Assembly (NCBI GenBank): GCA_002863155.1
Contig: PKED01000092.1
Location: 1-64,000 of the forward strand
From: Sphingomonadaceae bacterium
GTDB lineage: Bacteria; Pseudomonadota; Alphaproteobacteria; Sphingomonadales; Sphingomonadaceae
Reading direction: 5' to 3'
DNA length: 64,000 nucleotides
Below are positions 1-64,000 of this stretch, in pieces. Each line of letters starts with the position of its first letter. The first letter of the stretch is position 1. The notes below the pieces were generated by a model, which ran no database searches, was not told the DNA's origin, and worked only from the letters and a program-made list of their open reading frames with translations. A program made the translations under genes and the position numbers.

Positions 1-596
1 ATCTCGCGCTGTTCCTCGATCGACGAGGCGCGCAGGATCACCTTGGGATTGATGCCGTTGAGCCGGGCGAGCAGATGCGCGGCGCCGATGAAATTGCCGA
101 GCAGCCCGCGCTTGTAGACGCCCTTGGCAAAGCCCGAGATGCGCCGCCGTCCGATAATGTCGCGCCCTTCCCAATAGCGCCGGGTCGTCTCGTCGAGATG
201 GGGGCGGACATATTTGCGATAGGCGGCGATGTTCTCGCGCGTGTTGGCGCGACCGAAAAAGCGGTGGAACGCCGCATAGTCGGGCAGTTCGCGCGCCGCG
301 ACCAGCTTCAGCTTGTTGAGCGCGATATGCGCGGTGTTCAGGTCGACCGCGGTGATCGCTGCCGGATCGGCGGTCAGATAGCTCAGCACGTTGCACCCGC
401 CCGAGGCGATCTGGACAATGTGGCAGTCGGGCGTGACCGCCAGCGCTTCGAGGTCGACGGCGGGATCTTCCCAGATCTGGGCATAGACAAGGCCGCGAAA
501 CGCGAAGGTGAAGGCGCGTTCGAGCAGGCCCTGCTTGCTCAGGTGCTCATGGCGGTGGACCGCACTGCGGACAGCGCGGTTGCGCGGGGGTTTCAT
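1..596 (-). CDS. btaA: BtaA-like DUF3419 family protein (N-terminal part, runs off the window)
   Basis: The 198 visible residues match the DUF3419 family, whose characterised member BtaA is S-adenosylmethionine:diacylglycerol 3-amino-3-carboxypropyltransferase, the first enzyme of betaine lipid (DGTS) synthesis. Visible hallmarks are LVYAQIWEDPAVDLEAL near residue 36, the SAM-site-like block IASGGCNVLSYL near 63 and ITAVDLNTAHIALNKLKL near 80. The ATG at 594-596 is preceded by a GAGGAG ribosome site, and an in-frame stop lies just upstream of it, so the start is firm. The 3' end, and any btaB methyltransferase partner, lie beyond the left edge. The family call is confident; betaine-lipid production is inferred because DUF3419 proteins of other specificity exist. 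Confidence 0.75.
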   Translation of the reverse strand, partial: MKPPRNRAVRSAVHRHEHLSKQGLLERAFTFAFRGLVYAQIWEDPAVDLEALAVTPDCHIVQIASGGCNVLSYLTADPAAITAVDLNTAHIALNKLKLVAARELPDYAAFHRFFGRANTRENIAAYRKYVRPHLDETTRRYWEGRDIIGRRRISGFAKGVYKRGLLGNFIGAAHLLARLNGINPKVILRASSIEEQRE

Positions 597-708
597 GCCT
601 CAGATCTCCTCGACGCCGAAATCGGGACAGGGCGTCGTGCCCTTCCCGATAGGCCAAGGCGAGCGCGGTGACAATCACTGCGCGCCGCAACCGGCATTGC
701 CCGATACG

Positions 709-742
709 AAAAGGGGGCCCGCCCAAGGGGAAGGCAGGCCCC
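709..742 (-). terminator. Intrinsic terminator downstream of the fasciclin gene
   Basis: Read on the minus strand, a 10-bp GC stem (GGGGCCTGCC with GGCGGGCCCC, one T-G wobble) closes a short C-rich loop and is followed by CTTTTCG. It lies about 140 bases past the fasciclin stop and before the BtaA-like start, so it should separate the two units. Another GC-rich hairpin (748-777, GGCGCCGGT arms) and a third at 853-873 lack a T run. Confidence 0.55.
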
Positions 743-880
743 ACTCTGGCGCCGGTGAAGGGGGGAGGACCGGCGCCGGTAATGTCCGCTGAAAGGGGAC
801 ACCGGAAATTACGGGGCGGCAACGGCAAAGGTTACACGCCCCGATTGTTTTTGCGGCCACGCGCGGTGGCCGCGTCGCGA

Positions 881-1432
881 TCAGGGCAGCAGCACGCCGT
901 CGATGACGTGGATCACGCCGTTCGACTGGTTGACGTCGGCGATCGTGATGTTGGCGGCGTTACCCTTGGCATCGGTGACCGTGTAGCCCTTGCCGTGCTT
1001 GGCGAAGCTCAGCGTGCCGCCCTGAACCGTGGTGAGCGTCGCGGTGCCGCCGCCGGCCTTCACCTTTGCGGCAAGCTGCGCGGCGCTGACCTTGCCGGCG
1101 ACGACGTGATAGGTCAGCACGGCGGTGAGCGTGCCCTTGTTCTCGGGCTTCAGCAGCGTGTCGACGGTGCCGGCGGGCAGCTTGGCAAAGGCGGCGTTGG
1201 TCGGCGCGAACACCGTGAACGGTCCCTTGCTGGCGAGCGTGTCGACCAGTCCGGCCGCCTTCACGGCGGCGACCAGCGTGGTGTGATCCTTCGAATTGAC
1301 GGCGTTTTCGACGATGTTCTTGGTCGGATACATGGCCGCGCCGCCGACCATCGGGTTGGAGGCGGCGACCAGCGATCCGGCGCCGAGCGTCAGGGCGCTG
1401 GCGATGAGCGAGAAGCGAAGCGCGGTATTCAT
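881..1432 (-). CDS. Secreted fasciclin (FAS1) domain protein
   Basis: A 183-residue protein. It has an N-terminal signal peptide (MNTALRFSLIASALTLGAGSL, cleavage probably after the Ala-rich stretch near residue 24) and one FAS1 domain over roughly residues 38-183. The domain carries the usual landmarks: NIVENAVNSKDHTTLVAAVKAAGL, then GPFTVFAPTNAAFAKLP, then LTYHVVAG and finally NGVIHVIDGVLLP at the C-terminus. FAS1 domains mediate adhesion at the cell surface or in the matrix. The start at 1432 is chosen because AAAGGAG lies 8 bases upstream and the signal peptide begins there; a longer reading frame to 1507 lacks both. It lies downstream of, and on the same strand as, an ECF sigma/anti-sigma pair, suggesting it is a target or partner of that switch. 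Confidence 0.85.
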   Translation of the reverse strand: MNTALRFSLIASALTLGAGSLVAASNPMVGGAAMYPTKNIVENAVNSKDHTTLVAAVKAAGLVDTLASKGPFTVFAPTNAAFAKLPAGTVDTLLKPENKGTLTAVLTYHVVAGKVSAAQLAAKVKAGGGTATLTTVQGGTLSFAKHGKGYTVTDAKGNAANITIADVNQSNGVIHVIDGVLLP

Positions 1433-1525
1433 CGGAAAGTCTCTCCTTTGGGACAACACCCGCATCGGGTGTGCCGGAGATACGGGCATATCGCCCCGCG
1501 GATGCACCCGATCCGCCCGTCGCGA

Positions 1526-2296
1526 TCAGATTTGTGTCAGCGCGCCCGCTGCGACCACCGGCCCCTTGGGCTTGCCGTCGGGCGATCCACCGGGCGCCTC
1601 GACCGTGATCGCCAGCGTCGCCCCGGCCATGATCCGGGGGCGATCGGCGCCGGCGACGGCGACATCGGTCTTTGCGCCTGCCCGCAGCACGCCGAGCGAA
1701 TGCGGCACCGGATCGTCGGTGCCGATCACCCACAATTCCGCGCTGTGGTCCGCATCGGCAAGCCTGGCGGCCGATACCCGCAAAGCGCCCGATTGCAGAT
1801 CATAGACGGCGGCGATCGGCGCGCCCTTCGTGGTCGGCGCGATTGCCGCGACCAGAATCGGTCCGGGTGCCGTCCGCACGATCTGCGGTGCAGGCGGGGT
1901 GGGGGCGGGGCGCAGCACGATCACGCCGACCAGCGCCGCTGCGACGAGCGACGACAGCCCGGCAATTCCCTTCCACAGGCCGCTGCGGTCATCGTCATTC
2001 GCCGCCGCCGGTGGCGGGGCGGGCGCTGGATCGAGCGCCGCGTCGATCCGGGCAAGGCCGTTCGCCGGTGGCGCCGCGTCGGGCCAGCGATCGAACAGCA
2101 GCCCGAAATGCGCCTGCCAGCGCGCGACGTCCGCTGCGAATTCGGGGTCCGACAGCATCCGCCGCGTCGCCGCCGCGCGATCGTCGCCGTCGAGCAGGCC
2201 GAGTGCATATTCGGCGGCCATCATGTCGGGATCGGGCATGTCGGGACCGGGCATGTCGGGACCGGGTCCGGCGGGGGGAGGCGTGATGTCGCTCAT
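1526..2296 (-). CDS. Anti-sigma factor, RskA/anti-sigma-K family
   Basis: A 256-residue membrane protein. The cytoplasmic N-terminal anti-sigma segment (MMAAEYALGLLDGDDRAAAT, residues 25-44, then a helix to about 66) is followed by a Pro/Ala-rich linker. A single membrane helix lies at about 109-128 (IAGLSSLVAAALVGVIVL), and the periplasmic RskA domain fills the remainder and contains HSAELWVIG and HSLGVL. The protein would hold the adjacent ECF sigma factor at the membrane until released. Its ATG overlaps the sigma-factor stop (ATGA, 2293-2296), implying translational coupling. A 15-base tandem repeat codes for part of its N-terminal PGPDM-rich extension. The zinc-binding HxxxCxxC motif of ZAS anti-sigmas is not present, as is usual for the RskA group. 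Confidence 0.85.
   Translation of the reverse strand: MSDITPPPAGPGPDMPGPDMPDPDMMAAEYALGLLDGDDRAAATRRMLSDPEFAADVARWQAHFGLLFDRWPDAAPPANGLARIDAALDPAPAPPPAAANDDDRSGLWKGIAGLSSLVAAALVGVIVLRPAPTPPAPQIVRTAPGPILVAAIAPTTKGAPIAAVYDLQSGALRVSAARLADADHSAELWVIGTDDPVPHSLGVLRAGAKTDVAVAGADRPRIMAGATLAITVEAPGGSPDGKPKGPVVAAGALTQI
2222..2266. repeat. 15-bp tandem repeat, three units, inside the anti-sigma gene
   Basis: Three consecutive copies of CATGTCGGGACCGGG (first unit with one T for C) lie in the 5' part of the anti-sigma coding sequence. They encode the P-G-P-D-M repeats around residues 11-25. The period is a multiple of three, so copy-number change would keep the frame. Confidence 0.9.
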
Positions 2297-2862
2297 GCCT
2301 CGACACAGTCCTTCAGCCGCATCAGCCCGCGCCGCACCCAGCTCTTCATCGTGCCGAGCGGGACGCCGAGCCGTTCGGCGAGTTCGGCATAGGTGACGCC
2401 GTCGAAAAAGGCGGTGCGGATCGCCAGGCGCTGCTTGTCCTCGAGCTGGTCGAGGCACAGGTGCAGGCGGCGGTCCGCCTCCGCCGAAAGCATGATGTCG
2501 CTGGCGATCGGGCGATCGTCGGGCAGCGGCATCGCATCGTCGATCGTCGTCATTGTCCGTTTGCCCTGCGCGCGGCGCCAGTCGATCGCACGGTTGCGGG
2601 CGATCGTCGCGAGCCAGGTGACCGGGCTCGCACGGCCCGGCTCATAGCCGCCCGCCCGCTTCCAGATCGTCAGATACACTTCCTGCAACACGTCTTCCGC
2701 TGCCTGCCTTTCACCACAGATACGCAGGCAGATGCCAAATAGTTTTGCACCGGTCAGGTCATATAGCGTGCGCAGCGCCGCCCGGTCCTCCTGCCCGACG
2801 CGCCACAGCACCTCGGCGAGCCGGGCGCGGGCAGTGTCGGCGTCGGTCGCGGGATGCTTCAC
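2293..2862 (-). CDS. ECF RNA polymerase sigma factor (SigK-like)
   Basis: A 189-residue group 4 sigma factor. Sigma region 2 spans about residues 30-97 (LYDLTGAKLFGICLRICGER, EDVLQEVYLTIWKRAGGYEP, WLATIARNRAIDWRR). Region 4 spans about 132-186, with the helix-turn-helix TYAELAERLGVPLGTMKSWV. It would direct polymerase to a small stress or envelope regulon. The cognate anti-sigma overlaps its 3' end by four bases. The start is set at a GTG (2862) because residues further upstream look non-coding; the ribosome site there (AACAAGG) is weak, so the exact start is uncertain. Confidence 0.85.
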   Translation of the reverse strand: MKHPATDADTARARLAEVLWRVGQEDRAALRTLYDLTGAKLFGICLRICGERQAAEDVLQEVYLTIWKRAGGYEPGRASPVTWLATIARNRAIDWRRAQGKRTMTTIDDAMPLPDDRPIASDIMLSAEADRRLHLCLDQLEDKQRLAIRTAFFDGVTYAELAERLGVPLGTMKSWVRRGLMRLKDCVEA

Positions 2863-3044
2863 GCCTTGTTGCCTAGCGGTCGGCGCGCGGCGCGACAATT
2901 GGAATCGCCGGGCACGGTACGTCGCTGGACAGGCCAAGCAGCGGGTTGGGACGCGCGCACGCGGCAAACGGATGTGGCAATGCCGTGCGGCATTCGCTAA
3001 GAGCGCGGCTCGCCCGTTCCACCAGCCGGAGTCCCGCGCCGACC

Positions 3045-3491
3045 ATGCGCATCGCCATCGCGTCCGATCACGCCGCCTTCGCGCTCAAGCAGCTGTTGAT
3101 CCCGTGGCTGACGGCGCAGGGCCATGCGGTCGACGATCTCGGCACGCACGGCACCGAAAGCGTCGATTATCCCGATTTCGGCCACGCGGTCGGCCGCGCG
3201 GTTGCCGACGGCAAGGCCGATCGCGGGGTGGCGCTGTGCGGCTCCGGAATCGGCATCTCGATCGCCGCCAACCGGATCGCGGGCTGCCGTTGCGCGCTGG
3301 TCGCCGAGCCGCTGTCGGCAAGCCTCGCCCGGCAGCACAATGACGCGAACGTCATCGCACTCGGCGCGCGGCTGATCGGTGAGGAAATGGCCCGCGCCTG
3401 CATCACTGCCTTTCTTGCCACCGAATTCGAAGGCGGGCGCCATGCGCCCCGCGTCGCCAAACTCGGCCAGATCGAAGGAATTCCCGCATGA
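3045..3491 (+). CDS. rpiB: Ribose-5-phosphate isomerase B
   Basis: A 148-residue RpiB/LacAB family enzyme interconverting ribose 5-phosphate and ribulose 5-phosphate in the cytosol. The phosphate and substrate residues of the family are visible: [11 protein letters not shown] at the N-terminus, the catalytic Cys65 in [16 protein letters not shown], and [15 protein letters not shown] near residue 97. The ATG at 3045 starts exactly at the conserved [10 protein letters not shown], so a longer reading frame from 2946 is rejected. The stop overlaps the glyA start (ATGA), a coupling that often places rpiB and glyA together in alphaproteobacteria. Confidence 0.95.
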
Positions 3492-4801
3492 GCACCAATC
3501 CGCGCGCCCTGCACGACGTCCAGCCCGACGGCTTCTTCACGCGCAGCCTTGCCGATGCCGATCCGGCGATCTTTGCCGGCATCGCCCATGAACTGAGCCG
3601 CGAGCAGACCCAGATCGAACTGATCGCGAGCGAAAACATCGTCTCGAAAGCGGTGCTCGAAGCGCAGGGATCGGTGTTCACCAACAAATATGCCGAAGGC
3701 TATCCGGGCAAGCGCTATTATCAGGGCTGCCACCCTTCGGACGAGGTCGAGCAGCTGGCGATCGACCGCGCGAAACAGCTGTTCGGCTGCGCCTATGCCA
3801 ATGTCCAGCCGCATTCGGGCGCGCAGGCCAATGGCGCGGTGATGCTCGCGCTGACCAAGCCGGGCGACACCATCCTGGGCATGAGCCTCGACGCAGGCGG
3901 GCACCTGACGCACGGCGCGAAGGCGGCGATGAGCGGAAAATGGTTCAACGCGGTCCAGTACGGCGTCGACGCGCAGACCCACCTGATCGATTATGACGAA
4001 GTCGCCGCACTCGCCCGCGCGCACAAGCCGAGCCTGATCATCGCCGGCGGCTCCGCCTATCCGCGCCAGATCGATTTCGCCCGCTTCCGCGCGATCGCCG
4101 ATGAGGTCGGCGCCTATTTCATGGTCGACATGGCCCATTTCGCCGGAATCGTCGCGGCGGGGCTGCATCCGTCGCCGCTGCCGCACGCGCATGTCGTGAC
4201 GACGACCACGCACAAGACGCTGCGCGGCCCGCGCGGCGGCATGATCCTGTCGAACGACGAAGCGCTGGGCAAGAAGCTCAATTCGGCGGTGTTCCCCGGG
4301 CTTCAGGGCGGCCCGCTGATGCACGTCATCGCCGCAAAGGCAGTCGCGTTCGGCGAAGCGCTCCAGCCCGCGTACAAGAGCTACATTGCGGCCGTCGTCG
4401 AAAATGCCAAGGTTCTGGCGGCGACGCTGAACGAACGCGGCTGCAACATCGTTGCGGGCGGCACCGATACGCATCTCGCACTCGTCGATCTGACCCCGCT
4501 CGGCGTGACCGGGAAGGACGCCGACGAAGCGCTCGAACGCGCAGGGATCACCTGCAACAAGAACGGCATTCCGGGCGATCCGCTGCCGCCCACCAAGACC
4601 AGCGGCATCCGGGTCGGTTCGCCCGCCGGGACGACTCGCGGCTTCGGCGCGGCCGAGTTCCGCGAAATCGGCCATATGGTCGCCGATGTTCTCGACGGGC
4701 TGGCCAAAAACGGCGAAGCGGGCGACGCGCAGATCGAAGCCTCTGTACGTGAGCGTGTTATTGCACTATGTCACCGGTTCCCGATCTATCCGGAGAACTG
4801 A
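3488..4801 (+). CDS. glyA: Serine hydroxymethyltransferase
   Basis: A 437-residue PLP enzyme converting serine and tetrahydrofolate to glycine and 5,10-methylene-tetrahydrofolate, the main entry to one-carbon metabolism. The PLP lysine is K243 in [16 protein letters not shown]. Other family blocks are [10 protein letters not shown] (residue 44), [14 protein letters not shown] (68), [10 protein letters not shown] (108) and [11 protein letters not shown]-like DMAHFAG near 214. Full length for the family, with about 15 extra residues at the N-terminus. It starts inside the rpiB stop and is followed after one base by the next gene, so the block rpiB-glyA-small protein-nrdR-methyltransferase is probably one transcript. 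Confidence 0.97.
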
Positions 4802-4802
4802 C

Positions 4803-5042
4803 ATGGACGACAAACCCAAGACGACGTTTGAAGACACCGTGCGCGCGGTCGGCGCCGATGTGGTCGACCTCCTCGATGGCGCGGTCGATGGCGTGACGCA
4901 CGCGATTGGCGGCGAAAACGGCAACAAGCTGATCGGCGGGGCGGCGGTCGGCGCGCTTGCGGCGATCGTGCTGCCGATCTCGCTCATCGGCGGCGCACTG
5001 CTCGGCGCCGGCTATGCCGCGCTTCGAAAGTCGAACCGGTAA
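4803..5042 (+). CDS. Small conserved protein with one hydrophobic hairpin
   Basis: A 79-residue protein of unknown function. Residues 1-38 are acidic and soluble (MDDKPKTTFEDTVRAVGADV, then VDGVTHAIGGENGN). Residues 40-72 form a Gly/Ala-rich hydrophobic stretch (KLIGGAAVGALAAIVLPISL, then IGGALLGAGYAALRK) that could be one or two membrane helices, similar in composition to glycine-zipper proteins. It begins one base after the glyA stop and ends three bases before nrdR, so it is translated as part of that operon. No enzymatic motif is visible. The tight fit between two conserved genes and the typical codon use support it as real. Confidence 0.75.
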   Translation: MDDKPKTTFEDTVRAVGADVVDLLDGAVDGVTHAIGGENGNKLIGGAAVGALAAIVLPISLIGGALLGAGYAALRKSNR

Positions 5043-5045
5043 GCG

Positions 5046-5531
5046 ATGCGCTGTCCTTTCTGCGGCCATGAAGACAGCCAGGTAAAGGACAGCCGCCCGA
5101 CCGAGGACGGCGCCGCGATCCGCCGGCGCCGTCAGTGCGAGGGGTGCGCCGCACGGTTCACCACCTTCGAACGCATTCAGCTGCGCGACTTGGTCGTCGT
5201 CAAGAACGAAGGCGGCAACGGGCTGCGGCGCGAGCCGTTCGACCGCGACAAGCTGATGCGGTCGGTGTCGATCGCGTGCCGCAAGCGGCCGATCGATGCC
5301 GTGCGGATCGAAAAGCTGGTCAGCAGCATCCAGCGTCAGCTCGAAACGCTTGGCGATGGCGAAATCGCCTCGAAGCTGATCGGCGAGATGGTGATGGAGG
5401 GGCTGAAGGGCCTCGATTCGGTCGCCTATATTCGCTTCGCCAGCGTCTATAAGGATTTCCGCGAAGCCCGCGATTTCGAGGAATTCGCCGGTAACGTCAG
5501 CGAAGTCGGCAGCGAGATCGGGCGGGGGTGA
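5046..5531 (+). CDS. nrdR: Transcriptional repressor NrdR
   Basis: A 161-residue regulator that represses ribonucleotide reductase genes in response to ATP/dATP. A zinc ribbon occupies residues 1-44 with the four ligands C3, C6, C31 and C34 (CPFC and CEGC). An ATP-cone domain covers about residues 49-139 ([20 protein letters not shown] onward, ending in [10 protein letters not shown]). The length is normal for the family. Location after glyA is common in alphaproteobacteria. No NrdR box is evident in the few upstream bases, consistent with transcription from the rpiB or glyA side. Its stop overlaps the next gene's GTG start. Confidence 0.97.
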
Positions 5532-6256
5532 ACACGGCGTCTCCACCCCCCGCGATCGTCCTTGTCAGGCCGCAGCTTGGCGAGAATATCGGCAAGGCGG
5601 CGCGAGCGATGCTCAATTTCGGGCTCACCGAGCTCCGCCTCGTCGCCCCGCGCGACGGCTGGCCGAATCCCGCGGCAGGACCAGCGGCGTCGGGCGCCGA
5701 TATCGTGCTCGAACGCGCGACCGTGTTCGGTAGCGTCGCCGATGCGGTCGCCGATTGCGCGCATGTCTATGCGACGACGGTGCGCAAGCGCGGCGTGACC
5801 AAGCCGGTGGTGACGCCCGAACGGGCGGCCGGCATGATCCGGACCAGCACCGCGAAAAGCGCGATCCTGTTCGGGCCGGAGCGGGCGGGCCTTGAAACCG
5901 ACGATGTCGCGCTTGCCCGCACGATCATCACCGCGCCGATCAATCCCGAATTCGGTTCGCTCAACCTCGCGCAGGCGGTGATCCTGGTTGCCTATGAATG
6001 GTCGAAGGGCGAAGCGCTCGCCATGCCGCCCGAGACCGATCTGCCGCCGCCGGCACCGCAGGAGGAGCTCGACGGCATGATCGCCCAGCTCGAATCGATC
6101 CTCGACGGCGCGGGCTTCTTCTTTCCGCCCGATCGCGTGCCGACCACGCGGCGGACGCTGCGTACGCTGCTGACCAAGCCCGGCTGGTCGAGCCAGGAAG
6201 TGCGCACCCTGCGCGGCGTGCTGTCGGCGATCGAGCGCCCGCGCGACCGCGGCTGA
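5528..6256 (+). CDS. TrmH/TrmJ-type SPOUT RNA methyltransferase
   Basis: A 242-residue SpoU-family methyltransferase. The N-terminal motif 1 is visible as [20 protein letters not shown] (residues 12-31). The SAM-binding trefoil knot is built by [18 protein letters not shown] (about residue 116) and [18 protein letters not shown] (about 139). A C-terminal segment of about 70 residues resembles that of TrmJ, which methylates the 2'-O of nucleotide 32 in tRNA, but rRNA targets cannot be excluded. The start is a GTG overlapping the nrdR stop (GTGA). The protein is cytosolic and the gene probably ends the upstream operon. Confidence 0.85.
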
Positions 6257-6440
6257 TCGCTCGGCACCGGCCCCGCTCTTGACGCGGGGTGACCGCTCTG
6301 CCATGGCCCGCGCCTCGCAATTGGCCCCGCACCCCGGTGAAGCGGTGGCCCTGCCTTCCACAAGGATCAAGCAGCGCGACGACCGGGAATCCCGGCGCCA
6401 CGATGACGCCCGGGCGTTGTTGGCAATTGAAGGAATTATC

Positions 6441-7055
6441 ATGTCGAAGCGTCAAAGCGCGAAGTACAAGCTCGATCGCCGGATGGGCGAGAATATCTGG
6501 GGTCGCCCCAAGAGCCCGGTCAACAAGCGCGAATATGGCCCCGGCCAGCACGGCCAGCGCCGCAAGGGCAAGACTTCGGACTTCGGCCTCCAGCTGCGCG
6601 CCAAGCAGAAGCTGAAGGGCTATTATGGCGACGTGACCGAAAAGCAGTTCCGCGCCTGCTATCACGAAGCCAGCCGGATGAAGGGCGATACCAGCCAGAA
6701 TCTGATCGGTCTGCTCGAACAGCGGCTCGACATGATCGTCTATCGCGCGAAGTTCGCGCCGACTGTGTTCGCCGCGCGCCAGCTCGTCAGCCACGGTCAT
6801 GTCCGCGTCAACGGCGTGAAGTGCAACATCGCCTCGCGCCGCGTTTTCCCGGGCGAAGAAGTGACGCTCGGCAGCAAGGCGCAGGAAATGGCGCTGGTGA
6901 TGGAAGCGCAGTCGCTCGCCGAGCGCGAAATTCCCGATTATGTCGCGCCCGACGGCGCGTCGAAGGTGACGTTCACCCGCGTGCCGACGCTCGACGAAGT
7001 GCCGTACCCGGTGAAGATGGAACCCAATCTGGTCGTCGAATTCTATTCGCGCTAA
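6441..7055 (+). CDS. rpsD: 30S ribosomal protein S4
   Basis: A 204-residue S4 protein, a primary binder of 16S rRNA that nucleates small-subunit assembly. The N-terminal arm [20 protein letters not shown] is typical of alphaproteobacteria. The S4 RNA-binding domain lies at about residues 95-155 ([34 protein letters not shown]). The start is fixed by GAAGGAATT just upstream and by the family N-terminus; an earlier in-frame ATG at 6279 would add non-conserved sequence. A 184-base leader separates it from the preceding gene and contains a TTGACG element at about 6277 that may be a -35 box. Confidence 0.98.
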
Positions 7056-7064
7056 GGCCGGTCG

Positions 7065-7352
7065 ATGACGGGGCTGAGCCACGACGCGATCGCCGCCAAG
7101 GTCGGCACGGCCTTTGATGTCGTGCCGCCCGGCAGCGAGGCCGTCTCGCTCACGCTCCGCAGCGTCGATGCGCTGAACGATTCGGGACGGCCCGGCGGGT
7201 CGTTCCGGCTCGAATTTGTCGGGCCTGCCTCGACCTATCTGCCGCAGGCCACCTATTCCTTCGGCGAGGGTGGCGCAGAGCCGGTCGACATCTTCATCGT
7301 CCCGATCGCGGCGGAGGGCGACAGCCTCGTCTATGAGGCGATTTTCTACTGA
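7065..7352 (+). CDS. DUF6916 domain protein next to tail-collar genes
   Basis: A 95-residue all-beta looking protein resembling the DUF6916 family. It opens with a short helix (LSHDAIAAKVGTAFDVV), and the core contains SFRLEFVGPA, LPQATYSFGEGG and DIFIVPIAAEGDSLVYEAIF at the end. Function is unknown. Members are seen beside MdpB-type tail-collar proteins, which agrees with the neighbourhood here. It starts 9 bases after rpsD on the same strand, so it may be transcribed with rpsD. Its last seven bases overlap the end of the convergent acetyltransferase gene. Family assignment is from memory of motifs and is moderately confident. Confidence 0.65.
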   Translation: MTGLSHDAIAAKVGTAFDVVPPGSEAVSLTLRSVDALNDSGRPGGSFRLEFVGPASTYLPQATYSFGEGGAEPVDIFIVPIAAEGDSLVYEAIFY

Positions 7353-7882
7353 TCCTGCACTGCGCCGTCCGGATGGCGGACGAGCAGATCGTAGACGTCG
7401 CTGGCGGTCTTTTCGAATTTGAAGCCCATGCGCAGATAGAGCCGCCGGGCGGGATTGTTCTGCTCGACATGGATCGACGTGCGCAGCCCGCGCGCGTGCG
7501 CATGGCCGATCACATCCGCCAGCAGCGCCGCGCCGATGCCGGCGCCGCGCGCCTCGGGCAGCAGCGCGATGTCGACGATGCGCAGGTCGCTTTTGCCCTG
7601 ATGGAGATAGAGGCGGCCGACATCGGCGCCGTCCCGCCGGATCGCGTAACGCTGGATGCCGTGATAATGCGCCGAATAATGCGCGTGCTGCGCTTCGTGC
7701 TGCTGGGCCAGAAAGGCGTCGATCATGGCTTGCGGCCAGCCGGTCGGCGCCAGTTCCTCCTGGCGGGTCGACGCATAGACGCGCGCGGCGAACGCGAGAT
7801 CGGCGTCGGTCATCGGACGCAGCGAAACGCCGATCCGGGCGCCTGCCGGAATCGCCAGGGCCGCCTCGCTCATCGCGGACAT
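7346..7882 (-). CDS. GNAT family N-acetyltransferase of the tail-collar cassette
   Basis: A 178-residue acetyltransferase. The GNAT fold is recognisable from the N-terminal VSLRPMTDADLAFAARVYAS, the acetyl-CoA pyrophosphate loop ALLPEARGAGIGAALLADVI (about residue 117) and the final strand region VEQNNPARRLYLRMGFKFEK. The substrate is unknown. It ends by a 7-base convergent overlap with the DUF6916 gene and begins 8 bases after the last tail-collar gene, so it is probably the distal gene of that minus-strand operon. Two possible ATG starts (7882, 7873) both lack a strong ribosome site, consistent with coupling to the upstream gene. Confidence 0.8.
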   Translation of the reverse strand: MSAMSEAALAIPAGARIGVSLRPMTDADLAFAARVYASTRQEELAPTGWPQAMIDAFLAQQHEAQHAHYSAHYHGIQRYAIRRDGADVGRLYLHQGKSDLRIVDIALLPEARGAGIGAALLADVIGHAHARGLRTSIHVEQNNPARRLYLRMGFKFEKTASDVYDLLVRHPDGAVQDQ

Positions 7883-7890
7883 GGCAATGC

Positions 7891-8415
7891 TCAGGGTCGC
7901 GGCGGGAAGACGCCCTGCAGCGCGATGTTGAAGTAGAGCGTGAGGTACGGCATCATGTTGCTATGGGGCAATCCTCCCCCGGCGGTGCTGACCGTAGAGG
8001 GCGACATCTGCACCGGGGTCGACGGGGGGGCATAGCCCAGTCCCTTGGAACTCAGCGCCAAATAGACCGACGGGGACGGGCTCTGGACGTCGGCCGGATC
8101 CTGGCTGTTCGCGCGGATATTGTGGGTGTGGATGGGCATCTCGCTTTGGAGGAGCGTGACGTTGTCGGTGCCGCCCTGTTCGCCCAGATCATAAAGCGAC
8201 AGGCCGGGGCCCTGGCCCGGATGGATCGGCGCCGAACCCTGAAGATTGGGAAGGCCGAAGGTCACCTTGCCATCCCCGCCATAGGTTGTCCCGAGTAGCG
8301 AAAAGAGTGCAGTGTTCTGCGAAATCGGCATCAGCTGGCCGTTGCACCACGCCCAGCCTTTGGGCGCGAAGTTGAACGGGAAGATGCGGATCTCCGCGAC
8401 AAAGGGGTCAGCCAT
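7891..8415 (-). CDS. Phage tail collar (MdpB-like) protein, third of three
   Basis: A 174-residue member of the phage tail-collar family related to the microcystin-dependent protein MdpB. Residues 1-60 are the conserved collar block (MADPFVAEIRIFPFNFAPKG, then WCNGQL and LFSLLGTTYGGDGKVTFGLPNL). An H-x-H motif (H96, H98), of the type that chelates metal in trimeric receptor-binding tips, follows. The C-terminus ends in a hydrophobic strand LYFNIALQGVFPPRP shared with its two neighbours. No capsid, sheath or baseplate genes are nearby. A role as a secreted or surface trimeric fibre is inference. Confidence 0.85.
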   Translation of the reverse strand: MADPFVAEIRIFPFNFAPKGWAWCNGQLMPISQNTALFSLLGTTYGGDGKVTFGLPNLQGSAPIHPGQGPGLSLYDLGEQGGTDNVTLLQSEMPIHTHNIRANSQDPADVQSPSPSVYLALSSKGLGYAPPSTPVQMSPSTVSTAGGGLPHSNMMPYLTLYFNIALQGVFPPRP

Positions 8416-8452
8416 CGTACGGTCCTTTAATTTGGGCCTCGAAGTGGAAACT

Positions 8453-8968
8453 TCAGTTCGGGCTCGGGAAGATGCCGAACAACGAGATGATGAAATTGAC
8501 GCAGAGAAAGGGCTGCAAATTGGTGTGCGGCTGCGACATGCCGGCGGACCCGAGGCTGTTGGGGTTGAGCGTCACGTCCGGCGTAATGCCGACGAACATG
8601 TCGACCGACGGGCTTGTCGCGAGGAGATTGCCGCTCGCGTTGTTCGAGGTCCCGGCCGCTGTCGTCGCGAGGAAGCTGTGGGTGTGGCTGGGGATTTGCG
8701 CCGTGGTCAGCGTGACCTGCTCGACGCCGCCGGTTTCGGCGAGCGTGTAGCTGCCCGCACTCGACGATCCATAATGGATCGGCACGCGGCTGCGCAGATC
8801 GGGCACGGCGAACGTGTTCTGGCCATCGCCGCCATAGGTCGTGCCGATCAGCTGGAACAGCGTTTCATTCTCTGAAATCGACAAAAGCTGACCGCTGCAG
8901 AATTCCCACCCGGCGGGCGCAAAATTGCCGGCGAACATGCGGATTTCACCAACATAGGGTTGTGCCAT
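8453..8968 (-). CDS. Phage tail collar (MdpB-like) protein, second of three
   Basis: A 171-residue paralogue of the flanking genes. The collar block includes MAQPYVGEIRMFAGNFAPAG, WEFCSGQLLSIS and LIGTTYGGDGQNTFAVPDLR. The H-x-H motif is H95/H97 in IPSHTHSF. The central segment (residues 98-140) is Ser/Thr/Asn-rich and differs most between the three copies, as expected of a variable loop. The end LCVNFIISLFGIFPSPN is shared. It lies 12 bases after the first copy and 37 before the third, in one orientation, so the three are likely co-transcribed and may form a hetero-oligomer. Confidence 0.85.
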   Translation of the reverse strand: MAQPYVGEIRMFAGNFAPAGWEFCSGQLLSISENETLFQLIGTTYGGDGQNTFAVPDLRSRVPIHYGSSSAGSYTLAETGGVEQVTLTTAQIPSHTHSFLATTAAGTSNNASGNLLATSPSVDMFVGITPDVTLNPNSLGSAGMSQPHTNLQPFLCVNFIISLFGIFPSPN

Positions 8969-8980
8969 TTGTCCGCTCCC

Positions 8981-9478
8981 TCAATTCGGCGACGGGAAGA
9001 TGCCCTGCAACGCAATGCAGAAGCTGATCGTCAGGAAAGGCTGCCGGTTCTCGTGCGCCTGGCTACCGCCGAACGAGGATATCTCGTCGGGCGCCAGCGT
9101 CGTCGGGGCGCCGCTTGGTGCATAACCGTTGAGGAAGCTGGCCAGGTAATTGTTGGTCGGGCTGGCCGTCGACCCGTTGGCGCCCGTCGCCAAGGCGACA
9201 TGGTTATGGGTCGGCATCTGCTGCTGCGACAGCTGGACCGACGCCGAACCGCCCTGCTGCCCCAGCGTGTAGCTGTTGCCAACATGGATCGGCACGCGGC
9301 CGCGCAGGTCGGGCAGCGCGAAATTCACGCTACCATTGCCGCCAAAGGTGGTGCCGAGCAGCGCAAACAGCCCCTGGTTCTGATTGATCGGCAAGAGCTG
9401 GCCGTTGCACAGCGCCCAGCCCCTGGGCGCGAAGTTGAACGACATCATCCGAATTTCGGACAGAAACGGATCTGCCAT
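8981..9478 (-). CDS. Phage tail collar (MdpB-like) protein, first of three
   Basis: A 165-residue tail-collar protein, first in the minus-strand cassette. It shows MADPFLSEIRMMSFNFAPRG, WALCNGQLLPIN and LLGTTFGGNGSVNFALPDLR, the H-x-H motif H91/H93 (PTHNHVAL) and the shared C-terminus FCIALQGIFPSPN. A strong ribosome site (AGAGGGGGA) precedes the ATG. It has no signal peptide, like its paralogues, so export, if it occurs, would use another route. The gene is preceded by an AT-rich 164-base region that probably carries the promoter of the whole cassette. Confidence 0.85.
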   Translation of the reverse strand: MADPFLSEIRMMSFNFAPRGWALCNGQLLPINQNQGLFALLGTTFGGNGSVNFALPDLRGRVPIHVGNSYTLGQQGGSASVQLSQQQMPTHNHVALATGANGSTASPTNNYLASFLNGYAPSGAPTTLAPDEISSFGGSQAHENRQPFLTISFCIALQGIFPSPN

Positions 9479-9642
9479 GTGGTCGGCTCCCCCTCTTTAG
9501 TTGTCCTAAGGCTCGTCGAATTTGCGCCTAAAGTCCACCGCCATCTCGAAATAGGAAAAATACACTGGCGGCGTTACAAAAAATTCAGACAAAACAGCGG
9601 CGTCAATTTTCCTCGACTACCGGCATCGCCGGCTGGCGGCGA
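9479..9642 (-). promoter_or_regulatory. AT-rich promoter region of the tail-collar cassette
   Basis: This 164-base gap between the S9 peptidase stop and the first collar gene is clearly more AT-rich than its surroundings. On the minus strand a TTGACG element (9606-9601) is followed by a long T run and a second T-rich block, but no good -10 hexamer at 17 bases is seen. The sequence next to the peptidase stop contains a short CCGGC-GAT-GCCGG hairpin. The promoter assignment is tentative. Confidence 0.4.
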
Positions 9643-11622
9643 TTATTTGTCGCCAAGTACCCCGCGCAGAAACGAATCACTCGTGTCGAGCATCTCGGCG
9701 CGCGCCGCGCTGTCTTCGAGCTGATGGTCGAGCCCCTTATATTCGACATACCGGACATTGCGGCCCGCGCTCTTCAGTTTGTCGGCCATCACCCGCGATT
9801 CGCGCACGCCGACATTCTGGTCCTGGTTGCCGTGAAACAGCAGTACCGGCGCGGTGATCGTGGCTGCATGGCGGGCGGGCGATCCTTCCTCGACATGCGG
9901 TCCCTTGCCGATGAACTTGTCGACGATCTTGTAGTTAAGATAATGTTCGCTTTCGCTGCGTAGCATGTCGAGATCGGTGACGGGCGCGACGGCGACGATC
10001 GCCTTGAACAGCGTGGGGTCGAGCGCGGGACTTTGCAGCGCGGCATAACCGCCATAGGACCAGCCAAAGATCGCGACCTTGCCGGGCGCCGCGATCCCTT
10101 CCTTCATCAGCCAGCGCCCGCCGTCATTGACGTCGCCGATCGCGGTTCGCCAGCTCTTGAAGCCGTTCTTCTGGTACCAGCCGTCGCCAAAGCCCGATGA
10201 TCCGCGATAATTGGGCTGGAGCACGGCGTAGCCGCGCGCGGCGAAAAACTGTGGCAGCCAATCGAAAGACCATTCGTCGCGCGCGGCCGGGCCGCCATGC
10301 GGCATCACGATCGCGCGCAGATTCTTGCCGTCGCTGCCGGGCGGCAACGTCAGATAGCCGGGGATCATCGTGCCGTCGGCGGCGGGATAGCTGACCGCTT
10401 TCACATTGGCCCGCGCCCGGTCGGCGAGCTCGGCGCGAACCGAGATCAGTTCGCCGAGTTCCTTGGTGCCGCGGTTATAGAGGTAGAAGACGCCCGGGTC
10501 GGAATCGCTGCCGGCCCAGAGCAGCAGCAATTGTTCGTCGGCGCTGGCATCGACGATCGAAATCAGCGGTTTGTCGGGCACAGCCTTGGCCATGCCGCGC
10601 ACGAACCGCCGCAAGTCGGGGTCGAACATCTCGGTCTGCCGCCGGTCGGTCGCAAAGCTCGTCCCGACGACGCGGTGCTGGCGGCCGATCTGGACGATGT
10701 CATCGATGTCGGTGTCAGGCCGCGCGAAGACGAGCTCCTTCTTCATGCTGCCGTCGAGCGCGATCTTGAACAGCGCGGTATGGCCGTTTTCGACGTCGTA
10801 CCCATAAGCAACGTCGAGCGTGCTATCGACCGCGATGGGGCGGAAACCGACGCCCAGCCCCTCCGGCGTGAAGGTTTCGGTGACCAGCGGCAGCCAATCC
10901 TTGCTGCCCTTCTTGCGATAGCTGTAGACGACCCGGTTGCTGAAATAGCCCGAATTCTCGCGCGGGCGCGTCGCCATGATCCGGATCTGGCCATGGCCGT
11001 CCGATATATAGCTCACGGCTGTGTCACGGGGGAATTCGACGGTCGAGCGTTTGAGCGTGCGGGTGTCGACCAGTTCGACCCCCAGCCCGGTGCGATGCTG
11101 CGCGATCGTCGTACCGGTTGCCTCTTCGGGCACCCACTGCCGCGTCATCAGCACCTTGCCTTCATCGCCATCGACCTGCCAGTCGATCACTTCGCCGCCA
11201 CGATAGGTAACCTGGAGCGCATTTTCGCCGGGGCGCGCGGTGAGCACTTTCATCTCCCCGCCTTCGGTGCTTACCGAGACGAGCCGCGTGAAGCTCGTCA
11301 GGCTGTCGCCGTCATCGGCGATCAGGTAAATGCCGCAAACCAGCTGGGTATTGGTCGACCAGCGGCAATATTGCAGCCGGTCGGGCGAGCCGCTCGACCG
11401 CGCGATAGGCTTGCGCTTCGGCTCGCCGACCAGATTGACGACATAGACATAGCTGCCGCGCGCGCCGAGCGGGGCGACGACGGCGATGTTCTTGCCGTCG
11501 GGCGAAAGGCTGATCTGCTCGACCGACTCCCGCGCACCAAATGCGATCGCCTCGGGGCTCGGCTGAGCGGCAGCGGCCCCGGCAGACACCAGCATCGCCG
11601 CGGCAAACATCATACGCATCAT
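9643..11622 (-). CDS. Exported S9 family prolyl oligopeptidase-like peptidase
   Basis: A 659-residue serine peptidase of the acylaminoacyl-peptidase/DPP-IV type. The signal peptide is MMRMMFAAAMLVSAGAAAAQ. A beta-propeller region follows (residues about 30-400, beginning SVEQISLSPDGKNIAVVAPL). The C-terminal alpha/beta hydrolase carries the triad S522 in FGWSYGGYAAL, D601 in HGNQDQNVG and H633 in KGLDHQLED. The start at 11622 is chosen because AGGGGGA lies just upstream and the signal peptide begins there; a much longer in-frame extension lacks both. It is divergent from an exported M28 peptidase, suggesting a shared role in periplasmic peptide degradation. Confidence 0.9.
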   Translation of the reverse strand: MMRMMFAAAMLVSAGAAAAQPSPEAIAFGARESVEQISLSPDGKNIAVVAPLGARGSYVYVVNLVGEPKRKPIARSSGSPDRLQYCRWSTNTQLVCGIYLIADDGDSLTSFTRLVSVSTEGGEMKVLTARPGENALQVTYRGGEVIDWQVDGDEGKVLMTRQWVPEEATGTTIAQHRTGLGVELVDTRTLKRSTVEFPRDTAVSYISDGHGQIRIMATRPRENSGYFSNRVVYSYRKKGSKDWLPLVTETFTPEGLGVGFRPIAVDSTLDVAYGYDVENGHTALFKIALDGSMKKELVFARPDTDIDDIVQIGRQHRVVGTSFATDRRQTEMFDPDLRRFVRGMAKAVPDKPLISIVDASADEQLLLLWAGSDSDPGVFYLYNRGTKELGELISVRAELADRARANVKAVSYPAADGTMIPGYLTLPPGSDGKNLRAIVMPHGGPAARDEWSFDWLPQFFAARGYAVLQPNYRGSSGFGDGWYQKNGFKSWRTAIGDVNDGGRWLMKEGIAAPGKVAIFGWSYGGYAALQSPALDPTLFKAIVAVAPVTDLDMLRSESEHYLNYKIVDKFIGKGPHVEEGSPARHAATITAPVLLFHGNQDQNVGVRESRVMADKLKSAGRNVRYVEYKGLDHQLEDSAARAEMLDTSDSFLRGVLGDK

Positions 11623-11776
11623 GAATTTCCCCCTGTCACTCGTGCCGATAATGCCCAATTCGCGCTCCCGATCAATCGCTTGGCCTGCCTCAATCGGTGC
11701 TTTTTTCGCCCGCTTGCCTCGCCTTCGCCAGCCTGCCAGAAAGCGGCGCCCGCCAACCCCTTGCCGATCCGGAGCC

Positions 11777-13405
11777 ATGATGCGCGTGCCGATCCTTGCC
11801 CTGCTGTCGACCGCGCTGATCGGCGCCGCGTCGGACGCGCCGACAATCTCCGTCGATACGCTCAGGACCGTCGACAAGACATTGTCCTCAGACGCTTTCG
11901 CAGGCCGCGCGCCGACCACGCCCGCCGAGGACAAGACGGTCGCCTATATCATCGCGCAGATGAAGGCGGCGGGGCTCAAGCCCGGCAACAAGGGCAGCTG
12001 GACGCAGGACGTGCCGATGGTCGAATCGACCTTCGCCGATATCAGCCCGCTGGTGTTTTCGGGCGGCGCCGCGCCGGTCAGCCTTGCGCCCGGCAGCGAC
12101 ATGGTGGTGCGCAGCTATCGCGTCGTACCGCAGATCGCCGTCAAGGACAGCGAGACCGTGTTCGTCGGCTATGGCATCAACGCCCCCGAACGCGGCTGGA
12201 ACGACTATGCCGGGATCGATGTGCGCGGCAAGACGGTGATCATCCTGGTCAACGACCCCGACTGGCAGATGCCGGGGCGCGACGGCCCGTTCGAGGGGCG
12301 CGCCATGACCTATTACGGGCGCTGGACCTATAAATATGAGGAAGCCGCGCGGCAGGGCGCGGCGGCGGCGATCATCGTCCACGATACCGAACCCGCCGCC
12401 TATGGCTGGGGCGTGGTCGAATCGAGCAACACGCGGCCCTCGCTCGAGCTCGACGAGCCCGGCGACCATCTCGATCAGAGCGCGGCGATCGGCTGGATGC
12501 AGCTTGGCGCCGCCCGCCGCGTGTTCGCCAGCGCCGGCAAGGACTTCGCCCAGCTGAGCGAGGCGGCGAAAGTGAAGGGCTTCAGGGCCGTCCCGCTTGG
12601 CCTGAAGGCGTCGGTTTCGTTCACCGCGACGATCAAGCGCCAGCGGTCGAAGAACGTCATCGGCGTGCTGCCGGGCAAGGCGGCGCCGCGCGACTATGTC
12701 CTCTACACCGCGCATTGGGACCATCTCGGCCGGTGCACGCCGGTCAAAGGCGACGATATCTGCAACGGCGCGGTCGACAATGCGAGCGGCGTCGCCGGGC
12801 TGATCGCGCTTGCGCAGGCGCATGTGAAGGCCGGTCCCGCCGCGCGCTCGATCGCGTTCCTCGCGGTGACGGCGGAGGAATCGGGGCTGCTCGGCTCGCG
12901 CTATTATGCCGAACATCCCGTCTATCCGCTGGCGCGCACGGTCGGCGGCGTGAACATGGATTCGCTCAATGTCGCGGGCGCGGTACGCGACTTCGTCGTC
13001 ACCGGGGCGGGCAAGTCCGAGCTCGAGGACATGGTGAAGCCGTTCGTCGCCGCGCAGGGCCGGGTGATCAAGCCCGAGCCCAATCCCGAGCGCGGCGGCT
13101 ATTTCCGGTCGGACCATTTCAGCTTTGCCAAGCTCGGCGTGCCGATGCTCGATGCGTCGTCCGGCCTCGATCTCGTCAAGGGCGGGGTCGATGCGGGCCG
13201 CGCCGCCAGCGACGATTATGTCGCCAATCGCTATCACAAGCCGCAGGACGAATATGATCCCGCCTGGGACTGGTCGGGCGCGGTGCAGGACTTGCAGGTC
13301 TATTACCGGCTCGGCCGTCAGCTCGCGGTCGGCAAGGCCTGGCCGAACTGGTACCGGACCAGCGAATTCAGGGCCGTGCGCGACAAGCAGCGCGCCGGAC
13401 GCTAG
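11777..13405 (+). CDS. Exported M28 family zinc aminopeptidase
   Basis: A 542-residue metallopeptidase with a signal peptide (MMRVPILALLSTALIGAASD). A PA-type inserted domain lies at about residues 110-215. The catalytic M28 domain follows, with ligands typical of the family: H313 or H316 in TAHWDHLG, D334 in AVDNASG, E367/E368 in TAEESGLLG, D395 in NMDSLN and H447 in RSDHFSFAKLG. The start follows a GGAG ribosome site; upstream in-frame ATGs do not fit a signal peptide. It is divergent from the S9 peptidase across 154 bases, which should hold both promoters. Confidence 0.92.
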   Translation: MMRVPILALLSTALIGAASDAPTISVDTLRTVDKTLSSDAFAGRAPTTPAEDKTVAYIIAQMKAAGLKPGNKGSWTQDVPMVESTFADISPLVFSGGAAPVSLAPGSDMVVRSYRVVPQIAVKDSETVFVGYGINAPERGWNDYAGIDVRGKTVIILVNDPDWQMPGRDGPFEGRAMTYYGRWTYKYEEAARQGAAAAIIVHDTEPAAYGWGVVESSNTRPSLELDEPGDHLDQSAAIGWMQLGAARRVFASAGKDFAQLSEAAKVKGFRAVPLGLKASVSFTATIKRQRSKNVIGVLPGKAAPRDYVLYTAHWDHLGRCTPVKGDDICNGAVDNASGVAGLIALAQAHVKAGPAARSIAFLAVTAEESGLLGSRYYAEHPVYPLARTVGGVNMDSLNVAGAVRDFVVTGAGKSELEDMVKPFVAAQGRVIKPEPNPERGGYFRSDHFSFAKLGVPMLDASSGLDLVKGGVDAGRAASDDYVANRYHKPQDEYDPAWDWSGAVQDLQVYYRLGRQLAVGKAWPNWYRTSEFRAVRDKQRAGR

Positions 13406-13419
13406 CGAAAGCGACGATC

Positions 13420-14394
13420 ATGGGCACCCCGATCCCCCCCGCCGAATGGGCGCCGCACAAGGCCGTCTGGATCGGCTTTCCCAGCCATGCCGAACTCTGG
13501 CTCGACGATATCGAGCCCGCGCGCGCCGAAGTCGCCGCCTTTGCCGCCGCCGTCCATGCCGATGGCGCGGGCGAGAAGGTGCTGCTGGTCGCCGCCGATA
13601 TCGACGCGGCCGACGCGGCCCGCAAGCTCGCGCCCTTTGCCGACGTCGTGCTCGAGCCGTTCGGCGACATCTGGCTGCGCGATACCGGCCCGATCATGGT
13701 ATCGCGGCACGAAGCGCGGCTGTTCGGGTTCAACGGATGGGGCGGCAAATACGACCTGCCGGGCGACGAGGATATCGGCGAGCGGCTGGCGAAGTCGCGG
13801 CGGATCGACGCGGAGACGTGCGACTGGATTCTTGAAGGCGGCGCGATCGATGGCGACGGCACCGGTCTTGTCGTCACCACCGAACAATGCCTGCTCAACC
13901 ATAATCGCAATCCCGGACTGTCGCGCGACGCGATCGTCGAGCGTCTGCGCAGCGATCTCGGCTTCACGCAGGTCATCTGGCTCGGCAACGGGCTGCTCAA
14001 CGACCATACCGATGGCCATGTCGACAATCTCGCCCGGTTTGTCGCGCCGGGGCGGCTCGCCATTCCGGAGGCGGCGGAGAACGACCCGAACTGGCGCGTC
14101 TATCAGCTGGCGGCGGAACGGGTGCATTTCTCGGGTGCCGAGGTCGAGGTGGTACGCGTGCCCTCGCCGGGCCGCATCCTGCGCGACGAGGAAATCGTGC
14201 CGGCGAGCTACATGAACTTCTATATCGGCAATGCGAGCGTCGTCGTGCCGATCTATGGCGCGCCCGACGACGACGCGGCGGTGGCGGCGTTCGCGGAGAT
14301 TTTCCCGACCCGCCAGGTCGTCGGCCTGCGCGCCGACCACATCCTGACCGGCGGCGGCAGCTTCCACTGCATCAGCCAGCAGATTCCCGGATGA
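13420..14394 (+). CDS. aguA: Agmatine deiminase
   Basis: A 324-residue enzyme of the guanidine-group modifying (pentein) superfamily that converts agmatine to N-carbamoylputrescine and ammonia. Family motifs are GDIWLRDTGPIMV near residue 85, EGGAIDGDGTGLVVTTEQCL, the catalytic His block LLNDHTDGHVDN, and the nucleophile C317 in GGGSFHCISQQ close to the C-terminus. The stop overlaps the next gene's ATG (ATGA). With aguB two genes on, it forms the two-step agmatine-to-putrescine route. No speA arginine decarboxylase is in the window. Confidence 0.95.
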   Translation: MGTPIPPAEWAPHKAVWIGFPSHAELWLDDIEPARAEVAAFAAAVHADGAGEKVLLVAADIDAADAARKLAPFADVVLEPFGDIWLRDTGPIMVSRHEARLFGFNGWGGKYDLPGDEDIGERLAKSRRIDAETCDWILEGGAIDGDGTGLVVTTEQCLLNHNRNPGLSRDAIVERLRSDLGFTQVIWLGNGLLNDHTDGHVDNLARFVAPGRLAIPEAAENDPNWRVYQLAAERVHFSGAEVEVVRVPSPGRILRDEEIVPASYMNFYIGNASVVVPIYGAPDDDAAVAAFAEIFPTRQVVGLRADHILTGGGSFHCISQQIPG

Positions 14395-14882
14395 GTGCGG
14401 GCGACCGGGTGACGGTGCGGCGGCTTGGGCCGGGCGACGTCGCGCTGGCGCGGGAAATGAATGCCCTGTTCGCAGAGGCGTTCGAGGATCCGCAGAATTA
14501 CGCCGACGGGCCGCCCGACGATGGCTGGTTTCGCGAGGTGCTCGGCCGCGAATCGGTGATCGCGCTGATTGCGGTGGCGGGCGACGCCATAGCCGGCGCG
14601 GCCGTAGCCTATGAACTCGACAAGCTCGAACAGCGGCGGCGCGAGCTTTATTTGTATGATCTCGCGGTCGCTGCCGGTTGGCGCCGACGCGGCGTCGCGA
14701 CGCGCTTGATAGACACGCTGCGCCGTCACGCGGCCAAGCGCGCTTGCCACACGCTGTTCGTCCAGGCCGATTACGGCGACGACCCGGCGATCGCGCTCTA
14801 CACCAAACTCGGTGCCCGCGAGGACGTGATGCAGTTCGATATCGCGCCCGGCAGTGCTGGTGAATCGGACGCGATCGACTAA
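14391..14882 (+). CDS. AAC(3)-I-like GNAT acetyltransferase inside the agmatine operon
   Basis: A 163-residue GNAT enzyme whose sequence is closest, by recalled motifs, to the aminoglycoside 3-N-acetyltransferase AAC(3)-I family: AFEDPQNYADGPPDD near residue 30, AVAYELDKLEQRRRELYLYD near 71, the CoA loop VAAGWRRRGVATRLID, and FVQADYGDDPAIALYTKLG with the ending REDVMQFDI. It sits between aguA and aguB, overlapping aguA by four bases and ending 9 bases before aguB. That context argues for a polyamine-related substrate rather than, or in addition to, an aminoglycoside. Activity on drugs cannot be judged from sequence alone. Confidence 0.8.
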   Translation: MSAGDRVTVRRLGPGDVALAREMNALFAEAFEDPQNYADGPPDDGWFREVLGRESVIALIAVAGDAIAGAAVAYELDKLEQRRRELYLYDLAVAAGWRRRGVATRLIDTLRRHAAKRACHTLFVQADYGDDPAIALYTKLGAREDVMQFDIAPGSAGESDAID

Positions 14883-14891
14883 ATAGCGGGC

Positions 14892-15752
<861 letters not shown>

Positions 15753-15772
15753 CCCGCCTTACGCGGCGCGCA

Positions 15773-16018
15773 TCAGCGGGGGCGGGTGCGGCTCACCGCA
15801 ATCGGCTTGGGGCAGCGGCCCTCACGGTAATCGACCGCGAGGATCAGCTGCGCATCGGGCAACTCGCCGAGCCGCTTCGGGCCCGCCGAGTCGCGCTGCC
15901 CGGCGCGTTGCGCGTTCGGGGCGCGGCAATCGGGCTGGCCGGGCATATTGGTCTTCGCCTCGCGCGCATCGGCGGCAACGGCGGCGAAGCAAAGGGCGAA
16001 GGCAAGGGTCCAGCGCAT
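15773..16018 (-). CDS. Small exported protein of unknown function
   Basis: An 81-residue protein with a clear signal peptide (MRWTLAFALCFAAVAADA), followed by a mature part of about 62 residues. That part contains two cysteines (PDCRAPNAQRAG and EGRCPKPIAVSRTRPR), which could form one disulfide, and a central KRLGELPDAQLILAVDYR block. AAAGGAG lies 6 bases before the ATG, supporting this start over a longer frame. No known family is recognised. It is convergent with aguB and lies 49 bases downstream of the UDG stop. Confidence 0.65.
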   Translation of the reverse strand: MRWTLAFALCFAAVAADAREAKTNMPGQPDCRAPNAQRAGQRDSAGPKRLGELPDAQLILAVDYREGRCPKPIAVSRTRPR

Positions 16019-16067
16019 GGCAACTCCTTTGGCGAGCACGACTTTATAACATCGCCGCAGCGATGTG

Positions 16068-16721
16068 TCACGGTCTGAGCGCGACCGCCCGGGCAAACAC
16101 CGCCTCGAACATCTCAGGCGTGAGGCGCCGGGTATTCTGGTTGTACCGGCTGCAATGATAGCTGTCGATCAGCACCTGCCCGCCCGGCATCCGGTGTTCG
16201 GCAAGGTGCGCGAACCGTGCCTTGGGCAGCTTGCCGCCCAGCGCCTTGACCGCCGACTGATGGGCGATCTGGCCCAGCGCGATCACCACGCGCACATTCG
16301 GCAGGGCCGCGAGCTGGGTCTCAAGATAGGGCCGGCAGGTGCGGATTTCCTCCGGCGTCGGCTTGTTTTCGGGCGGCAGGCATTTGACCGCGTTGACGAT
16401 CATCGCCCCTTTGAGCCGCAGGCCGTCATCGGGGCGGGCGGCGTAGAGCCCCTCGCTCAGCCCGAAGCCGGCGAGCGTCGCGAACAGCAGATCGCCGGCA
16501 TAGTCGCCCGTGAAGGGCCGCCCGGTGCGATTGGCGCCATGCTTGCCCGGCGCCAGCCCGACGATCGCCAGCCAGGCATCGACATCGCCGAAGACCGGCA
16601 CCGGCGCGTTCCACCAATCGGGAAATTCGGCACGGCACGCCTCGCGGAAGGCGACGAGACGCGGACAGCGCGGGCAGTCGCGCGGGGGCTCGGTATCCGG
16701 AAGCGGGCTTGGCGGGGTCAT
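16068..16721 (-). CDS. Uracil-DNA glycosylase, type V (UDGb-like)
   Basis: A 217-residue base-excision repair enzyme. Motif A is GLAPGKHGANRTGRPFTGD, lacking the Asp/Asn that activates water in family 1-4 enzymes, as in family 5 UDGb. Motif B is SYHCSRYNQNTRRLT near the C-terminus. Four cysteines suited to an iron-sulfur cluster are present (C16 and C19 in DCPRCPRL, then VKCLPPENKP and RTCRPYL). The start at 16721 avoids overlap with divergent folK; an in-frame ATG at 16754 would overlap it by 11 bases. UDGb enzymes remove uracil, hypoxanthine or xanthine from DNA. Confidence 0.88.
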   Translation of the reverse strand: MTPPSPLPDTEPPRDCPRCPRLVAFREACRAEFPDWWNAPVPVFGDVDAWLAIVGLAPGKHGANRTGRPFTGDYAGDLLFATLAGFGLSEGLYAARPDDGLRLKGAMIVNAVKCLPPENKPTPEEIRTCRPYLETQLAALPNVRVVIALGQIAHQSAVKALGGKLPKARFAHLAEHRMPGGQVLIDSYHCSRYNQNTRRLTPEMFEAVFARAVALRP

Positions 16722-16743
16722 GCCGCTGCGATAGGCGGGGCGG

Positions 16744-17232
16744 ATGCCGCTCACAAGCCATGCGTCCGGCCGCTACGCCATCGCGCTCGGCGCCAATCGT
16801 CGCGGGCGCCACGGCCGCCCGGCCGCGACGCTGGCAGCGGCGCTGGCGGCGATCGGCGGCGTGATCGCGGTGTCGCCGGTCATCTCGACGCCGCCGATCG
16901 GCCCGTCGACCCGGTGTTTCGCGAATCAAGCGGCGCTGATCGCCAGCGACGAGCCGCCGCCGGTGCTGCTCGACCGGCTGAAGGCGATCGAGGCGGCGTT
17001 CGGGCGGCGGCGCGGGCAGCGTTGGGGCGCGCGGGTGATCGATCTGGACATCATCCTGTGGTCGGGCGGCGCCTGGGCCTCGCCAGGGCTCACCGTGCCG
17101 CACCCCGCGTTTCGCACTCGCGCCTTCGTGCTGGCCCCGCTCGCCGCGATCGCGCCCGGCTGGCGCGATCCGCTGACCGGTCGGACGATACGGCATTTAT
17201 GTGCCATTGACCGCAAGCGCCGCGCGGCCTAA
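16744..17232 (+). CDS. folK: 2-amino-4-hydroxy-6-hydroxymethyldihydropteridine pyrophosphokinase
   Basis: A 162-residue HPPK of the folate pathway that transfers pyrophosphate from ATP to 6-hydroxymethyl-dihydropterin. Recognisable blocks are YAIALGANRRGRHGRP, ISTPPIGPSTRCFANQAALI, the signature RWGARVIDLDIILW (about residue 92) and VPHPAFRTRAFVLAPLAAIA. It is separate from folP (41331). It lies directly upstream of tRNA-Lys. Confidence 0.92.
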   Translation: MPLTSHASGRYAIALGANRRGRHGRPAATLAAALAAIGGVIAVSPVISTPPIGPSTRCFANQAALIASDEPPPVLLDRLKAIEAAFGRRRGQRWGARVIDLDIILWSGGAWASPGLTVPHPAFRTRAFVLAPLAAIAPGWRDPLTGRTIRHLCAIDRKRRAA

Positions 17233-17267
17233 CGCGCAGCCCTTCGCGGCGAGGACGCGTACGGTGC

Positions 17268-17343
17268 GGGCCCGTAGCTCAGTCGGTAGAGCAACGGACT
17301 TTTAATCTGTAGGTCTCGGGTTCGAATCCCGACGGGCCCACCA
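17268..17343 (+). tRNA. tRNA-Lys (anticodon TTT)
   Basis: A 76-base cloverleaf. The acceptor arms GGGCCCG (17268-17274) and CGGGCCC (17333-17339) pair perfectly. The D arm is GCTCAGTCGGTAGAGC, the anticodon loop is CTTTTAA giving TTT, and the T arm is CGGGTTCGAATCCCG. CCA is encoded (17341-17343). It lies between folK and the PAP2 gene with no integrase nearby. Confidence 0.97.
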
Positions 17344-17358
17344 AGCCGAAGGAGCGCC

Positions 17359-18117
17359 ATGGCCGACGCGAACGCGCGCGCCGACATTCTGACTGACGCG
17401 GTCCGCCGCCCGCCATGGGGCTATTATGCGGCAGCCGCGCTGGCGGCGGCGACGCTGCTGCTGGTCGGGCTGGGCGCCATCGTCATGCGCGGGCAACCCC
17501 TGGCGTTCGACCGCGCGATCATGCTCGCGATGCGCGAGCCCGAGAATATGCGCATTCCCGAAGGGCCGGTATGGCTCAAACAGGCGATGCTCGACGTTAC
17601 CGCGCTCGGCGGGGAAACAGTGCTGACGCTGGTCGTCGTGGCGACGGCGGGGTTTCTGGCGCTCGGGCGGCGCTGGCTGACACTGGCGCTGGTAATCGGC
17701 GGTACGCTGAGCGGATCATGGCTGGTCGGGGTGTTCAAGGGGCTGGTCGGGCGCACCCGCCCCGCGCTGATCGATCATCTGGTCGAGGTCTGGTCGGCGA
17801 GCTTCCCGAGCGGCCATGCCGCCAACAGCGCGATCGTCTATCTCACTATCGCGCTGCTGCTCATGCAGATCGTCCCGCGCCGGGCCGAGCGGCTCTATCT
17901 GCTGGGCGTGGCGGTTCTGCTCGTCGGCGCGATCGGCATCAGCCGCGTTTATCTCGGCGTCCATTTCCCAAGCGACGTCGTCGCCGGGTGGAGCTTCGGC
18001 GCGCTCTGGGCGCTCGGCTGGTGGTGGTTCGGCGCGTGGGCGCGGGTCAGGCGCGCGCGAGCAGGGCGCGGGCCGCCTTCAGATGCGGCGCATCGACCAT
18101 CCGCCCGTTCAGGCTGA
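17359..18117 (+). CDS. PAP2 family membrane phosphatase
   Basis: A 252-residue membrane protein with about six hydrophobic helices and the three phosphatase motifs of the PAP2 superfamily: KGLVGRTRP (near 131), SFPSGHA (near 149) and SRVYLGVHFPSDV (near 194), the last two carrying the catalytic histidines. Likely substrates are undecaprenyl pyrophosphate or other lipid phosphates at the periplasmic face. Its last 71 bases overlap the end of the convergent CitE-like gene; the C-terminal 25 residues (after WARVRRA) are low-complexity and lie in that overlap, so the reading frame may simply run on. Confidence 0.85.
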   Translation: MADANARADILTDAVRRPPWGYYAAAALAAATLLLVGLGAIVMRGQPLAFDRAIMLAMREPENMRIPEGPVWLKQAMLDVTALGGETVLTLVVVATAGFLALGRRWLTLALVIGGTLSGSWLVGVFKGLVGRTRPALIDHLVEVWSASFPSGHAANSAIVYLTIALLLMQIVPRRAERLYLLGVAVLLVGAIGISRVYLGVHFPSDVVAGWSFGALWALGWWWFGAWARVRRARAGRGPPSDAAHRPSARSG

Positions 18118-18877
18118 GCGCGCCCGCGCCCGGATGGGCGGCGAACAGATCGACCACCGCCTGGGCATGCGCGATCTCCTCCGCGCTCGGGGTGAAGGCG
18201 GCGTTGATGACGCTCACCTGCGCCGGGTGAATCGCCATCATACCGGAAAAGCCGTCGCGCCGCCCGCGCGCCGCATAGGCCGCGAGCCCGTCGAGATCGC
18301 GGAAATCGGGATAGACCGTCTCGATCGCGGCGACGCCCGCCGCATGCGCGCCGAACAGCGTCAGCGAGCGGGCGAGCTGATAGGGCGCGGCGAAGCTGCC
18401 ATCCGCCTCGCGCGAGGTTGCCGCGCCGATCGCCGCCGGCAGATCCTCGGCGCCCCAGGTCAGCCCGGCAAGCCGCGCCGTCACCCCGCCATAGCTGCCG
18501 AGCGTGAACACCGCCGCCGCCGTCTCGGTCGCGATCGGCAGGATCATGATGTCGCCGTCGAGCCGTGCGTCGAGCGCGGCAAGCGTCGCCCCGCCTTCGG
18601 CCTTCGGCAACACGATGCCGTCGGGCCGCGCGGGTAGCACGGCGGCGAGATCGGCCTCGGCCAGCCCCGAATCGAGCGGGTTGATCCGCACGAACAGCGT
18701 CACGTCGCGCACCTTGCCCAGAAAATCGGCAATGGCGGCGCGCGCCGCGGGCTTCGCGCTCGGCGCGACCGCGTCCTCCAGATCGAGGATCAGCGCATCG
18801 GCGCCCGAGGCAAGCGCCTTTTCCATCCGGTCGGGCCGGTCACCGGGAACGAACAGCAGCGAACGCAGGCGGGGCAT
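18047..18877 (-). CDS. HpcH/HpaI aldolase / citrate lyase beta-like protein
   Basis: A 276-residue CitE-like lyase with a TIM-barrel fold. Family landmarks are RSLLFVPGDRPDRMEKAL at the N-terminus, the metal-site block ADALILDLEDAVAP near residue 32, VRINPLDSG near 66, VLPKAEGG near 93 and GMMAIHPAQVSVIN near 215. Free-standing CitE-like proteins cleave or form CoA thioesters such as malyl-, citramalyl- or beta-methylmalyl-CoA; the substrate here is not evident. The start at 18877 follows AGAGG; an upstream in-frame start adds ten unconserved residues. Confidence 0.85.
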   Translation of the reverse strand: MPRLRSLLFVPGDRPDRMEKALASGADALILDLEDAVAPSAKPAARAAIADFLGKVRDVTLFVRINPLDSGLAEADLAAVLPARPDGIVLPKAEGGATLAALDARLDGDIMILPIATETAAAVFTLGSYGGVTARLAGLTWGAEDLPAAIGAATSREADGSFAAPYQLARSLTLFGAHAAGVAAIETVYPDFRDLDGLAAYAARGRRDGFSGMMAIHPAQVSVINAAFTPSAEEIAHAQAVVDLFAAHPGAGALSLNGRMVDAPHLKAARALLARA

Positions 18878-19006
18878 CGGCACAACCTCTCTTCCAATCC
18901 GCCGCATCCGCTAGCATGGACGGGCCGTTTTGCGAACGCGACAAAGCGTCTTGATACTTTATACCATTACCAATACGGCAACGCTTCGATCCGGATGGAG
19001 TAAGGC

Positions 19007-21166
19007 GTGAAGCAGGCTAGACGGTTTTTGGCGGGCACGGCCCTGATCATATTCTGGGCATCGGTGGCGCAGGCGGAAACCGACCCGACCCCGATCGCCG
19101 CGCCCGATCCGCAGGCGCAGGCAGCCGACGCGCCGACCGAGGTGATCGTCACCGGCGTCGTCGAACATAGCGAGCGCGACGTGCTGTCGGGATCGTCGGT
19201 GCTGACTGGGGCCGAGCTGACCCGCAACCTGTTGCCGACGATCGGCGATACGCTTGCCCGCCAGCCGGGCGTGTCGGCGACCTCGTTCGGGCCGAGCGCG
19301 TCGCGCCCGATCCTGCGCGGCTTTCAGGGCGATCGGATCCGCGTGCTGACCGACGGGATCGGATCGATCGACGTGTCGAACACCTCGGTCGACCATGCGG
19401 TCGTCATCAACCCGCTGCTCGCCGAACGGATCGAGGTACTGCGCGGACCGGCCGCGCTGCTTTACGGTTCGTCGGCGGTCGGCGGGGTCGTCAACGTCAT
19501 CGACGCGCGCATTCCCCGCCGCGTGCCCGAAAAGGGTTATAGCGTCGACACCATCGCCACCTATGGCTCGGCCGCCAATGAACGGTCGGCGGGCGCGAGC
19601 GCCAATGTCGCGATCGGCAGGCAGTTCGTCCTCAACGCCAATGGCAGCTACAACCGTACCGACGACCTGCGGATCGGCGGCTTTGCGCTGACGCCGCAGC
19701 GCAGGGCGGAAGCGCTGGCCAGCGTCGGCGTGCCGCAGAACCCGCCGCCGGGCGAGGATCCGATCGATTTCGCCGCCAATGCCGCCATTCGCGGGCGGCT
19801 GCCCAACAGCGCGAGCGAGACCTGGACGGCGGGCGCCGGCGGCGCGATCGTGACCGATCGCGGGACGCTCGGCATCTCCTATGGCCATTATGCGAGCCTG
19901 TACGGCGTGCCGCTTCGCTATGCGACCCAGGTCGGCCAGGAACAGGAAGCGCCCCGGATCGACATCCTCCAGGACCGGTTCGACCTGCGCGGCGAAGTCG
20001 ATGCCGATGGTCCGTTCGTCAAGACGCTGCGGCTGCGCGCGGGCTATGCCGCCTATCGCCAGTTCGAGCTCGAGCCCGACGGCGCGGTGGCGACGACCTT
20101 CTTCAACCGCGGCGTCGAGGCGCGGTTCGAAGTGATCCAGGCGCGGCGCGGCGCATGGCTCGGCGCATCGGGCATCCAGTTCTCGAACCGCGAGTTCAAC
20201 GTGATCGGCGACGAGGCTTTCCTGCCGCGCAACGGAACCGCCCAGACCGGCATCTTCACCCAGCAGCAGTTCGATTTCGGGCGCTTCAAGGCGGAGGCCG
20301 GCGCGCGGTACGAATGGACCGATCTCGCCTCGCGATCGGCGGTCGACGACCCGCGCTATTTCCGCGGAAGCCGCAGTTTCGGAGCGTTTTCGGGCGCGAT
20401 CGGTGGTTCGTACGGGCTCAACGACGTGGTGCGGATCGGCCTCAACTTGTCGCGCACCGAGCGCGCGCCGAGCGCCGAGGAACTGTTCGCCAACGGCGCC
20501 CATGCCGGCACCCAGGCCTATGAACTCGGCAATCCCGATTTCCGGCTGGAAAAAAGCTGGGGGCTGGAAGCGACGTTCCACGCGCATGGCAATGGCTACA
20601 GTTTTGACGCGTCGGCCTATTACAACTGGTTCGCCAATTTCATTTCGGACAACCAGACCGATCAGGCGGTGTGCGAAGCCGCCGCCGCGCCGAGTGGGCG
20701 CGAGGTCGCGCTGCCCTGTTTTCAGCTGACGCAGGGCGATGCCCGCTATTTCGGGTTCGAAGCGAGCGGATCGGTGAAGGTCGCGCAGCTCGGCCGCTAT
20801 GCGATCAACCTCGATGCGCTCGGCGATTACGTCAACGCGACGCTCGCCGATCGCGGCCCGGCGCCGCGCATTCCTCCGGCGCGGGTGCTCGGCGGCGTCG
20901 AGGCGCAGTCGGACCGGCTGAGCGGGCGGGTCGAGGTGGAACATGTCTTCCCGCAAGGGCGGCTCGCCCCGTTCGAGACGCGCACCAGCGGCTTCACGCT
21001 CGTCAACCTCTCGGCGCAGTTCAAGCCCTTTGGCGGCGAGACCAGCTTGACGCTGTCGGCGAACAATCTGTTCGACGTCGATGCCCGCCGCCATGCGAGC
21101 TTCCTGAAGGATTTCGCGCCGCTCGCCGGCCGCGACATCCGGGTGACGGTGCGGTTCCCGCTCTAG
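19007..21166 (+). CDS. TonB-dependent outer-membrane receptor, ZnuD-like
   Basis: A 719-residue receptor with a signal peptide (cleaved near AQAETDP). A plug domain covers about residues 44-165 (EVIVTGVVEHSERDVLSGSS, then PILRGFQGDRIRVLTDGI and RIEVLRGPAALLYGSSAVGG). A 22-strand barrel ends in the aromatic RVTVRFPL. The segment ERAPSAEELFANGAHAGTQA and the following YELGN block recall the zinc receptor ZnuD and related metal receptors, so zinc is a possible substrate. The start is a GTG with GGAGTAAGG upstream. The 5' region is AT-rich (CTTGATACTTTATACCATTA at about 18949-18968), a likely promoter; no clear Zur palindrome could be confirmed by eye. Confidence 0.85.
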   Translation: MKQARRFLAGTALIIFWASVAQAETDPTPIAAPDPQAQAADAPTEVIVTGVVEHSERDVLSGSSVLTGAELTRNLLPTIGDTLARQPGVSATSFGPSASRPILRGFQGDRIRVLTDGIGSIDVSNTSVDHAVVINPLLAERIEVLRGPAALLYGSSAVGGVVNVIDARIPRRVPEKGYSVDTIATYGSAANERSAGASANVAIGRQFVLNANGSYNRTDDLRIGGFALTPQRRAEALASVGVPQNPPPGEDPIDFAANAAIRGRLPNSASETWTAGAGGAIVTDRGTLGISYGHYASLYGVPLRYATQVGQEQEAPRIDILQDRFDLRGEVDADGPFVKTLRLRAGYAAYRQFELEPDGAVATTFFNRGVEARFEVIQARRGAWLGASGIQFSNREFNVIGDEAFLPRNGTAQTGIFTQQQFDFGRFKAEAGARYEWTDLASRSAVDDPRYFRGSRSFGAFSGAIGGSYGLNDVVRIGLNLSRTERAPSAEELFANGAHAGTQAYELGNPDFRLEKSWGLEATFHAHGNGYSFDASAYYNWFANFISDNQTDQAVCEAAAAPSGREVALPCFQLTQGDARYFGFEASGSVKVAQLGRYAINLDALGDYVNATLADRGPAPRIPPARVLGGVEAQSDRLSGRVEVEHVFPQGRLAPFETRTSGFTLVNLSAQFKPFGGETSLTLSANNLFDVDARRHASFLKDFAPLAGRDIRVTVRFPL

Positions 21167-21198
21167 CGGCTAGGCCCGTCGCCCGATCATCATCCAGA

Positions 21199-21279
21199 CC
21201 GTTGGTGTCGAGCGAAGTCGAGACACCGCGCGACTAGCTTGTGCCCCGCCCCTCGACTGCGCTCGGGACGAGCGGTGGG
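21199..21279. repeat. Palindromic intergenic repeat, family also at 54804-54886
   Basis: Between the TonB receptor and galE. The left half is CCGTTGGTGTCGAGCGAAGT and on, forming a GGTGTCGA / TCGACACC-type hairpin. The right half reads CCCCTCGACTGCGCTCGGGA followed by CGAGCGGTGG. The same CCGTTGGT start and CCTCGAC-CGCTCGGGACGA-CGGTGG end occur at 54804-54886. Consistent with a dispersed REP-like element. Confidence 0.75.
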
Positions 21280-21281
21280 GT

Positions 21282-22274
21282 TCAGCCCGCCCGCTCGGCC
21301 AGTTTGCGCTCCCACGCCAGCGCATGCGCGACGATCGTGTCGAGATCGTCGAGGCGCGGCCGCCAGGGCAGCGTCGCCAGGATCCGCGCATTGTCGGCGG
21401 TGAGCGCATCGGGGTCGCCCGGCCGGCGCCCCTCGTAACGGCGCTCGATCCGCATATTGGTCACCCGGTCGACCGCATCGAGCACGTCGTTGACCGAATA
21501 GCCGCGACCATAGCCCGCATTCATCACATGGCTTTCGCCCGGGCGCGCGACGAGCAGGTCGAGCGCGTCGACATGCGCCGCCGCCAGATCGGTGACATGG
21601 ATATAGTCGCGCACCCCGGTGCCGTCGGGGGTCGCGAAATCGGTGCCGAACACGCTCACATGGCCGCGCTTGCCCGTCGCCGCCTCGACCGCGACCTTGA
21701 TGAGATGGGTCGCGCCCGCCGTCGACTGGCCCGACCGCCCCGCCGGATCGGCACCCGCGACGTTGAAATATCGCAGCGCGCAATAGTTCATCGGATGCGC
21801 GGCGGCGACATCGGCGAGCATCGCCTCGGTCATCAGCTTCGACATGCCATAGGGATTGATCGGGCTTTTGGGGCTGTCCTCGCGCACCGGCACGATTTCG
21901 GGAATGCCATAGGTTGCCGCCGTCGACGAAAAGATGAAATGCGGCACGCCGCACGCGACCGCGCTTTCGATCAGCGACCGGCTGGCGGCGGTGTTGTTGC
22001 GATAATATTTGAGCGGGTCGCTCACCGATTCGGGCACCACCACCGATCCGGCGAAATGCATGATCGCGCGGACATCATGGTCGCGGATCGCGTCGCGCGC
22101 CGCCGCATCCTCGATATTCGCCTGTACCAGCGTTGCGCGTGGGTCCACCGCCCAGGCAAAGCCGGTGACGAGATTGTCGACCACCACCACCCGGTGCCCC
22201 GCGTCGCACAGCGCAAGCACCGCATGGCTGCCGATATAGCCCGCGCCGCCGGTTACCAGTATCGCGCCGTCCAT
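21282..22274 (-). CDS. galE: UDP-glucose 4-epimerase
   Basis: A 330-residue short-chain dehydrogenase-type epimerase that interconverts UDP-glucose and UDP-galactose. The NAD-binding loop is VTGGAGYIGSHAV at the N-terminus. The catalytic Ser-Ser/Tyr-Lys set is FSSTAATYG (near 125) with NPYGMSKLM (near 146). LRYFNVAGADPAGRSGQ and GTGVRDYIHVTDLAAAH are typical GalE blocks. It is divergent from msrA. It would supply UDP-galactose for surface polysaccharide or glycosphingolipid synthesis; no other sugar genes are adjacent. Confidence 0.95.
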   Translation of the reverse strand: MDGAILVTGGAGYIGSHAVLALCDAGHRVVVVDNLVTGFAWAVDPRATLVQANIEDAAARDAIRDHDVRAIMHFAGSVVVPESVSDPLKYYRNNTAASRSLIESAVACGVPHFIFSSTAATYGIPEIVPVREDSPKSPINPYGMSKLMTEAMLADVAAAHPMNYCALRYFNVAGADPAGRSGQSTAGATHLIKVAVEAATGKRGHVSVFGTDFATPDGTGVRDYIHVTDLAAAHVDALDLLVARPGESHVMNAGYGRGYSVNDVLDAVDRVTNMRIERRYEGRRPGDPDALTADNARILATLPWRPRLDDLDTIVAHALAWERKLAERAG

Positions 22275-22346
22275 CCTTGGTTCCTTCCGATTGCGTGTCG
22301 CCTGCGCGCTCCTATCTAATGCGGGCAGAGATTAAAGGAGCAATTG

Positions 22347-22895
22347 ATGGCCACGGAAATCGCGACGCTTGCGGGCGGGTGCTTCTGGTGCACCGAAGCG
22401 GTGTTCAACGACGTGATCGGCGTCGAAAAGGTCGAAAGCGGCTATATCGGCGGCCATATCCCCAACCCGACCTATCGCCAGGTCTGCGGCGGCGACACCG
22501 GCCATGCCGAAGCGATCCGCGTGACGTTCGACAATGACGTGGTCAGCTATGGCGACATTCTAGACATGTTTTTCGCAACCCATGATCCGACGACGCTCAA
22601 CCGCCAGGGCAACGATGTCGGCACCCAGTATCGATCGGCGATCTTCCCGCATTCGGATGAGCAGCGGATCGAGGCGAAGGCGGCGATGCAGCGCGCCGCC
22701 TCGGGCTGGCCGGCACCGATCGTGACGACGATCGAACCGCTGAGCGACTGGTATGTGGCCGAGGATTACCATCAGGAATATTGGGACGGCGACGGCCAGC
22801 GGAATCCCTATTGCATCGCGGTGATCCCGCCCAAGCTCAATAAGCTCCGCAAGAGCTTCGCCGCCCGGTCGAAATCGGCGCAGGCAGTGGGGTGA
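22347..22895 (+). CDS. msrA: Peptide methionine sulfoxide reductase MsrA
   Basis: A 182-residue repair enzyme reducing methionine-S-sulfoxide. The catalytic Cys12 lies in [13 protein letters not shown]. Other conserved blocks are [50 protein letters not shown] and the final AEDYHQEYW. The ATG at 22347 is preferred over a TTG three bases earlier because AAAGGAG sits six bases before it. Monocistronic by appearance, divergent from galE. Confidence 0.96.
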
Positions 22896-22970
22896 AATTT
22901 GTCAGATCAGGAGCGGCGCCAATCCGGACTGTCGATTTTGGCCTCGAACCTGTCCAATAAAAGCTGAATC

Positions 22971-23047
22971 GTCATTGCGAGCGTAGCGAAGCAATCCAGT
23001 GAGGCGCTCACAGAAGGGCTGGATTGCTTCGCTGCGCTCGCAATGAC
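22971..23047. repeat. Long intergenic palindrome (29-bp arms)
   Basis: Left arm 22971-22999 (GTCATTGCGAGCGTAGCGAA then GCAATCCAG) and right arm 23019-23047 are inverse complements with one mismatch in 29, around a 19-base loop. It lies between msrA and the convergent sua5 gene, with no coding content. The GTCATTGCGAGCG...GCAATCC motif is a widespread dispersed palindrome type in bacteria, including alphaproteobacteria. Whether it acts as terminator or mobile repeat is unknown. Confidence 0.9.
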
Positions 23048-23139
23048 GGATGGTTTGGTTCCAATAAGACAAACGTTGGCGCGCTCGCCTAACCTCTCCT
23101 TATCGCACAACCCCCTCAATCGGCAGCGCTCGATCGCGC

Positions 23140-24084
23140 TCAATACGCGGCGCGGGCCAGCCGGTCGTTGATCGCGGCGCCCAGCCCTTCCTCGGGCACC
23201 GGCGCCACCGCGATCTTCGGCTTGGCGCTCGCATCGGCGCCGTGGAGGGTGTCGAACAGGTTTGCGGCGGCCTCCACCAGGTCGCCGGTGGCGGACAGCG
23301 TATCGTCGCCGGCGACGCGACCGAAGCCGATCAGCCATTCGTCGCGCTCGGCTTCGGTGGCGTTCAGGCGGAGCGGCTTGGCGGGCGCATAGTGGCTCGC
23401 GAGCTGGCCCGGCGCGATGATCCCGCCGACCGCGTTGGCGAGCGGCTGGCCGATCACCGCCGCGACCGCCGCCGCCGTGACCGGGCCGGGCCGCAGCAGC
23501 CGCGGGGTCGCGCCGGTCTGAATTATGGTTGATTCGAGCCCCTCGGGGCATGGGCCGTCGTCGATCACCAGCGGGATGCGCCCGCCCAGGCTCATCAGCA
23601 CATGCGCGGCGCGGGTCGGGCTGATGCCGCCGCTGGCATTGGCGGACGGCGCGGCGAGCGGCTTGCCCGACGCCTTGATCAGCCCCCGGATCGCGCGGTG
23701 GGCGGGTACCCGGATTGCGATTGTTGCCAGCCCGGCGGTTGCCAGCGAGGCGATCCCCGGTTCCGCGCGCGCGGGCAGCACCAGCGTCAGCGGCCCCGGC
23801 CAGAATGCTTCGGCCAGCGCGCGGGCATCTGTGTCGAATTCGGCGAACGCCTCGGCGGCGGCAAGGCTTGCGACATGGACGATCAGGGGGTTGAAGCTCG
23901 GGCGCCCCTTGGCGGCATAGATGGCGGCGACCGCGAGCGGGTTGGTCGCGTCGGCGGCGAGGCCATAGACCGTCTCGGTCGCGATCGCGACCGGCTGGCC
24001 TGAAGCGATCAATCGCGCGGCTTCGGCGATCGCCGACACATCATAGGCTAGGCAATGTGTGGCGAAGGTATTTGGTGCGTCCAC
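23140..24084 (-). CDS. tsaC: Threonylcarbamoyl-AMP synthase (Sua5/YciO/YrdC type)
   Basis: A 314-residue protein that makes threonylcarbamoyl-AMP for the t6A37 modification of ANN-decoding tRNAs. The YrdC domain covers about residues 15-205, with the signature ATETVYGLAADATNP, the KGRPSFNPLIVH block and SANASGGISPT. A C-terminal Sua5 domain (about 230-310, starting APGQLASHYAPAKPL) distinguishes it from short TsaC. The start is a GTG at 24084 at the window's divergent promoter with the acyl-CoA dehydrogenase; a slightly different start cannot be excluded. Confidence 0.92.
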   Translation of the reverse strand: MDAPNTFATHCLAYDVSAIAEAARLIASGQPVAIATETVYGLAADATNPLAVAAIYAAKGRPSFNPLIVHVASLAAAEAFAEFDTDARALAEAFWPGPLTLVLPARAEPGIASLATAGLATIAIRVPAHRAIRGLIKASGKPLAAPSANASGGISPTRAAHVLMSLGGRIPLVIDDGPCPEGLESTIIQTGATPRLLRPGPVTAAAVAAVIGQPLANAVGGIIAPGQLASHYAPAKPLRLNATEAERDEWLIGFGRVAGDDTLSATGDLVEAAANLFDTLHGADASAKPKIAVAPVPEEGLGAAINDRLARAAY

Positions 24085-24131
24085 ATGGGCGGGCTATAGC
24101 GGCGGACAGCTTTCGACAAGAGAGGATGGAC

Positions 24132-25853
24132 ATGCCCTTCACTGCCGCCGTCGCCGATCAGCGCTTCGTGCTCGACCATATCGTGCGCCTGCCCGAAATC
24201 GCCGGGAGCGAGCGTTTCGCTGCCGCGACGCCCGACCTGATCGACGCGGTGCTCGAAGGTGCAGGCAGCTTTGCCGAGGGCGAATGGGCGCCGCTCAGCC
24301 GGCTGGGCGATACGGTCGGCGCGAAATGGACCCCCGACGGGGTGGTGATGCCCGAAGGCTTCGCGGCGGCGTACAAGGCCTATGTCGAGGGCGGCTGGGG
24401 GACGATCGGCGTGCCCGAGGCGCATGGCGGGCAGGGCCTGCCCTTCATCATCCAGACGGCGGTGCTGGAAACGCTGGGCGCGGCGAACATGGGCTTCGCG
24501 CTCTGCCCGACGCTGACCGTCGGCGCGATCGAGGCGCTGGCGCATCACGGCAGCCCGGAACAGCAGGCGCTCTACCTCCCGCATCTCGCGACCGGCGCGT
24601 GGACCGGCACGATGAACCTCACCGAGCCGCAGGCGGGCAGCGATGTCGGCGCGGTACGCAGCAAGGCCGAGCCGCGCGCCGACGGCAAATGGTCGATCAC
24701 CGGCCAGAAGATCTACATCTCGTTCGGCGACCACGACATGGCGGAGAATATCGTCCACCTCGTGCTCGCGCGCACGCCCGATGCGCCGCCGGGGACGAAG
24801 GGGCTGTCGCTGTTCCTGGTGCCCAAATACCGGCTCGATGCCGATGGCCGTCCGGGCGAACCCAACGACGTGCGCGTCGTGTCGATCGAACACAAGCTGG
24901 GGCTGCACGCCTCCCCCACCTGTGTGCTGAGCTTCGGCGACAATGGCGACTGCGTCGGCGAGCTGATCGGCCCCGAACTGGGCGGCATGCGCGGCATGTT
25001 CACGATGATGAACAACGCCCGCCTGAATGTCGGCCTGCAGGGCGTGCAGATCGCCGAGCGCGCGACCCAACACGCCGTCGCCTATGCCCGCGAACGCATC
25101 CAGAGCGCGCGACCGGGCAGCGGCGGCAAGGGCGTGCCGATCATCGAGCATCCCGACGTCCGCCGCATGCTGATGCGGATGAAGGCGCAGACCCAGGCGG
25201 CGCGCGCGCTCGTCTATCTCGCGGCGGGGCAGGTCGACCGCGCGACGCTGGGCGAGCCGGGGGCGCAGGCGCGGCTCGACTTGCTCACCCCGCTCGCCAA
25301 GGCGCACGGCACCGACATCGGCTGCGAAGTGTCGAGCCTGGCGATCCAGATCCATGGCGGCATGGGCTATGTCGAGGAGACCGGCGTCGCCCAGTTCTTC
25401 CGCGATGCGCGCATCACGCCGATCTATGAAGGGACGAACGGCATCCAGGCCGCCGATCTGGTCGGCCGCAAGCTGAGCATGGACAATGGCGGCGTGATGC
25501 TCGGCCTGATCGACGAGATGCGCGGCGCGGCGGAGGATCCGGGCCTGCGGAGCCTGATCGACGCCTGTGACGAGGTCGCGCGGCGGCTGCTGACCGCTGA
25601 TGTCGATGACCGGCTGGCGGCGAGCTATCCATTCCTGACGATGCTGTCGACGGCGGTGTGCGGCTGGCTGATGGAAGCGCAGGGGCGGGCGGCGACGGCG
25701 GCCGGGGGCGATCCCGAATTCCTCGCGATGAAGCGCGCGGTCGCCGACTTCTATGTGAGCCAGATCGTGCCCGAGGCGATGGGGCTGAAGGCGGCGGCAA
25801 CGGCACCGGCGACGCAGCTCTACGCGCTCGCCCCCGAAGCCTTCGCCGCTTGA
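24132..25853 (+). CDS. Acyl-CoA dehydrogenase
   Basis: A 573-residue flavoenzyme of the long acyl-CoA dehydrogenase subgroup (which includes 3-methylmercaptopropionyl-CoA dehydrogenase DmdC and many fatty acyl-CoA enzymes). Signatures are MNLTEPQAGSDVGAVRSKAE near residue 160, GQKIYISFGDHD, the central FTMMNNARLNVGLQGV and IQIHGGMGYVEETGVAQFFR near 402. The C-terminal 120 residues are the extra domain typical of this longer type. The start at 24132 has AGAGAGG six bases upstream; the ATG at 24126 directly abuts that site. The substrate is unknown. It overlaps the next gene by four bases. Confidence 0.9.
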   Translation: MPFTAAVADQRFVLDHIVRLPEIAGSERFAAATPDLIDAVLEGAGSFAEGEWAPLSRLGDTVGAKWTPDGVVMPEGFAAAYKAYVEGGWGTIGVPEAHGGQGLPFIIQTAVLETLGAANMGFALCPTLTVGAIEALAHHGSPEQQALYLPHLATGAWTGTMNLTEPQAGSDVGAVRSKAEPRADGKWSITGQKIYISFGDHDMAENIVHLVLARTPDAPPGTKGLSLFLVPKYRLDADGRPGEPNDVRVVSIEHKLGLHASPTCVLSFGDNGDCVGELIGPELGGMRGMFTMMNNARLNVGLQGVQIAERATQHAVAYARERIQSARPGSGGKGVPIIEHPDVRRMLMRMKAQTQAARALVYLAAGQVDRATLGEPGAQARLDLLTPLAKAHGTDIGCEVSSLAIQIHGGMGYVEETGVAQFFRDARITPIYEGTNGIQAADLVGRKLSMDNGGVMLGLIDEMRGAAEDPGLRSLIDACDEVARRLLTADVDDRLAASYPFLTMLSTAVCGWLMEAQGRAATAAGGDPEFLAMKRAVADFYVSQIVPEAMGLKAAATAPATQLYALAPEAFAA

Positions 25854-26761
25854 CCGACTGGTCGTGGATCCCGCCCGCCGACAGCGGGATCCGCGTCCGC
25901 ATGCAGCCGGCGAACGGCATCGATTTCGAGCTGGCCGAGCTCGACGCAGCCGATGGCGGCACCGACCGGCTGGCGCTGTGCCTCCACGGCTTTCCGGAAC
26001 TCAATTTCAGCTGGCGGTATCAGATGCCGTTGCTTAGCCGGCTCGGCTGGCGCGTCTGGGCGCCCAATCTGCGCGGCTATGGCGCGTCGTCGAAGCCTAC
26101 CGGGGTCGATGCCTATCGGCTGGACACGCTCTGCGCCGATGTTGCCGCGCTGATCGACGCGAGCGGCGCGCGCGAGGTGATGCTGGTCGCGCACGACTGG
26201 GGCGCAGTGATCGCCTGGCATTTCGCGATCAAGAGGCTGCGGCCGCTCGTTCGCCTCGTCATCATGAACGTGCCGCATCCGATGGTGGCGCGGCGCGAGC
26301 GGCGCAATTGGCGGCAGCTGCGGATGAGCTGGTACATCTTCTTCTTCCAGCTGCCCTGGCTGCCCGAATTCGGGCTCGCACGCGACGGCGCCCGTCGGAT
26401 CGGCGCCGCCTTTGCCGGGATGGCGACCGACAAGGCGCGCTTTCCACCCGATGTGACTAATGTCTACCGCGCAGCGGCGCCGCGCCCCGGAGCGCTGACC
26501 GCGATGGTCAACTATTACCGCGCGCTGCTTCGCACCCCCGATTATGCAGCGATCGGCGATGGCCGGATCGATGTGCCGACGCTGATGATCTGGGGCGAAG
26601 CCGACAGGGCGCTCGGCCCATGGCTGACGCGCGGCACCGAACGATGGGTGCCCGAACTGACGCTCCACACCTTGCCTGGCGTGTCGCACTGGGTGCAACA
26701 GGAAGCACCGGAGCAGGTCAATGCGCTGCTCGACGACTGGCTGTCGGCCCGCGTCGCCTAG
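25850..26761 (+). CDS. Alpha/beta hydrolase, epoxide-hydrolase-like
   Basis: A 303-residue hydrolase. Family features are the oxyanion block LCLHGFPELNFSWRYQ (near 43), the nucleophile D116 in VAHDWGAVIAWHF (the Asp-type elbow of epoxide hydrolases and haloalkane dehalogenases), TLMIWGEADRALG near residue 245 and the catalytic His in LPGVSHWVQQEAPEQV. The proposed start is a TTG overlapping the acyl-CoA dehydrogenase stop (TTGA, 25850-25853); the next in-frame ATG is 25901, so the N-terminus is uncertain. Coupling suggests both act on the same lipid-like substrate. Confidence 0.82.
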   Translation: MTDWSWIPPADSGIRVRMQPANGIDFELAELDAADGGTDRLALCLHGFPELNFSWRYQMPLLSRLGWRVWAPNLRGYGASSKPTGVDAYRLDTLCADVAALIDASGAREVMLVAHDWGAVIAWHFAIKRLRPLVRLVIMNVPHPMVARRERRNWRQLRMSWYIFFFQLPWLPEFGLARDGARRIGAAFAGMATDKARFPPDVTNVYRAAAPRPGALTAMVNYYRALLRTPDYAAIGDGRIDVPTLMIWGEADRALGPWLTRGTERWVPELTLHTLPGVSHWVQQEAPEQVNALLDDWLSARVA

Positions 26762-26961
26762 CAGGCAGCGCGCGCCCAGCCGCGGTGCGGCGCGCCCGAT
26801 GTCTCCGCGATCGGCAGCGCCGACCCGCAAAAGGCGCATTCGGCGGTCGCGCGCCCGACATACCAATGTGATTTGCCGCAGCCCGGGCAGGGATTGGCCT
26901 GATCGAGGCGAAAGCTCGGTCGAAAGCCGGTGCGCCCCAATTGGATCGGCAATTGCAACAT
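26758..26961 (-). CDS. Small zinc-ribbon protein
   Basis: A 67-residue protein carrying two CxxC knuckles, CPGC (in DQANPCPGCGKSHWYVGRAT) and CAFC (in AECAFCGSALPIA), spaced as in a zinc ribbon. Basic N-terminus, no membrane segment. It starts with an ATG preceded by GGGAG and overlaps the convergent hydrolase gene by four bases at its stop. No function is known; such ribbons bind nucleic acid or act as small adaptor proteins. Reality is supported by the ribosome site, the codon pattern and the intact cysteine spacing. Confidence 0.7.
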   Translation of the reverse strand: MLQLPIQLGRTGFRPSFRLDQANPCPGCGKSHWYVGRATAECAFCGSALPIAETSGAPHRGWARAAC

Positions 26962-27068
26962 CGTTCGGCTCCCAAGAATGGAGCAGCCATAACCAAGCGA
27001 GTTGCGACTTTGTTCCCGATCAACCGTGCGTCTGGCGCGGCCGACCGTCCGGCCGCCGGGGGCTGCGT

Positions 27069-27425
27069 TCAGGCGATCTCGCTGTCGAACAGCATATCGG
27101 CGTCGAGCCCGAGCAGGTCGATCTGCTCGCGGACCTTGGGCCACACAGTCGCGACGAAATGCGCGCGTTCGGCGGCGCGCAGCTTTTCGGCGGCACCGGG
27201 CAGCACGAACATGCCGACCCCGCGTCGCACCTCGACATAGCCGTCGTCCTGGAACCGCTGATAGGCCTTGGCGACGGTGAGCGGGTTGGCGCCGTGTTCG
27301 GCCGCGAGCGCGCGCACCGACGGAAGCTGGTCGCCGGCCGCATAGTCGCCGCGCAGGACGGCGGCAGCGATGTGCTGGCGGAGCCGAATATAGACCGGGC
27401 TGTCTTCGTTGTTCAGGGCCGTCAT
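27069..27425 (-). CDS. GntR family transcriptional regulator, YtrA subfamily
   Basis: A 118-residue repressor with the GntR winged helix-turn-helix (SPVYIRLRQHIAAAVLRGDY, then LPSVRALAAEHGANPLTVAK and GYVEVRRGVGMFV) and only a short C-terminal tail of about 40 residues, the size typical of the YtrA subgroup. YtrA-type regulators usually control an adjacent ABC transporter operon; none is present here, so its targets lie elsewhere. TAAGG precedes the ATG. The bases upstream contain GTGTATTAAG, which could be part of an autoregulatory site. Confidence 0.88.
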   Translation of the reverse strand: MTALNNEDSPVYIRLRQHIAAAVLRGDYAAGDQLPSVRALAAEHGANPLTVAKAYQRFQDDGYVEVRRGVGMFVLPGAAEKLRAAERAHFVATVWPKVREQIDLLGLDADMLFDSEIA

Positions 27426-27474
27426 GCTGCCTTAATACACCAATTGCATGCCGGGTCCAGTCCTTCGATGCACT

Positions 27475-28053
27475 CTATCCGTCCCACCGCGATACCTTGT
27501 CGTCGCGCGGCGGGCGGGCGCGTTCCTCGACCGGCTGCGATGGCGACCCGATGAAGACGAAGCCTGCAATCCGTTCGGGCGCGGCGCCGAACGCATCGCG
27601 CACTGCGTCGGAATAGGCGGCCCAGCCGGTCAGCCATCCCGCGACGAAGCCGCTCGCATGCGCGGCGTGGAGCAGGTTCATGCACGCCGCCCCCGCCGAC
27701 AGCTCCTGTTCCCACATCGGGATGTGGCTTTCCGGGCGCGGCGACGACAGCACCACGACAAGCGATGGCGCCTGCCGCGCGAACCCCTCCAGCGCCTCGA
27801 TCTCGAGCCGCGCCGCCTGTGGACGTTCGGCGCGATAGGCGGTCGTGATCACCTCGGCCAGCCGATCGCGCCGGTCGCTGCCCACCACCACGAAGCGCCA
27901 GGGCGCGAGCTTGCCGTGATCGGGGGTGCGCATCGCGATGTCGAGCATCGCCGAAAGCTGCGCGTCGTCGGGGCCGGGCGCCACCATGTCGCGCGGCCGC
28001 CCCGAGCGGCGCGTGGCGAGCAGCGAAAGCGGCGAAGTGCGATCGTTGAGCAT
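27475..28053 (-). CDS. Nitroreductase family protein (YdjA-like)
   Basis: A 192-residue FMN-dependent nitroreductase-fold protein. Recognisable parts are LLATRRSGRPRDMVAPGP at the N-terminus, IAMRTPDHGKLAPWRFVVVG near residue 40, and GFVAGWLTGWAAY with the C-terminal FVFIGSPSQP. The short form and the PDHGKLAPWRF block resemble E. coli YdjA. The start at 28053 is chosen from family length; an in-frame ATG at 28083 is possible. It is divergent from the peptide transporter. Natural substrate unknown. Confidence 0.87.
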   Translation of the reverse strand: MLNDRTSPLSLLATRRSGRPRDMVAPGPDDAQLSAMLDIAMRTPDHGKLAPWRFVVVGSDRRDRLAEVITTAYRAERPQAARLEIEALEGFARQAPSLVVVLSSPRPESHIPMWEQELSAGAACMNLLHAAHASGFVAGWLTGWAAYSDAVRDAFGAAPERIAGFVFIGSPSQPVEERARPPRDDKVSRWDG

Positions 28054-28173
28054 GCGACCCCCGATACCGCCTATTCCAGCCATTTACAGCCGTGCTTTTG
28101 CCGTTAGTGTCGCCGCCCACGCCGCCATGCAAGAAGCGGCATGGTTGAGACAGGTATTTGGGGATCGCACTGC

Positions 28174-29970
28174 ATGACCGACGATACGCGCTGGGAAGGC
28201 GCCGCCGCGCCTGCCGCACAGACCGGACCGACCTGGTTCGGCCATCCGGTGCAGCTTGCCCGGCTGTTCACGACCGAGGCGATGGAACGCTTCGGCTATT
28301 ACGGCATGCGGGCGCTGCTCACGCTGTATCTGGCGCAGCATTTCCTGTTCAGCGACACGACCACAACCGGCATTTACGGCGGCTTCACCGCACTCGTCTA
28401 TCTGACGCCGCTTATCGGCGGGCTGATGGCGGACCGGTTCCTGGGATCGAAGCGGTCGGTGAAGTTCGGCGCGATCATGATGTCGATCGGCTATCTGACG
28501 CTCTGCTTCGGCGGCGCCCCGGCCAAGCCGTTCGCGACGATTGACGGCCAGCGTTACGAAGTGACGGTCAAGGGCAGCGGCGACGCGCGCCAGCAATTCG
28601 TCGTCGACGGCGGGCGCGAGCTGCTGATCAAGGGCAATGACGACAAGACCGTCTCGCTGCTCGACACAGGCGGCAAGGAAGCGCGCCGGATCGCGGCCGG
28701 CGGGTTCGAGGCAAGCGGCGAGCGGGCGCCGCTGTCGGTCTTCCTGCTGCTGATCGGGCTGGCGCTGGTCACGATCGGCAATGGCTTCTTCAAGCCCAAT
28801 ATCTCGACGATGGTCGGCGCGCTCTATGCGCAGGGCGACCGCCGTCGCGATGCCGGCTTCACGATCTTCTACATGGGCATCAACCTGGGCTCGCTGTTTT
28901 CGCAGATCCTCTGCCCGATCCTCGCGGTCGGCATGTTCGGCTGGGGCGGGCTCGGCTGGTGGGCGGGCTTTGCACTCGCCGCCGCCGGCATGACGATATC
29001 GTGGCTGCTGATCCAGTTCGACGGCGGCAAGCTCGACGGGATCGGCGATCGTCCCGCCGATGCGCCGACCAATCGCGACTTCCTGATCTATGGCGGCGCG
29101 GTGCTGATGATTCCGGTCGTCTGGTTCCTGTTTTCGAACCTGATGAGCTATGTCGCGCCCGCCGAAGGCGCGGGTATCGTCGGCTATTTCCTCGGCCTGC
29201 CGATCATGGGCAAGATCATGTTCGGCACCTTCCTGGTCAGCGTGCCCGGCATCCTCATCTGGGCGCGGCTGAAAGGGTCGAGCCAGGAATTCCAGATGAT
29301 GCTGGCGGCGATGGTGCTGATCACCTTCAACACCGTGTTCTGGACGCTGTTCGAACAGGCGGGATCGTCGCTGACGCTGTTCGCCGACCGGAATACCGAT
29401 TTGTCGGTGTTCGGGCTGTTCGACATTTCGGCGGGGCAGACGCAGTTCTTCAACGCGCTGTTCATCGTCCTGCTCGCGCCGCTGTTCAGCGTGATGTGGA
29501 ACGCGATGGCCAAGCGCGGGGTCGAGCCGACCATCCCGATCAAGTTCGCGATCGCGCTGATGGCAGTCGGCGGCGGCTTCCTGTTTCTGGTCTGGGGATC
29601 GCAGTTCGCAGGCGCCGATTTCAAGGTGGGGCTGTGGTGGCTTGCCGGGCTCTACCTGATCCACTCGATCGCCGAACTCTGCATCTCGCCGGTGGGCCTC
29701 AGCATGATCACCAAGTTGTCGATCGCCCGCGTCGTCGGGCTGATGATGGGCGTGTGGTTCCTGTCGATCGCGGTCGCGCAATATGTCGCCGGCATCGTCG
29801 CGCAGTTCGCCAGCGTGGAAACGGTCGGCGGGCAGGTGACCAATTTGAAGGTCAGCCTGGAAACCTATGTCGGCGTCTTCACGACGATCGCCGAAGTGTC
29901 GATCGCGCTCGGCGTGCTGCTGTTGCTCCTGTCCTTCCCGCTCAAGAAGTGGATGCACGGGGTCAAGTGA
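28174..29970 (+). CDS. Proton-dependent oligopeptide (POT/PTR2) transporter
   Basis: A 598-residue inner-membrane carrier that imports di- and tripeptides with protons. The signature ExxERFxYYG is present as TEAMERFGYYGMRALLTLYL (about residue 30). A long hydrophilic insert of about 75 residues (ATIDGQRYEVTVKGSGDARQ onward) lies between helices 3 and 4; the usual 12-14 helices surround it. GFFKPNISTMVGALY and the YMGINLGSLFSQ block are family motifs. The start at 28174 is favoured by GGGGA upstream, with 28141 possible. It fits with the exported peptidases in the window as a route for peptide uptake. Confidence 0.93.
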   Translation: MTDDTRWEGAAAPAAQTGPTWFGHPVQLARLFTTEAMERFGYYGMRALLTLYLAQHFLFSDTTTTGIYGGFTALVYLTPLIGGLMADRFLGSKRSVKFGAIMMSIGYLTLCFGGAPAKPFATIDGQRYEVTVKGSGDARQQFVVDGGRELLIKGNDDKTVSLLDTGGKEARRIAAGGFEASGERAPLSVFLLLIGLALVTIGNGFFKPNISTMVGALYAQGDRRRDAGFTIFYMGINLGSLFSQILCPILAVGMFGWGGLGWWAGFALAAAGMTISWLLIQFDGGKLDGIGDRPADAPTNRDFLIYGGAVLMIPVVWFLFSNLMSYVAPAEGAGIVGYFLGLPIMGKIMFGTFLVSVPGILIWARLKGSSQEFQMMLAAMVLITFNTVFWTLFEQAGSSLTLFADRNTDLSVFGLFDISAGQTQFFNALFIVLLAPLFSVMWNAMAKRGVEPTIPIKFAIALMAVGGGFLFLVWGSQFAGADFKVGLWWLAGLYLIHSIAELCISPVGLSMITKLSIARVVGLMMGVWFLSIAVAQYVAGIVAQFASVETVGGQVTNLKVSLETYVGVFTTIAEVSIALGVLLLLLSFPLKKWMHGVK

Positions 29971-30012
29971 TCGGCTAGCCTTGCGCGAAGGGGCTGCGCG
30001 GGGGGACGGGAT

Positions 30013-30698
30013 ATGGACGGAACGCTGATGGTCGCGCTGGCGGTCGCCGTCTTTGTCGGCAGCCACCTCGCGTTGTCGCACCCGTTGCGCGCGCCGCTGG
30101 TGAAGGCGCTGGGCAATGGCGGCTTCACCGGGCTCTACGCGGTTGTCGCGCTCGCCAGCCTGTGGTGGATCAGCAAGACCTACAAGGCCGCACCCCTCAC
30201 TCCACCGCTATGGGAAGCGGGCGACCTGCTCTGGGCGGTCGCCACCCTGATCATGCTGATCGCGAGCGTGCTGCTGGTCGGCTCGCTGATCGGCAATCCG
30301 GCGATGCCCGGCATGGTCAAGGCAGCCCCCGCCGAAGCGCGCGGCGTCTATGCCGTCACTCGCCACCCGATGCTGTGGTCGTTCGCGCTATGGGGGCTGG
30401 CGCACATCATCGTCTATCCGGTCGCGGCCAACATCATCGTCGCGGGCGGGATGGCGGCATTCGCGCTGGTGGGCGCCGCCGCGCTCGATGCCAAGAAGGC
30501 GCGGCTGGTGCCCGAACTGTGGGCGCCGTGGAAGCGGGTCACCAGCTATGTCCCGTTCCAGGCGATTGCCGAGGGGCGGGCGCGATTCGGCGGCTTTCGC
30601 CCGCATGATATCGCGGGCGGGCTGGTGATCTGGCTCGGTGCGACCTGGGCGCATATCCCCGCGGCCGGGATCGCGGCGGGCATCTGGCGCTGGGTGTT

Positions 30699-30702
<4 letters not shown>
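30013..30702 (+). CDS. NnrU family membrane protein
   Basis: A 229-residue integral membrane protein with about six helices. The NnrU motif region is seen as [20 protein letters not shown] (about residue 112), a segment also shared with isoprenylcysteine methyltransferase-like proteins, and [20 protein letters not shown] (near 160). NnrU was named for a role near nitrite/nitric oxide reductase genes, but homologues are widespread; some act in carotenoid isomerisation. No denitrification gene is nearby. It ends in a four-base overlap with the convergent aldo/keto reductase. Confidence 0.82.
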
Positions 30703-31684
<982 letters not shown>

Positions 31685-31688
<4 letters not shown>

Positions 31689-32950
31689 GCGATCATCTCC
31701 TCGGGCGTCACCATGATGCCGTCATCGGCGCCATAATGCCTGGAGATGACAGTCGTCACCGCGACGTCCATCATCACGTTGCCGATCGTGCGGAAGATGT
31801 CGGGAATGGTCTCGACCGCGATCAGCAGGCCCAATGCTTCGACCGGCACGCCGATCGCGAGGCAGATCGGCGCGACGCCTGCATAGAAGGTGATCTGCCC
31901 TGGCAGCCCGACGCCGCTGAACGTCGTCACCGATGCAGCGGCGATCGCGGCGGCATATTGGAACGGCGACAGCTGGATGCCGTACCAGTGCGCGATGTAG
32001 AGCGCGACCGCGAGGTTCATCGGCGGCGCGGTCACCCGGAACACCGCGACCGCGAGCGGCAGCACGACGCCCGACGTCTCCACCGGCACGCCGAGCGCGC
32101 CCGCCCCGCGCAGCATCGCCGGCAGCGAGGCGAGCGAGCTCTGCGTGCTGACCGCAACCGCCTGCGCCGGCCCCACGCCGCGCGCGTAATCGATCAGCCG
32201 GCGCCCGCCCCCGATCATTGCGACCGGATAGGCAATCAGGCTGATGGTCGCCCCCACCGCCGAGACGATCAGGATGTAATGAAGCAGCGCCCCGACCGCA
32301 CCGGTCCCCGCGCGCGCGCCGACGACGAAGGCAAGCGCGCCGACCCCGGCCGGTGCCAGCCACAGAATCCAACCGATGATGACCAGCATCGCGTCGGCGA
32401 TCGCCTGAAAGAACAACGTCAGCGCCGCGCGCTGTTCGGTCGGCAGTCGGGTGATCGCAAAGGCGAACACCATCGTGAACACGATCAGCGGCACGATCGC
32501 GTCGTTGGCGGCGGCGGCAATCGGATTGGTCGGGACGACCGATTTCATGAAGGCGCCGATTCCCGGCACGTTGGTGACTGTCTGCGCGCCGCTGAGCGCG
32601 GCCCGGAGCGCGACCGCCGATTGTTCGGGGATCGGGAACAGCGCGAGATAGGTAGGCGTCAGAAAGGCGGCGAGCGCCGATGCGGCGACGAGGAAACTCA
32701 TGAACAGCATCAGCGACCGCGCCGCGATCCTGCCCGATCGCGCGGTTTCCGCGGTCGAGGCAATGCCGGTGATCAGCAGCGACACGACCAGCGGGATGAT
32801 CGTCATCCGCAGCCCGTTCAGCCAGGTATCGCCGATCGGCTGGGCGATCGCCACCGCCGGGTCGACCCAGGCGCCGCCGCTTGCCGCAGCCGCAATGCCG
32901 ATGATCAGCCCGACGATCAGGGCTAGCAAAATACGGGTCGGTTGTGACAT
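31685..32950 (-). CDS. Dicarboxylate/amino acid:cation symporter (DAACS family)
   Basis: A 421-residue inner-membrane carrier of the DctA/GltP family. Eight membrane segments and two re-entrant hairpins are suggested by the hydrophobic pattern. The conserved serine-rich loop appears as [15 protein letters not shown] near residue 262, and [14 protein letters not shown] with [14 protein letters not shown] correspond to the substrate and sodium sites. The start follows AAAGGGC; the ATG at 32950 fits the family N-terminus, and a longer frame does not. Substrate (glutamate, aspartate or C4 acids) cannot be told. Co-transcribed with the aldo/keto reductase. Confidence 0.9.
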
Positions 32951-33026
32951 GCGCTGCCCTTTAGGCCATAAAGCCCTTCCCGTGTCGCGGGCACCTCCGG
33001 CCTGCAAGCAAAATGAGCATTCTGCG

Positions 33027-34364
<1,338 letters not shown>

Positions 34365-34504
34365 GGAGGGCCGTTGAGCAGTCGGGGAAACCGGCCGACC
34401 GAGCCCGGCAAATCAATCCTGTCGAGCGGGTATCACGCCATTTCACTCGCTCCTAATCCCGCAAACGCCTGCGGTGCGCGCGTAATGCGGTGCGATACCT
34501 TATG

Positions 34505-35080
34505 TCACTCGCACGTGATGACGCCGAAACCGACACAGGTCCGCTGACATTCAGGGCCTCTTATGCGGCGGGTGGGCGTAAGCCCCCGTTCTGCGTCGGC
34601 TTGCCAGTAAAGCGCCCGGCGATATTCCTTCTGCCGACAAAAGGCGTCGGCAACCGGCTGGCCGCACTGATTGCTGCCTGCCTCCATACAGACATCCAGG
34701 CGCATCAGCGGGCGACCGGGCGCACTCCAGGTCGGATTGGCGAAGTTGCGATATGAAGGTATCTTGCCCTGGCAGGTTATGTGTCTGAATGCCGTGCAGC
34801 CATCGTCGTTGCTGCATGTCTCGTTCGATTGCATCGTCCGGGTCGTGGCCGCGCGACCCACACGCTCGGGCTCAAAATCGATGGCGCGTTCGAACCGCCA
34901 TTTGTGACAGAATTGATTGGCCACGCTGGCCCCGCAATCTCGACCGATGCCCATGCAGACATCGAGCCGGTCGTCTCCCCATCGGGGGGCGTTGAACCTC
35001 TTGGGATCGTCTTGCCCGCCTGCGCTCATCAGTAGAAAACTGCCGAGAATCGCCATGCTTGACGCCAGTAGTCGCAGCAT
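34505..35080 (-). CDS. Exported Cys-rich protein built of two repeated domains
   Basis: A 191-residue protein with an N-terminal signal or anchor (MLRLLASSMAILGSFLLMSA). Two copies of a domain of about 65 residues follow: 38-103 and 127-190. Each begins RLDVCM and ends F-x-x-I-T-C, with six cysteines each at near-equal spacing (C42, 49, 58, 89, 95, 103 and C131, 139, 148, 178, 182, 190). This indicates an internal duplication and three disulfides per domain in the periplasm. No family is recognised. A strong GAGAGGG site precedes the ATG. The gene is less GC-rich than its neighbours, which could mean recent acquisition. Confidence 0.7.
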   Translation of the reverse strand: MLRLLASSMAILGSFLLMSAGGQDDPKRFNAPRWGDDRLDVCMGIGRDCGASVANQFCHKWRFERAIDFEPERVGRAATTRTMQSNETCSNDDGCTAFRHITCQGKIPSYRNFANPTWSAPGRPLMRLDVCMEAGSNQCGQPVADAFCRQKEYRRALYWQADAERGLTPTRRIRGPECQRTCVGFGVITCE

Positions 35081-35314
35081 AAGCCCTCTCCCGGCCCGCC
35101 ATGATCAACTGCGTGAACTATACAAGATTTTGCGCCTGAACTCAATCATACGGCCATCGATCATCTGCCGGCCGCGACCAATTCCGGGCGGTTGGCGGAA
35201 ATCGACGGCGGCGCGCCGACGGGCTGAAATGGATCGACATCCCCCTCCACCCCGCCGCCGATCCGCGCTATACGCTCCGCATCCCCACCACCCGCTTGCC
35301 GGAGGGCCGCACCC

Positions 35315-35740
35315 ATGAAGACGCTCTACACCGCCGTTGCCACCGCGCATGGGGGCCGCCAGGGCCATGTCGCCAGCGATGACGGCGTGCTCGATCTCGA
35401 TACCTCGACGCCCACGGCGATGGGCGGGCCGGGCGGGGCGGCGACCAATCCCGAACAGCTGTTCGCAGCGGGCTATGCCGCGTGCTTCCAGTCGGCGATG
35501 ATGTTCGTCGCGCGCCAGCAGAAGCTCGACATCGGCGATTCGACGGTCGAGGGGCATGTCTCGATCGGCCCCAACGATAATGGCGTCGGCTTCGGCCTCG
35601 CGGTCCGGCACGTCGTCACGCTGCCGACGCTCGATCAGACGGCCGCCGAAAAGCTCGTCCACGACGCGCATCAGGTGTGCCCCTATTCGAACGCGACGCG
35701 CGGCAACATCACGGTCGATTTCGAGGTGAAGGGCGCCTAG
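35315..35740 (+). CDS. ohr: Organic hydroperoxide resistance protein Ohr
   Basis: A 141-residue OsmC/Ohr-family thiol peroxidase that reduces organic hydroperoxides using lipoylated proteins. The redox cysteines are C57 (LFAAGYAACFQSAM) and C122 (HQVCPYSNATRGN). The N-terminal KTLYTAVATAHGGRQGHVAS block is typical of Ohr rather than OsmC. GGAGGG lies eight bases before the ATG. No OhrR (MarR-type) repressor is adjacent. Confidence 0.95.
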   Translation: MKTLYTAVATAHGGRQGHVASDDGVLDLDTSTPTAMGGPGGAATNPEQLFAAGYAACFQSAMMFVARQQKLDIGDSTVEGHVSIGPNDNGVGFGLAVRHVVTLPTLDQTAAEKLVHDAHQVCPYSNATRGNITVDFEVKGA

Positions 35741-35744
35741 CCGA

Positions 35745-36995
35745 CTACGGTGCGCTGCGGCCGTCGCGGCCCTCCGGCTCAAGGGTGCGCGGCGGTTCGA
35801 TATCGATCGTGCGGAGCCGGTAGCGCCCCGGCGGCAGCATCAGCGCGATCGACTCACCGGGGCGGATCGCCACCCGGTCCATCGGCACCGAGCTGTCGGG
35901 TTCGTTCGCGGGCCGCGCCTCGACCACGCGCCATCCCGCTTTCGGCAACAGCGCGGTCGGGATCGCCACCGGCTGATCGCCCGCCGAAACCCGCCAGGCG
36001 GGCCGCCCCTCGACGAAGCGGGCGGCAGGATGATCGATGATCAGATCGAAACTTCCCGTTGGCTCGGATGGCGGGAGCGTCGACAGTTGCAGTGCCGCGC
36101 CGCCGCCGCGGCATGTGGTTTGTGAAATCGTCAGTGGGTTGATCCCGGTCTTTGCCTTCAGCCGGGTCGCCATCCAGCGGTGGCCCTCCTTGGTCGGTAC
36201 TTCAAGCGCGTGGTGATAGCCGACATGAATCAGCAGCCGCCCGCGCGGATTGGCCTTGATGAAGGCGGCCAGCGTTCTCGCCTGCGCTTCCTCGCGCGCG
36301 GCGATCTGTTGTGCAACGCTGGATTTGGCAGGCGGCGGGCCGGTGACGATCATTTCATAGGGAAGCAGCCGATAACCGAGCGCCTTGGCCGTCCTGCCCA
36401 GCCGCCCGAACCCGGCTTCGGCGAGATAAAAACCATCATCGTCCGAAAAATAGGGCAGACCGGGCTGACGGACGAACGGCGAGAGATTGTCCGCCGGCAC
36501 ATCGGGGGCATCATGCACGAGCGTTTCGATCGCCAGCGTGTCGTAACCGATCTTGCGCAGGCGACGCGCGACCAAGGCGGTGAAGCCGCGATGATCGGAC
36601 CGGGCGTGGCTTTCGTTGATGATGACGATCGACGTCTGTCGCGCCCGGCGTTCGATCTCCGCCAGCGTGTCGGCGGCGGGCTTGAGCGGTTGGCACGCCG
36701 TGGCGCTATAGTCCGCGCTGCTCGCCGCGATCAGGTCTTCGCGCCCGAACAGGCTCAGCGTCTGCTCCGCATTGGGCCCGGCAAGCGGATCGGCCGGGTC
36801 GATGACAGAGAGATTGCGCAACTTGACCGCCAAATATCCCGTCACCTCATGCTGCGCGATCTGATCGACCGGAATAGTCAGAGTGATGGCATCAGCTGGG
36901 CGCTCGGCGAGGACTGCGGCGGAGATGGCAAGCGTCGACAGCCCGGTCGCGGCAAGGCCGAGGCGACGGTACGACGTTGAGTCGAAAGCGAACAT
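35745..36995 (-). CDS. Exported EreA/ChaN (Tiki superfamily)-like protein
   Basis: A 416-residue protein with an N-terminal signal or anchor (residues about 12-35). The central domain (about 105-290) contains IVIINESHARSDHRGF with E128-x-H130, IGYDTLAIETLV and later LLIHVGYHHALEVPTKEG. These match the Glu/His pattern of the EreA/ChaN/TraB-Tiki superfamily (erythromycin esterase, haem-binding ChaN, TIKI proteases). The C-terminal 100 residues look like a beta-rich add-on (RPGESIALMLPPGRYRLRTI). Function cannot be assigned; a metal-dependent hydrolase at the cell envelope is the best inference. Convergent with ohr. Confidence 0.65.
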   Translation of the reverse strand: MFAFDSTSYRRLGLAATGLSTLAISAAVLAERPADAITLTIPVDQIAQHEVTGYLAVKLRNLSVIDPADPLAGPNAEQTLSLFGREDLIAASSADYSATACQPLKPAADTLAEIERRARQTSIVIINESHARSDHRGFTALVARRLRKIGYDTLAIETLVHDAPDVPADNLSPFVRQPGLPYFSDDDGFYLAEAGFGRLGRTAKALGYRLLPYEMIVTGPPPAKSSVAQQIAAREEAQARTLAAFIKANPRGRLLIHVGYHHALEVPTKEGHRWMATRLKAKTGINPLTISQTTCRGGGAALQLSTLPPSEPTGSFDLIIDHPAARFVEGRPAWRVSAGDQPVAIPTALLPKAGWRVVEARPANEPDSSVPMDRVAIRPGESIALMLPPGRYRLRTIDIEPPRTLEPEGRDGRSAP

Positions 36996-37087
36996 GCCTG
37001 ACGATAACCGCGCGTGGCAGCCGGCACCAGCAGCCGGCCAAGATATCCGCTTCCGCTCGATCCGGATGGGGCTTAAGGGTCGACGCC

Positions 37088-37312
37088 ATGCTCGAGATGC
37101 GCCCCGATTGCGAACGCTGCGGCACTGATCTGCCCGCCGACGCGCCCGGCGCGTTCATCTGTTCGTTCGAATGCACCTTCTGCGCGCCCTGTGCCGATGC
37201 GCTCGACGAGCGATGCCCCAATTGCGGCGGTGAATTGATGGACCGCCCGACCCGAACCGGCGCCGCGCTCAAGAAATTTCCGGCGAGCACGACGCGCCGT
37301 TTCGCCGGTTAG
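37088..37312 (+). CDS. DUF1272 zinc-binding protein
   Basis: A 74-residue protein of the DUF1272 family, starting MLEMRPDCERCGTDLPADAP. Seven cysteines in CERC, FICSFECTFCAPCAD and CPNCGGEL suggest two zinc sites in a treble-clef or ribbon fold. The C-terminal tail is basic. Function is unknown. It ends 11 bases before the disrupted methyltransferase and probably shares its transcript. Confidence 0.85.
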   Translation: MLEMRPDCERCGTDLPADAPGAFICSFECTFCAPCADALDERCPNCGGELMDRPTRTGAALKKFPASTTRRFAG

Positions 37313-37323
37313 CGGACCGCGCG

Positions 37324-38051
37324 GTGCCCGCCGTCTATGACCGGATCGGCACCGGCTATGCCAGGCGGCGGCGGCCCGATCCGCGGATCGCCCGGATCAT
37401 CGCCGATGCGCTCGGCGATGCGGCGACCGTGCTCAATGTCGGGGCGGGGAGCGGCTCCTACGAGCCCGCCGACCGGGTGGTGGTCGCGGTCGAGCCCTCG
37501 GTCGCGATGATCCGCCAGCGCCCGCTCGGTGCCGCCCCGGCGGTGCAGGCGGTCGCCGCCGCGCTGCCCGATCCGATGCGAGTTTCGACGCGGCGATGGC
37601 GGTGCTGACGCTGCACCACTGGCCCGACAAGGCGGCGGGGCTCGGCGAGTTGCGGCGGGTGACGCGTGGTCCGATCGTGCTGCTCACCTTCGATCCGGCG
37701 ATCCGCCCCTGGCCGGTCGATTATTTCCCGGCCCTCGCCACGCTCGACGAAGCTCGGTTCCCGGCGATCGACGATTATGCGCGCTGGCTGGGGCCGGTGA
37801 GCATCACCCCGGTGCCGATCCCGCATGATTGCGTGGACGGCTTTCTTTACGCCTATTGGCGCCGCCCCGCGGCCTATCTCGATCCCGCGATTCGCGCCGG
37901 CAGCTCGTCCTTCTGGGCGATCGACGACATCGCGCCCGGGCTTGAACGGCTGGCACGCGATCTCGATAGTGGTGCTTGGGCGCGCCGCCATGGCGATCTG
38001 CTCGCGACCGATGCCTATGACGCGGGCTATCGGCTGGTGGTCGCCGACTGA
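37324..38051 (+). pseudogene. Class I SAM-dependent methyltransferase broken by a one-base frameshift
   Basis: The N-terminal part (GTG at 37324) reads VYDRIGTGYARRRRPDPRIA, then the SAM motif VLNVGAGSGSYEPADRVVVA and EPSVAMIRQRP. It runs out of frame after AAALPDP. The other frame continues naturally with DASFDAAMAVLTLHHWPDKA and a complete C-terminal half to 38051. Adding one G at about 37575 (GATCCGATGCG to GATCCGGATGCG) restores a single frame of about 243 residues. So either the gene is recently inactivated or a base is missing from the sequence. Downstream codons show no further decay. Confidence 0.8.
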
Positions 38052-38249
38052 TCGGCGGTTGCGGGGGGAGGGCGCGAGCGGGGTGCGCGTTTTCAACTTT
38101 CCGATACCCCCTTTGCTGTGTCATGGTCGCGCGATGATCGGCACCCGCCTTGCTGTCGTTGTCGAGCCAAGCCCTTGTTTTGACTGGAGGATGCTGGGAG
38201 CAATGGCAACCCGCAACTTCCGCAGCTTTGCCGGATGGAGGGCATGCCG

Positions 38250-39407
38250 ATGACGCCGCGAATCCTCATCATCGCGGGGTCCGATTCGGGGGGCGGCGCC
38301 GGCATCCAGGCCGATATCAAGACAGTGACGATGCTTGGCGGCCATGCGATGACCGCCGTCACCGCGATCACCGCGCAGAACACGCTGGGGGTGCAGCTTG
38401 TCGCACCGGTCGCGCCCGACGTCGTCGCCGAACAGATGGCATCGGTGCTCGATGATATCGGCGTCGATGCGATCAAGATCGGGATGCTGCCGAACGAGGA
38501 GGTCGTTCGCATCGTCGCGGGGGTTTTGCTGGCATGGCGCGGCCCGCCGGAACGATGGCTTCCCGGCACAAAAATGCCCGTGCCGGTGGTGCTCGATCCG
38601 GTGTTGGTGGCGACCAGCGGCGATGCCTTGGCCGATGACACGGTCGCCAAGGCCATCGTCAGCAGGTTGATGCCCTTTGCCAGCGTGGTGACACCGAATG
38701 TCCAAGAGGCACGCATTCTGTTTGATATGCCCGGCTTTACGGACCGTGGGGTGCCGATCCTGTACAAGGGTGGTGACGAAAGCGGCGACGAGATCACCGA
38801 CACGCTCTTTGGGATAGACGGCGACAACACCAACTGGACCGCGTCGCGCATCGACACGCGGCATACCCACGGCACCGGTTGCACGCTCGCCTCGGCGATC
38901 GCGACCTATCTCGCTTACGGCTATCCACTGAAGGCCGCCGTCGCGCGGGCGCGGCAGTTCGTGCGGATCGCGCTGCACGATGCGCCTGGGCTCGGCGGCG
39001 GGCACGGGCCGATGGGGCATCAGCGGGTCCGGCTCGACCTCGGTCCCGGTGCGCGGTTCAACCAGGTGACGCTGCCGATGGCGGCGGGGTCCGAGGCATT
39101 TTACCGCACGCTCGGCCTCACCCAGATCGTCGATACCGAGGACGGCCATTATGCCCGCTTCGAAGCGGCAGGCGGCGCGACGCTGTCGGTCGAGGCGGGC
39201 GCGGCGCCGACGATCTTCTTCGAATGCGAGGATCTCGATGCCGAGGTCGCCCGGCTGCAGGCGGCGGGAGTCGCGTTCGATCAACTGCCGCTCGAGCAGG
39301 AATGGCTGTGGCGCGAGGCGCGGCTGACCGACCCGGCGGGCAATGCGGTGTGCCTCTATCAGGCCGACGAGAATCGCCGCTTCCCGCCATGGCGGCTGCG
39401 GCCGTGA
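38250..39407 (+). CDS. thiD: Hydroxymethylpyrimidine kinase ThiD fused to a VOC/glyoxalase domain
   Basis: A 385-residue protein. Residues 1-258 are ThiD, which phosphorylates HMP and HMP-phosphate for thiamine synthesis: ILIIAGSDSGGGAGIQADIK at the start, KIGML at 76, VTPNVQEA at 147 and the anion hole THGTGCTLASA with C211. Residues 266-372 form a vicinal-oxygen-chelate domain (NQVTLPMAAGSEAFYRTLGL, GHYARFEAAGGATLSVE, TIFFECEDLDAEVARLQAAG, DPAGNAVCLYQ). The start at 38250 has GGAGGG seven bases upstream; an ATG at 38244 is too close to it. No TPP riboswitch is evident upstream. Its stop region overlaps rnhB by 19 bases. Confidence 0.92.
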   Translation: MTPRILIIAGSDSGGGAGIQADIKTVTMLGGHAMTAVTAITAQNTLGVQLVAPVAPDVVAEQMASVLDDIGVDAIKIGMLPNEEVVRIVAGVLLAWRGPPERWLPGTKMPVPVVLDPVLVATSGDALADDTVAKAIVSRLMPFASVVTPNVQEARILFDMPGFTDRGVPILYKGGDESGDEITDTLFGIDGDNTNWTASRIDTRHTHGTGCTLASAIATYLAYGYPLKAAVARARQFVRIALHDAPGLGGGHGPMGHQRVRLDLGPGARFNQVTLPMAAGSEAFYRTLGLTQIVDTEDGHYARFEAAGGATLSVEAGAAPTIFFECEDLDAEVARLQAAGVAFDQLPLEQEWLWREARLTDPAGNAVCLYQADENRRFPPWRLRP

Positions 39408-39976
39408 TCGCCGGGGTCGACGAGGCGGGGCGCGGGCCGCTCGCCGGGCCGGTCGTCGCGGCGGCGGTGGTGCTGTGCCCCGATGGCGTTGCCGGCCTCG
39501 CCGACAGCAAGAAGCTGAGCGCGGCGCGGCGCGAGGCGCTGGCACAGGCGATCCGGCGCCACTGCCATGTCGGGGTCGGCATGGCGAGCGTCGAGGAGAT
39601 CGACCGGCTCAACATCCTGCAGGCGACGATGCTGGCGATGGAGCGCGCGGTCGCGGCGCTGGCCTGCGACGTGAGCGAAGTGCTGGTCGACGGCAATCGC
39701 TGCCCGAAATGGCGTTGGCGATCGCGCGCCATCATCGGCGGCGACGCGACCGAGCCGTGCATTTCGGCGGCGTCGATCATCGCGAAGACGGTGCGCGACG
39801 CGATCATGATCGACGCCGACGCGCGCCACCCCGGCTATGACTGGGCCTCTAACAAGGGCTATGGCGCAGCGGCGCATTTGGCAGCGCTCGAAACGCTCGG
39901 CCCGACGCCGCTGCATCGCCGGAGTTTCGCGCCGGTGAGGGCAATCGTCGAAAATCTTCAAACCGGCGCCGGGTGA
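39389..39976 (+). CDS. rnhB: Ribonuclease HII
   Basis: A 195-residue enzyme removing ribonucleotides from DNA. The acidic active site is visible as D and E in VIAGVDEAGRGPLAGPVVAA, D in EVLVDGNRC, and the later DADARHPGYDWASNKGY. SAASIIAKTVRDAIM is the usual basic helix. The segment CPKWRWRSRAIIGG is unusually basic compared with common RnhB loops. The ATG at 39389 overlaps thiD; a GTG at 39404 overlapping the thiD stop is an alternative start. Located directly upstream of the ccrM promoter. Confidence 0.93.
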   Translation: MAAAAVIAGVDEAGRGPLAGPVVAAAVVLCPDGVAGLADSKKLSAARREALAQAIRRHCHVGVGMASVEEIDRLNILQATMLAMERAVAALACDVSEVLVDGNRCPKWRWRSRAIIGGDATEPCISAASIIAKTVRDAIMIDADARHPGYDWASNKGYGAAAHLAALETLGPTPLHRRSFAPVRAIVENLQTGAG

Positions 39977-40107
39977 GTCTTCCGCGCCACACCCCAACCA
40001 TTGGGGGCTGTGGATAAGTGGCGGACTCAACATCTGGTCGGGTTCGCAAATGTTCGCGCAAATTAACGATTTGGCAGGGTTTTTCGTTAACCATTCTTTG
40101 CTTGACG
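39975..40107 (+). promoter_or_regulatory. Probable cell-cycle-regulated promoter region of ccrM
   Basis: Between rnhB and ccrM lie two GANTC sites (GAGTC 39975-39979 and GACTC 40024-40028), the methylation target of CcrM itself. There is also an exact DnaA box (TGTGGATAA, 40009-40017), two TTAAC elements resembling CtrA half-sites (40063-40067, 40087-40091) and a TTGACG -35-like element (40102-40107). The region is markedly more AT-rich than its surroundings. In Caulobacter, ccrM is controlled by CtrA and by GANTC methylation; the same logic is inferred here. No TTAA-N7-TTAA pair is seen. Confidence 0.5.
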
Positions 40108-40142
40108 GACCGCGCGTTTCGCTCACCGTGGCGGGCTCTTGA

Positions 40143-41276
<1,134 letters not shown>

Positions 41277-41330
41277 CGGCTGCTACCATCCGTTTGGTCC
41301 GCCCGGCCCCGCACGAACGGAAAAGCGCAC

Positions 41331-42407
41331 ATGGCTTCACTCCACCTTCGCCCCGTTCAGTTCGTCGACACGCCGATCGGGCGCGACGGCGAGGTCGCGC
41401 GGCTGGCGGGGGGCATGCAGTGGTTCGCCGCCTATGAGGTGATCGAGGACGGCGCGCGCCGCACTGTTTCCATCGCTGAATTCGAAGCGACACTGGCGCA
41501 GGGCAATCCTCGCGCGGCCGATCTCCATGCCGCAATCACGCGCCCGCGCGCACCGCTGACGCTGGGTGATCGGGTGCTGCGGCTCGACCAGCCGCATGTC
41601 GTCGGCATCCTGAACGTGACGCCCGACAGCTTTTCCGACGGCGGCACGCTCGAGGACGATCCGCAGGCCGCCGCCGCGGCGGGGTTCGACATGATCGCCG
41701 CCGGCGCGGCGCTGATCGACCTGGGGGGCGAATCGACGCGACCCGGCGCGCCGCTGGTGTGGGAAGGCGACGAGATCAAGCGCATCACGCCCGTTGCCGA
41801 ACGGCTCGCGCGCACCGCGCCCGTTTCGATCGACACGCGCAAGGCCGCCGTGATGGAGGCCGCACTCACGCTCGGCGCGGCGATGGTCAACGACGTGTCG
41901 GCGCTGTTGTGGGACACGCGCTCGGCGGAGGTGGTGGCAAAGGCGGGCGTGCCGCTGGTGCTGATGCACTCGCCCGATCCGGCCAAGGGGCCACATGGCG
42001 GGCCGAATTCGGGCAAGGGCGGTTACGCCGATCCGTTGATCGAGACCTACGACTGGCTCGAGGCGCGGATCGATGCAGCGGTCGCCGCCGGAATCGACCG
42101 GGCGAAGATCATCGTCGATCCCGGCATCGGCTTCGGCAAGGCACTGGGCGACAATCTCGCGCTGCTGAATGGGCTGGCGATGTTCCACGGGCTCGGCTGC
42201 CCGATCATGCTGGGCGCAAGCCGCAAGCGGATCATCGGCGCGCTGTCGGGCGAAGCGCCGGTCGGCGAGCGGCTGGCGGGCAGCCTGGCGCTGGCGCTGA
42301 AGGGCGCCGAAGCGGGGGTGCAATTGCTGCGCGTGCACGACGTCGCCGAAACGGTGCAGGCGCTGCGCGTGTGGCGCGGGCTGCGCGACCGCGCGCTGGT
42401 GGGATGA
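41331..42407 (+). CDS. folP: Dihydropteroate synthase
   Basis: A 358-residue enzyme joining p-aminobenzoate to dihydropterin pyrophosphate in folate synthesis; the target of sulfonamides. The TIM-barrel core starts at about residue 88: HVVGILNVTPDSFSDGG, LIDLGGESTRPGA, VSIDTRKAAVMEAALTLGAA, VPLVLMHSPD, IIVDPGIGFGKALGDNL and LGASRKRIIG. The first 80 or so residues (MASLHLRPVQFVDTPIGRDG onward) are an extension not found in short FolP proteins but common in sphingomonads. Followed after four bases by the HAD gene. Confidence 0.95.
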   Translation: MASLHLRPVQFVDTPIGRDGEVARLAGGMQWFAAYEVIEDGARRTVSIAEFEATLAQGNPRAADLHAAITRPRAPLTLGDRVLRLDQPHVVGILNVTPDSFSDGGTLEDDPQAAAAAGFDMIAAGAALIDLGGESTRPGAPLVWEGDEIKRITPVAERLARTAPVSIDTRKAAVMEAALTLGAAMVNDVSALLWDTRSAEVVAKAGVPLVLMHSPDPAKGPHGGPNSGKGGYADPLIETYDWLEARIDAAVAAGIDRAKIIVDPGIGFGKALGDNLALLNGLAMFHGLGCPIMLGASRKRIIGALSGEAPVGERLAGSLALALKGAEAGVQLLRVHDVAETVQALRVWRGLRDRALVG

Positions 42408-42411
42408 GCCG

Positions 42412-43107
42412 ATGCCGATCGATCTGATCTGCCTCGATGCCGACGACACCCTGTGGCACAATATGCGCTTCTTCGATGCAGCCGAGGAGGCTTATGTCGC
42501 GATGCTCGCCCCCTTTGCCGAGGTAGGCGTCGCGCGCGAGACGCTGGCGGCGGTCGAGACGCGCAACCTGGCGCTCTACGGTTATGGCGCGAAAAGCTTC
42601 ACGCTGTCGACGATCGAGGCGGCGGTGGAGCTTGTCGGCGACGCGCTGCCGGTGGCGACGATCCGACAGCTGCTTGCGGCGGGGCGCGACCTTTTGGCGC
42701 ACCCGGTCGAGCTGTTCGACGACATCGCCGCAACGCTCGATGCGCTGGCGGCACGCGGGCGGCTGGTGCTGGTGACAAAAGGCGATCTGCTTCATCAGGA
42801 AAGCAAGCTGGCTGCCTCGGGCCTGGGCGACAGGTTCGCCGGGGTCGAGATCGTGAGCGACAAGACCACGGCGACCTTCGACGCGCTGTTCGCACGTTTT
42901 GGCGTCGCGGCGGCGCGCTGCGTGATGGCCGGCGATTCGATGCGGTCCGACGTGCTGCCCGCGCTTGCCGCGGGCGCTTATGCCGCATTCATTCCACAGG
43001 CCAATGGCTGGGCGCATGAGGCCGCGCCGCCGCCCGCGGATCAGGCGCGTTTTCGCCAGCTGGCGCGGCTTAGCGAGTTGCCGGGCTGGATCGATACGAT
43101 CGCGTGA
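42412..43107 (+). CDS. HAD family hydrolase
   Basis: A 231-residue haloacid-dehalogenase-type phosphatase. Motif I is ICLDADDTLWHN with nucleophile D9 and acid D11. Motif II is LVLVTKGD near residue 120, and motif III/IV is CVMAGDSMRSDVLPALAAGA near 170. A helical cap lies between residues 18 and 90. The substrate is unknown. It starts four bases after folP and is convergent with the response-regulator gene. Confidence 0.85.
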   Translation: MPIDLICLDADDTLWHNMRFFDAAEEAYVAMLAPFAEVGVARETLAAVETRNLALYGYGAKSFTLSTIEAAVELVGDALPVATIRQLLAAGRDLLAHPVELFDDIAATLDALAARGRLVLVTKGDLLHQESKLAASGLGDRFAGVEIVSDKTTATFDALFARFGVAAARCVMAGDSMRSDVLPALAAGAYAAFIPQANGWAHEAAPPPADQARFRQLARLSELPGWIDTIA

Positions 43108-43115
43108 ACCGGCGA

Positions 43116-44537
43116 TCAGGCCGCGTTGTCGATCCCCAGCTCGCCCAGCTTCCGGTAAAGCGTCGATCGGCCGATCCCCAGCCGCCGCGCGACCTCGGTC
43201 ATGCGGCCGCGATAATGGCCGATCGCTAGCCGGATCACATCGGCCTCGATCTCCTCGAGAGGGCGCATGTTGCCGTCGGCGCGGAACAGCGTGACGCCGC
43301 CGCTTGCGGGCGTGGCGGCGGTTGAGGGCGGCATCGTGCGGCGCTCGCCCAGGCTGGCGATCTGCGGGAAATCGGCCGGGGTCAGCGCGGTAGCGTCGCA
43401 CAACACGGCGGCGCGGAAAAGCGCGTTCTGGAGCTGGCGGACATTGCCCGGCCAGTCGTAATCGACCAGCAGCTGGAGCGCGGCATCGGTGACGCCGATC
43501 GGCCGCAACCCCGGCTGCTGCGCGATCCGCGCCATCAGGTGGCGGGCGAGCGCGGGAATATCACTCGCGCGTTCGCGAAGCGGCGGGATCGTTACCTGGA
43601 CCACGTTCAGCCGGTAATAGAGATCCTCGCGGAACCGCCCGGCCTCGACCTCGTCGAGCAGTCGCTTGTTGGTCGCGGCGATGATGCGCACATCGACCTC
43701 GCGCGGATGGCGCGCGCCGACCGGCTGAATCTCGCCCGATTCGAGCACCCGGAGCAGCTTGACCTGCGCCTCGACCGGCATCTCGCCGATCTCGTCGAGG
43801 AAAATGGTCGAGCCATCGGCTTGCGCGAAGCGGCCGATCTTGCGCTCGAACGCGCCGGTAAAGGCGCCCTTTTCATGCCCGAACAGCTCGCTTTCGACGA
43901 GATTGGCGGGGATCGCGCCGCAATTGACCGCAAGCATCGGCCTTTTCGCGCGCGGGGAAGCGGCGTGGATCGCCTCTGCCACCACTTCCTTGCCGACGCC
44001 GCTTTCGCCCTCGATCAGCACCGGCACCCGCGCCCGCGCAGCCTTGGCCGCGATGGCGAGCGCGGCACGGAATTTGGGTTCGGACCCGACGATTTCGTCA
44101 AACCCCAGCGGGGCGGCGATCTTTTCCGTCAGTGGGCGGAGCTCGCCGGTACCCACGCCGCTGACGGCCGCCTCGAGCGCGGCGATCAGCCGTTCCGGGG
44201 CCAGAGGCTTGACCAGGAAATCGGTCGCGCCGCTGCGCATCGCGCTGACCGCGTGGCTGACCGACCCATTGGCGGTGAGCACCAGGATCGGCAGCGACGG
44301 GCGGCGCCCGCGCAACTCGCAGATCAGCGTCGCTGCGGCGCCTTCATCGGCCCAGTGATCGAGCAGGATGCAGTCGAGCTGCATGCCGTCCTGCGTACCG
44401 AGCGTCGCGATCGCCATTTCGGCGTCCTGCGCGAAGATTGATCGCCACCCTGCGCGCGCGGCGAGCGCCGACACGAGCCGCCGCTGTGCCGGTTCGTCGT
44501 CGATCAGCATCAGCATCCGCTGGCCGTTGCGCGTCAT
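43116..44537 (-). CDS. Sigma-54-dependent response regulator, NtrC family
   Basis: A 473-residue activator. A receiver domain covers residues 8-125 with acidic D13/D14, the probable phospho-acceptor D60 (CILLDHWADEG) and K110. An AAA+ domain lies at about 147-385, with Walker A GESGVGKE (177-184), the sigma-54 loop GAFTGA (224-229) and Walker B TIFLDEIGEM. A Fis-type helix-turn-helix closes the protein (EVARRLGIGRSTLYRKLGEL). All parts for sigma-54 activation are intact. No sensor kinase gene is adjacent, so it is an orphan. It lies 150 bases from, and divergent to, the pnt operon. Confidence 0.93.
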   Translation of the reverse strand: MTRNGQRMLMLIDDEPAQRRLVSALAARAGWRSIFAQDAEMAIATLGTQDGMQLDCILLDHWADEGAAATLICELRGRRPSLPILVLTANGSVSHAVSAMRSGATDFLVKPLAPERLIAALEAAVSGVGTGELRPLTEKIAAPLGFDEIVGSEPKFRAALAIAAKAARARVPVLIEGESGVGKEVVAEAIHAASPRAKRPMLAVNCGAIPANLVESELFGHEKGAFTGAFERKIGRFAQADGSTIFLDEIGEMPVEAQVKLLRVLESGEIQPVGARHPREVDVRIIAATNKRLLDEVEAGRFREDLYYRLNVVQVTIPPLRERASDIPALARHLMARIAQQPGLRPIGVTDAALQLLVDYDWPGNVRQLQNALFRAAVLCDATALTPADFPQIASLGERRTMPPSTAATPASGGVTLFRADGNMRPLEEIEADVIRLAIGHYRGRMTEVARRLGIGRSTLYRKLGELGIDNAA

Positions 44538-44687
44538 GTCGCCTTGCCCTGTCCCAAGCCGGATCCCCCGTTTCGACCGGTAACCTTAATGCGCGGGGGT
44601 AAAGGTGGCCTTAAGCCGCGCGGGGCTTGAGGTGTCGGAAAGGCCCGGTTACTGTCCCCCCTCGAACAAGACAGGACACAGGGGCTG

Positions 44688-44813
44688 ATGACCGGCAACG
44701 GCGATATCGATGCGCACCGCTCGACCTATAATTTCGTGATCGGCTTGCTGAAATATGGCGCTGCGGCGTCGGCTGCGATCGCGCTGATCGTCATCCTGTT
44801 GATCAAGCCCTAG
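44688..44813 (+). CDS. aa3-type cytochrome c oxidase subunit IV (41 residues)
   Basis: A very short membrane protein: a soluble head MTGNGDIDAHRSTYNFVIGL and one membrane helix (about residues 16-40, ending ILLIKP). The D-x-x-A-H-x-x-T-Y pattern followed by one helix is that of the bacterial aa3-oxidase subunit IV family. AGGGG precedes the ATG. It is 8 bases upstream of pntAA, not with the main oxidase genes, so it would be made together with the transhydrogenase. Confidence 0.75.
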   Translation: MTGNGDIDAHRSTYNFVIGLLKYGAAASAAIALIVILLIKP

Positions 44814-44821
44814 CCCGCCGC

Positions 44822-45943
44822 ATGAAGATCGCGGTCCTCAAGGAGCAACTCGTTGGGGAACGCCGCGTCGCGGCGACGCCCGAAACGGTCAAGAAATTCG
44901 TCGCTCTGGGCGCGACGGTCGCGGTCGAATCCGGCGCGGGCGCGAACGCCGCGATCAGCGACGCACAGTTTGCCGATGCGGGTGCGAGCGTCGGCGATCG
45001 GGCGGCTACCGTCGCGGATGCCGGTATCCTGCTCGGCGTGCAGGGGCCCGATGCGGCGAGCATCGCGGGCGCCGCGCCCGGCGCGTGGGTCGTCGCCAGC
45101 CTCAATCCGTTCGTCGAGCGCGCTCGGGTCGACGCCTATGCCGCGGCGGGTTTCGAAGCGTTGGCGATGGAATTCATGCCGCGCATCACCCGCGCGCAGT
45201 CGATGGACATATTGTCGAGCCAGGCGAACCTTGCGGGTTACAAGGCGGTGCTCGACGCGGCCGCCGAATATGGCCGCGCTTTCCCGATGATGATGACGGC
45301 AGCGGGCACCGTCTCGGCTGCGCGCGTGTTCGTGATGGGGGTCGGCGTCGCGGGCCTGCAGGCGATCGCGACCGCGCGGCGGCTCGGCGCGCAGGTCTCC
45401 GCCACCGACGTGCGCGCCGCGACCAAGGAACAGATCCAGTCGCTCGGCGCCAAGGCGATCTTCGTCGAGAATGTGAAGGGGATCGAGGGCGAAGGCACGG
45501 GCGGCTATGCGACCGAGATGTCGGACGAATATAAGGCCGCGCAGGCCGAACTCGTGTCGAGCCACATCGCCAAGCAGGACATCGTCATCACGACCGCGCT
45601 GATCCCCGGCCGCCCCGCCCCGCGGCTGATCACCGACGCGCAGATCGCGACGATGCGGCCCGGCAGCGTGATCGTCGATCTCGCGGTCGAATCGGGCGGG
45701 AATGTCGAAGGATCGGTCGCGGGCGAAGTCGTCGAAATCCACGGCGTGCGCGTGGTCGGCCATCGCAACGTCGCGAGCCGCCTTTCGGCCGACGCATCGG
45801 CGCTGTTCGCGCGCAACCTGTTCAACTTCCTGTCGACCTTCTGGGACAAGGAAGCGGGCAAGCCGGTGCTCGACGAGGAAATCGGCAACGCCGTGCGGCT
45901 GACGCAAGGCGGCAAGGTGGTGAATGAGAGGCTGCTCGGGTGA
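44822..45943 (+). CDS. pntAA: Proton-translocating NAD(P) transhydrogenase, alpha subunit part 1
   Basis: A 373-residue soluble NAD(H)-binding subunit (domain I) of the membrane transhydrogenase that drives NADPH formation with the proton gradient. It has the AlaDH/PNT N-terminal domain (MKIAVLKEQLVGERRVAATP) and the nucleotide-binding domain with VFVMGVGVAGLQAIATARRL near residue 165 and VIVDLAVESGGNVEGS near 280. As in Rhodospirillum, the alpha subunit is split: the membrane part is a separate gene. Here that gene begins almost 500 bases downstream because a DUF559 element lies between them. Confidence 0.96.
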   Translation: MKIAVLKEQLVGERRVAATPETVKKFVALGATVAVESGAGANAAISDAQFADAGASVGDRAATVADAGILLGVQGPDAASIAGAAPGAWVVASLNPFVERARVDAYAAAGFEALAMEFMPRITRAQSMDILSSQANLAGYKAVLDAAAEYGRAFPMMMTAAGTVSAARVFVMGVGVAGLQAIATARRLGAQVSATDVRAATKEQIQSLGAKAIFVENVKGIEGEGTGGYATEMSDEYKAAQAELVSSHIAKQDIVITTALIPGRPAPRLITDAQIATMRPGSVIVDLAVESGGNVEGSVAGEVVEIHGVRVVGHRNVASRLSADASALFARNLFNFLSTFWDKEAGKPVLDEEIGNAVRLTQGGKVVNERLLG

Positions 45944-45962
45944 GGCGGGAGCCGCTCAAACC

Positions 45963-46012
45963 GAGTCTCCCCCTTTGGGGGAGCTGTCAGGCCGACGGCC
46001 TGACTGAGGGGG
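45963..46012. repeat. Left 50-bp hairpin repeat of the DUF559 element
   Basis: It begins GAGTCTCCCCCTTTGGGGGA and contains a second hairpin (TGTCAGGCC-GAC-GGCCTGAC). Its inverse complement matches the right repeat at 41 of 50 positions. The differences in the inner stem are compensatory (GGCC/GGCC here, GCGC/GCGC there), so the fold is preserved. Confidence 0.9.
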
Positions 46013-46018
46013 ATTGAG

Positions 46019-46438
46019 GTGGAAACACACACCCCGTCGGGCCTTGCCGCAGCGCGAAGGCTACGCCGAGAAATGTCGTTGCCGGAGGGTCTGCTCTGGC
46101 AGCACTTGCGCCAAAGGCCGATGGGCGTGAAGTTTCGCAAGCAGCACCCGATCGGGAACGCCGTGGTGGACTTTTATTGCGCCGCCCGGCGTATGGTCAT
46201 CGAAATCGACGGCATCGCGCACGATCTGGGCGATCGACCCGACAGCGATGCTCGAAGGGACGCGTGGCTGCGATCGTCGGGATATGACGTCGTTCGGGTT
46301 GCCGCTCGCGATGTCCTGCGTGACCCCGCCGGGATCGCTGCATCGCTTACCGCACTTTGCCTCGACAGGCCCCCTCCGTCAGCGCTGCGCGCTGACACCT
46401 CCCCCAAGGGGGGAGACTCAATCGGAGCAAGTTGCTGA
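46019..46438 (+). CDS. DUF559 family endonuclease-like protein
   Basis: A 139-residue protein with the DUF559/Vsr-like PD-(D/E)xK fold. Candidate catalytic residues are D51 ([11 protein letters not shown]), E62 and D64 ([11 protein letters not shown]). The N-terminal block [20 protein letters not shown] and the C-terminal [16 protein letters not shown] are typical of DUF559. The start is a GTG a few bases after the left hairpin repeat. The last 20 residues or so (from about residue 118) are encoded by the right repeat, so the natural C-terminus was probably altered or the repeat is part of the gene unit. Stop and pntAB start are separated by one base. Confidence 0.8.
46370..46419. repeat. Right 50-bp hairpin repeat of the DUF559 element
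   Basis: Inverse orientation to the left copy; it ends in CCCCCAAGGGGGGAGACTC and contains the stem GTCAGCGC-TGC-GCGCTGAC. It lies inside the 3' coding sequence of the DUF559 gene and 21 bases before pntAB. Confidence 0.9.
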
Positions 46439-46439
46439 C

Positions 46440-46751
46440 ATGGACTTCATCTCAACCCTTTCCATCTTCGTCATGGCGTGTTTCGTCGGCTATTACGTCG
46501 TCTGGTCGGTGACGCCCGCGCTGCACACGCCATTGATGGCGGTGACCAACGCGATTTCGTCGGTGATCATCGTCGGCGCGCTGATCGCGAGCGCGGCGGT
46601 CGGGATCGGCAGCGGCGGGGCGGCTTCGAAATGGCTGGGGCTGCTCGCGGTGGTGCTGGCGAGCGTCAACATCTTCGGCGGCTTTGCGGTCACGGCGCGG
46701 ATGCTGGCGATGTACAAGAAGAAGGACCGGCCCGCGCCGGCCAAGCACTGA
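46440..46751 (+). CDS. pntAB: NAD(P) transhydrogenase, alpha subunit part 2
   Basis: A 103-residue membrane subunit with three to four helices that forms part of the proton channel. The family pattern is seen as [40 protein letters not shown] and [20 protein letters not shown]. The short charged tail [11 protein letters not shown] faces the cytosol. It begins one base after the DUF559 stop, with GGAG in the right repeat's flank as the nearest ribosome site (about 12 bases away), so its translation may partly depend on read-through from the DUF559 frame. Confidence 0.95.
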
Positions 46752-46765
46752 GGGGCGCCGGGGGC

Positions 46766-48199
46766 ATGGAGCATTTAGCAGTCAATCCCTGGGCGGCGCT
46801 GGCCTATCTGGTCGCGGGCGTCTGTTTCATCCTTGCGCTGCGCGGGCTGTCGAGCCCGGCGACGAGCCAGCGCGGCAACCGCATGGGCATTATCGGCATG
46901 ACCATCGCGGTCGTGACGACGCTGATCGTGCATGCGCCGCGGATCGACGCGTCGACGATCGACGTGTTGACGGCGGTCGAAATTCTCGCGGCGATCGGCA
47001 TCGGCGCCGCGATCGGCGTCGTCACCGCGCGGCGGATCAAGATGACCGACATGCCGCAGCTGGTCGCGGCGTTCCACTCGCTGGTCGGCCTTGCCGCCGT
47101 GCTCGTGGGTGCGGCCGCCTATCTCAATCCAGATGCGTTCGGCATTGCCGAGGCGGGGCAGATTTTCACGCAAAGCCGGATCGAGCTGGGCCTGGGCGTC
47201 GCGATCGGCGCGATCACCTTTTCGGGCTCGGTCATCGCCTTTGCCAAACTCAACGGCAATATGAGCGGCAAACCGATCCTGTTGCCCGCGCGCCACGTCA
47301 TCAATCTGGGCACGCTCGCCGCGATCCTCGGCCTGGTCGGCTATTTCCTGACCGACCAGAGCCCGTGGGTATTCCTCACCATCACGATCCTGAGCTTCGT
47401 CATCGGTTTCCTGCTGATCATCCCGATCGGCGGCGCCGACATGCCGGTCGTGGTGTCGATGCTCAACAGCTATTCGGGCTGGGCGGCCGCCGCGATGGGC
47501 TTCACGCTGCACAACACCGCGATGATCATCACCGGCGCGCTGGTCGGCTCGTCGGGCGCGATCCTGTCGTACATCATGTGCAACGCGATGAACCGCAGCT
47601 TCATCAGCGTGATCGCGGGCGGTTTCGGCGCGGAATCGGGCGCGGGCGGGGGTGAAGCAAAGGAACAGCGCCCGTGGAAGCGCGGCAGCGCCGACGACGC
47701 TGCCTTTCTGATGGGCCAGGCCGAACAGGTCATCATCGTCCCCGGTTACGGCATGGCGGTGGCGCAGGCACAGCATGTGCTACGCGAGATGACCGACAAG
47801 CTGAAGGAACACGGCGTCAAGGTGAAGTTCGCGATCCACCCGGTCGCGGGACGCATGCCGGGGCATATGAACGTGCTGCTGGCCGAAGCCAGCGTGCCCT
47901 ATGACGAGGTGTTCGAGCTCGAAGACATCAACAGCGAATTCGCGCAGACCGATGTCGCGTTCATCATCGGCGCCAACGACGTGGTGAACCCCGCCGCCAA
48001 GACCGACAAGGGATCGCCGATCTATGGCATGCCGGTGTTCGACGTCGAGAAGGCGAAGACCGTGCTGTTCATCAAGCGGTCGATGGGCGGGGTTGGCTAT
48101 GCCGGCGTCGACAACGACGTCTTCTACATGGACAACACGATGATGCTGCTCGCCGACGCCAAGAAGATGGTCGAGGACATCGTCAAGGCGCTCGACTGA
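46766..48199 (+). CDS. pntB: NAD(P) transhydrogenase, beta subunit
   Basis: A 477-residue subunit. About nine membrane helices occupy residues 1-270, including the channel segments around RRIKMTDMPQLVAAFHSLVG and KPILLPARHVINLG. The soluble NADP(H)-binding domain III is residues 300-477: VIIVPGYGMAVAQAQHVLRE, FAIHPVAGRMPGHMNVLLAE and GANDVVNPAAKTDKGSPIYG are its signatures. Last gene of the cox IV-pntAA-pntAB-pntB operon. Confidence 0.97.
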   Translation: MEHLAVNPWAALAYLVAGVCFILALRGLSSPATSQRGNRMGIIGMTIAVVTTLIVHAPRIDASTIDVLTAVEILAAIGIGAAIGVVTARRIKMTDMPQLVAAFHSLVGLAAVLVGAAAYLNPDAFGIAEAGQIFTQSRIELGLGVAIGAITFSGSVIAFAKLNGNMSGKPILLPARHVINLGTLAAILGLVGYFLTDQSPWVFLTITILSFVIGFLLIIPIGGADMPVVVSMLNSYSGWAAAAMGFTLHNTAMIITGALVGSSGAILSYIMCNAMNRSFISVIAGGFGAESGAGGGEAKEQRPWKRGSADDAAFLMGQAEQVIIVPGYGMAVAQAQHVLREMTDKLKEHGVKVKFAIHPVAGRMPGHMNVLLAEASVPYDEVFELEDINSEFAQTDVAFIIGANDVVNPAAKTDKGSPIYGMPVFDVEKAKTVLFIKRSMGGVGYAGVDNDVFYMDNTMMLLADAKKMVEDIVKALD

Positions 48200-48206
48200 C
48201 CGCGCG

Positions 48207-49136
48207 GTGGGGGGCGTCCTTAGCGACGAGACTTGGGGCGGCGCGCCGTCTGCGGCGTCGATCCTGCTGATCGCGACCGTGCTTGCCGCGCACGACACGA
48301 GGCTGGCGATCGAGGCCTCCGGCGCGCGGATCGCCGCCACGGTCGATCTCGCGCTTGCGGCGGGCGGGCTCGATGATTACCCCGACACCGATGTCATCGT
48401 CCTCGAAACCGAAGGGGCCGACGACGAAACGCTGGCGGCCGCGCTGGATGCAATCGCCGATCGGGCGGCGCGCGGCGATGCGGTGATCGTCGGCTTCACG
48501 ACGGACCAGCTCGATCAGGTCGCCGCAGCGATGCTCGGCAATCGCGTGCAGCTGCTCTGCGCGCCCGATGCCGCCGATCGCGCGGCGGCGCTCGCCATCG
48601 CGCTGGCGGGTGCGCGCCCGGGGCGCCTGCGCGAAGACGATCCGCAGTCGGAGGCGGCCCGGCTCAAGCGGCTGAACGACGAATTGGCGCGCATCGCCGA
48701 TCTGCTCGCACGGATGGGCCGCGTCTCCGCGCCGCCCCCGGCGCTCGGCGACCGCAGCCAGACCTTCGGTATCGAGGATGAGCCCGGGGCGGTCGACCCC
48801 GCCGACATCCGCCGGGCGATCCGGGCGCGGCGGATGCGCGAGCAGTTTTTCGGCGGGGGGCTGTTCGAGGACCCGGCATGGGACATATTGCTTGATCTGT
48901 TTGCCGCCGATCTGGAGGGCAAGCGCGTCTCGGTTTCGAGCCTCTGCATCGCCGCTGCCGTGCCGCCGACAACCGCGCTGCGCTGGATCGGCCGCATGAG
49001 CGAAGAGAAGCTGCTGGTGCGCGAGCCCGATCCCGCCGACCGGCGCCGCGCCTTCATGCGCTTGGGCAGCGGCGCGCGCGGTGACATGCAGCGCTATTGG
49101 CGGGTGATCCAGCGACTGGGCGGGCCGCTCGTCTAG
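48207..49136 (+). CDS. Winged-helix DNA-binding protein with a receiver-like N-terminus
   Basis: A 309-residue protein of no named family. Residues 15-135 have the alternating strand/helix pattern of a CheY-like or Rossmann fold (SILLIATVLAAHDTRLAIEA, DTDVIVLETEG, AVIVGFTTDQLDQVA) but lack a clear phospho-acceptor pocket. A helical linker follows. The C-terminal 95 residues look like a MarR-type winged helix: FEDPAWDILLDLFAADLEGK, then SSLCIAAAVPPTTALRWIGR and REPDPADRRRAFMRLG. Start is a GTG seven bases after pntB, so it may be co-transcribed. A regulator is the best inference. Confidence 0.65.
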   Translation: MGGVLSDETWGGAPSAASILLIATVLAAHDTRLAIEASGARIAATVDLALAAGGLDDYPDTDVIVLETEGADDETLAAALDAIADRAARGDAVIVGFTTDQLDQVAAAMLGNRVQLLCAPDAADRAAALAIALAGARPGRLREDDPQSEAARLKRLNDELARIADLLARMGRVSAPPPALGDRSQTFGIEDEPGAVDPADIRRAIRARRMREQFFGGGLFEDPAWDILLDLFAADLEGKRVSVSSLCIAAAVPPTTALRWIGRMSEEKLLVREPDPADRRRAFMRLGSGARGDMQRYWRVIQRLGGPLV

Positions 49137-49168
49137 CGGCTGGAAGCGGCTTTTGGGGGAGGGCTGAC

Positions 49169-49924
49169 ATGGCGATCGACGCGACCCGACTGCAACAAAG
49201 ACTAAAGGCGCGGGGATTCCCGATCGGTGTCGATGGTGATCTCGGTCCGGCAAGCTATGCCGCGCTGCTCGCGGTCGTGGCGGGCGCGCGCCCAGGCGCG
49301 GCCGCGCTCACCATCTTGCGGCGCGACATCGGCGCGGCGCTGGCGCGGCATTTGCCGGCAGCCGCGATCGATCGGCCGCTGCGGCTGGCCCATTTCCTCG
49401 CGCAGGCCAATGTCGAGACGGGGGGCTTCCGGACTCTGGTCGAAAGCCTGAACTATACGCCCGAGGCGCTGGTTTCGCTGTTCAACGGCAAATCGGTGCG
49501 CATTCCGCCCGCCGATGCGCAACGGCTGGGGCGCAAGGCCGGCGAGGCGGCGCTGAACCTTGCCCGCCAGGAGGAAATCGCGAATCTGGTCTATGGCGGC
49601 GCCTTTGGTCGACGGCAGCTCGGCAACGATCAGACCGGCGACGGCTGGCGGTTTCGCGGACGCGGGATCAAGCAGACGACCGGGCGGAGCAATTATTCGG
49701 CGTTTCGCGACGTGACCGGGCTCGACGTCATCGACGATCCCGATCTGCTCGGCAATCCCGACACCGGGGTGCGGGCGGGCTGCGTTTTCTGGGACCGGAA
49801 GAACTGCAACGCGATCGCCGACCGCGATGATGTGCGCGAGGTGACGTTGCGCGTGAATGGCGGGCTCAACGGTCTTGCCGATCGCAGCGCCGCGCTTGAC
49901 CGGGCGAGGGCGATCCTGCTCTGA
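49169..49924 (+). CDS. GH19 family endolysin/chitinase-like protein
   Basis: A 251-residue lytic enzyme. Residues 1-50 look like a peptidoglycan-binding repeat (TRLQQRLKARGFPIGVDGDL, then GPASYAALL). The GH19 domain (about 60-250) has a candidate catalytic Glu in HFLAQANVETGGFRTLVESL, then WRFRGRGIKQTTGRSNY and the C-terminal AGCVFWDRKNCNAIADRDDV. There is no signal peptide, as in phage endolysins. It may be a phage-derived lysin domesticated near tRNA-Val; it is 3 kb from the GTA-like cluster and could serve its release, though that is inference. GGGGGAGGG precedes the ATG. Confidence 0.85.
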   Translation: MAIDATRLQQRLKARGFPIGVDGDLGPASYAALLAVVAGARPGAAALTILRRDIGAALARHLPAAAIDRPLRLAHFLAQANVETGGFRTLVESLNYTPEALVSLFNGKSVRIPPADAQRLGRKAGEAALNLARQEEIANLVYGGAFGRRQLGNDQTGDGWRFRGRGIKQTTGRSNYSAFRDVTGLDVIDDPDLLGNPDTGVRAGCVFWDRKNCNAIADRDDVREVTLRVNGGLNGLADRSAALDRARAILL

Positions 49925-50003
49925 CCCGCGGCGATTGACGCGGCCCGCCAAGCGGCTAGAAGCGTCGCTTCCCGTCGGGGGGCGCTGTCGCGGCCCGAAG
50001 CGG

Positions 50004-50079
50004 GGGCGCTTAGCTCAGTTGGTAGAGCATCTCGTTTACACCGAGAGGGTCGGCGGTTCGAGCCCGTCAGCGCCCACCA
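50004..50079 (+). tRNA. tRNA-Val (anticodon TAC)
   Basis: A 76-base cloverleaf. Acceptor arms GGGCGCT (50004-50010) and AGCGCCC (50069-50075) pair, D arm GCTCAGTTGGTAGAGC, anticodon stem TCTCG/CGAGA with loop TTTACAC giving TAC, T arm GGCGGTTCGAGCCCGTC (one imperfect pair), CCA encoded (50077-50079). Confidence 0.96.
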
Positions 50080-50101
50080 TCCCCGGCCGGGGGCGTGGGG
50101 C

Positions 50102-50665
50102 CTAAAGCGCGCGGATCAGCGTTGCCGCGCGCGCGATCCAGGGCGGATCGGTGACGACCTGCTGCCGGGCGCCGCTGCCGAGCGGTAGCAGATGGAGCTT
50201 GTCGCCATCCCGCCCGATCAGTCGCGCAAAGACGAAGCGCCCGGCCGGGCGGGGGACGAGGATGTCGCGGTTGAGCGCGGTCGCGAATTGTTCGGGCGCG
50301 AGCCGTTCCGCCCAGATCTCATCGCCCGCTCGATAATCGCCGACGCTGCCGGCAACGGTGATCGCTACCAGCCCGGCAGCCGCACGGGGCGGCACCACGC
50401 TTGCCGGCTGGCGCGGGGCATGCGCGCCACTTGCATCGAGGATCGCCGCGACCGCGATGTCGGCGCTGTCGGGCAGCTTGACGAGATCGGCGGCTTCCAC
50501 CCCCAAAGCAGCGGCGATCCGGTTGAGCCAACCGACCGAAACGGTGCGGGTCCCGGTTTCGAGACGACCGATCGTCTGCGCCGTCGTCGGCGGCACGCAA
50601 GCCCTGGCGACTTCGTCGAGCGTCAGCCCTTTTGCGCGGCGCACCTCACGGATCGCGGTGATCAT
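50102..50665 (-). CDS. XRE-type regulator with a degenerate S24/LexA-like C-terminal domain
   Basis: A 187-residue regulator. Residues 1-62 are a lambda-repressor-type helix-turn-helix (MITAIREVRRAKGLTLDEVA, TTAQTIGRLETGTRTVSVGW, LNRIAAALGVEAADLVKLP). The C-terminal part (about 105-180) has the layout of an S24 domain (AGSVGDYRAGDEIWAERL, NRDILVPRPAGRFVFARLIG), but the usual catalytic Ser and Lys are not evident. The start at 50665 has AGAGGAC upstream; a longer frame to 50758 overlaps the divergent promoter. A LexA-type box lies between it and the divergent DUF6456 gene. Confidence 0.8.
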   Translation of the reverse strand: MITAIREVRRAKGLTLDEVARACVPPTTAQTIGRLETGTRTVSVGWLNRIAAALGVEAADLVKLPDSADIAVAAILDASGAHAPRQPASVVPPRAAAGLVAITVAGSVGDYRAGDEIWAERLAPEQFATALNRDILVPRPAGRFVFARLIGRDGDKLHLLPLGSGARQQVVTDPPWIARAATLIRAL

Positions 50666-50741
50666 TTGCAGGTCCTCTAACCCATCTGGTTTTTTCTCTT
50701 TCCGACATCCCTGCCTTTGTGGCAAGAGGATTCGTCGAATC

Positions 50742-50756
50742 GAACAAAAGGCGAAC
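50742..50756. promoter_or_regulatory. SOS (LexA) box, GAAC-N7-GAAC
   Basis: GAAC at 50742-50745 and GAAC at 50753-50756 are separated by exactly seven bases, the inverse of the alphaproteobacterial LexA site GTTC-N7-GTTC. It ends four bases before the ATG of the DUF6456 gene and covers its ribosome site, so bound repressor would block expression. A chance match is possible for an 8-base motif, but the position at a divergent regulator promoter is suggestive. Confidence 0.55.
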
Positions 50757-50760
50757 ATAA

Positions 50761-51249
50761 ATGAGAAAGCTGGTCGAGTGTGCGATCGACGAAAATGGCG
50801 CGATTGCGCGGCTCCAACGCGGGGACCGCGGACGTCGCGCGCGCAGCGTGACGATGAATCTGGCTGAGTCGCCGCTGTCGTGGTTGCGCGCGCGGGGGCT
50901 GGTCGACGCGCGGCAGTTCGAAGCGGGTGAGCGGCTGCGCGCGGATTACGAGACGGCGCAGCTGGGCGCGCGCGTGACGATGCGGTGGGAAGCGACGCCG
51001 GTCGCGCGCGGGCGTCGCGCCGCCGATGCGCCGCTCGATCCGACGCTCGCGCAGATATCGGCCAAGCGGCGTTTCGACGATGCGGTCACGGCGGCGGGGC
51101 CGGGCCTGTCCGACATCCTGTGGCGGGTGATCTGCGCGGGCGAAGCGCTGCCGCTTGCCGAAAAGACGCTCGGCTGGCCGGTTCGGTCGGGCAAGCTCGT
51201 GCTCGGTCTCGCGCTCGATCGGCTGGCGGCGCATTACCAGCTGCCATGA
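50761..51249 (+). CDS. DUF6456 domain protein
   Basis: A 162-residue basic protein matching the DUF6456 family of alphaproteobacteria. The conserved part is residues 28-160: SPLSWLRARGLVDARQFEAG, ERLRADYETAQLGARVTMRW and SDILWRVICAGEALPLAEKT, followed by GWPVRSGKLVLGLALDRLAAHY. The closing segment resembles a helix-turn-helix, so DNA binding is plausible. Function unknown. It is divergent from the XRE/S24-like regulator and has a putative LexA box over its start. Confidence 0.75.
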   Translation: MRKLVECAIDENGAIARLQRGDRGRRARSVTMNLAESPLSWLRARGLVDARQFEAGERLRADYETAQLGARVTMRWEATPVARGRRAADAPLDPTLAQISAKRRFDDAVTAAGPGLSDILWRVICAGEALPLAEKTLGWPVRSGKLVLGLALDRLAAHYQLP

Positions 51250-51314
51250 CCAAACCAGTTGCCGTTTGAAACTGAAAAGCGTAGATCGGCAGGGACATCA
51301 GCAGGAGAGTAGCG

Positions 51315-51977
51315 ATGATCTTGTACGGCAACAGCCTGTCGCCCTTCGTTCGCAAGACCATGGCGTTCGCGCGCGAAAAGGGCATCGACCTCACCCTTGA
51401 GCGCGCAGGCCTGGGCGGCGGGTCGCCCGAATTCTACGAAGCTAGCCCGTTCAAGAAAATGCCCGCGTTCCGCGATCCCGGCGCCGACAACGGCAAGGAT
51501 TTCGTGATTTCGGATTCGACCGCGATCATCGCCTATCTCGAAGCCAAATTCCCCGAACCCAATCTGATTCCGACCGATCCGATCGCGCGGGCGCGCACGA
51601 TCTGGTACGAGGAATTTTCGGACACGATTTTAGTGGGTTGCGGGGGCAAGATCTTTTTCAACCGGCTGGTCGCGCCGAAATTTCTGAAGCGCGAGGGCGA
51701 TCTGGCGGCGGCTGACGAGGCCGAGGCCAAGGAATTGCCGCCGCTGCTCGACTATCTCGAAGGCATTATTCCCGACAGCGGCTTCCTGGTCGAGGACCGG
51801 ATCACCCTGGCCGACCTGGCCGTCGCAAGCCCGTTCGTGAACCTGTCGCATTGCAGCGACCCGATCGATGCGGCGCGCTGGCCCCGGACCGCAGCCTATA
51901 TCGACGCGATCCTGTCGCGGCCGAGCTTCGCGCCGATCGTCGCCGCCGAACAGGCCATGGTCGCGGCGATGGCGTAA
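51315..51977 (+). CDS. Glutathione S-transferase family protein
   Basis: A 220-residue GST. The thioredoxin-like N-terminal domain (residues 1-80) has MILYGNSLSPFVRKTMAFAR with the S8/S10 positions of bacterial GSTs, PFKKMPAFRDPG with the cis-Pro, and ISDSTAIIAYLEAKFPEPNL. The all-helical C-terminal domain is residues 90-215 with FLVEDRITLADLAVASPFVN. Likely detoxification of electrophiles; the substrate is unknown. Monocistronic by spacing. Confidence 0.92.
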   Translation: MILYGNSLSPFVRKTMAFAREKGIDLTLERAGLGGGSPEFYEASPFKKMPAFRDPGADNGKDFVISDSTAIIAYLEAKFPEPNLIPTDPIARARTIWYEEFSDTILVGCGGKIFFNRLVAPKFLKREGDLAAADEAEAKELPPLLDYLEGIIPDSGFLVEDRITLADLAVASPFVNLSHCSDPIDAARWPRTAAYIDAILSRPSFAPIVAAEQAMVAAMA

Positions 51978-52004
51978 GCCGCGGCGGCGCGCTACATCGG
52001 CGGC

Positions 52005-52961
52005 ATGCGGATCGCCTTCACCAAATGCCATGGGTCGGGAAATGATTTCCCGCTGGTCGATGCGCGCGCGATGCAGCTGGACGATGCCGAATGGGCCGGC
52101 ATCGCCCGCGCGCTCGCCGATCGCACCGGGCCGGTCGGCGGCGACGGGCTGCTGCTGTTGACGGGGGGCGACGACGCCCACGCCTTTGGCATGCGGATGT
52201 TCAATTCGGACGGGTCCGAAGCCGAGACCTGCCTGAACGGCCTGCGCTGCGTCGCGCGGGCGGGCTTTGCGGCGCTGGGCGGGACCGAGGCGCGGGTGAA
52301 GCTGAAGACGTCGAGCGCCATCGTCGCGATCGATGCCGATCTTGCCCCCGGCGTCGCCACGATTCGCGAAACCGCCGGCCCTGCCGATCCCGACGTCAGC
52401 CACTGGCCGATCGCGGGGGCGACCCTGATCGTCGATGCGCGCGTGCCCAACCTGCCGAGCGAGCGGCTGTTCACGGCGATCGCCATTCCCAACCCGCATC
52501 TGATCAGCTTCGTCGATGCAGTCGACGATGCCGAATTGAGCGCGATCGGGGCGGTGTGCGAAGCGGCACCCGCCTGGCTGCCCAACCGCGCCAATGTGTC
52601 GTTCGTGGAAGTGCGCGGGCACGACCTGTTCGTGCGCACCTTCGAACGCGGCGTCGGGCTGACCGACAGCTGCGGATCGGCGATGGCGGCGTCGACCTAT
52701 GCCGCGTGCCTGACCCGGCGGATCGCGTTCGAGACGCCGCTGACGGTGTTCAACGCCGGCGGCATGGTCGGTGCCGAGGCGGCATCCGACGGCATGGTGA
52801 CGCTGAGCGGCAATGCCACCTTCGAATGGGAAGGATCGGCCGAGATCGATATGGCGCGCGGGCTGGCGGGCGATCTGGTGATCGATCGCTGGCACAACGA
52901 CGAGATCGCCGCTTGGGCTGGCGTGATCGATCGACTAACCAATATGGCACTTTTCGCTTGA
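52005..52961 (+). CDS. dapF: Diaminopimelate epimerase
   Basis: A 318-residue enzyme, longer than the usual 270-280, converting LL- to meso-diaminopimelate for lysine and peptidoglycan. The two catalytic cysteines are C76 (FNSDGSEAETCLNGLRCVAR) and C223 (TDSCGSAMAAS). Both signatures deviate: CLNG for the usual CGNG, and SCGSAMAAS for ACGSGACA. N-terminal FTKCHGSGNDFPLVDARA and RTFERGVGLTDSCG keep the DapF fold. A strong promoter overlaps its stop codon. Confidence 0.88.
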   Translation: MRIAFTKCHGSGNDFPLVDARAMQLDDAEWAGIARALADRTGPVGGDGLLLLTGGDDAHAFGMRMFNSDGSEAETCLNGLRCVARAGFAALGGTEARVKLKTSSAIVAIDADLAPGVATIRETAGPADPDVSHWPIAGATLIVDARVPNLPSERLFTAIAIPNPHLISFVDAVDDAELSAIGAVCEAAPAWLPNRANVSFVEVRGHDLFVRTFERGVGLTDSCGSAMAASTYAACLTRRIAFETPLTVFNAGGMVGAEAASDGMVTLSGNATFEWEGSAEIDMARGLAGDLVIDRWHNDEIAAWAGVIDRLTNMALFA

Positions 52962-52986
52962 CATCGTCACGCTGTTTCGGTACATA
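52958..52986 (+). promoter_or_regulatory. Sigma-70-type promoter (TTGACA-17-TACATA)
   Basis: TTGACA (52958-52963) and TACATA (52981-52986) are separated by exactly 17 bases, close to the vegetative consensus. The -35 box overlaps the dapF stop codon. The start of transcription would lie at about 52993, giving a leader of about 68 bases before the small terminase-like gene at 53061. The leader contains a GGAACGCTG stretch and a GC-rich hairpin near 53020-53045. Confidence 0.65.
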
Positions 52987-53060
52987 ACAGGAACGCTGAA
53001 GAATTGCGAATCGGGGCGGTCGGGCGATGAGCCGGGCCGTCCCTTCGCGTTGGAGGACCT

Positions 53061-53507
53061 ATGGCGACCGAGGCAAGGAAGAAGCCGACGATCGCCGCGC
53101 GCCGTAAGAAGTTCCTGAAGAAACTCGCTCAGACGGCCAATGTCAGCCTGTCTGCACGGCATGCGGCAATCTCGACATCGGCGCTTTACGCGCATCGCCA
53201 GAAGAACGAGACCTTCGCCACCGCCTGGGACGAAGCGCTTGGCGAAGCGCTCGACGAGCTCGAGCAGCTGGTGATCGAACGCGCCAAGCACGGCGTGGAA
53301 AAGCCCGTCTATTTCGGCGGCAAGCTGATCGGCACCGTCCGCAATTATTCGGACGCGCTGGCGATGTTCCTGCTGAAGGCACGGCGGCCCGAAGTCTATG
53401 CGCGGCTGAACGAAGAACAGTCGGGCGATGCCGATGGCGATGCCGCCGCGCGCGCCGAAGTGCTGCGCCGGATAGAACAGTTGGGCCATGCGGATGACGC
53501 GGCATGA
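53061..53507 (+). CDS. Terminase small subunit-like DNA-binding protein (GTA-like cluster)
   Basis: A 148-residue protein. A very basic N-terminus (MATEARKKPTIAARRKKFLK) is followed by a helix-turn-helix-like segment (TANVSLSARHAAISTSALYA) and an acidic helical region, DEALGEALDELEQLVIERAK. The YFGGKLIGTVRNYSDALAMF and LLKARRPEVYARLNEE block is typical of small proteins preceding large terminases in alphaproteobacterial GTA clusters and phages. It overlaps the large terminase by four bases. Small-terminase function is inferred from position and composition. Confidence 0.7.
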   Translation: MATEARKKPTIAARRKKFLKKLAQTANVSLSARHAAISTSALYAHRQKNETFATAWDEALGEALDELEQLVIERAKHGVEKPVYFGGKLIGTVRNYSDALAMFLLKARRPEVYARLNEEQSGDADGDAAARAEVLRRIEQLGHADDAA

Positions 53508-54793
53508 GCGCGTCGCCCGCCGCGCTGCTGGCCCGCTCGGGACGGGCGGCGGCCATGCTGGACGGCGTGCGCAACTGGCCCGCACTGCTCCACGACTGGC
53601 GTTTCTGGGCGCGACCCGAACAGCTGCCACCGCCCGGCAACTGGCGGGTGTGGCTGATGTTGGCGGGGCGCGGCTTCGGCAAGACACGGGCCGGGGCGGA
53701 ATGGGTGCGCGGGATTGCGGAGGCCGATGGCAGCGCGCGTATCGCGCTGGTCGGCGCGAGCGCGGGCGAGGTACGGCGGGTGATGATCGAGGGTGACAGC
53801 GGCTTGCTCGCCGTCGCCCCCGCGTCGTCCCGCCCCCGGTGGGAGCCGTCGCTGGGGCAGCTGCTCTGGCGCAGCGGCGCGCGGGCCTTTGTCTATTCGG
53901 GCGAAAATCCCGACGGTCTGCGCGGCCCGCAGCACAGCCATGCCTGGGGGGATGAGATTGCCAAATGGACCTGGCCCGAGCCGACGTGGGACATGCTGGC
54001 GATGGGCCTGCGGCTGGGCGCACAGCCGCGCGCGCTGTTGACGACGACGCCGCGCCCGATCGCGCTGCTGAAGCGGCTGCGCGGCGCGAAGGACACGGTG
54101 ACGGTGACCGGACGGATGGCCGACAACCGGCTGCTGCCGGCGGCGTTCGTCGCGGCGATGATCGCCGATTACGACGGCACCCGGCTGGGGCGGCAGGAGC
54201 TTGACGGCGAATTGATCGAGGATCTGGCGGGAGCCTTGTGGACCCGCGCCGTGCTGGAGGCGTGCCGCGAGCGCGCGCTGCCGCCGCTGGTGCGCGTGGT
54301 GGTCGGTGTCGATCCGTCCGCGAGCGTCGGCGGCGACGCCTGCGGGATCGTCGCGGTGGGGCTGGATGCCGAAGGGATCGGCCATGTCATCGAGGACGCA
54401 AGCATCGCGGGAGCTACGCCCGAGGGCTGGGCCCGCGCGGTGGCGGACTGCGCCGCGCGGGTCGGCGCCGACCGGGTGGTGGCGGAGGCGAACAATGGCG
54501 GCGCGATGGTGCGCAGCGTGCTGACGGCCGCCGACGCCGCGCTGCCGGTGACTTTGGTCCATGCGTCGCGCGGCAAGGTCGCCCGCGCCGAGCCGGTCGC
54601 GGCGCTCTATGAACGCGGGCGCGTGCGGCACGTCGGCGCCTTTCCCGTGCTGGAGGACGAGCTGTGCGGGCTGATCGCGGGTGGCGGTTACGAAGGGCCG
54701 GGCCGATCGCCCGATCGCGCCGATGCGCTGGTCTGGGCCTTGAGCGCGCTGATGCTGCAGCGGCGCGGGGCGGTGGGAGTGCGGCGGTTGTGA
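53504..54793 (+). CDS. Large terminase (GTA gp2-like DNA packaging ATPase/nuclease)
   Basis: A 429-residue packaging motor protein. Walker A is GRGFGKT (residues 55-61 in LMLAGRGFGKTRAGAEWVRG), Walker B ends D150-E151 in HSHAWGDEIAKW, and the coupling motif is ALLTTTPRP near 181. The RNase H-like nuclease domain has its acidic residues in VVVGVDPSASVGGDACGIVA, VVAEANNGGAMV and SPDRADALVWALS. It is full length for GTA terminases. The gene it would feed, a portal, is reduced to a fragment downstream, so a packaging role is unlikely to survive. Confidence 0.92.
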   Translation: MSASPAALLARSGRAAAMLDGVRNWPALLHDWRFWARPEQLPPPGNWRVWLMLAGRGFGKTRAGAEWVRGIAEADGSARIALVGASAGEVRRVMIEGDSGLLAVAPASSRPRWEPSLGQLLWRSGARAFVYSGENPDGLRGPQHSHAWGDEIAKWTWPEPTWDMLAMGLRLGAQPRALLTTTPRPIALLKRLRGAKDTVTVTGRMADNRLLPAAFVAAMIADYDGTRLGRQELDGELIEDLAGALWTRAVLEACRERALPPLVRVVVGVDPSASVGGDACGIVAVGLDAEGIGHVIEDASIAGATPEGWARAVADCAARVGADRVVAEANNGGAMVRSVLTAADAALPVTLVHASRGKVARAEPVAALYERGRVRHVGAFPVLEDELCGLIAGGGYEGPGRSPDRADALVWALSALMLQRRGAVGVRRL

Positions 54794-54803
54794 ACCGAGC
54801 CCC

Positions 54804-54886
54804 CCGTTGGTCCCGAGCATCGTCGAGGGACCGGCGCGAGGCGAATCGTTTGTGGCCCGTCCCTCGACTACGCTCGGGACGAACGG
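54804..54886. repeat. Palindromic intergenic repeat, family also at 21199-21279
   Basis: Left arm CCGTTGGTCCCGAGCATCGT then CGAGGGAC (54804-54831), right arm GTCCCTCGACTACGCTCGGG then ACGAACGG (54859-54886); the arms are inverse complements with a few mismatches around a 27-base loop. It follows the terminase stop directly. The same elements are found near galE. Confidence 0.85.
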
Positions 54887-54899
54887 TGGGATAAATTCG

Positions 54900-55181
54900 C
54901 TAACGGTTGCGCCCTCGCTTGCGCCACGCGCTCGCCGCAGGAAAAGCGCTGAAGATTGCCACCGCAAACCCCGTCATCGCGGTGTGTGGGTCGTTCATCG
55001 CGGCGCCGATCACGCCGATCAGCGCGCTGTAGAGCGGGAGCAGATAGACGAGATAGGGGCCGATCCCGCCAAGCCGGCGGCGGGCGCCGTCTTCATCGAC
55101 GAAATACCAGCCGAAACCGATCAGCGGCACCGCGAACAGCAGCGCCAGCGCGATCCAGCCGATCTGGGCGGGGATGACCAT
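54900..55181 (-). CDS. Small membrane protein of unknown function
   Basis: A 93-residue protein on the strand opposite to the surrounding GTA-like genes. Hydrophobic helices are at about residues 5-26 (AQIGWIALALLFAVPLIGFG), 43-60 (YLVYLLPLYSALIGVIGAAM) and 66-84, separated by a charged loop (YFVDEDGARRRLGG); the end is basic (WRKRGRNR). No family recognised. It sits between a REP-like repeat and the spermidine-synthase-like gene, in a spot where intact GTA clusters go straight to the portal, so it may be an insertion. Confidence 0.6.
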   Translation of the reverse strand: MVIPAQIGWIALALLFAVPLIGFGWYFVDEDGARRRLGGIGPYLVYLLPLYSALIGVIGAAMNDPHTAMTGFAVAIFSAFPAASAWRKRGRNR

Positions 55182-55257
55182 GGCGGCATCCTATCGCGCG
55201 CGCGGCGGCACGGCTATAGCGCGGGCGCCCGGCATCGCGCCGCTGCATGGAGGCCCG

Positions 55258-55920
55258 ATGATCCCGCGCGAGACGATCGATACGGTGCAGGTGCCCGGCG
55301 GCGGCGAGATGCGGCTGGTGCGGCGCGGCACCGACTGGTTTATCATGCTGGGGCGCGAGGAATTGATGTCGAGCCGGATGAGCGGATCGGAGCAGGCGCT
55401 CGGCACGCTGGCATGCGACCGGGTGGGCGCCGATGCGCGGATGCTGATCGGCGGCTACGGGATGGGCTTTACGCTCCGCGCAGTGCTGGGGCGGCTGGGG
55501 CCGGGCGCACAAGTGACGGTCGCCGAACTGGTGCCCGCGGTGATCGCCTGGGCGAAGGGGCCGATGGCGGATTTCGCGGCCGGGTGCCTCGACGATCCCC
55601 GGGTGAGCGTGGTCGAGCGCGATGTCGGCGCGGTGATCGCCGATGGGGTGGGGCAATGGGACGCGATCCTGCTCGACGTCGACAATGGCCCCGACGGGCT
55701 GACGCGCAAGGGCAACGACCGGCTCTATTCGCCCGCCGGCCTCGCGGCAGCGCGCGCGGCGCTCCGCCCCGGCGGGGTGCTGGCGGTGTGGTCGGCAGCG
55801 GCGGATCCGGCGTTCGCCAAGGCGCTCGCGCGGGCGGGATTCGACGTCGACGAAGTGTTGGTGCGCGCAGGAGCGAGCGGCAAAGGCGCACGGCACGTGA
55901 TCTGGTTCGGGCGGCGTTAG
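55258..55920 (+). CDS. Spermidine-synthase-like methyltransferase-fold protein
   Basis: A 220-residue protein with the spermidine synthase/SAM-methyltransferase fold. It shows GRGEELM-like LGREELMSSRMSGSEQALGT (near 35), the nucleotide loop MLIGGYGMGFTLRAVLGRLG (near 62), VTVAELVPAVIAWAKGPMAD and WDAILLDVDNGPDGLTRKGN (near 138). The catalytic Asp pair of true spermidine synthases is not clearly kept. GGAGG precedes the ATG at 55258; an upstream in-frame ATG at 55174 overlaps the opposing gene. Aminopropyl transfer is not demonstrated by sequence. Confidence 0.75.
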   Translation: MIPRETIDTVQVPGGGEMRLVRRGTDWFIMLGREELMSSRMSGSEQALGTLACDRVGADARMLIGGYGMGFTLRAVLGRLGPGAQVTVAELVPAVIAWAKGPMADFAAGCLDDPRVSVVERDVGAVIADGVGQWDAILLDVDNGPDGLTRKGNDRLYSPAGLAAARAALRPGGVLAVWSAAADPAFAKALARAGFDVDEVLVRAGASGKGARHVIWFGRR

Positions 55921-55950
55921 CTGCCAGGCAATTCCTACCAGGAGTAAAAC

Positions 55951-56406
55951 ATGAAAATCTTCGGCTGGAAGGGGGCCGGGCGGGAGCGATTCCGTCCGGC
56001 TCTTTCGCGTTACGGGCTGTCCGCCGGCGCCTCGCTCGGCGAATGGCCCTCGACTTACGAAGCGCAGGTGCGCGAGGGGTATGCGCGCAATGCGATCGCC
56101 CAGCGCTGCGTGCGGCTGGTGGCGGAAGGCGTTGGCGGGGCGCCGCTCAGCGCTTCCGATCCGGCGCTCGCCGCGCTCGTCGGCGTGCGGTCCGGCGGGC
56201 AGGCGCTGATCGAGACGGTGGCGGCGCAGCTGCTGCTCCACGGCAATGCCTATGTCCAGATCGCGACCGACGGCGAGGGCCGCGCCGCCGAGCTGTTCGC
56301 GCTGCGGCCCGAACGGGTTGCCGAGGACGCGCTGAGCGTGACGCGCGCGACTTTCCTTGCCGGCGCCGCGCCGTCGGTCCCGCTCATTGAAGTGCGGGAA
56401 GACTGA
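55951..56406 (+). CDS. Fusion remnant: GTA portal N-terminus joined to DUF2460 C-terminus
   Basis: A 151-residue reading frame. Residues 1-126 or so match the start of GTA/HK97-type portal proteins (EAQVREGYARNAIAQRCVRL, then VAEGVGGAPLS, LLLHGNAYVQIATDGEGRAA and ELFALRPERV). Portals normally continue for some 250 more residues. The remaining 25 residues (EDALSVTRATFLAGAAPSVP then LIEVRED) match the usual end of the GTA tail protein DUF2460 (TIGR02217). The junction is near ALRPERV/AEDALSV. A deletion from portal to DUF2460 would remove protease, capsid, head-tail connector, tail tube and tape-measure genes in one step and keep the frame. Confidence 0.7.
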   Translation: MKIFGWKGAGRERFRPALSRYGLSAGASLGEWPSTYEAQVREGYARNAIAQRCVRLVAEGVGGAPLSASDPALAALVGVRSGGQALIETVAAQLLLHGNAYVQIATDGEGRAAELFALRPERVAEDALSVTRATFLAGAAPSVPLIEVRED

Positions 56407-57221
56407 TGTCGGCGTCCTTCCTTTCGGGCGAGCTCACCACCATCGCGCTGTGCTGGCGGATCGAGCGGCGCGACGGCGTGACGATCGGGCTGACCGATCA
56501 CGACCGCGACCTCGTGATCGACGGCCTGGTCCACCGCGCCGCGCCGGGGATGACGCCGTCGGCGATCAAGCGCAGCGACGGGCTGGAGGCCGATACGATG
56601 GACGTGACCGGCGCGTTGACGAGTGCGGCGATCGGCGCGCGCGATCTGCTCGCGGGGCGCTGGGACGGTGCGCGGGTGATGCTGTTCGCGGTCGACTGGA
56701 CCGGTGCTGCGGGCCGCGTCGATCTGGGCGAGGGGCTGATCGGCGCGGTCGAGACCGAAGGCGACGCCTTTGCCGCCGAACTGCGCGGGGCGAGCGCGCT
56801 GCTCGACGGGCCGGTGGTCGAGGAAACCTCCCCCGAGTGCCGCGCCGAGCTCGGCGACCGTCGCTGTCGTGTGGCGATGGCAGGGCGGCGGCGGTTCGTG
56901 CGGGTGGTCGCGGCCGATGGCGCGGTGCTGACACTCGATGCGGTCGAGCCCCTCGCCAATGCTTATGGCAATGGGCGGCTACGCTGGTTCGGCGGTGGCA
57001 ATGTCGGGCTGGAGGCGGCGATCGCATCGTCGGACAGCGCGATGGTGACGCTGCGCCGCGAGACGGTCTTCGCGGTGGCGCCCGGTGACCTGGTCGAGCT
57101 GACCGAGGGGTGCGACAAGAGCATCGCCACCTGCGCGGCCCGGTTCGGCAATGCCGCCAACTTCCGCGGCGAGCCGTTCCTGCCGGGGATCGACCTGCTG
57201 ACGCGCTATCCCGGCGCATGA
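56406..57221 (+). CDS. DUF2163 family GTA/phage tail protein (gp13-like)
   Basis: A 271-residue protein of the DUF2163/TIGR02218 family, a tail-tip component of Rhodobacter-type GTAs. The N-terminal part (ALCWRIERRDGVTIGLTDHD, then DLVIDGLVHRAAPGMTPSAI) and the Cys-rich C-terminal domain (EGCDKSIATCAARFGNAANF, then RGEPFLPGIDLLTRYPG) are characteristic; C residues in SPECRAELGDRRCRV complete an iron-sulfur-like set. It is complete. Start and upstream stop share a base (TGATG). Confidence 0.88.
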   Translation: MSASFLSGELTTIALCWRIERRDGVTIGLTDHDRDLVIDGLVHRAAPGMTPSAIKRSDGLEADTMDVTGALTSAAIGARDLLAGRWDGARVMLFAVDWTGAAGRVDLGEGLIGAVETEGDAFAAELRGASALLDGPVVEETSPECRAELGDRRCRVAMAGRRRFVRVVAADGAVLTLDAVEPLANAYGNGRLRWFGGGNVGLEAAIASSDSAMVTLRRETVFAVAPGDLVELTEGCDKSIATCAARFGNAANFRGEPFLPGIDLLTRYPGA

Positions 57222-57616
57222 CGCCCCGGTGCATGAGTAACGTGGTGACGGCCGCGCGCGCGGCGATCGGCGCGCGATTCCGGCTGCACGGGCGCGATCC
57301 GGCGAGCGGGTTGGATTGCGTCGGGCTGGTGGCGTTTGCCTATGGCCATCGCGCGGTACCGAGCGGCTATGCGCTGCGCGGCGGCGACCCGGCGGCAGTG
57401 GCGGCGCAGATTGCCGCTTGCGGGCTGATGCCGGTCGAGGACGCAGCGGCGGGCGACCTGCTGCTCTGTGCAAGCGGCCCGGGCCAGCTTCATTTCGCGA
57501 TCGATAGCGGCGGCGGGGTGATCCACGCCGATGCGATGCTGCGCCGTGTCGTCGAGCGGCCCGGCGCGGTGCCCTGGCCGGTGCTCGGCCGGTGGCGCCT
57601 TTCGGGAGAGGGTTGA
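57218..57616 (+). CDS. NlpC/P60 family cell-wall peptidase (GTA gp14-like)
   Basis: A 132-residue NlpC/P60 peptidase, the GTA tail-associated enzyme thought to open the recipient cell wall. The catalytic Cys34 lies in DPASGLDCVGLVAFAYG and His92 in GPGQLHFAIDSGGGVIHADA. It overlaps the DUF2163 stop by four bases and shares TGATG with the next start. Start may be the second ATG (57233). Intact by sequence. Confidence 0.88.
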   Translation: MTPRCMSNVVTAARAAIGARFRLHGRDPASGLDCVGLVAFAYGHRAVPSGYALRGGDPAAVAAQIAACGLMPVEDAAAGDLLLCASGPGQLHFAIDSGGGVIHADAMLRRVVERPGAVPWPVLGRWRLSGEG

Positions 57617-59739
57617 TGGCGACACTGGTGCTCACGGTGATCGGCACGGCGGTCGGCGGCCGGATCGGCGGCGCGGTCGGCGCTATCGCCGGTCAGGCGA
57701 TCGATGCCGAGCTGTTCAAGGGCAGGCCGCGCGAGGGGCCGCGCCTGACCGACCTGTCGATCCAGACCTCATCCTATGGCAGCGCCATCCCGCGCGTCTT
57801 CGGCGTCATGCGGGTCGCGGGATCGGTGATCTGGTCAACCGACCTGATCGAGACGCGGACCCGCACCGGCGGCGGCAAGGGCCAACCCGGCACCAACAAT
57901 TACAGCTATGCGGCATCCTTTGCCGTGCTGCTGTCGGCGCGGCCGATCAGCCGGATCGGGCGGATCTGGGCGGACGGCAATCTGCTGCGCGGTGCCGATG
58001 GCGATTTCAAGGTCGCGACCGGCTTTCGCCTCCATCGCGGCGGAGAGGACCAGCCGGTCGATCCGCTGATCGCCGCTGCCGAGGGCGCGCTCGCTCCTGC
58101 GCATCGCGGCCACGCTTATGCGGTGTTCGAAAATCTCCAGCTCGCCGATTATGGCAATCGGATCCCGTCGATGACGTTCGAAGTGTTCGCCGATGAAGCA
58201 CCGGTCGCGATCGGCGCGATTGCGGAGGCGATCGGCGGGGGGCTGGTCGCGGATGGCGGACTGAGCCGGACGCTGCCCGGGTTTTCGGCCTATGGCGACA
58301 GCGCGCGCCGCGTGCTCGAAGCACTGGCCCAGATCGGCGGCGGGTGGTTCGCGCCGACCGGTGGCGGGCTCGTCCTGCGCGGCGATGCGGTGCCGGAGCG
58401 CGCGCTTGCCGACCAGGGCGTCGGTGCGCGGACGCCTGGTCGACGGCGTGCCTACCGGCTCGCGGCGATCGAAACCGTGCCGCAGGTCGTGACGGTCGCG
58501 CATTATGATCCGGGACGCGATTACCAGATCGGCCTGCAGCGGGCGCGGCGTCCGGGCGCCGGCTATCGCGAGCGCCGCCTCGATCTGGCCGCAGCGATCG
58601 ACGCCGGCGGCGCCAAGGCGATGGCGGAGGCGGCGCTCTCCCGCGACGAGGCCGGACGCGAGACGCGGCAATTGGCGCTGGGGTGGGACGCGCTCGATCT
58701 TTCGCCCGGCGCGGTGGTGTCGATCGCGCAGGAGAGTGGGCGGTGGCGCGTGACCGGCTGGTCGCTCGAAGCCATGGTGCTGACGCTCGACCTCGTCCGG
58801 CTGAGCGACACGGGCGCGACGACCCTCGTGGCGAGTTCGGGCCGTGTGCTCGCCAGCCCCGACACGGTCGCGGGTGAAACCATCCTCCATGCCTTTGAGT
58901 TGCCGTCGCTCGACGACGGATTGCTGGCCGCGCCGCGTCTGCTGGTCGCGGCGGCCGGAACGGCGCCGGGATGGCGGCGGGCGGTGTTGCTTTATAGTAT
59001 CGACGGTGGCGCGCGCTGGACGACGGCCGGGGCGACGGCGCTGCCCGCGACGATCGGTGCGGTCGCGGTGCCACCGCGGCGCTGCGGGAGTGCGCTGCGC
59101 GACCTGGCGGGTTTCGTCGATGTGGACCTGGCGCATGCGGCGATGATGCTTGCCGACGCCGACGATGCCGCACTCGATTCTGGCGGTAACCTCGCGCTGG
59201 TCGGCGATGAATTGCTCCAGTTCGGGAAGGCCGATCCGCTCGGCGGGCGTCGTTGGCGGCTGTCGCGGCTGCTCCGCGGCCGCCGCGGGACGGAAAACGC
59301 TGCGGGCGGGCAGCTGGTCGGCGATCGTTTCGTTCTGATCGAGCGAGAGACGCTGGTCGCGATCGACCTGCCCCTGGCGGTGCTCGGCGGCGTCGCTTGC
59401 GTGATCGCGTCGGGCGTCGGCGACGCCGATGGCGGGGTCCGCATCAATGCGGCGGTGACCGGCGCCTCGGTGTTGCCGCCCGCGCCCGTGCGGCTGCGGA
59501 TCGACCAGGCCGAAGGGCGGCTGGCATGGACGCGCCGCAGTCGCGCGGGCTGGAGCTGGACCGATGGCCGCGATGCGCCGCTGGGCGAGGAAAGCGAGCG
59601 CTACCGGGTCGCGTTCGCCGATGGCACCAGCATCGAAACCATCGATGCCGAGCTGCCGCTTGCCGGTTTGCCTTCCGGGCCGGTCAGCGTTCGCCAGCGC
59701 GGCACCAACGGATTGTCGATGCCGGCCCGGCTCGACTGA
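57616..59739 (+). CDS. Shortened GTA host-specificity/tail protein (gp15-like)
   Basis: A 707-residue tail-tip protein. The N-terminus MATLVLTVIGTAVGGRIGGA and LSIQTSSYGSAIPRVFGVMR are typical of GTA gp15 and of phage tail proteins with the PF13550-type domain. Rhodobacter GTA gp15 is about 1,300 residues and contains a TIM-barrel glycosidase-like domain; that part is absent, and the protein passes directly from the N-terminal platform (to about 210) to the fibronectin-like and tail modules (LPGFSAYGDSARRVLEALAQ onward). Either a naturally short sphingomonad form or another internal deletion. Confidence 0.82.
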   Translation: MATLVLTVIGTAVGGRIGGAVGAIAGQAIDAELFKGRPREGPRLTDLSIQTSSYGSAIPRVFGVMRVAGSVIWSTDLIETRTRTGGGKGQPGTNNYSYAASFAVLLSARPISRIGRIWADGNLLRGADGDFKVATGFRLHRGGEDQPVDPLIAAAEGALAPAHRGHAYAVFENLQLADYGNRIPSMTFEVFADEAPVAIGAIAEAIGGGLVADGGLSRTLPGFSAYGDSARRVLEALAQIGGGWFAPTGGGLVLRGDAVPERALADQGVGARTPGRRRAYRLAAIETVPQVVTVAHYDPGRDYQIGLQRARRPGAGYRERRLDLAAAIDAGGAKAMAEAALSRDEAGRETRQLALGWDALDLSPGAVVSIAQESGRWRVTGWSLEAMVLTLDLVRLSDTGATTLVASSGRVLASPDTVAGETILHAFELPSLDDGLLAAPRLLVAAAGTAPGWRRAVLLYSIDGGARWTTAGATALPATIGAVAVPPRRCGSALRDLAGFVDVDLAHAAMMLADADDAALDSGGNLALVGDELLQFGKADPLGGRRWRLSRLLRGRRGTENAAGGQLVGDRFVLIERETLVAIDLPLAVLGGVACVIASGVGDADGGVRINAAVTGASVLPPAPVRLRIDQAEGRLAWTRRSRAGWSWTDGRDAPLGEESERYRVAFADGTSIETIDAELPLAGLPSGPVSVRQRGTNGLSMPARLD

Positions 59740-59760
59740 GCTTTTGAAAGGAACACGCGC

Positions 59761-60264
59761 ATGAGCCACGAATCGACGCCTCGCCTCGCGCTCCCGCTGC
59801 TGCAACCGGGGCAAGCGCAAAAGGAGCTCGATCACAATGAAGCACTCGCACTGCTGGATATCGCGACAATGCCGGTCGTCGAATCGGTGGGGCTCGACAT
59901 CCCGCCTTCTGATCCGGCTCCCGGGCAGTGCTGGGCGACGGGGGCCACGCCGACCGGCGCCTGGGCCGGACACGCTTACTCGCTGGCGGGTTGGACCGAT
60001 GGCGGCTGGCGCTTCGTTTTGGCCTGCGAGGGCACGGCGGCGTGGAGCCGGGCAGACGGCGTTTCCGTGGCGTTTCGCGCGGGCGATTGGCTTGTCGGCG
60101 TCCTTGACGGTCGCTCGGTCGTGATCGACGGAGAAGCGGTGGTCGGACCGCGTCGTCCGCCGATCAATGGACCGGCGGGCGGGGCGACAATCGATGCCGA
60201 ATGCCGCGCGGCGGTTGCCGCGATTCTCGATGCACTGCAGCATCACGGGCTGATCGCGATCTGA
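59761..60264 (+). CDS. DUF2793 family protein, end of GTA-like cluster
   Basis: A 167-residue protein of the DUF2793 family, which closes many alphaproteobacterial GTA clusters and phage tail modules. The N-terminal PRLALPLLQPGQAQKELDHN and EALALLDI block is the family signature; WTDGGWRFVLACEGTAAWSR follows near 80. The C-terminal third ends in helix AAVAAILDALQHHGLIAI. A role as surface-binding fibre is proposed for relatives. AAAGGAAC precedes the ATG. Confidence 0.85.
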   Translation: MSHESTPRLALPLLQPGQAQKELDHNEALALLDIATMPVVESVGLDIPPSDPAPGQCWATGATPTGAWAGHAYSLAGWTDGGWRFVLACEGTAAWSRADGVSVAFRAGDWLVGVLDGRSVVIDGEAVVGPRRPPINGPAGGATIDAECRAAVAAILDALQHHGLIAI

Positions 60265-60382
60265 AACAACCCACAATATGTGGCCTTTGCGCAACAGTTC
60301 CCGCTATTTGCGCGCTTGCGTGGAAACTAAGCTTTGGCTAGGGAGTTGGGGCTGTCCGTAGTGACACTCAAGAAAGGGGATT

Positions 60383-61525
60383 ATGATGCGGAAGCTAGCC
60401 GTTTCACTGGCACTTGCCTCCACGATCATCGCCACACCCGCCCTCGCCCGCGACAAGTCGTGGTATGTCGGCGTCGATGGCGGTGCGACGATCGTTGAAA
60501 AGATCGATTACGATATCGGGACCGTCCGTGGTGCCGCGACCGCGACTCATGACTATGGTTATGATGTGTCGGGCAATATCGGTTACGATTTCGGTCCGGT
60601 CCGGGTCGAGGCCGAAGTCGGCTACAAGCGCGCGACTGTGCGCGATTACCGGTCGAGTCTTTCGACGCCGATTTTCCTGGCCAATGGGACGCTCGTCAAC
60701 GCGGCGCCTGCCCAATACACGGGCGTTGGCGGCAGCACCTCGGCTCTGAGCTTCATGGTCAACGGCCTGCTGGATTTCGGCGATGACGACGACATTCAGG
60801 GCTTTGTCGGCGGCGGTGTCGGTATCGCGCGGGTCAAGGCTTCGCGCTACGCCCTGAACCAGAACGGCGCTTTCCTCGACGATTCGGATACGCGCTTTGC
60901 CTATCAGGGCATCGCCGGCGTTCGTGCGCCGCTTGGCAAGCATGTCGACGTATCGGTCAAGTACCGCTTCTTCACGGCCCCAGGCGCTCGCTTCGTCGAC
61001 GTCACTGGCCGTAATTACAGCGGGACGTTCCGGTCGCACAGCCTGCTCGGCGGCCTGACCTACAATTTCGGCGAACCGGCCGCACCGCCGCCGCCTCCCC
61101 CGCCGCCGCCGCCGGAGCCGGCTCCGCCGCCTCCCCCGCCGCCGCCTCCTCCGCCGCCTGCAGCGGTTTGCTCGCCGGGTCCGTTCATCGTGTTCTTCGA
61201 CTTCGACAAGTCGGACATCACGCCGGAAGCTGCGTCGATCCTCGACAACGCCGTGGCAGCGTACCAGAATTGCGGCAACGCGCAGGTGATGCTTGCGGGC
61301 TTCACCGATCGCTCGGGTTCGCCCAAGTACAATATCGGCCTGTCGCAGCGCCGTGCCGATGCCGTGAAGGCCTATCTCGGGTCGCATTCGATCCCCGAGG
61401 GCGTCATCACGACCCAGGCGTTTGGCGAAGACCCGACCAAGCTGCGCGTGCAGACCGCAGACGGTGTGCGCGAAGTGCAGAACCGTCGCGTCGAAGTGAC
61501 CTACGGGCCGGGCTCGGGCAACTAA
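60383..61525 (+). CDS. OmpA family outer-membrane protein with poly-proline linker
   Basis: A 380-residue envelope protein. Signal peptide MMRKLAVSLALASTIIATPA (cleaved before RDKSWY). An eight-strand OmpA-like beta-barrel covers about residues 25-233. A linker of some 30 residues is nearly all proline (about 234-262). The C-terminal OmpA/MotB peptidoglycan-binding domain (265-376) has FFDFDKSDITPEAASILDNA, GFTDRSGSPKYNIGLSQRRA and QNRRVEVTYG. It anchors the outer membrane to peptidoglycan. A clear rho-independent terminator follows. A second ATG at 60386 is an equally likely start. Confidence 0.93.
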   Translation: MMRKLAVSLALASTIIATPALARDKSWYVGVDGGATIVEKIDYDIGTVRGAATATHDYGYDVSGNIGYDFGPVRVEAEVGYKRATVRDYRSSLSTPIFLANGTLVNAAPAQYTGVGGSTSALSFMVNGLLDFGDDDDIQGFVGGGVGIARVKASRYALNQNGAFLDDSDTRFAYQGIAGVRAPLGKHVDVSVKYRFFTAPGARFVDVTGRNYSGTFRSHSLLGGLTYNFGEPAAPPPPPPPPPPEPAPPPPPPPPPPPPAAVCSPGPFIVFFDFDKSDITPEAASILDNAVAAYQNCGNAQVMLAGFTDRSGSPKYNIGLSQRRADAVKAYLGSHSIPEGVITTQAFGEDPTKLRVQTADGVREVQNRRVEVTYGPGSGN

Positions 61526-61548
61526 GCCTGATACCGGGTACGAAATCG

Positions 61549-61580
61549 GGGAGGTCGACCTTGGTCGGCCTCCCTTTTTT
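61549..61580 (+). terminator. Rho-independent terminator of the OmpA-family gene
   Basis: GGGAGGTCGACC (61549-61560) pairs with GGTCGGCCTCCC (61563-61574), 12 pairs with one wobble, followed by six T (61575-61580). It lies 24 bases after the stop codon. Confidence 0.92.
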
Positions 61581-61636
61581 CATGTGCGGGCTTTCGGAAT
61601 TCAAACCCGCCGAATAAGCGCTTCGGCGGGGGGCGA

Positions 61637-62377
61637 TTATGCTTCGCGTGCAGCCTCGGCGAGCCACGCGGGGATCATCGCATCGCCTAGCGATTCGACC
61701 CGGCGAAGCTCCACCATCAGGCCGATCTCGGGATAGCGCGCCCGCGTCCGTTCGCCGATATCGCCGATTGGTGCTACGACCAGGCGACGGTTGATCTTGG
61801 CGCGGTGGTGCATGCGGGCGGTGTTTTCCTGGCCGATGTAACAGCCTTTGGTAAAGCTGACCCCGCCGAGCTCGCGGGCATTGCATTCGAGCCAGAGCGT
61901 CTCGCCGTCACCGAGTTCGCCAACCCCCTCGGTGACGCCGAGCGCGAGCCGGTGGCAGAGCCAGCCTGCAACCGGCGCCGAGGGTGGGCCCAACCAGCGC
62001 CGTCCCAGCGCATCGAGCCGCGGATCGGCCACGCCATCTGTGCCCGAAGCCGTCCAATGGGCCTTGAGCGGTGACGGCTCGATCGCGATGCGCCGCCGCA
62101 GCCGATAGATGCCCAGGCGCCGCGCCAGCGCTTCGGCGCGGCTCGCCTCGCAATCAACCAGAACGGCGTCGCCGTCATCCGGGCCGCCGTCCCAGAGGAT
62201 GAAATCGAACAGCGCCTTGCCTTGCGGTGTCAGCAGGCCGCCCCATTGCGGGCGATCGGGCGCAAGCTGCGCTACATCCTGCGTCACCAGCCCCTGCAGA
62301 AAATCGCGGACATCGTCCCCGCTGATCCGCAGCACGGCGCGGTCGGCGAGCATCGTCGGGGGGGTGGCATCGGTCAT
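61637..62377 (-). CDS. ygfZ: Folate-binding YgfZ/GcvT-like protein
   Basis: A 246-residue protein of the YgfZ family that helps assemble or repair iron-sulfur enzymes and uses tetrahydrofolate. The signature K-G-C-Y-x-G-Q-E is present as [15 protein letters not shown] near residue 180, with the Cys essential in E. coli. N-terminal [20 protein letters not shown] and [15 protein letters not shown] are GcvT-like. Divergent from pyrC. Confidence 0.93.
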
Positions 62378-62400
62378 GTCCTGTAGCTAGGACGGCGACC

Positions 62401-63450
62401 ATGGAATCCCAAGCCCCCATGCGCCTCACCATCCGCCGACCGGATGATTGGCATGTCCATCTTCGCGACGGCGCGATGTTGTCGGCGGTGGTCGGCTACA
62501 CCGCGCGCCAATTCGCCCGCGCGATCGTGATGCCCAATCTCTCCCCTCCGGTCACGACGGCGGAAGCCGCCGCCGCCTATCGCGCGAGGATCGTCGCTGC
62601 CCTTCCAGCTGGCACCGATTTCACGCCGCTGATGACCTGCTACCTCACCGACGCCAGCGATCCGGCGGCGATCGCGCGCGGCCATGCGGACGGCGTCTTC
62701 ACCGCGTGCAAGCTTTACCCCGCGCATGCGACGACCGGCAGCGCGCACGGCGTCACCGATATCACCGCGCTCTTCCCGGTCTTCGCGACGATGGAGCGCA
62801 TCGGGATGCCGCTGCTCGTCCATGGCGAAGTGACCGATCACGCCGTCGACATCTTCGACCGCGAAGCCGTCTTCATCGACCGATGCCTGCGCGGCCTGGT
62901 TCGCGATTTTCCGGGGCTCCGGATCGTGTTCGAGCACGTCACGACGGCGGACGCGGTCGATTTCGTGCGCACGAGCGGGCCCAACATCGCCGCGACGATC
63001 ACGCCGCAGCACCTCCACATCAACCGCAACGCGATGTTCGACGGCGGCATCCGGCCGCATGCCTATTGCCTGCCGGTCGCCAAGCGCGAAATCCATCGCC
63101 AGGCGCTGCGCGATGCCGCGACATCGGGCGACGCCAAATTCTTTCTGGGCACCGACAGCGCGCCGCACGACGTCGCCGCCAAGGAGGCCGCCTGCGGGTG
63201 CGCGGGCATCTTCAACGCGCCGTTCGCGATCGAGAGCTATGCGGCCGTTTTCGAGGCCGAAGATGCGCTCGACCGGCTGGAGGCCTTTGCGTCGGAAAAT
63301 GGACCGCGCTTCTATGGGTTGCCGCTCAACGAAGGGCGGGTCACGCTCGAACGTGCGCCGGTCATCGTTCCCGACCGGGTGGCGGCTGCCAAAGGCGCGA
63401 TCATTCCGTTTCACGCCGGCGAGACACTGGGCTGGCGGCTGGCGGATTAG
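62401..63450 (+). CDS. pyrC: Dihydroorotase (class II)
   Basis: A 349-residue zinc amidohydrolase closing the dihydroorotate ring in pyrimidine synthesis. Metal ligands H18 and H20 are in [14 protein letters not shown], the carboxylated K104 in [13 protein letters not shown], further ligands in PLLVHGEV and RIVFEHVTT, and the final Asp in [11 protein letters not shown]. Length and motifs fit the E. coli-like class. Two ATGs (62401, 62419) are possible; the first has AGGACGG upstream. Its end overlaps the convergent DoxX-like gene by 50 bases. Confidence 0.95.
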
Positions 63451-63856
63451 GTTTTGCGCTCCCAGGGCGCCGAAACGGCCAGTCGGTGACGCCACCGGCC
63501 CATAACGCCCACCAGATGATCAGCGGCTGCGCCATCAGCCGGGGGATGTGGTACCACGGCCCCAGCACGACGCCGCCAATCGGCACTGCATTGACCGCGT
63601 GGTTGATGTTCGCGGGGAAAACGCAGAGCGCATAAAGCGCCAGCATCACGCCCGCCCACCAGCGCAATCGCGGCACCAGCAATGCGATCGAACCGGCGAT
63701 CTCGCAAAGCCCGGTCGCCATGACGACGGCGTATGGCGCCGGCACCCAAGGGGGCGTGATGGCGACGAACCCGCCCGGCGCGCGGAGGTGCAGGATGCCC
63801 GCGCCCAGATAGGCGAGCGCGAGCAGCAGGCGGAGCGCCGCGCGGGCGGCGGTCAA
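63401..63856 (-). CDS. DoxX-like small membrane protein
   Basis: A 151-residue protein with four hydrophobic helices, in the DoxX/YkgB-like pattern: [58 protein letters not shown] and [16 protein letters not shown]. The tail is Pro/Arg-rich and lies in the overlap with pyrC. The proposed start is a TTG overlapping the stop of the upstream DUF1134 gene (TTGA), without a visible ribosome site, so coupling is expected. Function unknown. Confidence 0.75.
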
Positions 63857-64000
63857 AACGGCAGCCAGCGCGCCTTTTCGCTGAACTTCATATAGCCGAT
63901 ATTGACCCCGGCCCGCGCGCCGACGCCAAGCCGGATCGGGATCAGCACGGTGTTCCCGCGCCGCAGATAGGTCGCCGAAAAGCCGCCGACGAAATAGAGA
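63853..64000 (-). CDS. DUF1134 (EipA-like) envelope protein, C-terminal part only
   Basis: Only the last 48 residues are in the window: LYFVGGFSATYLRRGNTVLI, then PIRLGVGARAGVNIGYMKFS and EKARWLPF. This matches the end of the DUF1134 family, which includes the periplasmic envelope-integrity protein EipA of Brucella. The start lies beyond the right edge. The stop overlaps the DoxX-like start by four bases. Confidence 0.75.
   Translation of the reverse strand, partial: LYFVGGFSATYLRRGNTVLIPIRLGVGARAGVNIGYMKFSEKARWLPF

Follow-up and report, generated by a model that had tools for sequence, protein, structure and literature searches.

The DUF559 nuclease gene that splits the pnt operon of a Sphingomonadaceae bacterium lies between two inverted copies of a triplex-type hairpin, and this arrangement, a DUF559 gene with hairpins of its own, is a recurrent unit. 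It is probable (at roughly 0.7) that the unit is a small selfish system of enzyme plus repeat, in which the DUF559 protein, a Vsr/EDxHD-type PD-(D/E)XK nuclease, would recognise hairpins of its own sub-type. A wider reading, which we hold to be somewhat better than an even bet, is that DUF559 proteins are the missing enzymes of the bacterial Box C or intrastrand-triplex repeats, hydrolytic nucleases that would spread the hairpins of their own lineage as inverted doublets, even into essential genes.

The unit in the pnt operon

The window (the whole stretch of DNA that was analysed, 64,000 nucleotides of contig PKED01000092.1 in assembly GCA_002863155.1) contains a 457-base unit that splits pntAA and pntAB, with ends formed by inverted 50-base repeats matching at 41 of 50 positions. 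A recheck of the sequence bore out this description, which a model's first-pass annotation of the same DNA had given. The genes around the unit have profile matches to pntAA, pntAB and pntB, and the features are as follows.

44822..45943, + strand: pntAA, host operon gene 5' of the unit, ending with TGA at 45943
45963..46419, no strand: whole unit, hairpin - DUF559 - hairpin, 457 bases
45963..46012, + strand: left hairpin repeat, two-stem sub-type, from sequence and folding, of a design shared with other DUF559 loci
45967-45973 / 45977-45983, + strand: outer stem of the left repeat, CTCCCCC/GGGGGAG
45986-45993 / 45997-46004, + strand: second stem of the left repeat, GTCAGGCC/GGCCTGAC
46006-46012, + strand: third strand of the left repeat, GAGGGGG, mirror image of GGGGGAG, gene-facing
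46019..46438, + strand: DUF559 (PF04480) PD-(D/E)XK nuclease gene with GTG start, from open reading frame and profile match
46370..46419, - strand: right hairpin repeat, inverted copy of the left, 41/50 identical to it
46409-46415 / 46399-46405, - strand: outer stem of the right repeat
46389-46396 / 46378-46385, - strand: second stem of the right repeat, with compensated inner stem GCGC
46370-46376, - strand: third strand of the right repeat
46440..46751, + strand: pntAB, host operon gene 3' of the unit, with ATG start at 46440

Folding gives both window hairpins an 8-bp second stem with a 3-nt loop, and the inner part of this stem is compensated, GGCC/GGCC on the left against GCGC/GCGC on the right, just as the annotation had it. 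Single-strand folding yields z = -5.8, and an Rfam scan of positions 45900-46500 returned no family at its gathering score. The C-terminus of the DUF559 protein is encoded by the right hairpin, the stop codon lies 19 nt beyond that hairpin, and one base separates the stop from the ATG of pntAB; the overlap with the right repeat and the one-base spacing, too, had been read correctly.

Recurrence of hairpin pairs around DUF559 genes

Hairpin pairs were scored by local alignment of the left flank of a gene with the reverse complement of its right flank, using thresholds of at least 18 and at least 16. With 300-bp flanks the window unit scores 28, and none of 251 sliding window positions reaches 18. 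Within the family, 70 of 77 loci score at least 18 and 72 of 77 at least 16, the 251 window positions serving as control, and the median outer-to-outer length of the unit is 456.5 bp (70 loci). The 77-locus set is a non-random one, made up of the four loci of the source genome, 28 of the 30 high scorers of a search, seven pnt-site loci and 38 loci hand-picked from genomes with several DUF559 genes, and it leaves out two loci truncated at contig ends (L029, scoring 7.5, and L031, 11.0). Five family loci fall below 16 (L015, L036, L055, L190 and L202), including the tree-nearest gene to that of the window, L202, which has no hairpin pair and scores 8.5.

Beyond the family, a search of the phylum gave 28 new loci, of which only 10 score at least 18. 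Forty regions outside the family were hand-picked from the phylum listing, one per genome (L100 among them and the phylum-set locus L099 are one gene); 26 reach the threshold, as do 4 of the 3030 control positions taken from these regions, and in 28 the DUF559 position outscores all control positions of its own locus. For named GTDB loci, the query combined five DUF559 proteins whose loci bear hairpins, and among the best 80 of 570 matches 59 are positive, against 10 of 2663 control positions, with three loci of truncated flanks retained in the 80. The positives in these best 80 of 570 include, by label, single MAG loci from Chloroflexi (L285), Nitrospira (L281), Desulfobacca and Deltaproteobacteria (L247, L286) and Gastranaerophilales (L258), and the negatives include Anaerolineales, Bacteroidetes, Phycisphaeraceae and Deltaproteobacteria (L277, L254, L230, L273). 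The annotation had proposed asking whether the hairpin goes with DUF559 genes elsewhere, and it does, at four of four loci in the source genome and at the frequencies just given in the family, named and phylum sets.

Hairpins can function as transcription terminators, and the window unit could conceivably be an ordinary gene that was inserted into the pnt operon and has chance inverted repeats, or terminators, on its two sides. Chance is countered by the rarity with which control positions reach the threshold (0 of 251 in the window, 4 of 3030 and 10 of 2663 elsewhere) and termination by the lack, by eye, of a T-tract 3' of the window hairpins, and this explanation is barely credible.

A stem-loop with a mirror-image third strand

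Judged by their sequence, the DUF559-flanking hairpins share the published design of Box C or intrastrand triplex repeats, in which a mirror-image third strand could wrap around the purine arm of a stem-loop. In the window hairpin, the stem arm GGGGGAG is followed by GAGGGGG, its mirror-image purine third strand. A clean pyrimidine-first stem is present in 120 of 140 family arms. Downstream of it, with A/T swaps allowed, the agreement with a mirrored purine arm is 0.93, and shuffled sequence gives 0.725; the mirror reading is better than the direct one in 62 arms, worse in nine and equal in 49. Among 129 left arms, the third strand is gene-facing in 92, outward in nine and on both sides in two, with none seen in 14 and no clean stem in 12.

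In the two-stem clade (13 loci), 22 of 26 arms have a perfect second stem of at least 5 bp, in 15 different detected sequences, and it is therefore the fold that is kept rather than the letters, which the annotation had surmised from the window pair. The published triplex consensus, CCCTCNCCC-N3-6-GGGNGAGGG-N3-GGGNGAGGG, has no match in the source genome with its second loop relaxed to 1-4; it is found in relatives, for example at 38 places in genome G091.

Hairpin type follows nuclease lineage

A comparison of DUF559 proteins with their own hairpins, likewise proposed in the first-pass annotation, revealed that hairpin type follows nuclease lineage. Across the 72 family loci scoring at least 16, the similarity of a hairpin to that of its protein-nearest neighbour in another genome is 26.6, as opposed to 21.6±0.68 when hairpins are shuffled within genomes (maximum of 2000 shuffles, 23.95). 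When locus pairs with homologous flanks (182 of 2472) are excluded, the values are 22.35 and 16.69±1.21 (p<=0.0005), and the matching therefore reflects more than co-inheritance at one site. Related units with matching hairpins also occur at non-syntenic sites.

In the tree, all 12 loci typed as GACC or TGTCAG two-stem fall in one 15-row clade with support of 100/100, these type labels being regular expressions that leave 27 of the 77 family loci as "other". All eight pnt-site genes belong to this clade as well, and six of them form one group (99/82). Because the window gene and L055 fall outside that group, the sequences suggest that DUF559 arrived repeatedly at the pnt site; the tree would also accommodate a single origin. 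Copies of DUF559 within one genome are at most 45-66% identical (10 genomes with several copies), which means that the gene is not amplified in the manner of an IS, and the several lineages that share a genome have different hairpins. RAYTs, too, are said to be single-copy lineages.

Co-occurrence across genomes

Among 149 Enterobacteriaceae genomes, at least 10 Box C-like motifs occur in 15 of the 18 with a strong DUF559 match (E<=1.2e-15, a class that includes two partial genes, in G496 and G603) and in seven of the 131 without (p=8e-13). For genomes of at least 3 Mb, the counts are 15 of 18 and 7 of 75 (p=1.4e-9). The three DUF559-positive exceptions have 2, 0 and 0 motifs. Of the seven motif-rich negatives, G425 and G507 have weak matches resembling DUF559 remnants, G539 has a weak match in a very long frame, and G355, G530, G532 and G543 are without any match.

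The association extends to the phylum, where a near-published triplex motif is present in 47 of 86 DUF559-positive genomes and 14 of 213 negative ones (p=5e-19; CMH p=4e-9 when stratified over 16 families hand-chosen from 80). The near-published pattern does not capture other sub-types; the motif is missing from 39 of the 86, and nine genomes have at least three motifs without strong DUF559. A reversed-pattern control gives at most 1 for the near-published motif in the phylum; its counts in Enterobacteriaceae come near the real ones, and it is invalid there since that motif is mirror-symmetric.

These genome counts also bear on whether hairpin-rich hot spots could be moved by another enzyme, such as an IS200/RAYT-type Y1 transposase, with DUF559 as passive cargo. 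The doublets do resemble REPINs, and Y1_Tnp is weakly commoner in motif-rich genomes over all 149 Enterobacteriaceae (11 of 22 vs 33 of 127, p=0.04), but this link is gone at 3 Mb or more (11 of 22 vs 30 of 71, p=0.62), where the DUF559 link stays. Together with the match of hairpin type to DUF559 lineage and the scarcity of inverted hairpin pairs at the control positions (4/3030 and 10/2663), this makes hitch-hiking quite improbable.

By hand count, in 15 of 19 Enterobacteriaceae loci a motif lies no more than 60 nt from the 3' end of the DUF559 domain with its third strand gene-facing, and at those loci the inverted partner is further downstream and the 5' side is usually empty. E. coli-type ycjD has hairpins on its 3' side only; its 5' end bears a 17-bp palindrome of another kind. 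Published motif 9 (1,351,204-1,351,239) sits between fabI and ycjD, which is the E. coli DUF559 gene. At about 1351205-1351419 of K-12 (L140 7206-7241 and 7396-7420), this motif is accompanied by another, degenerate hairpin, which overlaps ycjD at its 3' end.

As a separate matter, ycjD was considered as a neat empty site and rejected, the three ycjD-negative E. coli strains examined having efflux genes there. In these strains (Sakai, AVS0051 and Ecol_AZ159; L158-L160), the ycjD region is missing and the efflux genes end beside sapF. Of the 5375 genomes that match, 3333 have the region at 80% coverage or more.

Polymorphic sites and gene-less doublets

Thirty of 38 matching pnt junctions were sampled, namely that of the window, 23 from the same genus and six at the order level. 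The annotation's view that pntAA and pntAB are normally adjacent stands in part: 16 of the 23 same-genus junctions are without DUF559, the kind of site it had proposed to look for, but the gaps there measure 35 to 852 nt (40-262 nt in the six order-level junctions), and the other 7 of the 23 hold DUF559. Two of the DUF559-less junctions bear hairpins, a bare single one in L048 and a doublet in L053, and L055 has a doublet beside a gene. Within the genus (L043-L065) the junction is a variable slot, some versions of which resemble small unrelated genes by eye.

In E. coli, three hairpin doublets are polymorphic between strains. The K-12 doublet between hrpB and mrcB is absent from four of five other strains, which are about 102-109 bp shorter with junction letters replaced, and the fifth has an internal deletion. 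The fepB-entC interval is 186 bp shorter than that of K-12 in the one strain examined, and alx-sstT retains its outer flanks but just one hairpin in one of two strains, the other (L171) having a longer, unrelated sequence. The pnt and E. coli polymorphisms represent gain or loss, in either direction. A search for target-site duplications at 70 family loci gave no signal (2 of 70 against 0.7 expected at 25 nt, and 0 at 60 nt). The suggestion that the unit is mobile or self-propagating has indirect support, and neither of the two outcomes that the annotation had named as refuting its reading was observed.

All four DUF559 genes found in the source genome lie between inverted hairpin pairs, the letters of which differ among the four loci, with L005 and L006 sharing one regular-expression class. 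The window sub-type has three copies in the genome at up to three mismatches, two flanking DUF559 and one in ileS. The sub-type of the DUF559 gene on contig 4 has seven, i.e., two flanking the gene, one adjoining it and four in two inverted doublets.

Doublets also occur in frame within genes. In rnr (contig 17, L292), homology to RNase R breaks at query position 110 and restarts at 172, a stretch that the solved RNase R chain spans as 318 to 329. One of two doublets in ileS interrupts homology from query 231 to 281, corresponding to 422 to 428 of the solved chain, and the second lies within the same open frame outside the aligned part; both genes were judged against solved homologues rather than relatives. 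A search for an empty ileS site with a 54-aa segment matched the source genome only, of 41. The ileS doublets are at about 886-988 and 1440-1545 of L002 (contig 9), and the ileS and rnr doublets encode Pro/Gly/Ser-rich insertions.

Several further arrangements were seen. L291 (contig 10, 37960-38079) is a GACC sub-type doublet between two frames that by eye resemble parts of metH. In two genera (L005 and L179), a DUF559 unit lies 3' of an apparent sufB (by eye) and is enclosed by a duplicated sufB 3' end; in L005 the copies, at 1354-1405 and 1869-1920, are 52 bp long and 79% identical. This duplication is too long and too diverged for an ordinary target duplication. Beside a DUF559 gene, L143 has nine triplex motifs in tandem (917-1422) with a period of about 59 bp, a BIME-like array.

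These observations weigh on another reading, that DUF559 is a repair nuclease serving the host, acting on extruded hairpins or triplexes to trim or resolve them, and that its own hairpins are a regulatory or mRNA element, co-inherited and immobile. Such a role would suit the 64 of 70 family loci in which the open frame runs into the right hairpin or beyond it. It would also suit Caulobacter VsrA, a protein with a DUF559 domain and a predicted function as mismatch-repair endonuclease, which drives an SOS response in cells that lack the methyltransferase ScmA (PMC12907096). However, the presence or absence of the unit at orthologous sites, the several lineages per genome with their different hairpins, the same pairing of nuclease and hairpin at non-syntenic sites and the in-frame doublets of ileS and rnr all count against it, and we think it improbable.

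The nuclease and a possible route of movement

The gene of the unit is DUF559, as annotated: the window protein matches PF04480 with 98.8 bits (gathering score 20.6, E=2.1e-28), and its one other Pfam match, to PF18741, is below the cut-off of that family. In 26 DUF559 sequences, 11 columns are invariant (R7, E14, W18, Q33, D42, E53, D55, G56, H59, R71 and G79, numbered along the aligned stretch). D42, E53, D55, H59 and others include the conserved acidic and polar residues of PD-(D/E)XK type, with a putative catalytic role, and because these columns are invariant the enzyme is probably active. The E. coli protein YcjD was earlier assigned to the PD-(D/E)XK superfamily (PMC1189080).

The AlphaFold model of the window protein has a mean pLDDT of 85. 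Its top structure matches, and the sole ones with E<=0.001, are NGO0050 (3hrl) and the homing endonuclease I-Bth0305I (3r3p), at a TM-score of about 0.70, and a profile search ranks the same two first (E=1.6e-33 and E=2.9e-4, respectively). Vsr (1vsr) is at rank 9 in the structure search, with a TM-score of 0.59 and E=0.018.

DUF559 is present in 127 of 149 family genomes and 112 of 299 phylum genomes. Relatives of the window's own DUF559 protein proved rare on plasmids (34 of 72,556 records) and phages (2 of 50,697). A role in anti-phage defence was considered and rejected, PADLOC having returned just DpdF (E=0.0015, 14 bits, 53 of 1078 positions).

The association, specificity, matching, co-occurrence, in-frame doublets and polymorphic sites are things that we observe; the chemistry, like the route of movement, is something that we infer. 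As a first step, the hairpin would be extruded as a single strand, for example on the lagging strand; the E. coli motif is reported to fold as a triplex in vitro (PMC4666352). DUF559, recognising its own sub-type, might then nick or cut at the hairpin, as its family and fold would predict. Host repair or recombination could next copy or re-insert the doublet elsewhere, at times with the gene. PD-(D/E)XK enzymes act by hydrolysis and, to our knowledge, do not themselves carry out strand transfer, and a further step by host enzymes would therefore be needed. Finally, loss would leave one hairpin or none; a single hairpin was seen at two sites and none at two sites. Bare inverted doublets would be non-autonomous derivatives of the DUF559 unit, as REPINs are of RAYTs, and the movement could be either transposition-like or homing-like.

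A strictly homing-type scheme, in which DUF559 cuts hairpin or doublet sites, break repair copies in the gene-bearing version and the doublets arise otherwise, deserves separate mention. The closest solved relatives, 3hrl and 3r3p, are in keeping with it, as are the lack of a target-site duplication signal at 70 loci and pnt junctions that include a gene-less doublet (L053) and a doublet beside a gene (L055). Nevertheless, motif numbers track DUF559 and hairpin type tracks the enzyme, so that the enzyme should multiply the repeats too, and at the window unit Rfam reveals neither a group I intron nor any other family. We judge this scheme unlikely, though the strongest of the rivals to a selfish enzyme-plus-repeat system.

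Relation to known systems

The arrangement had been likened to REP/RAYT with an unrelated enzyme family, and it was found as claimed. Common to both are a single-copy enzyme gene between palindromes, gene-less inverted doublets elsewhere and a repeat type that matches the enzyme lineage. The differences are that the enzyme is DUF559, of PD-(D/E)XK type, and that the window protein has no match to the Y1 (HUH, IS200-like) tyrosine transposase; that the hairpins have a mirror-image third strand; and that some doublets are in frame in protein genes. By eye, the feet of the window hairpins bear no GTAG or CGTC tag (as defined in PMC3733652). The DUF559 unit works like REP/RAYT, yet on enzyme and tag it fails as a RAYT.

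With Box C, PIT or intrastrand triplex motif (TM) repeats, the unit shares the hairpin with a third purine strand, the inverted pairs and the polymorphism between E. coli strains, and in some relatives the DUF559 hairpins match the published consensus; the window copies differ as a longer, two-stem sub-type off that consensus. Box C repeats have been recorded since the 1990s, occur in more than 260 genomes, with 23 copies in E. coli, and have been tied to local genome instability; the 2015 study reports no mobility gene nearby and calls their origin unclear, and the words "endonuclease" and "ycjD" are absent from its main text (PMC4666352). No paper linking DUF559 to Box C or triplex repeats was found in one open-access library with few subscription papers and no bioRxiv collection, and the 2015 study does not figure among the papers there that mention DUF559. 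We regard DUF559 as the best candidate for the enzyme that underlies Box C-type repeats.

Other comparisons are more distant. I-Bth0305I and NGO0050 have a similar fold, and were compared by fold and by title, 3r3p being titled a homing endonuclease (a mobile intron protein) and 3hrl a putative endonuclease-like protein. We know of no link between either and flanking triplex hairpins, and the likeness of DUF559 to a homing endonuclease consists of its fold and profile similarity to I-Bth0305I. The Vsr mismatch endonuclease has the Vsr superfamily fold in common with the DUF559 model. Caulobacter VsrA shares the DUF559 domain, with a predicted role in mismatch repair and no link to repeats in the text consulted (PMC12907096).

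The unit also differs from an insertion sequence or transposon, with identities within a genome of at most 66% (10 genomes) and no duplication signal (70 loci). Rickettsia palindromic elements put palindromic DNA into the reading frames of protein genes, as do the ileS and rnr doublets, and no enzyme for them is known to us.

Linking DUF559, a widespread nuclease of unassigned function, with Box C repeats gives each a testable role. On the wider reading, they would make up a class of selfish DNA parallel to REP/RAYT, with both parts unrelated, in Pseudomonadota and, according to single MAG loci, in other phyla. If this is true, bacterial selfish DNA would have a second REPIN-like class, of independent evolutionary origin, the hairpin-coded insertions in essential proteins such as those of ileS and rnr would be explained, and DUF559 genes with their hairpins would offer natural enzyme/site pairs of nucleases with structure-plus-sequence specificity.
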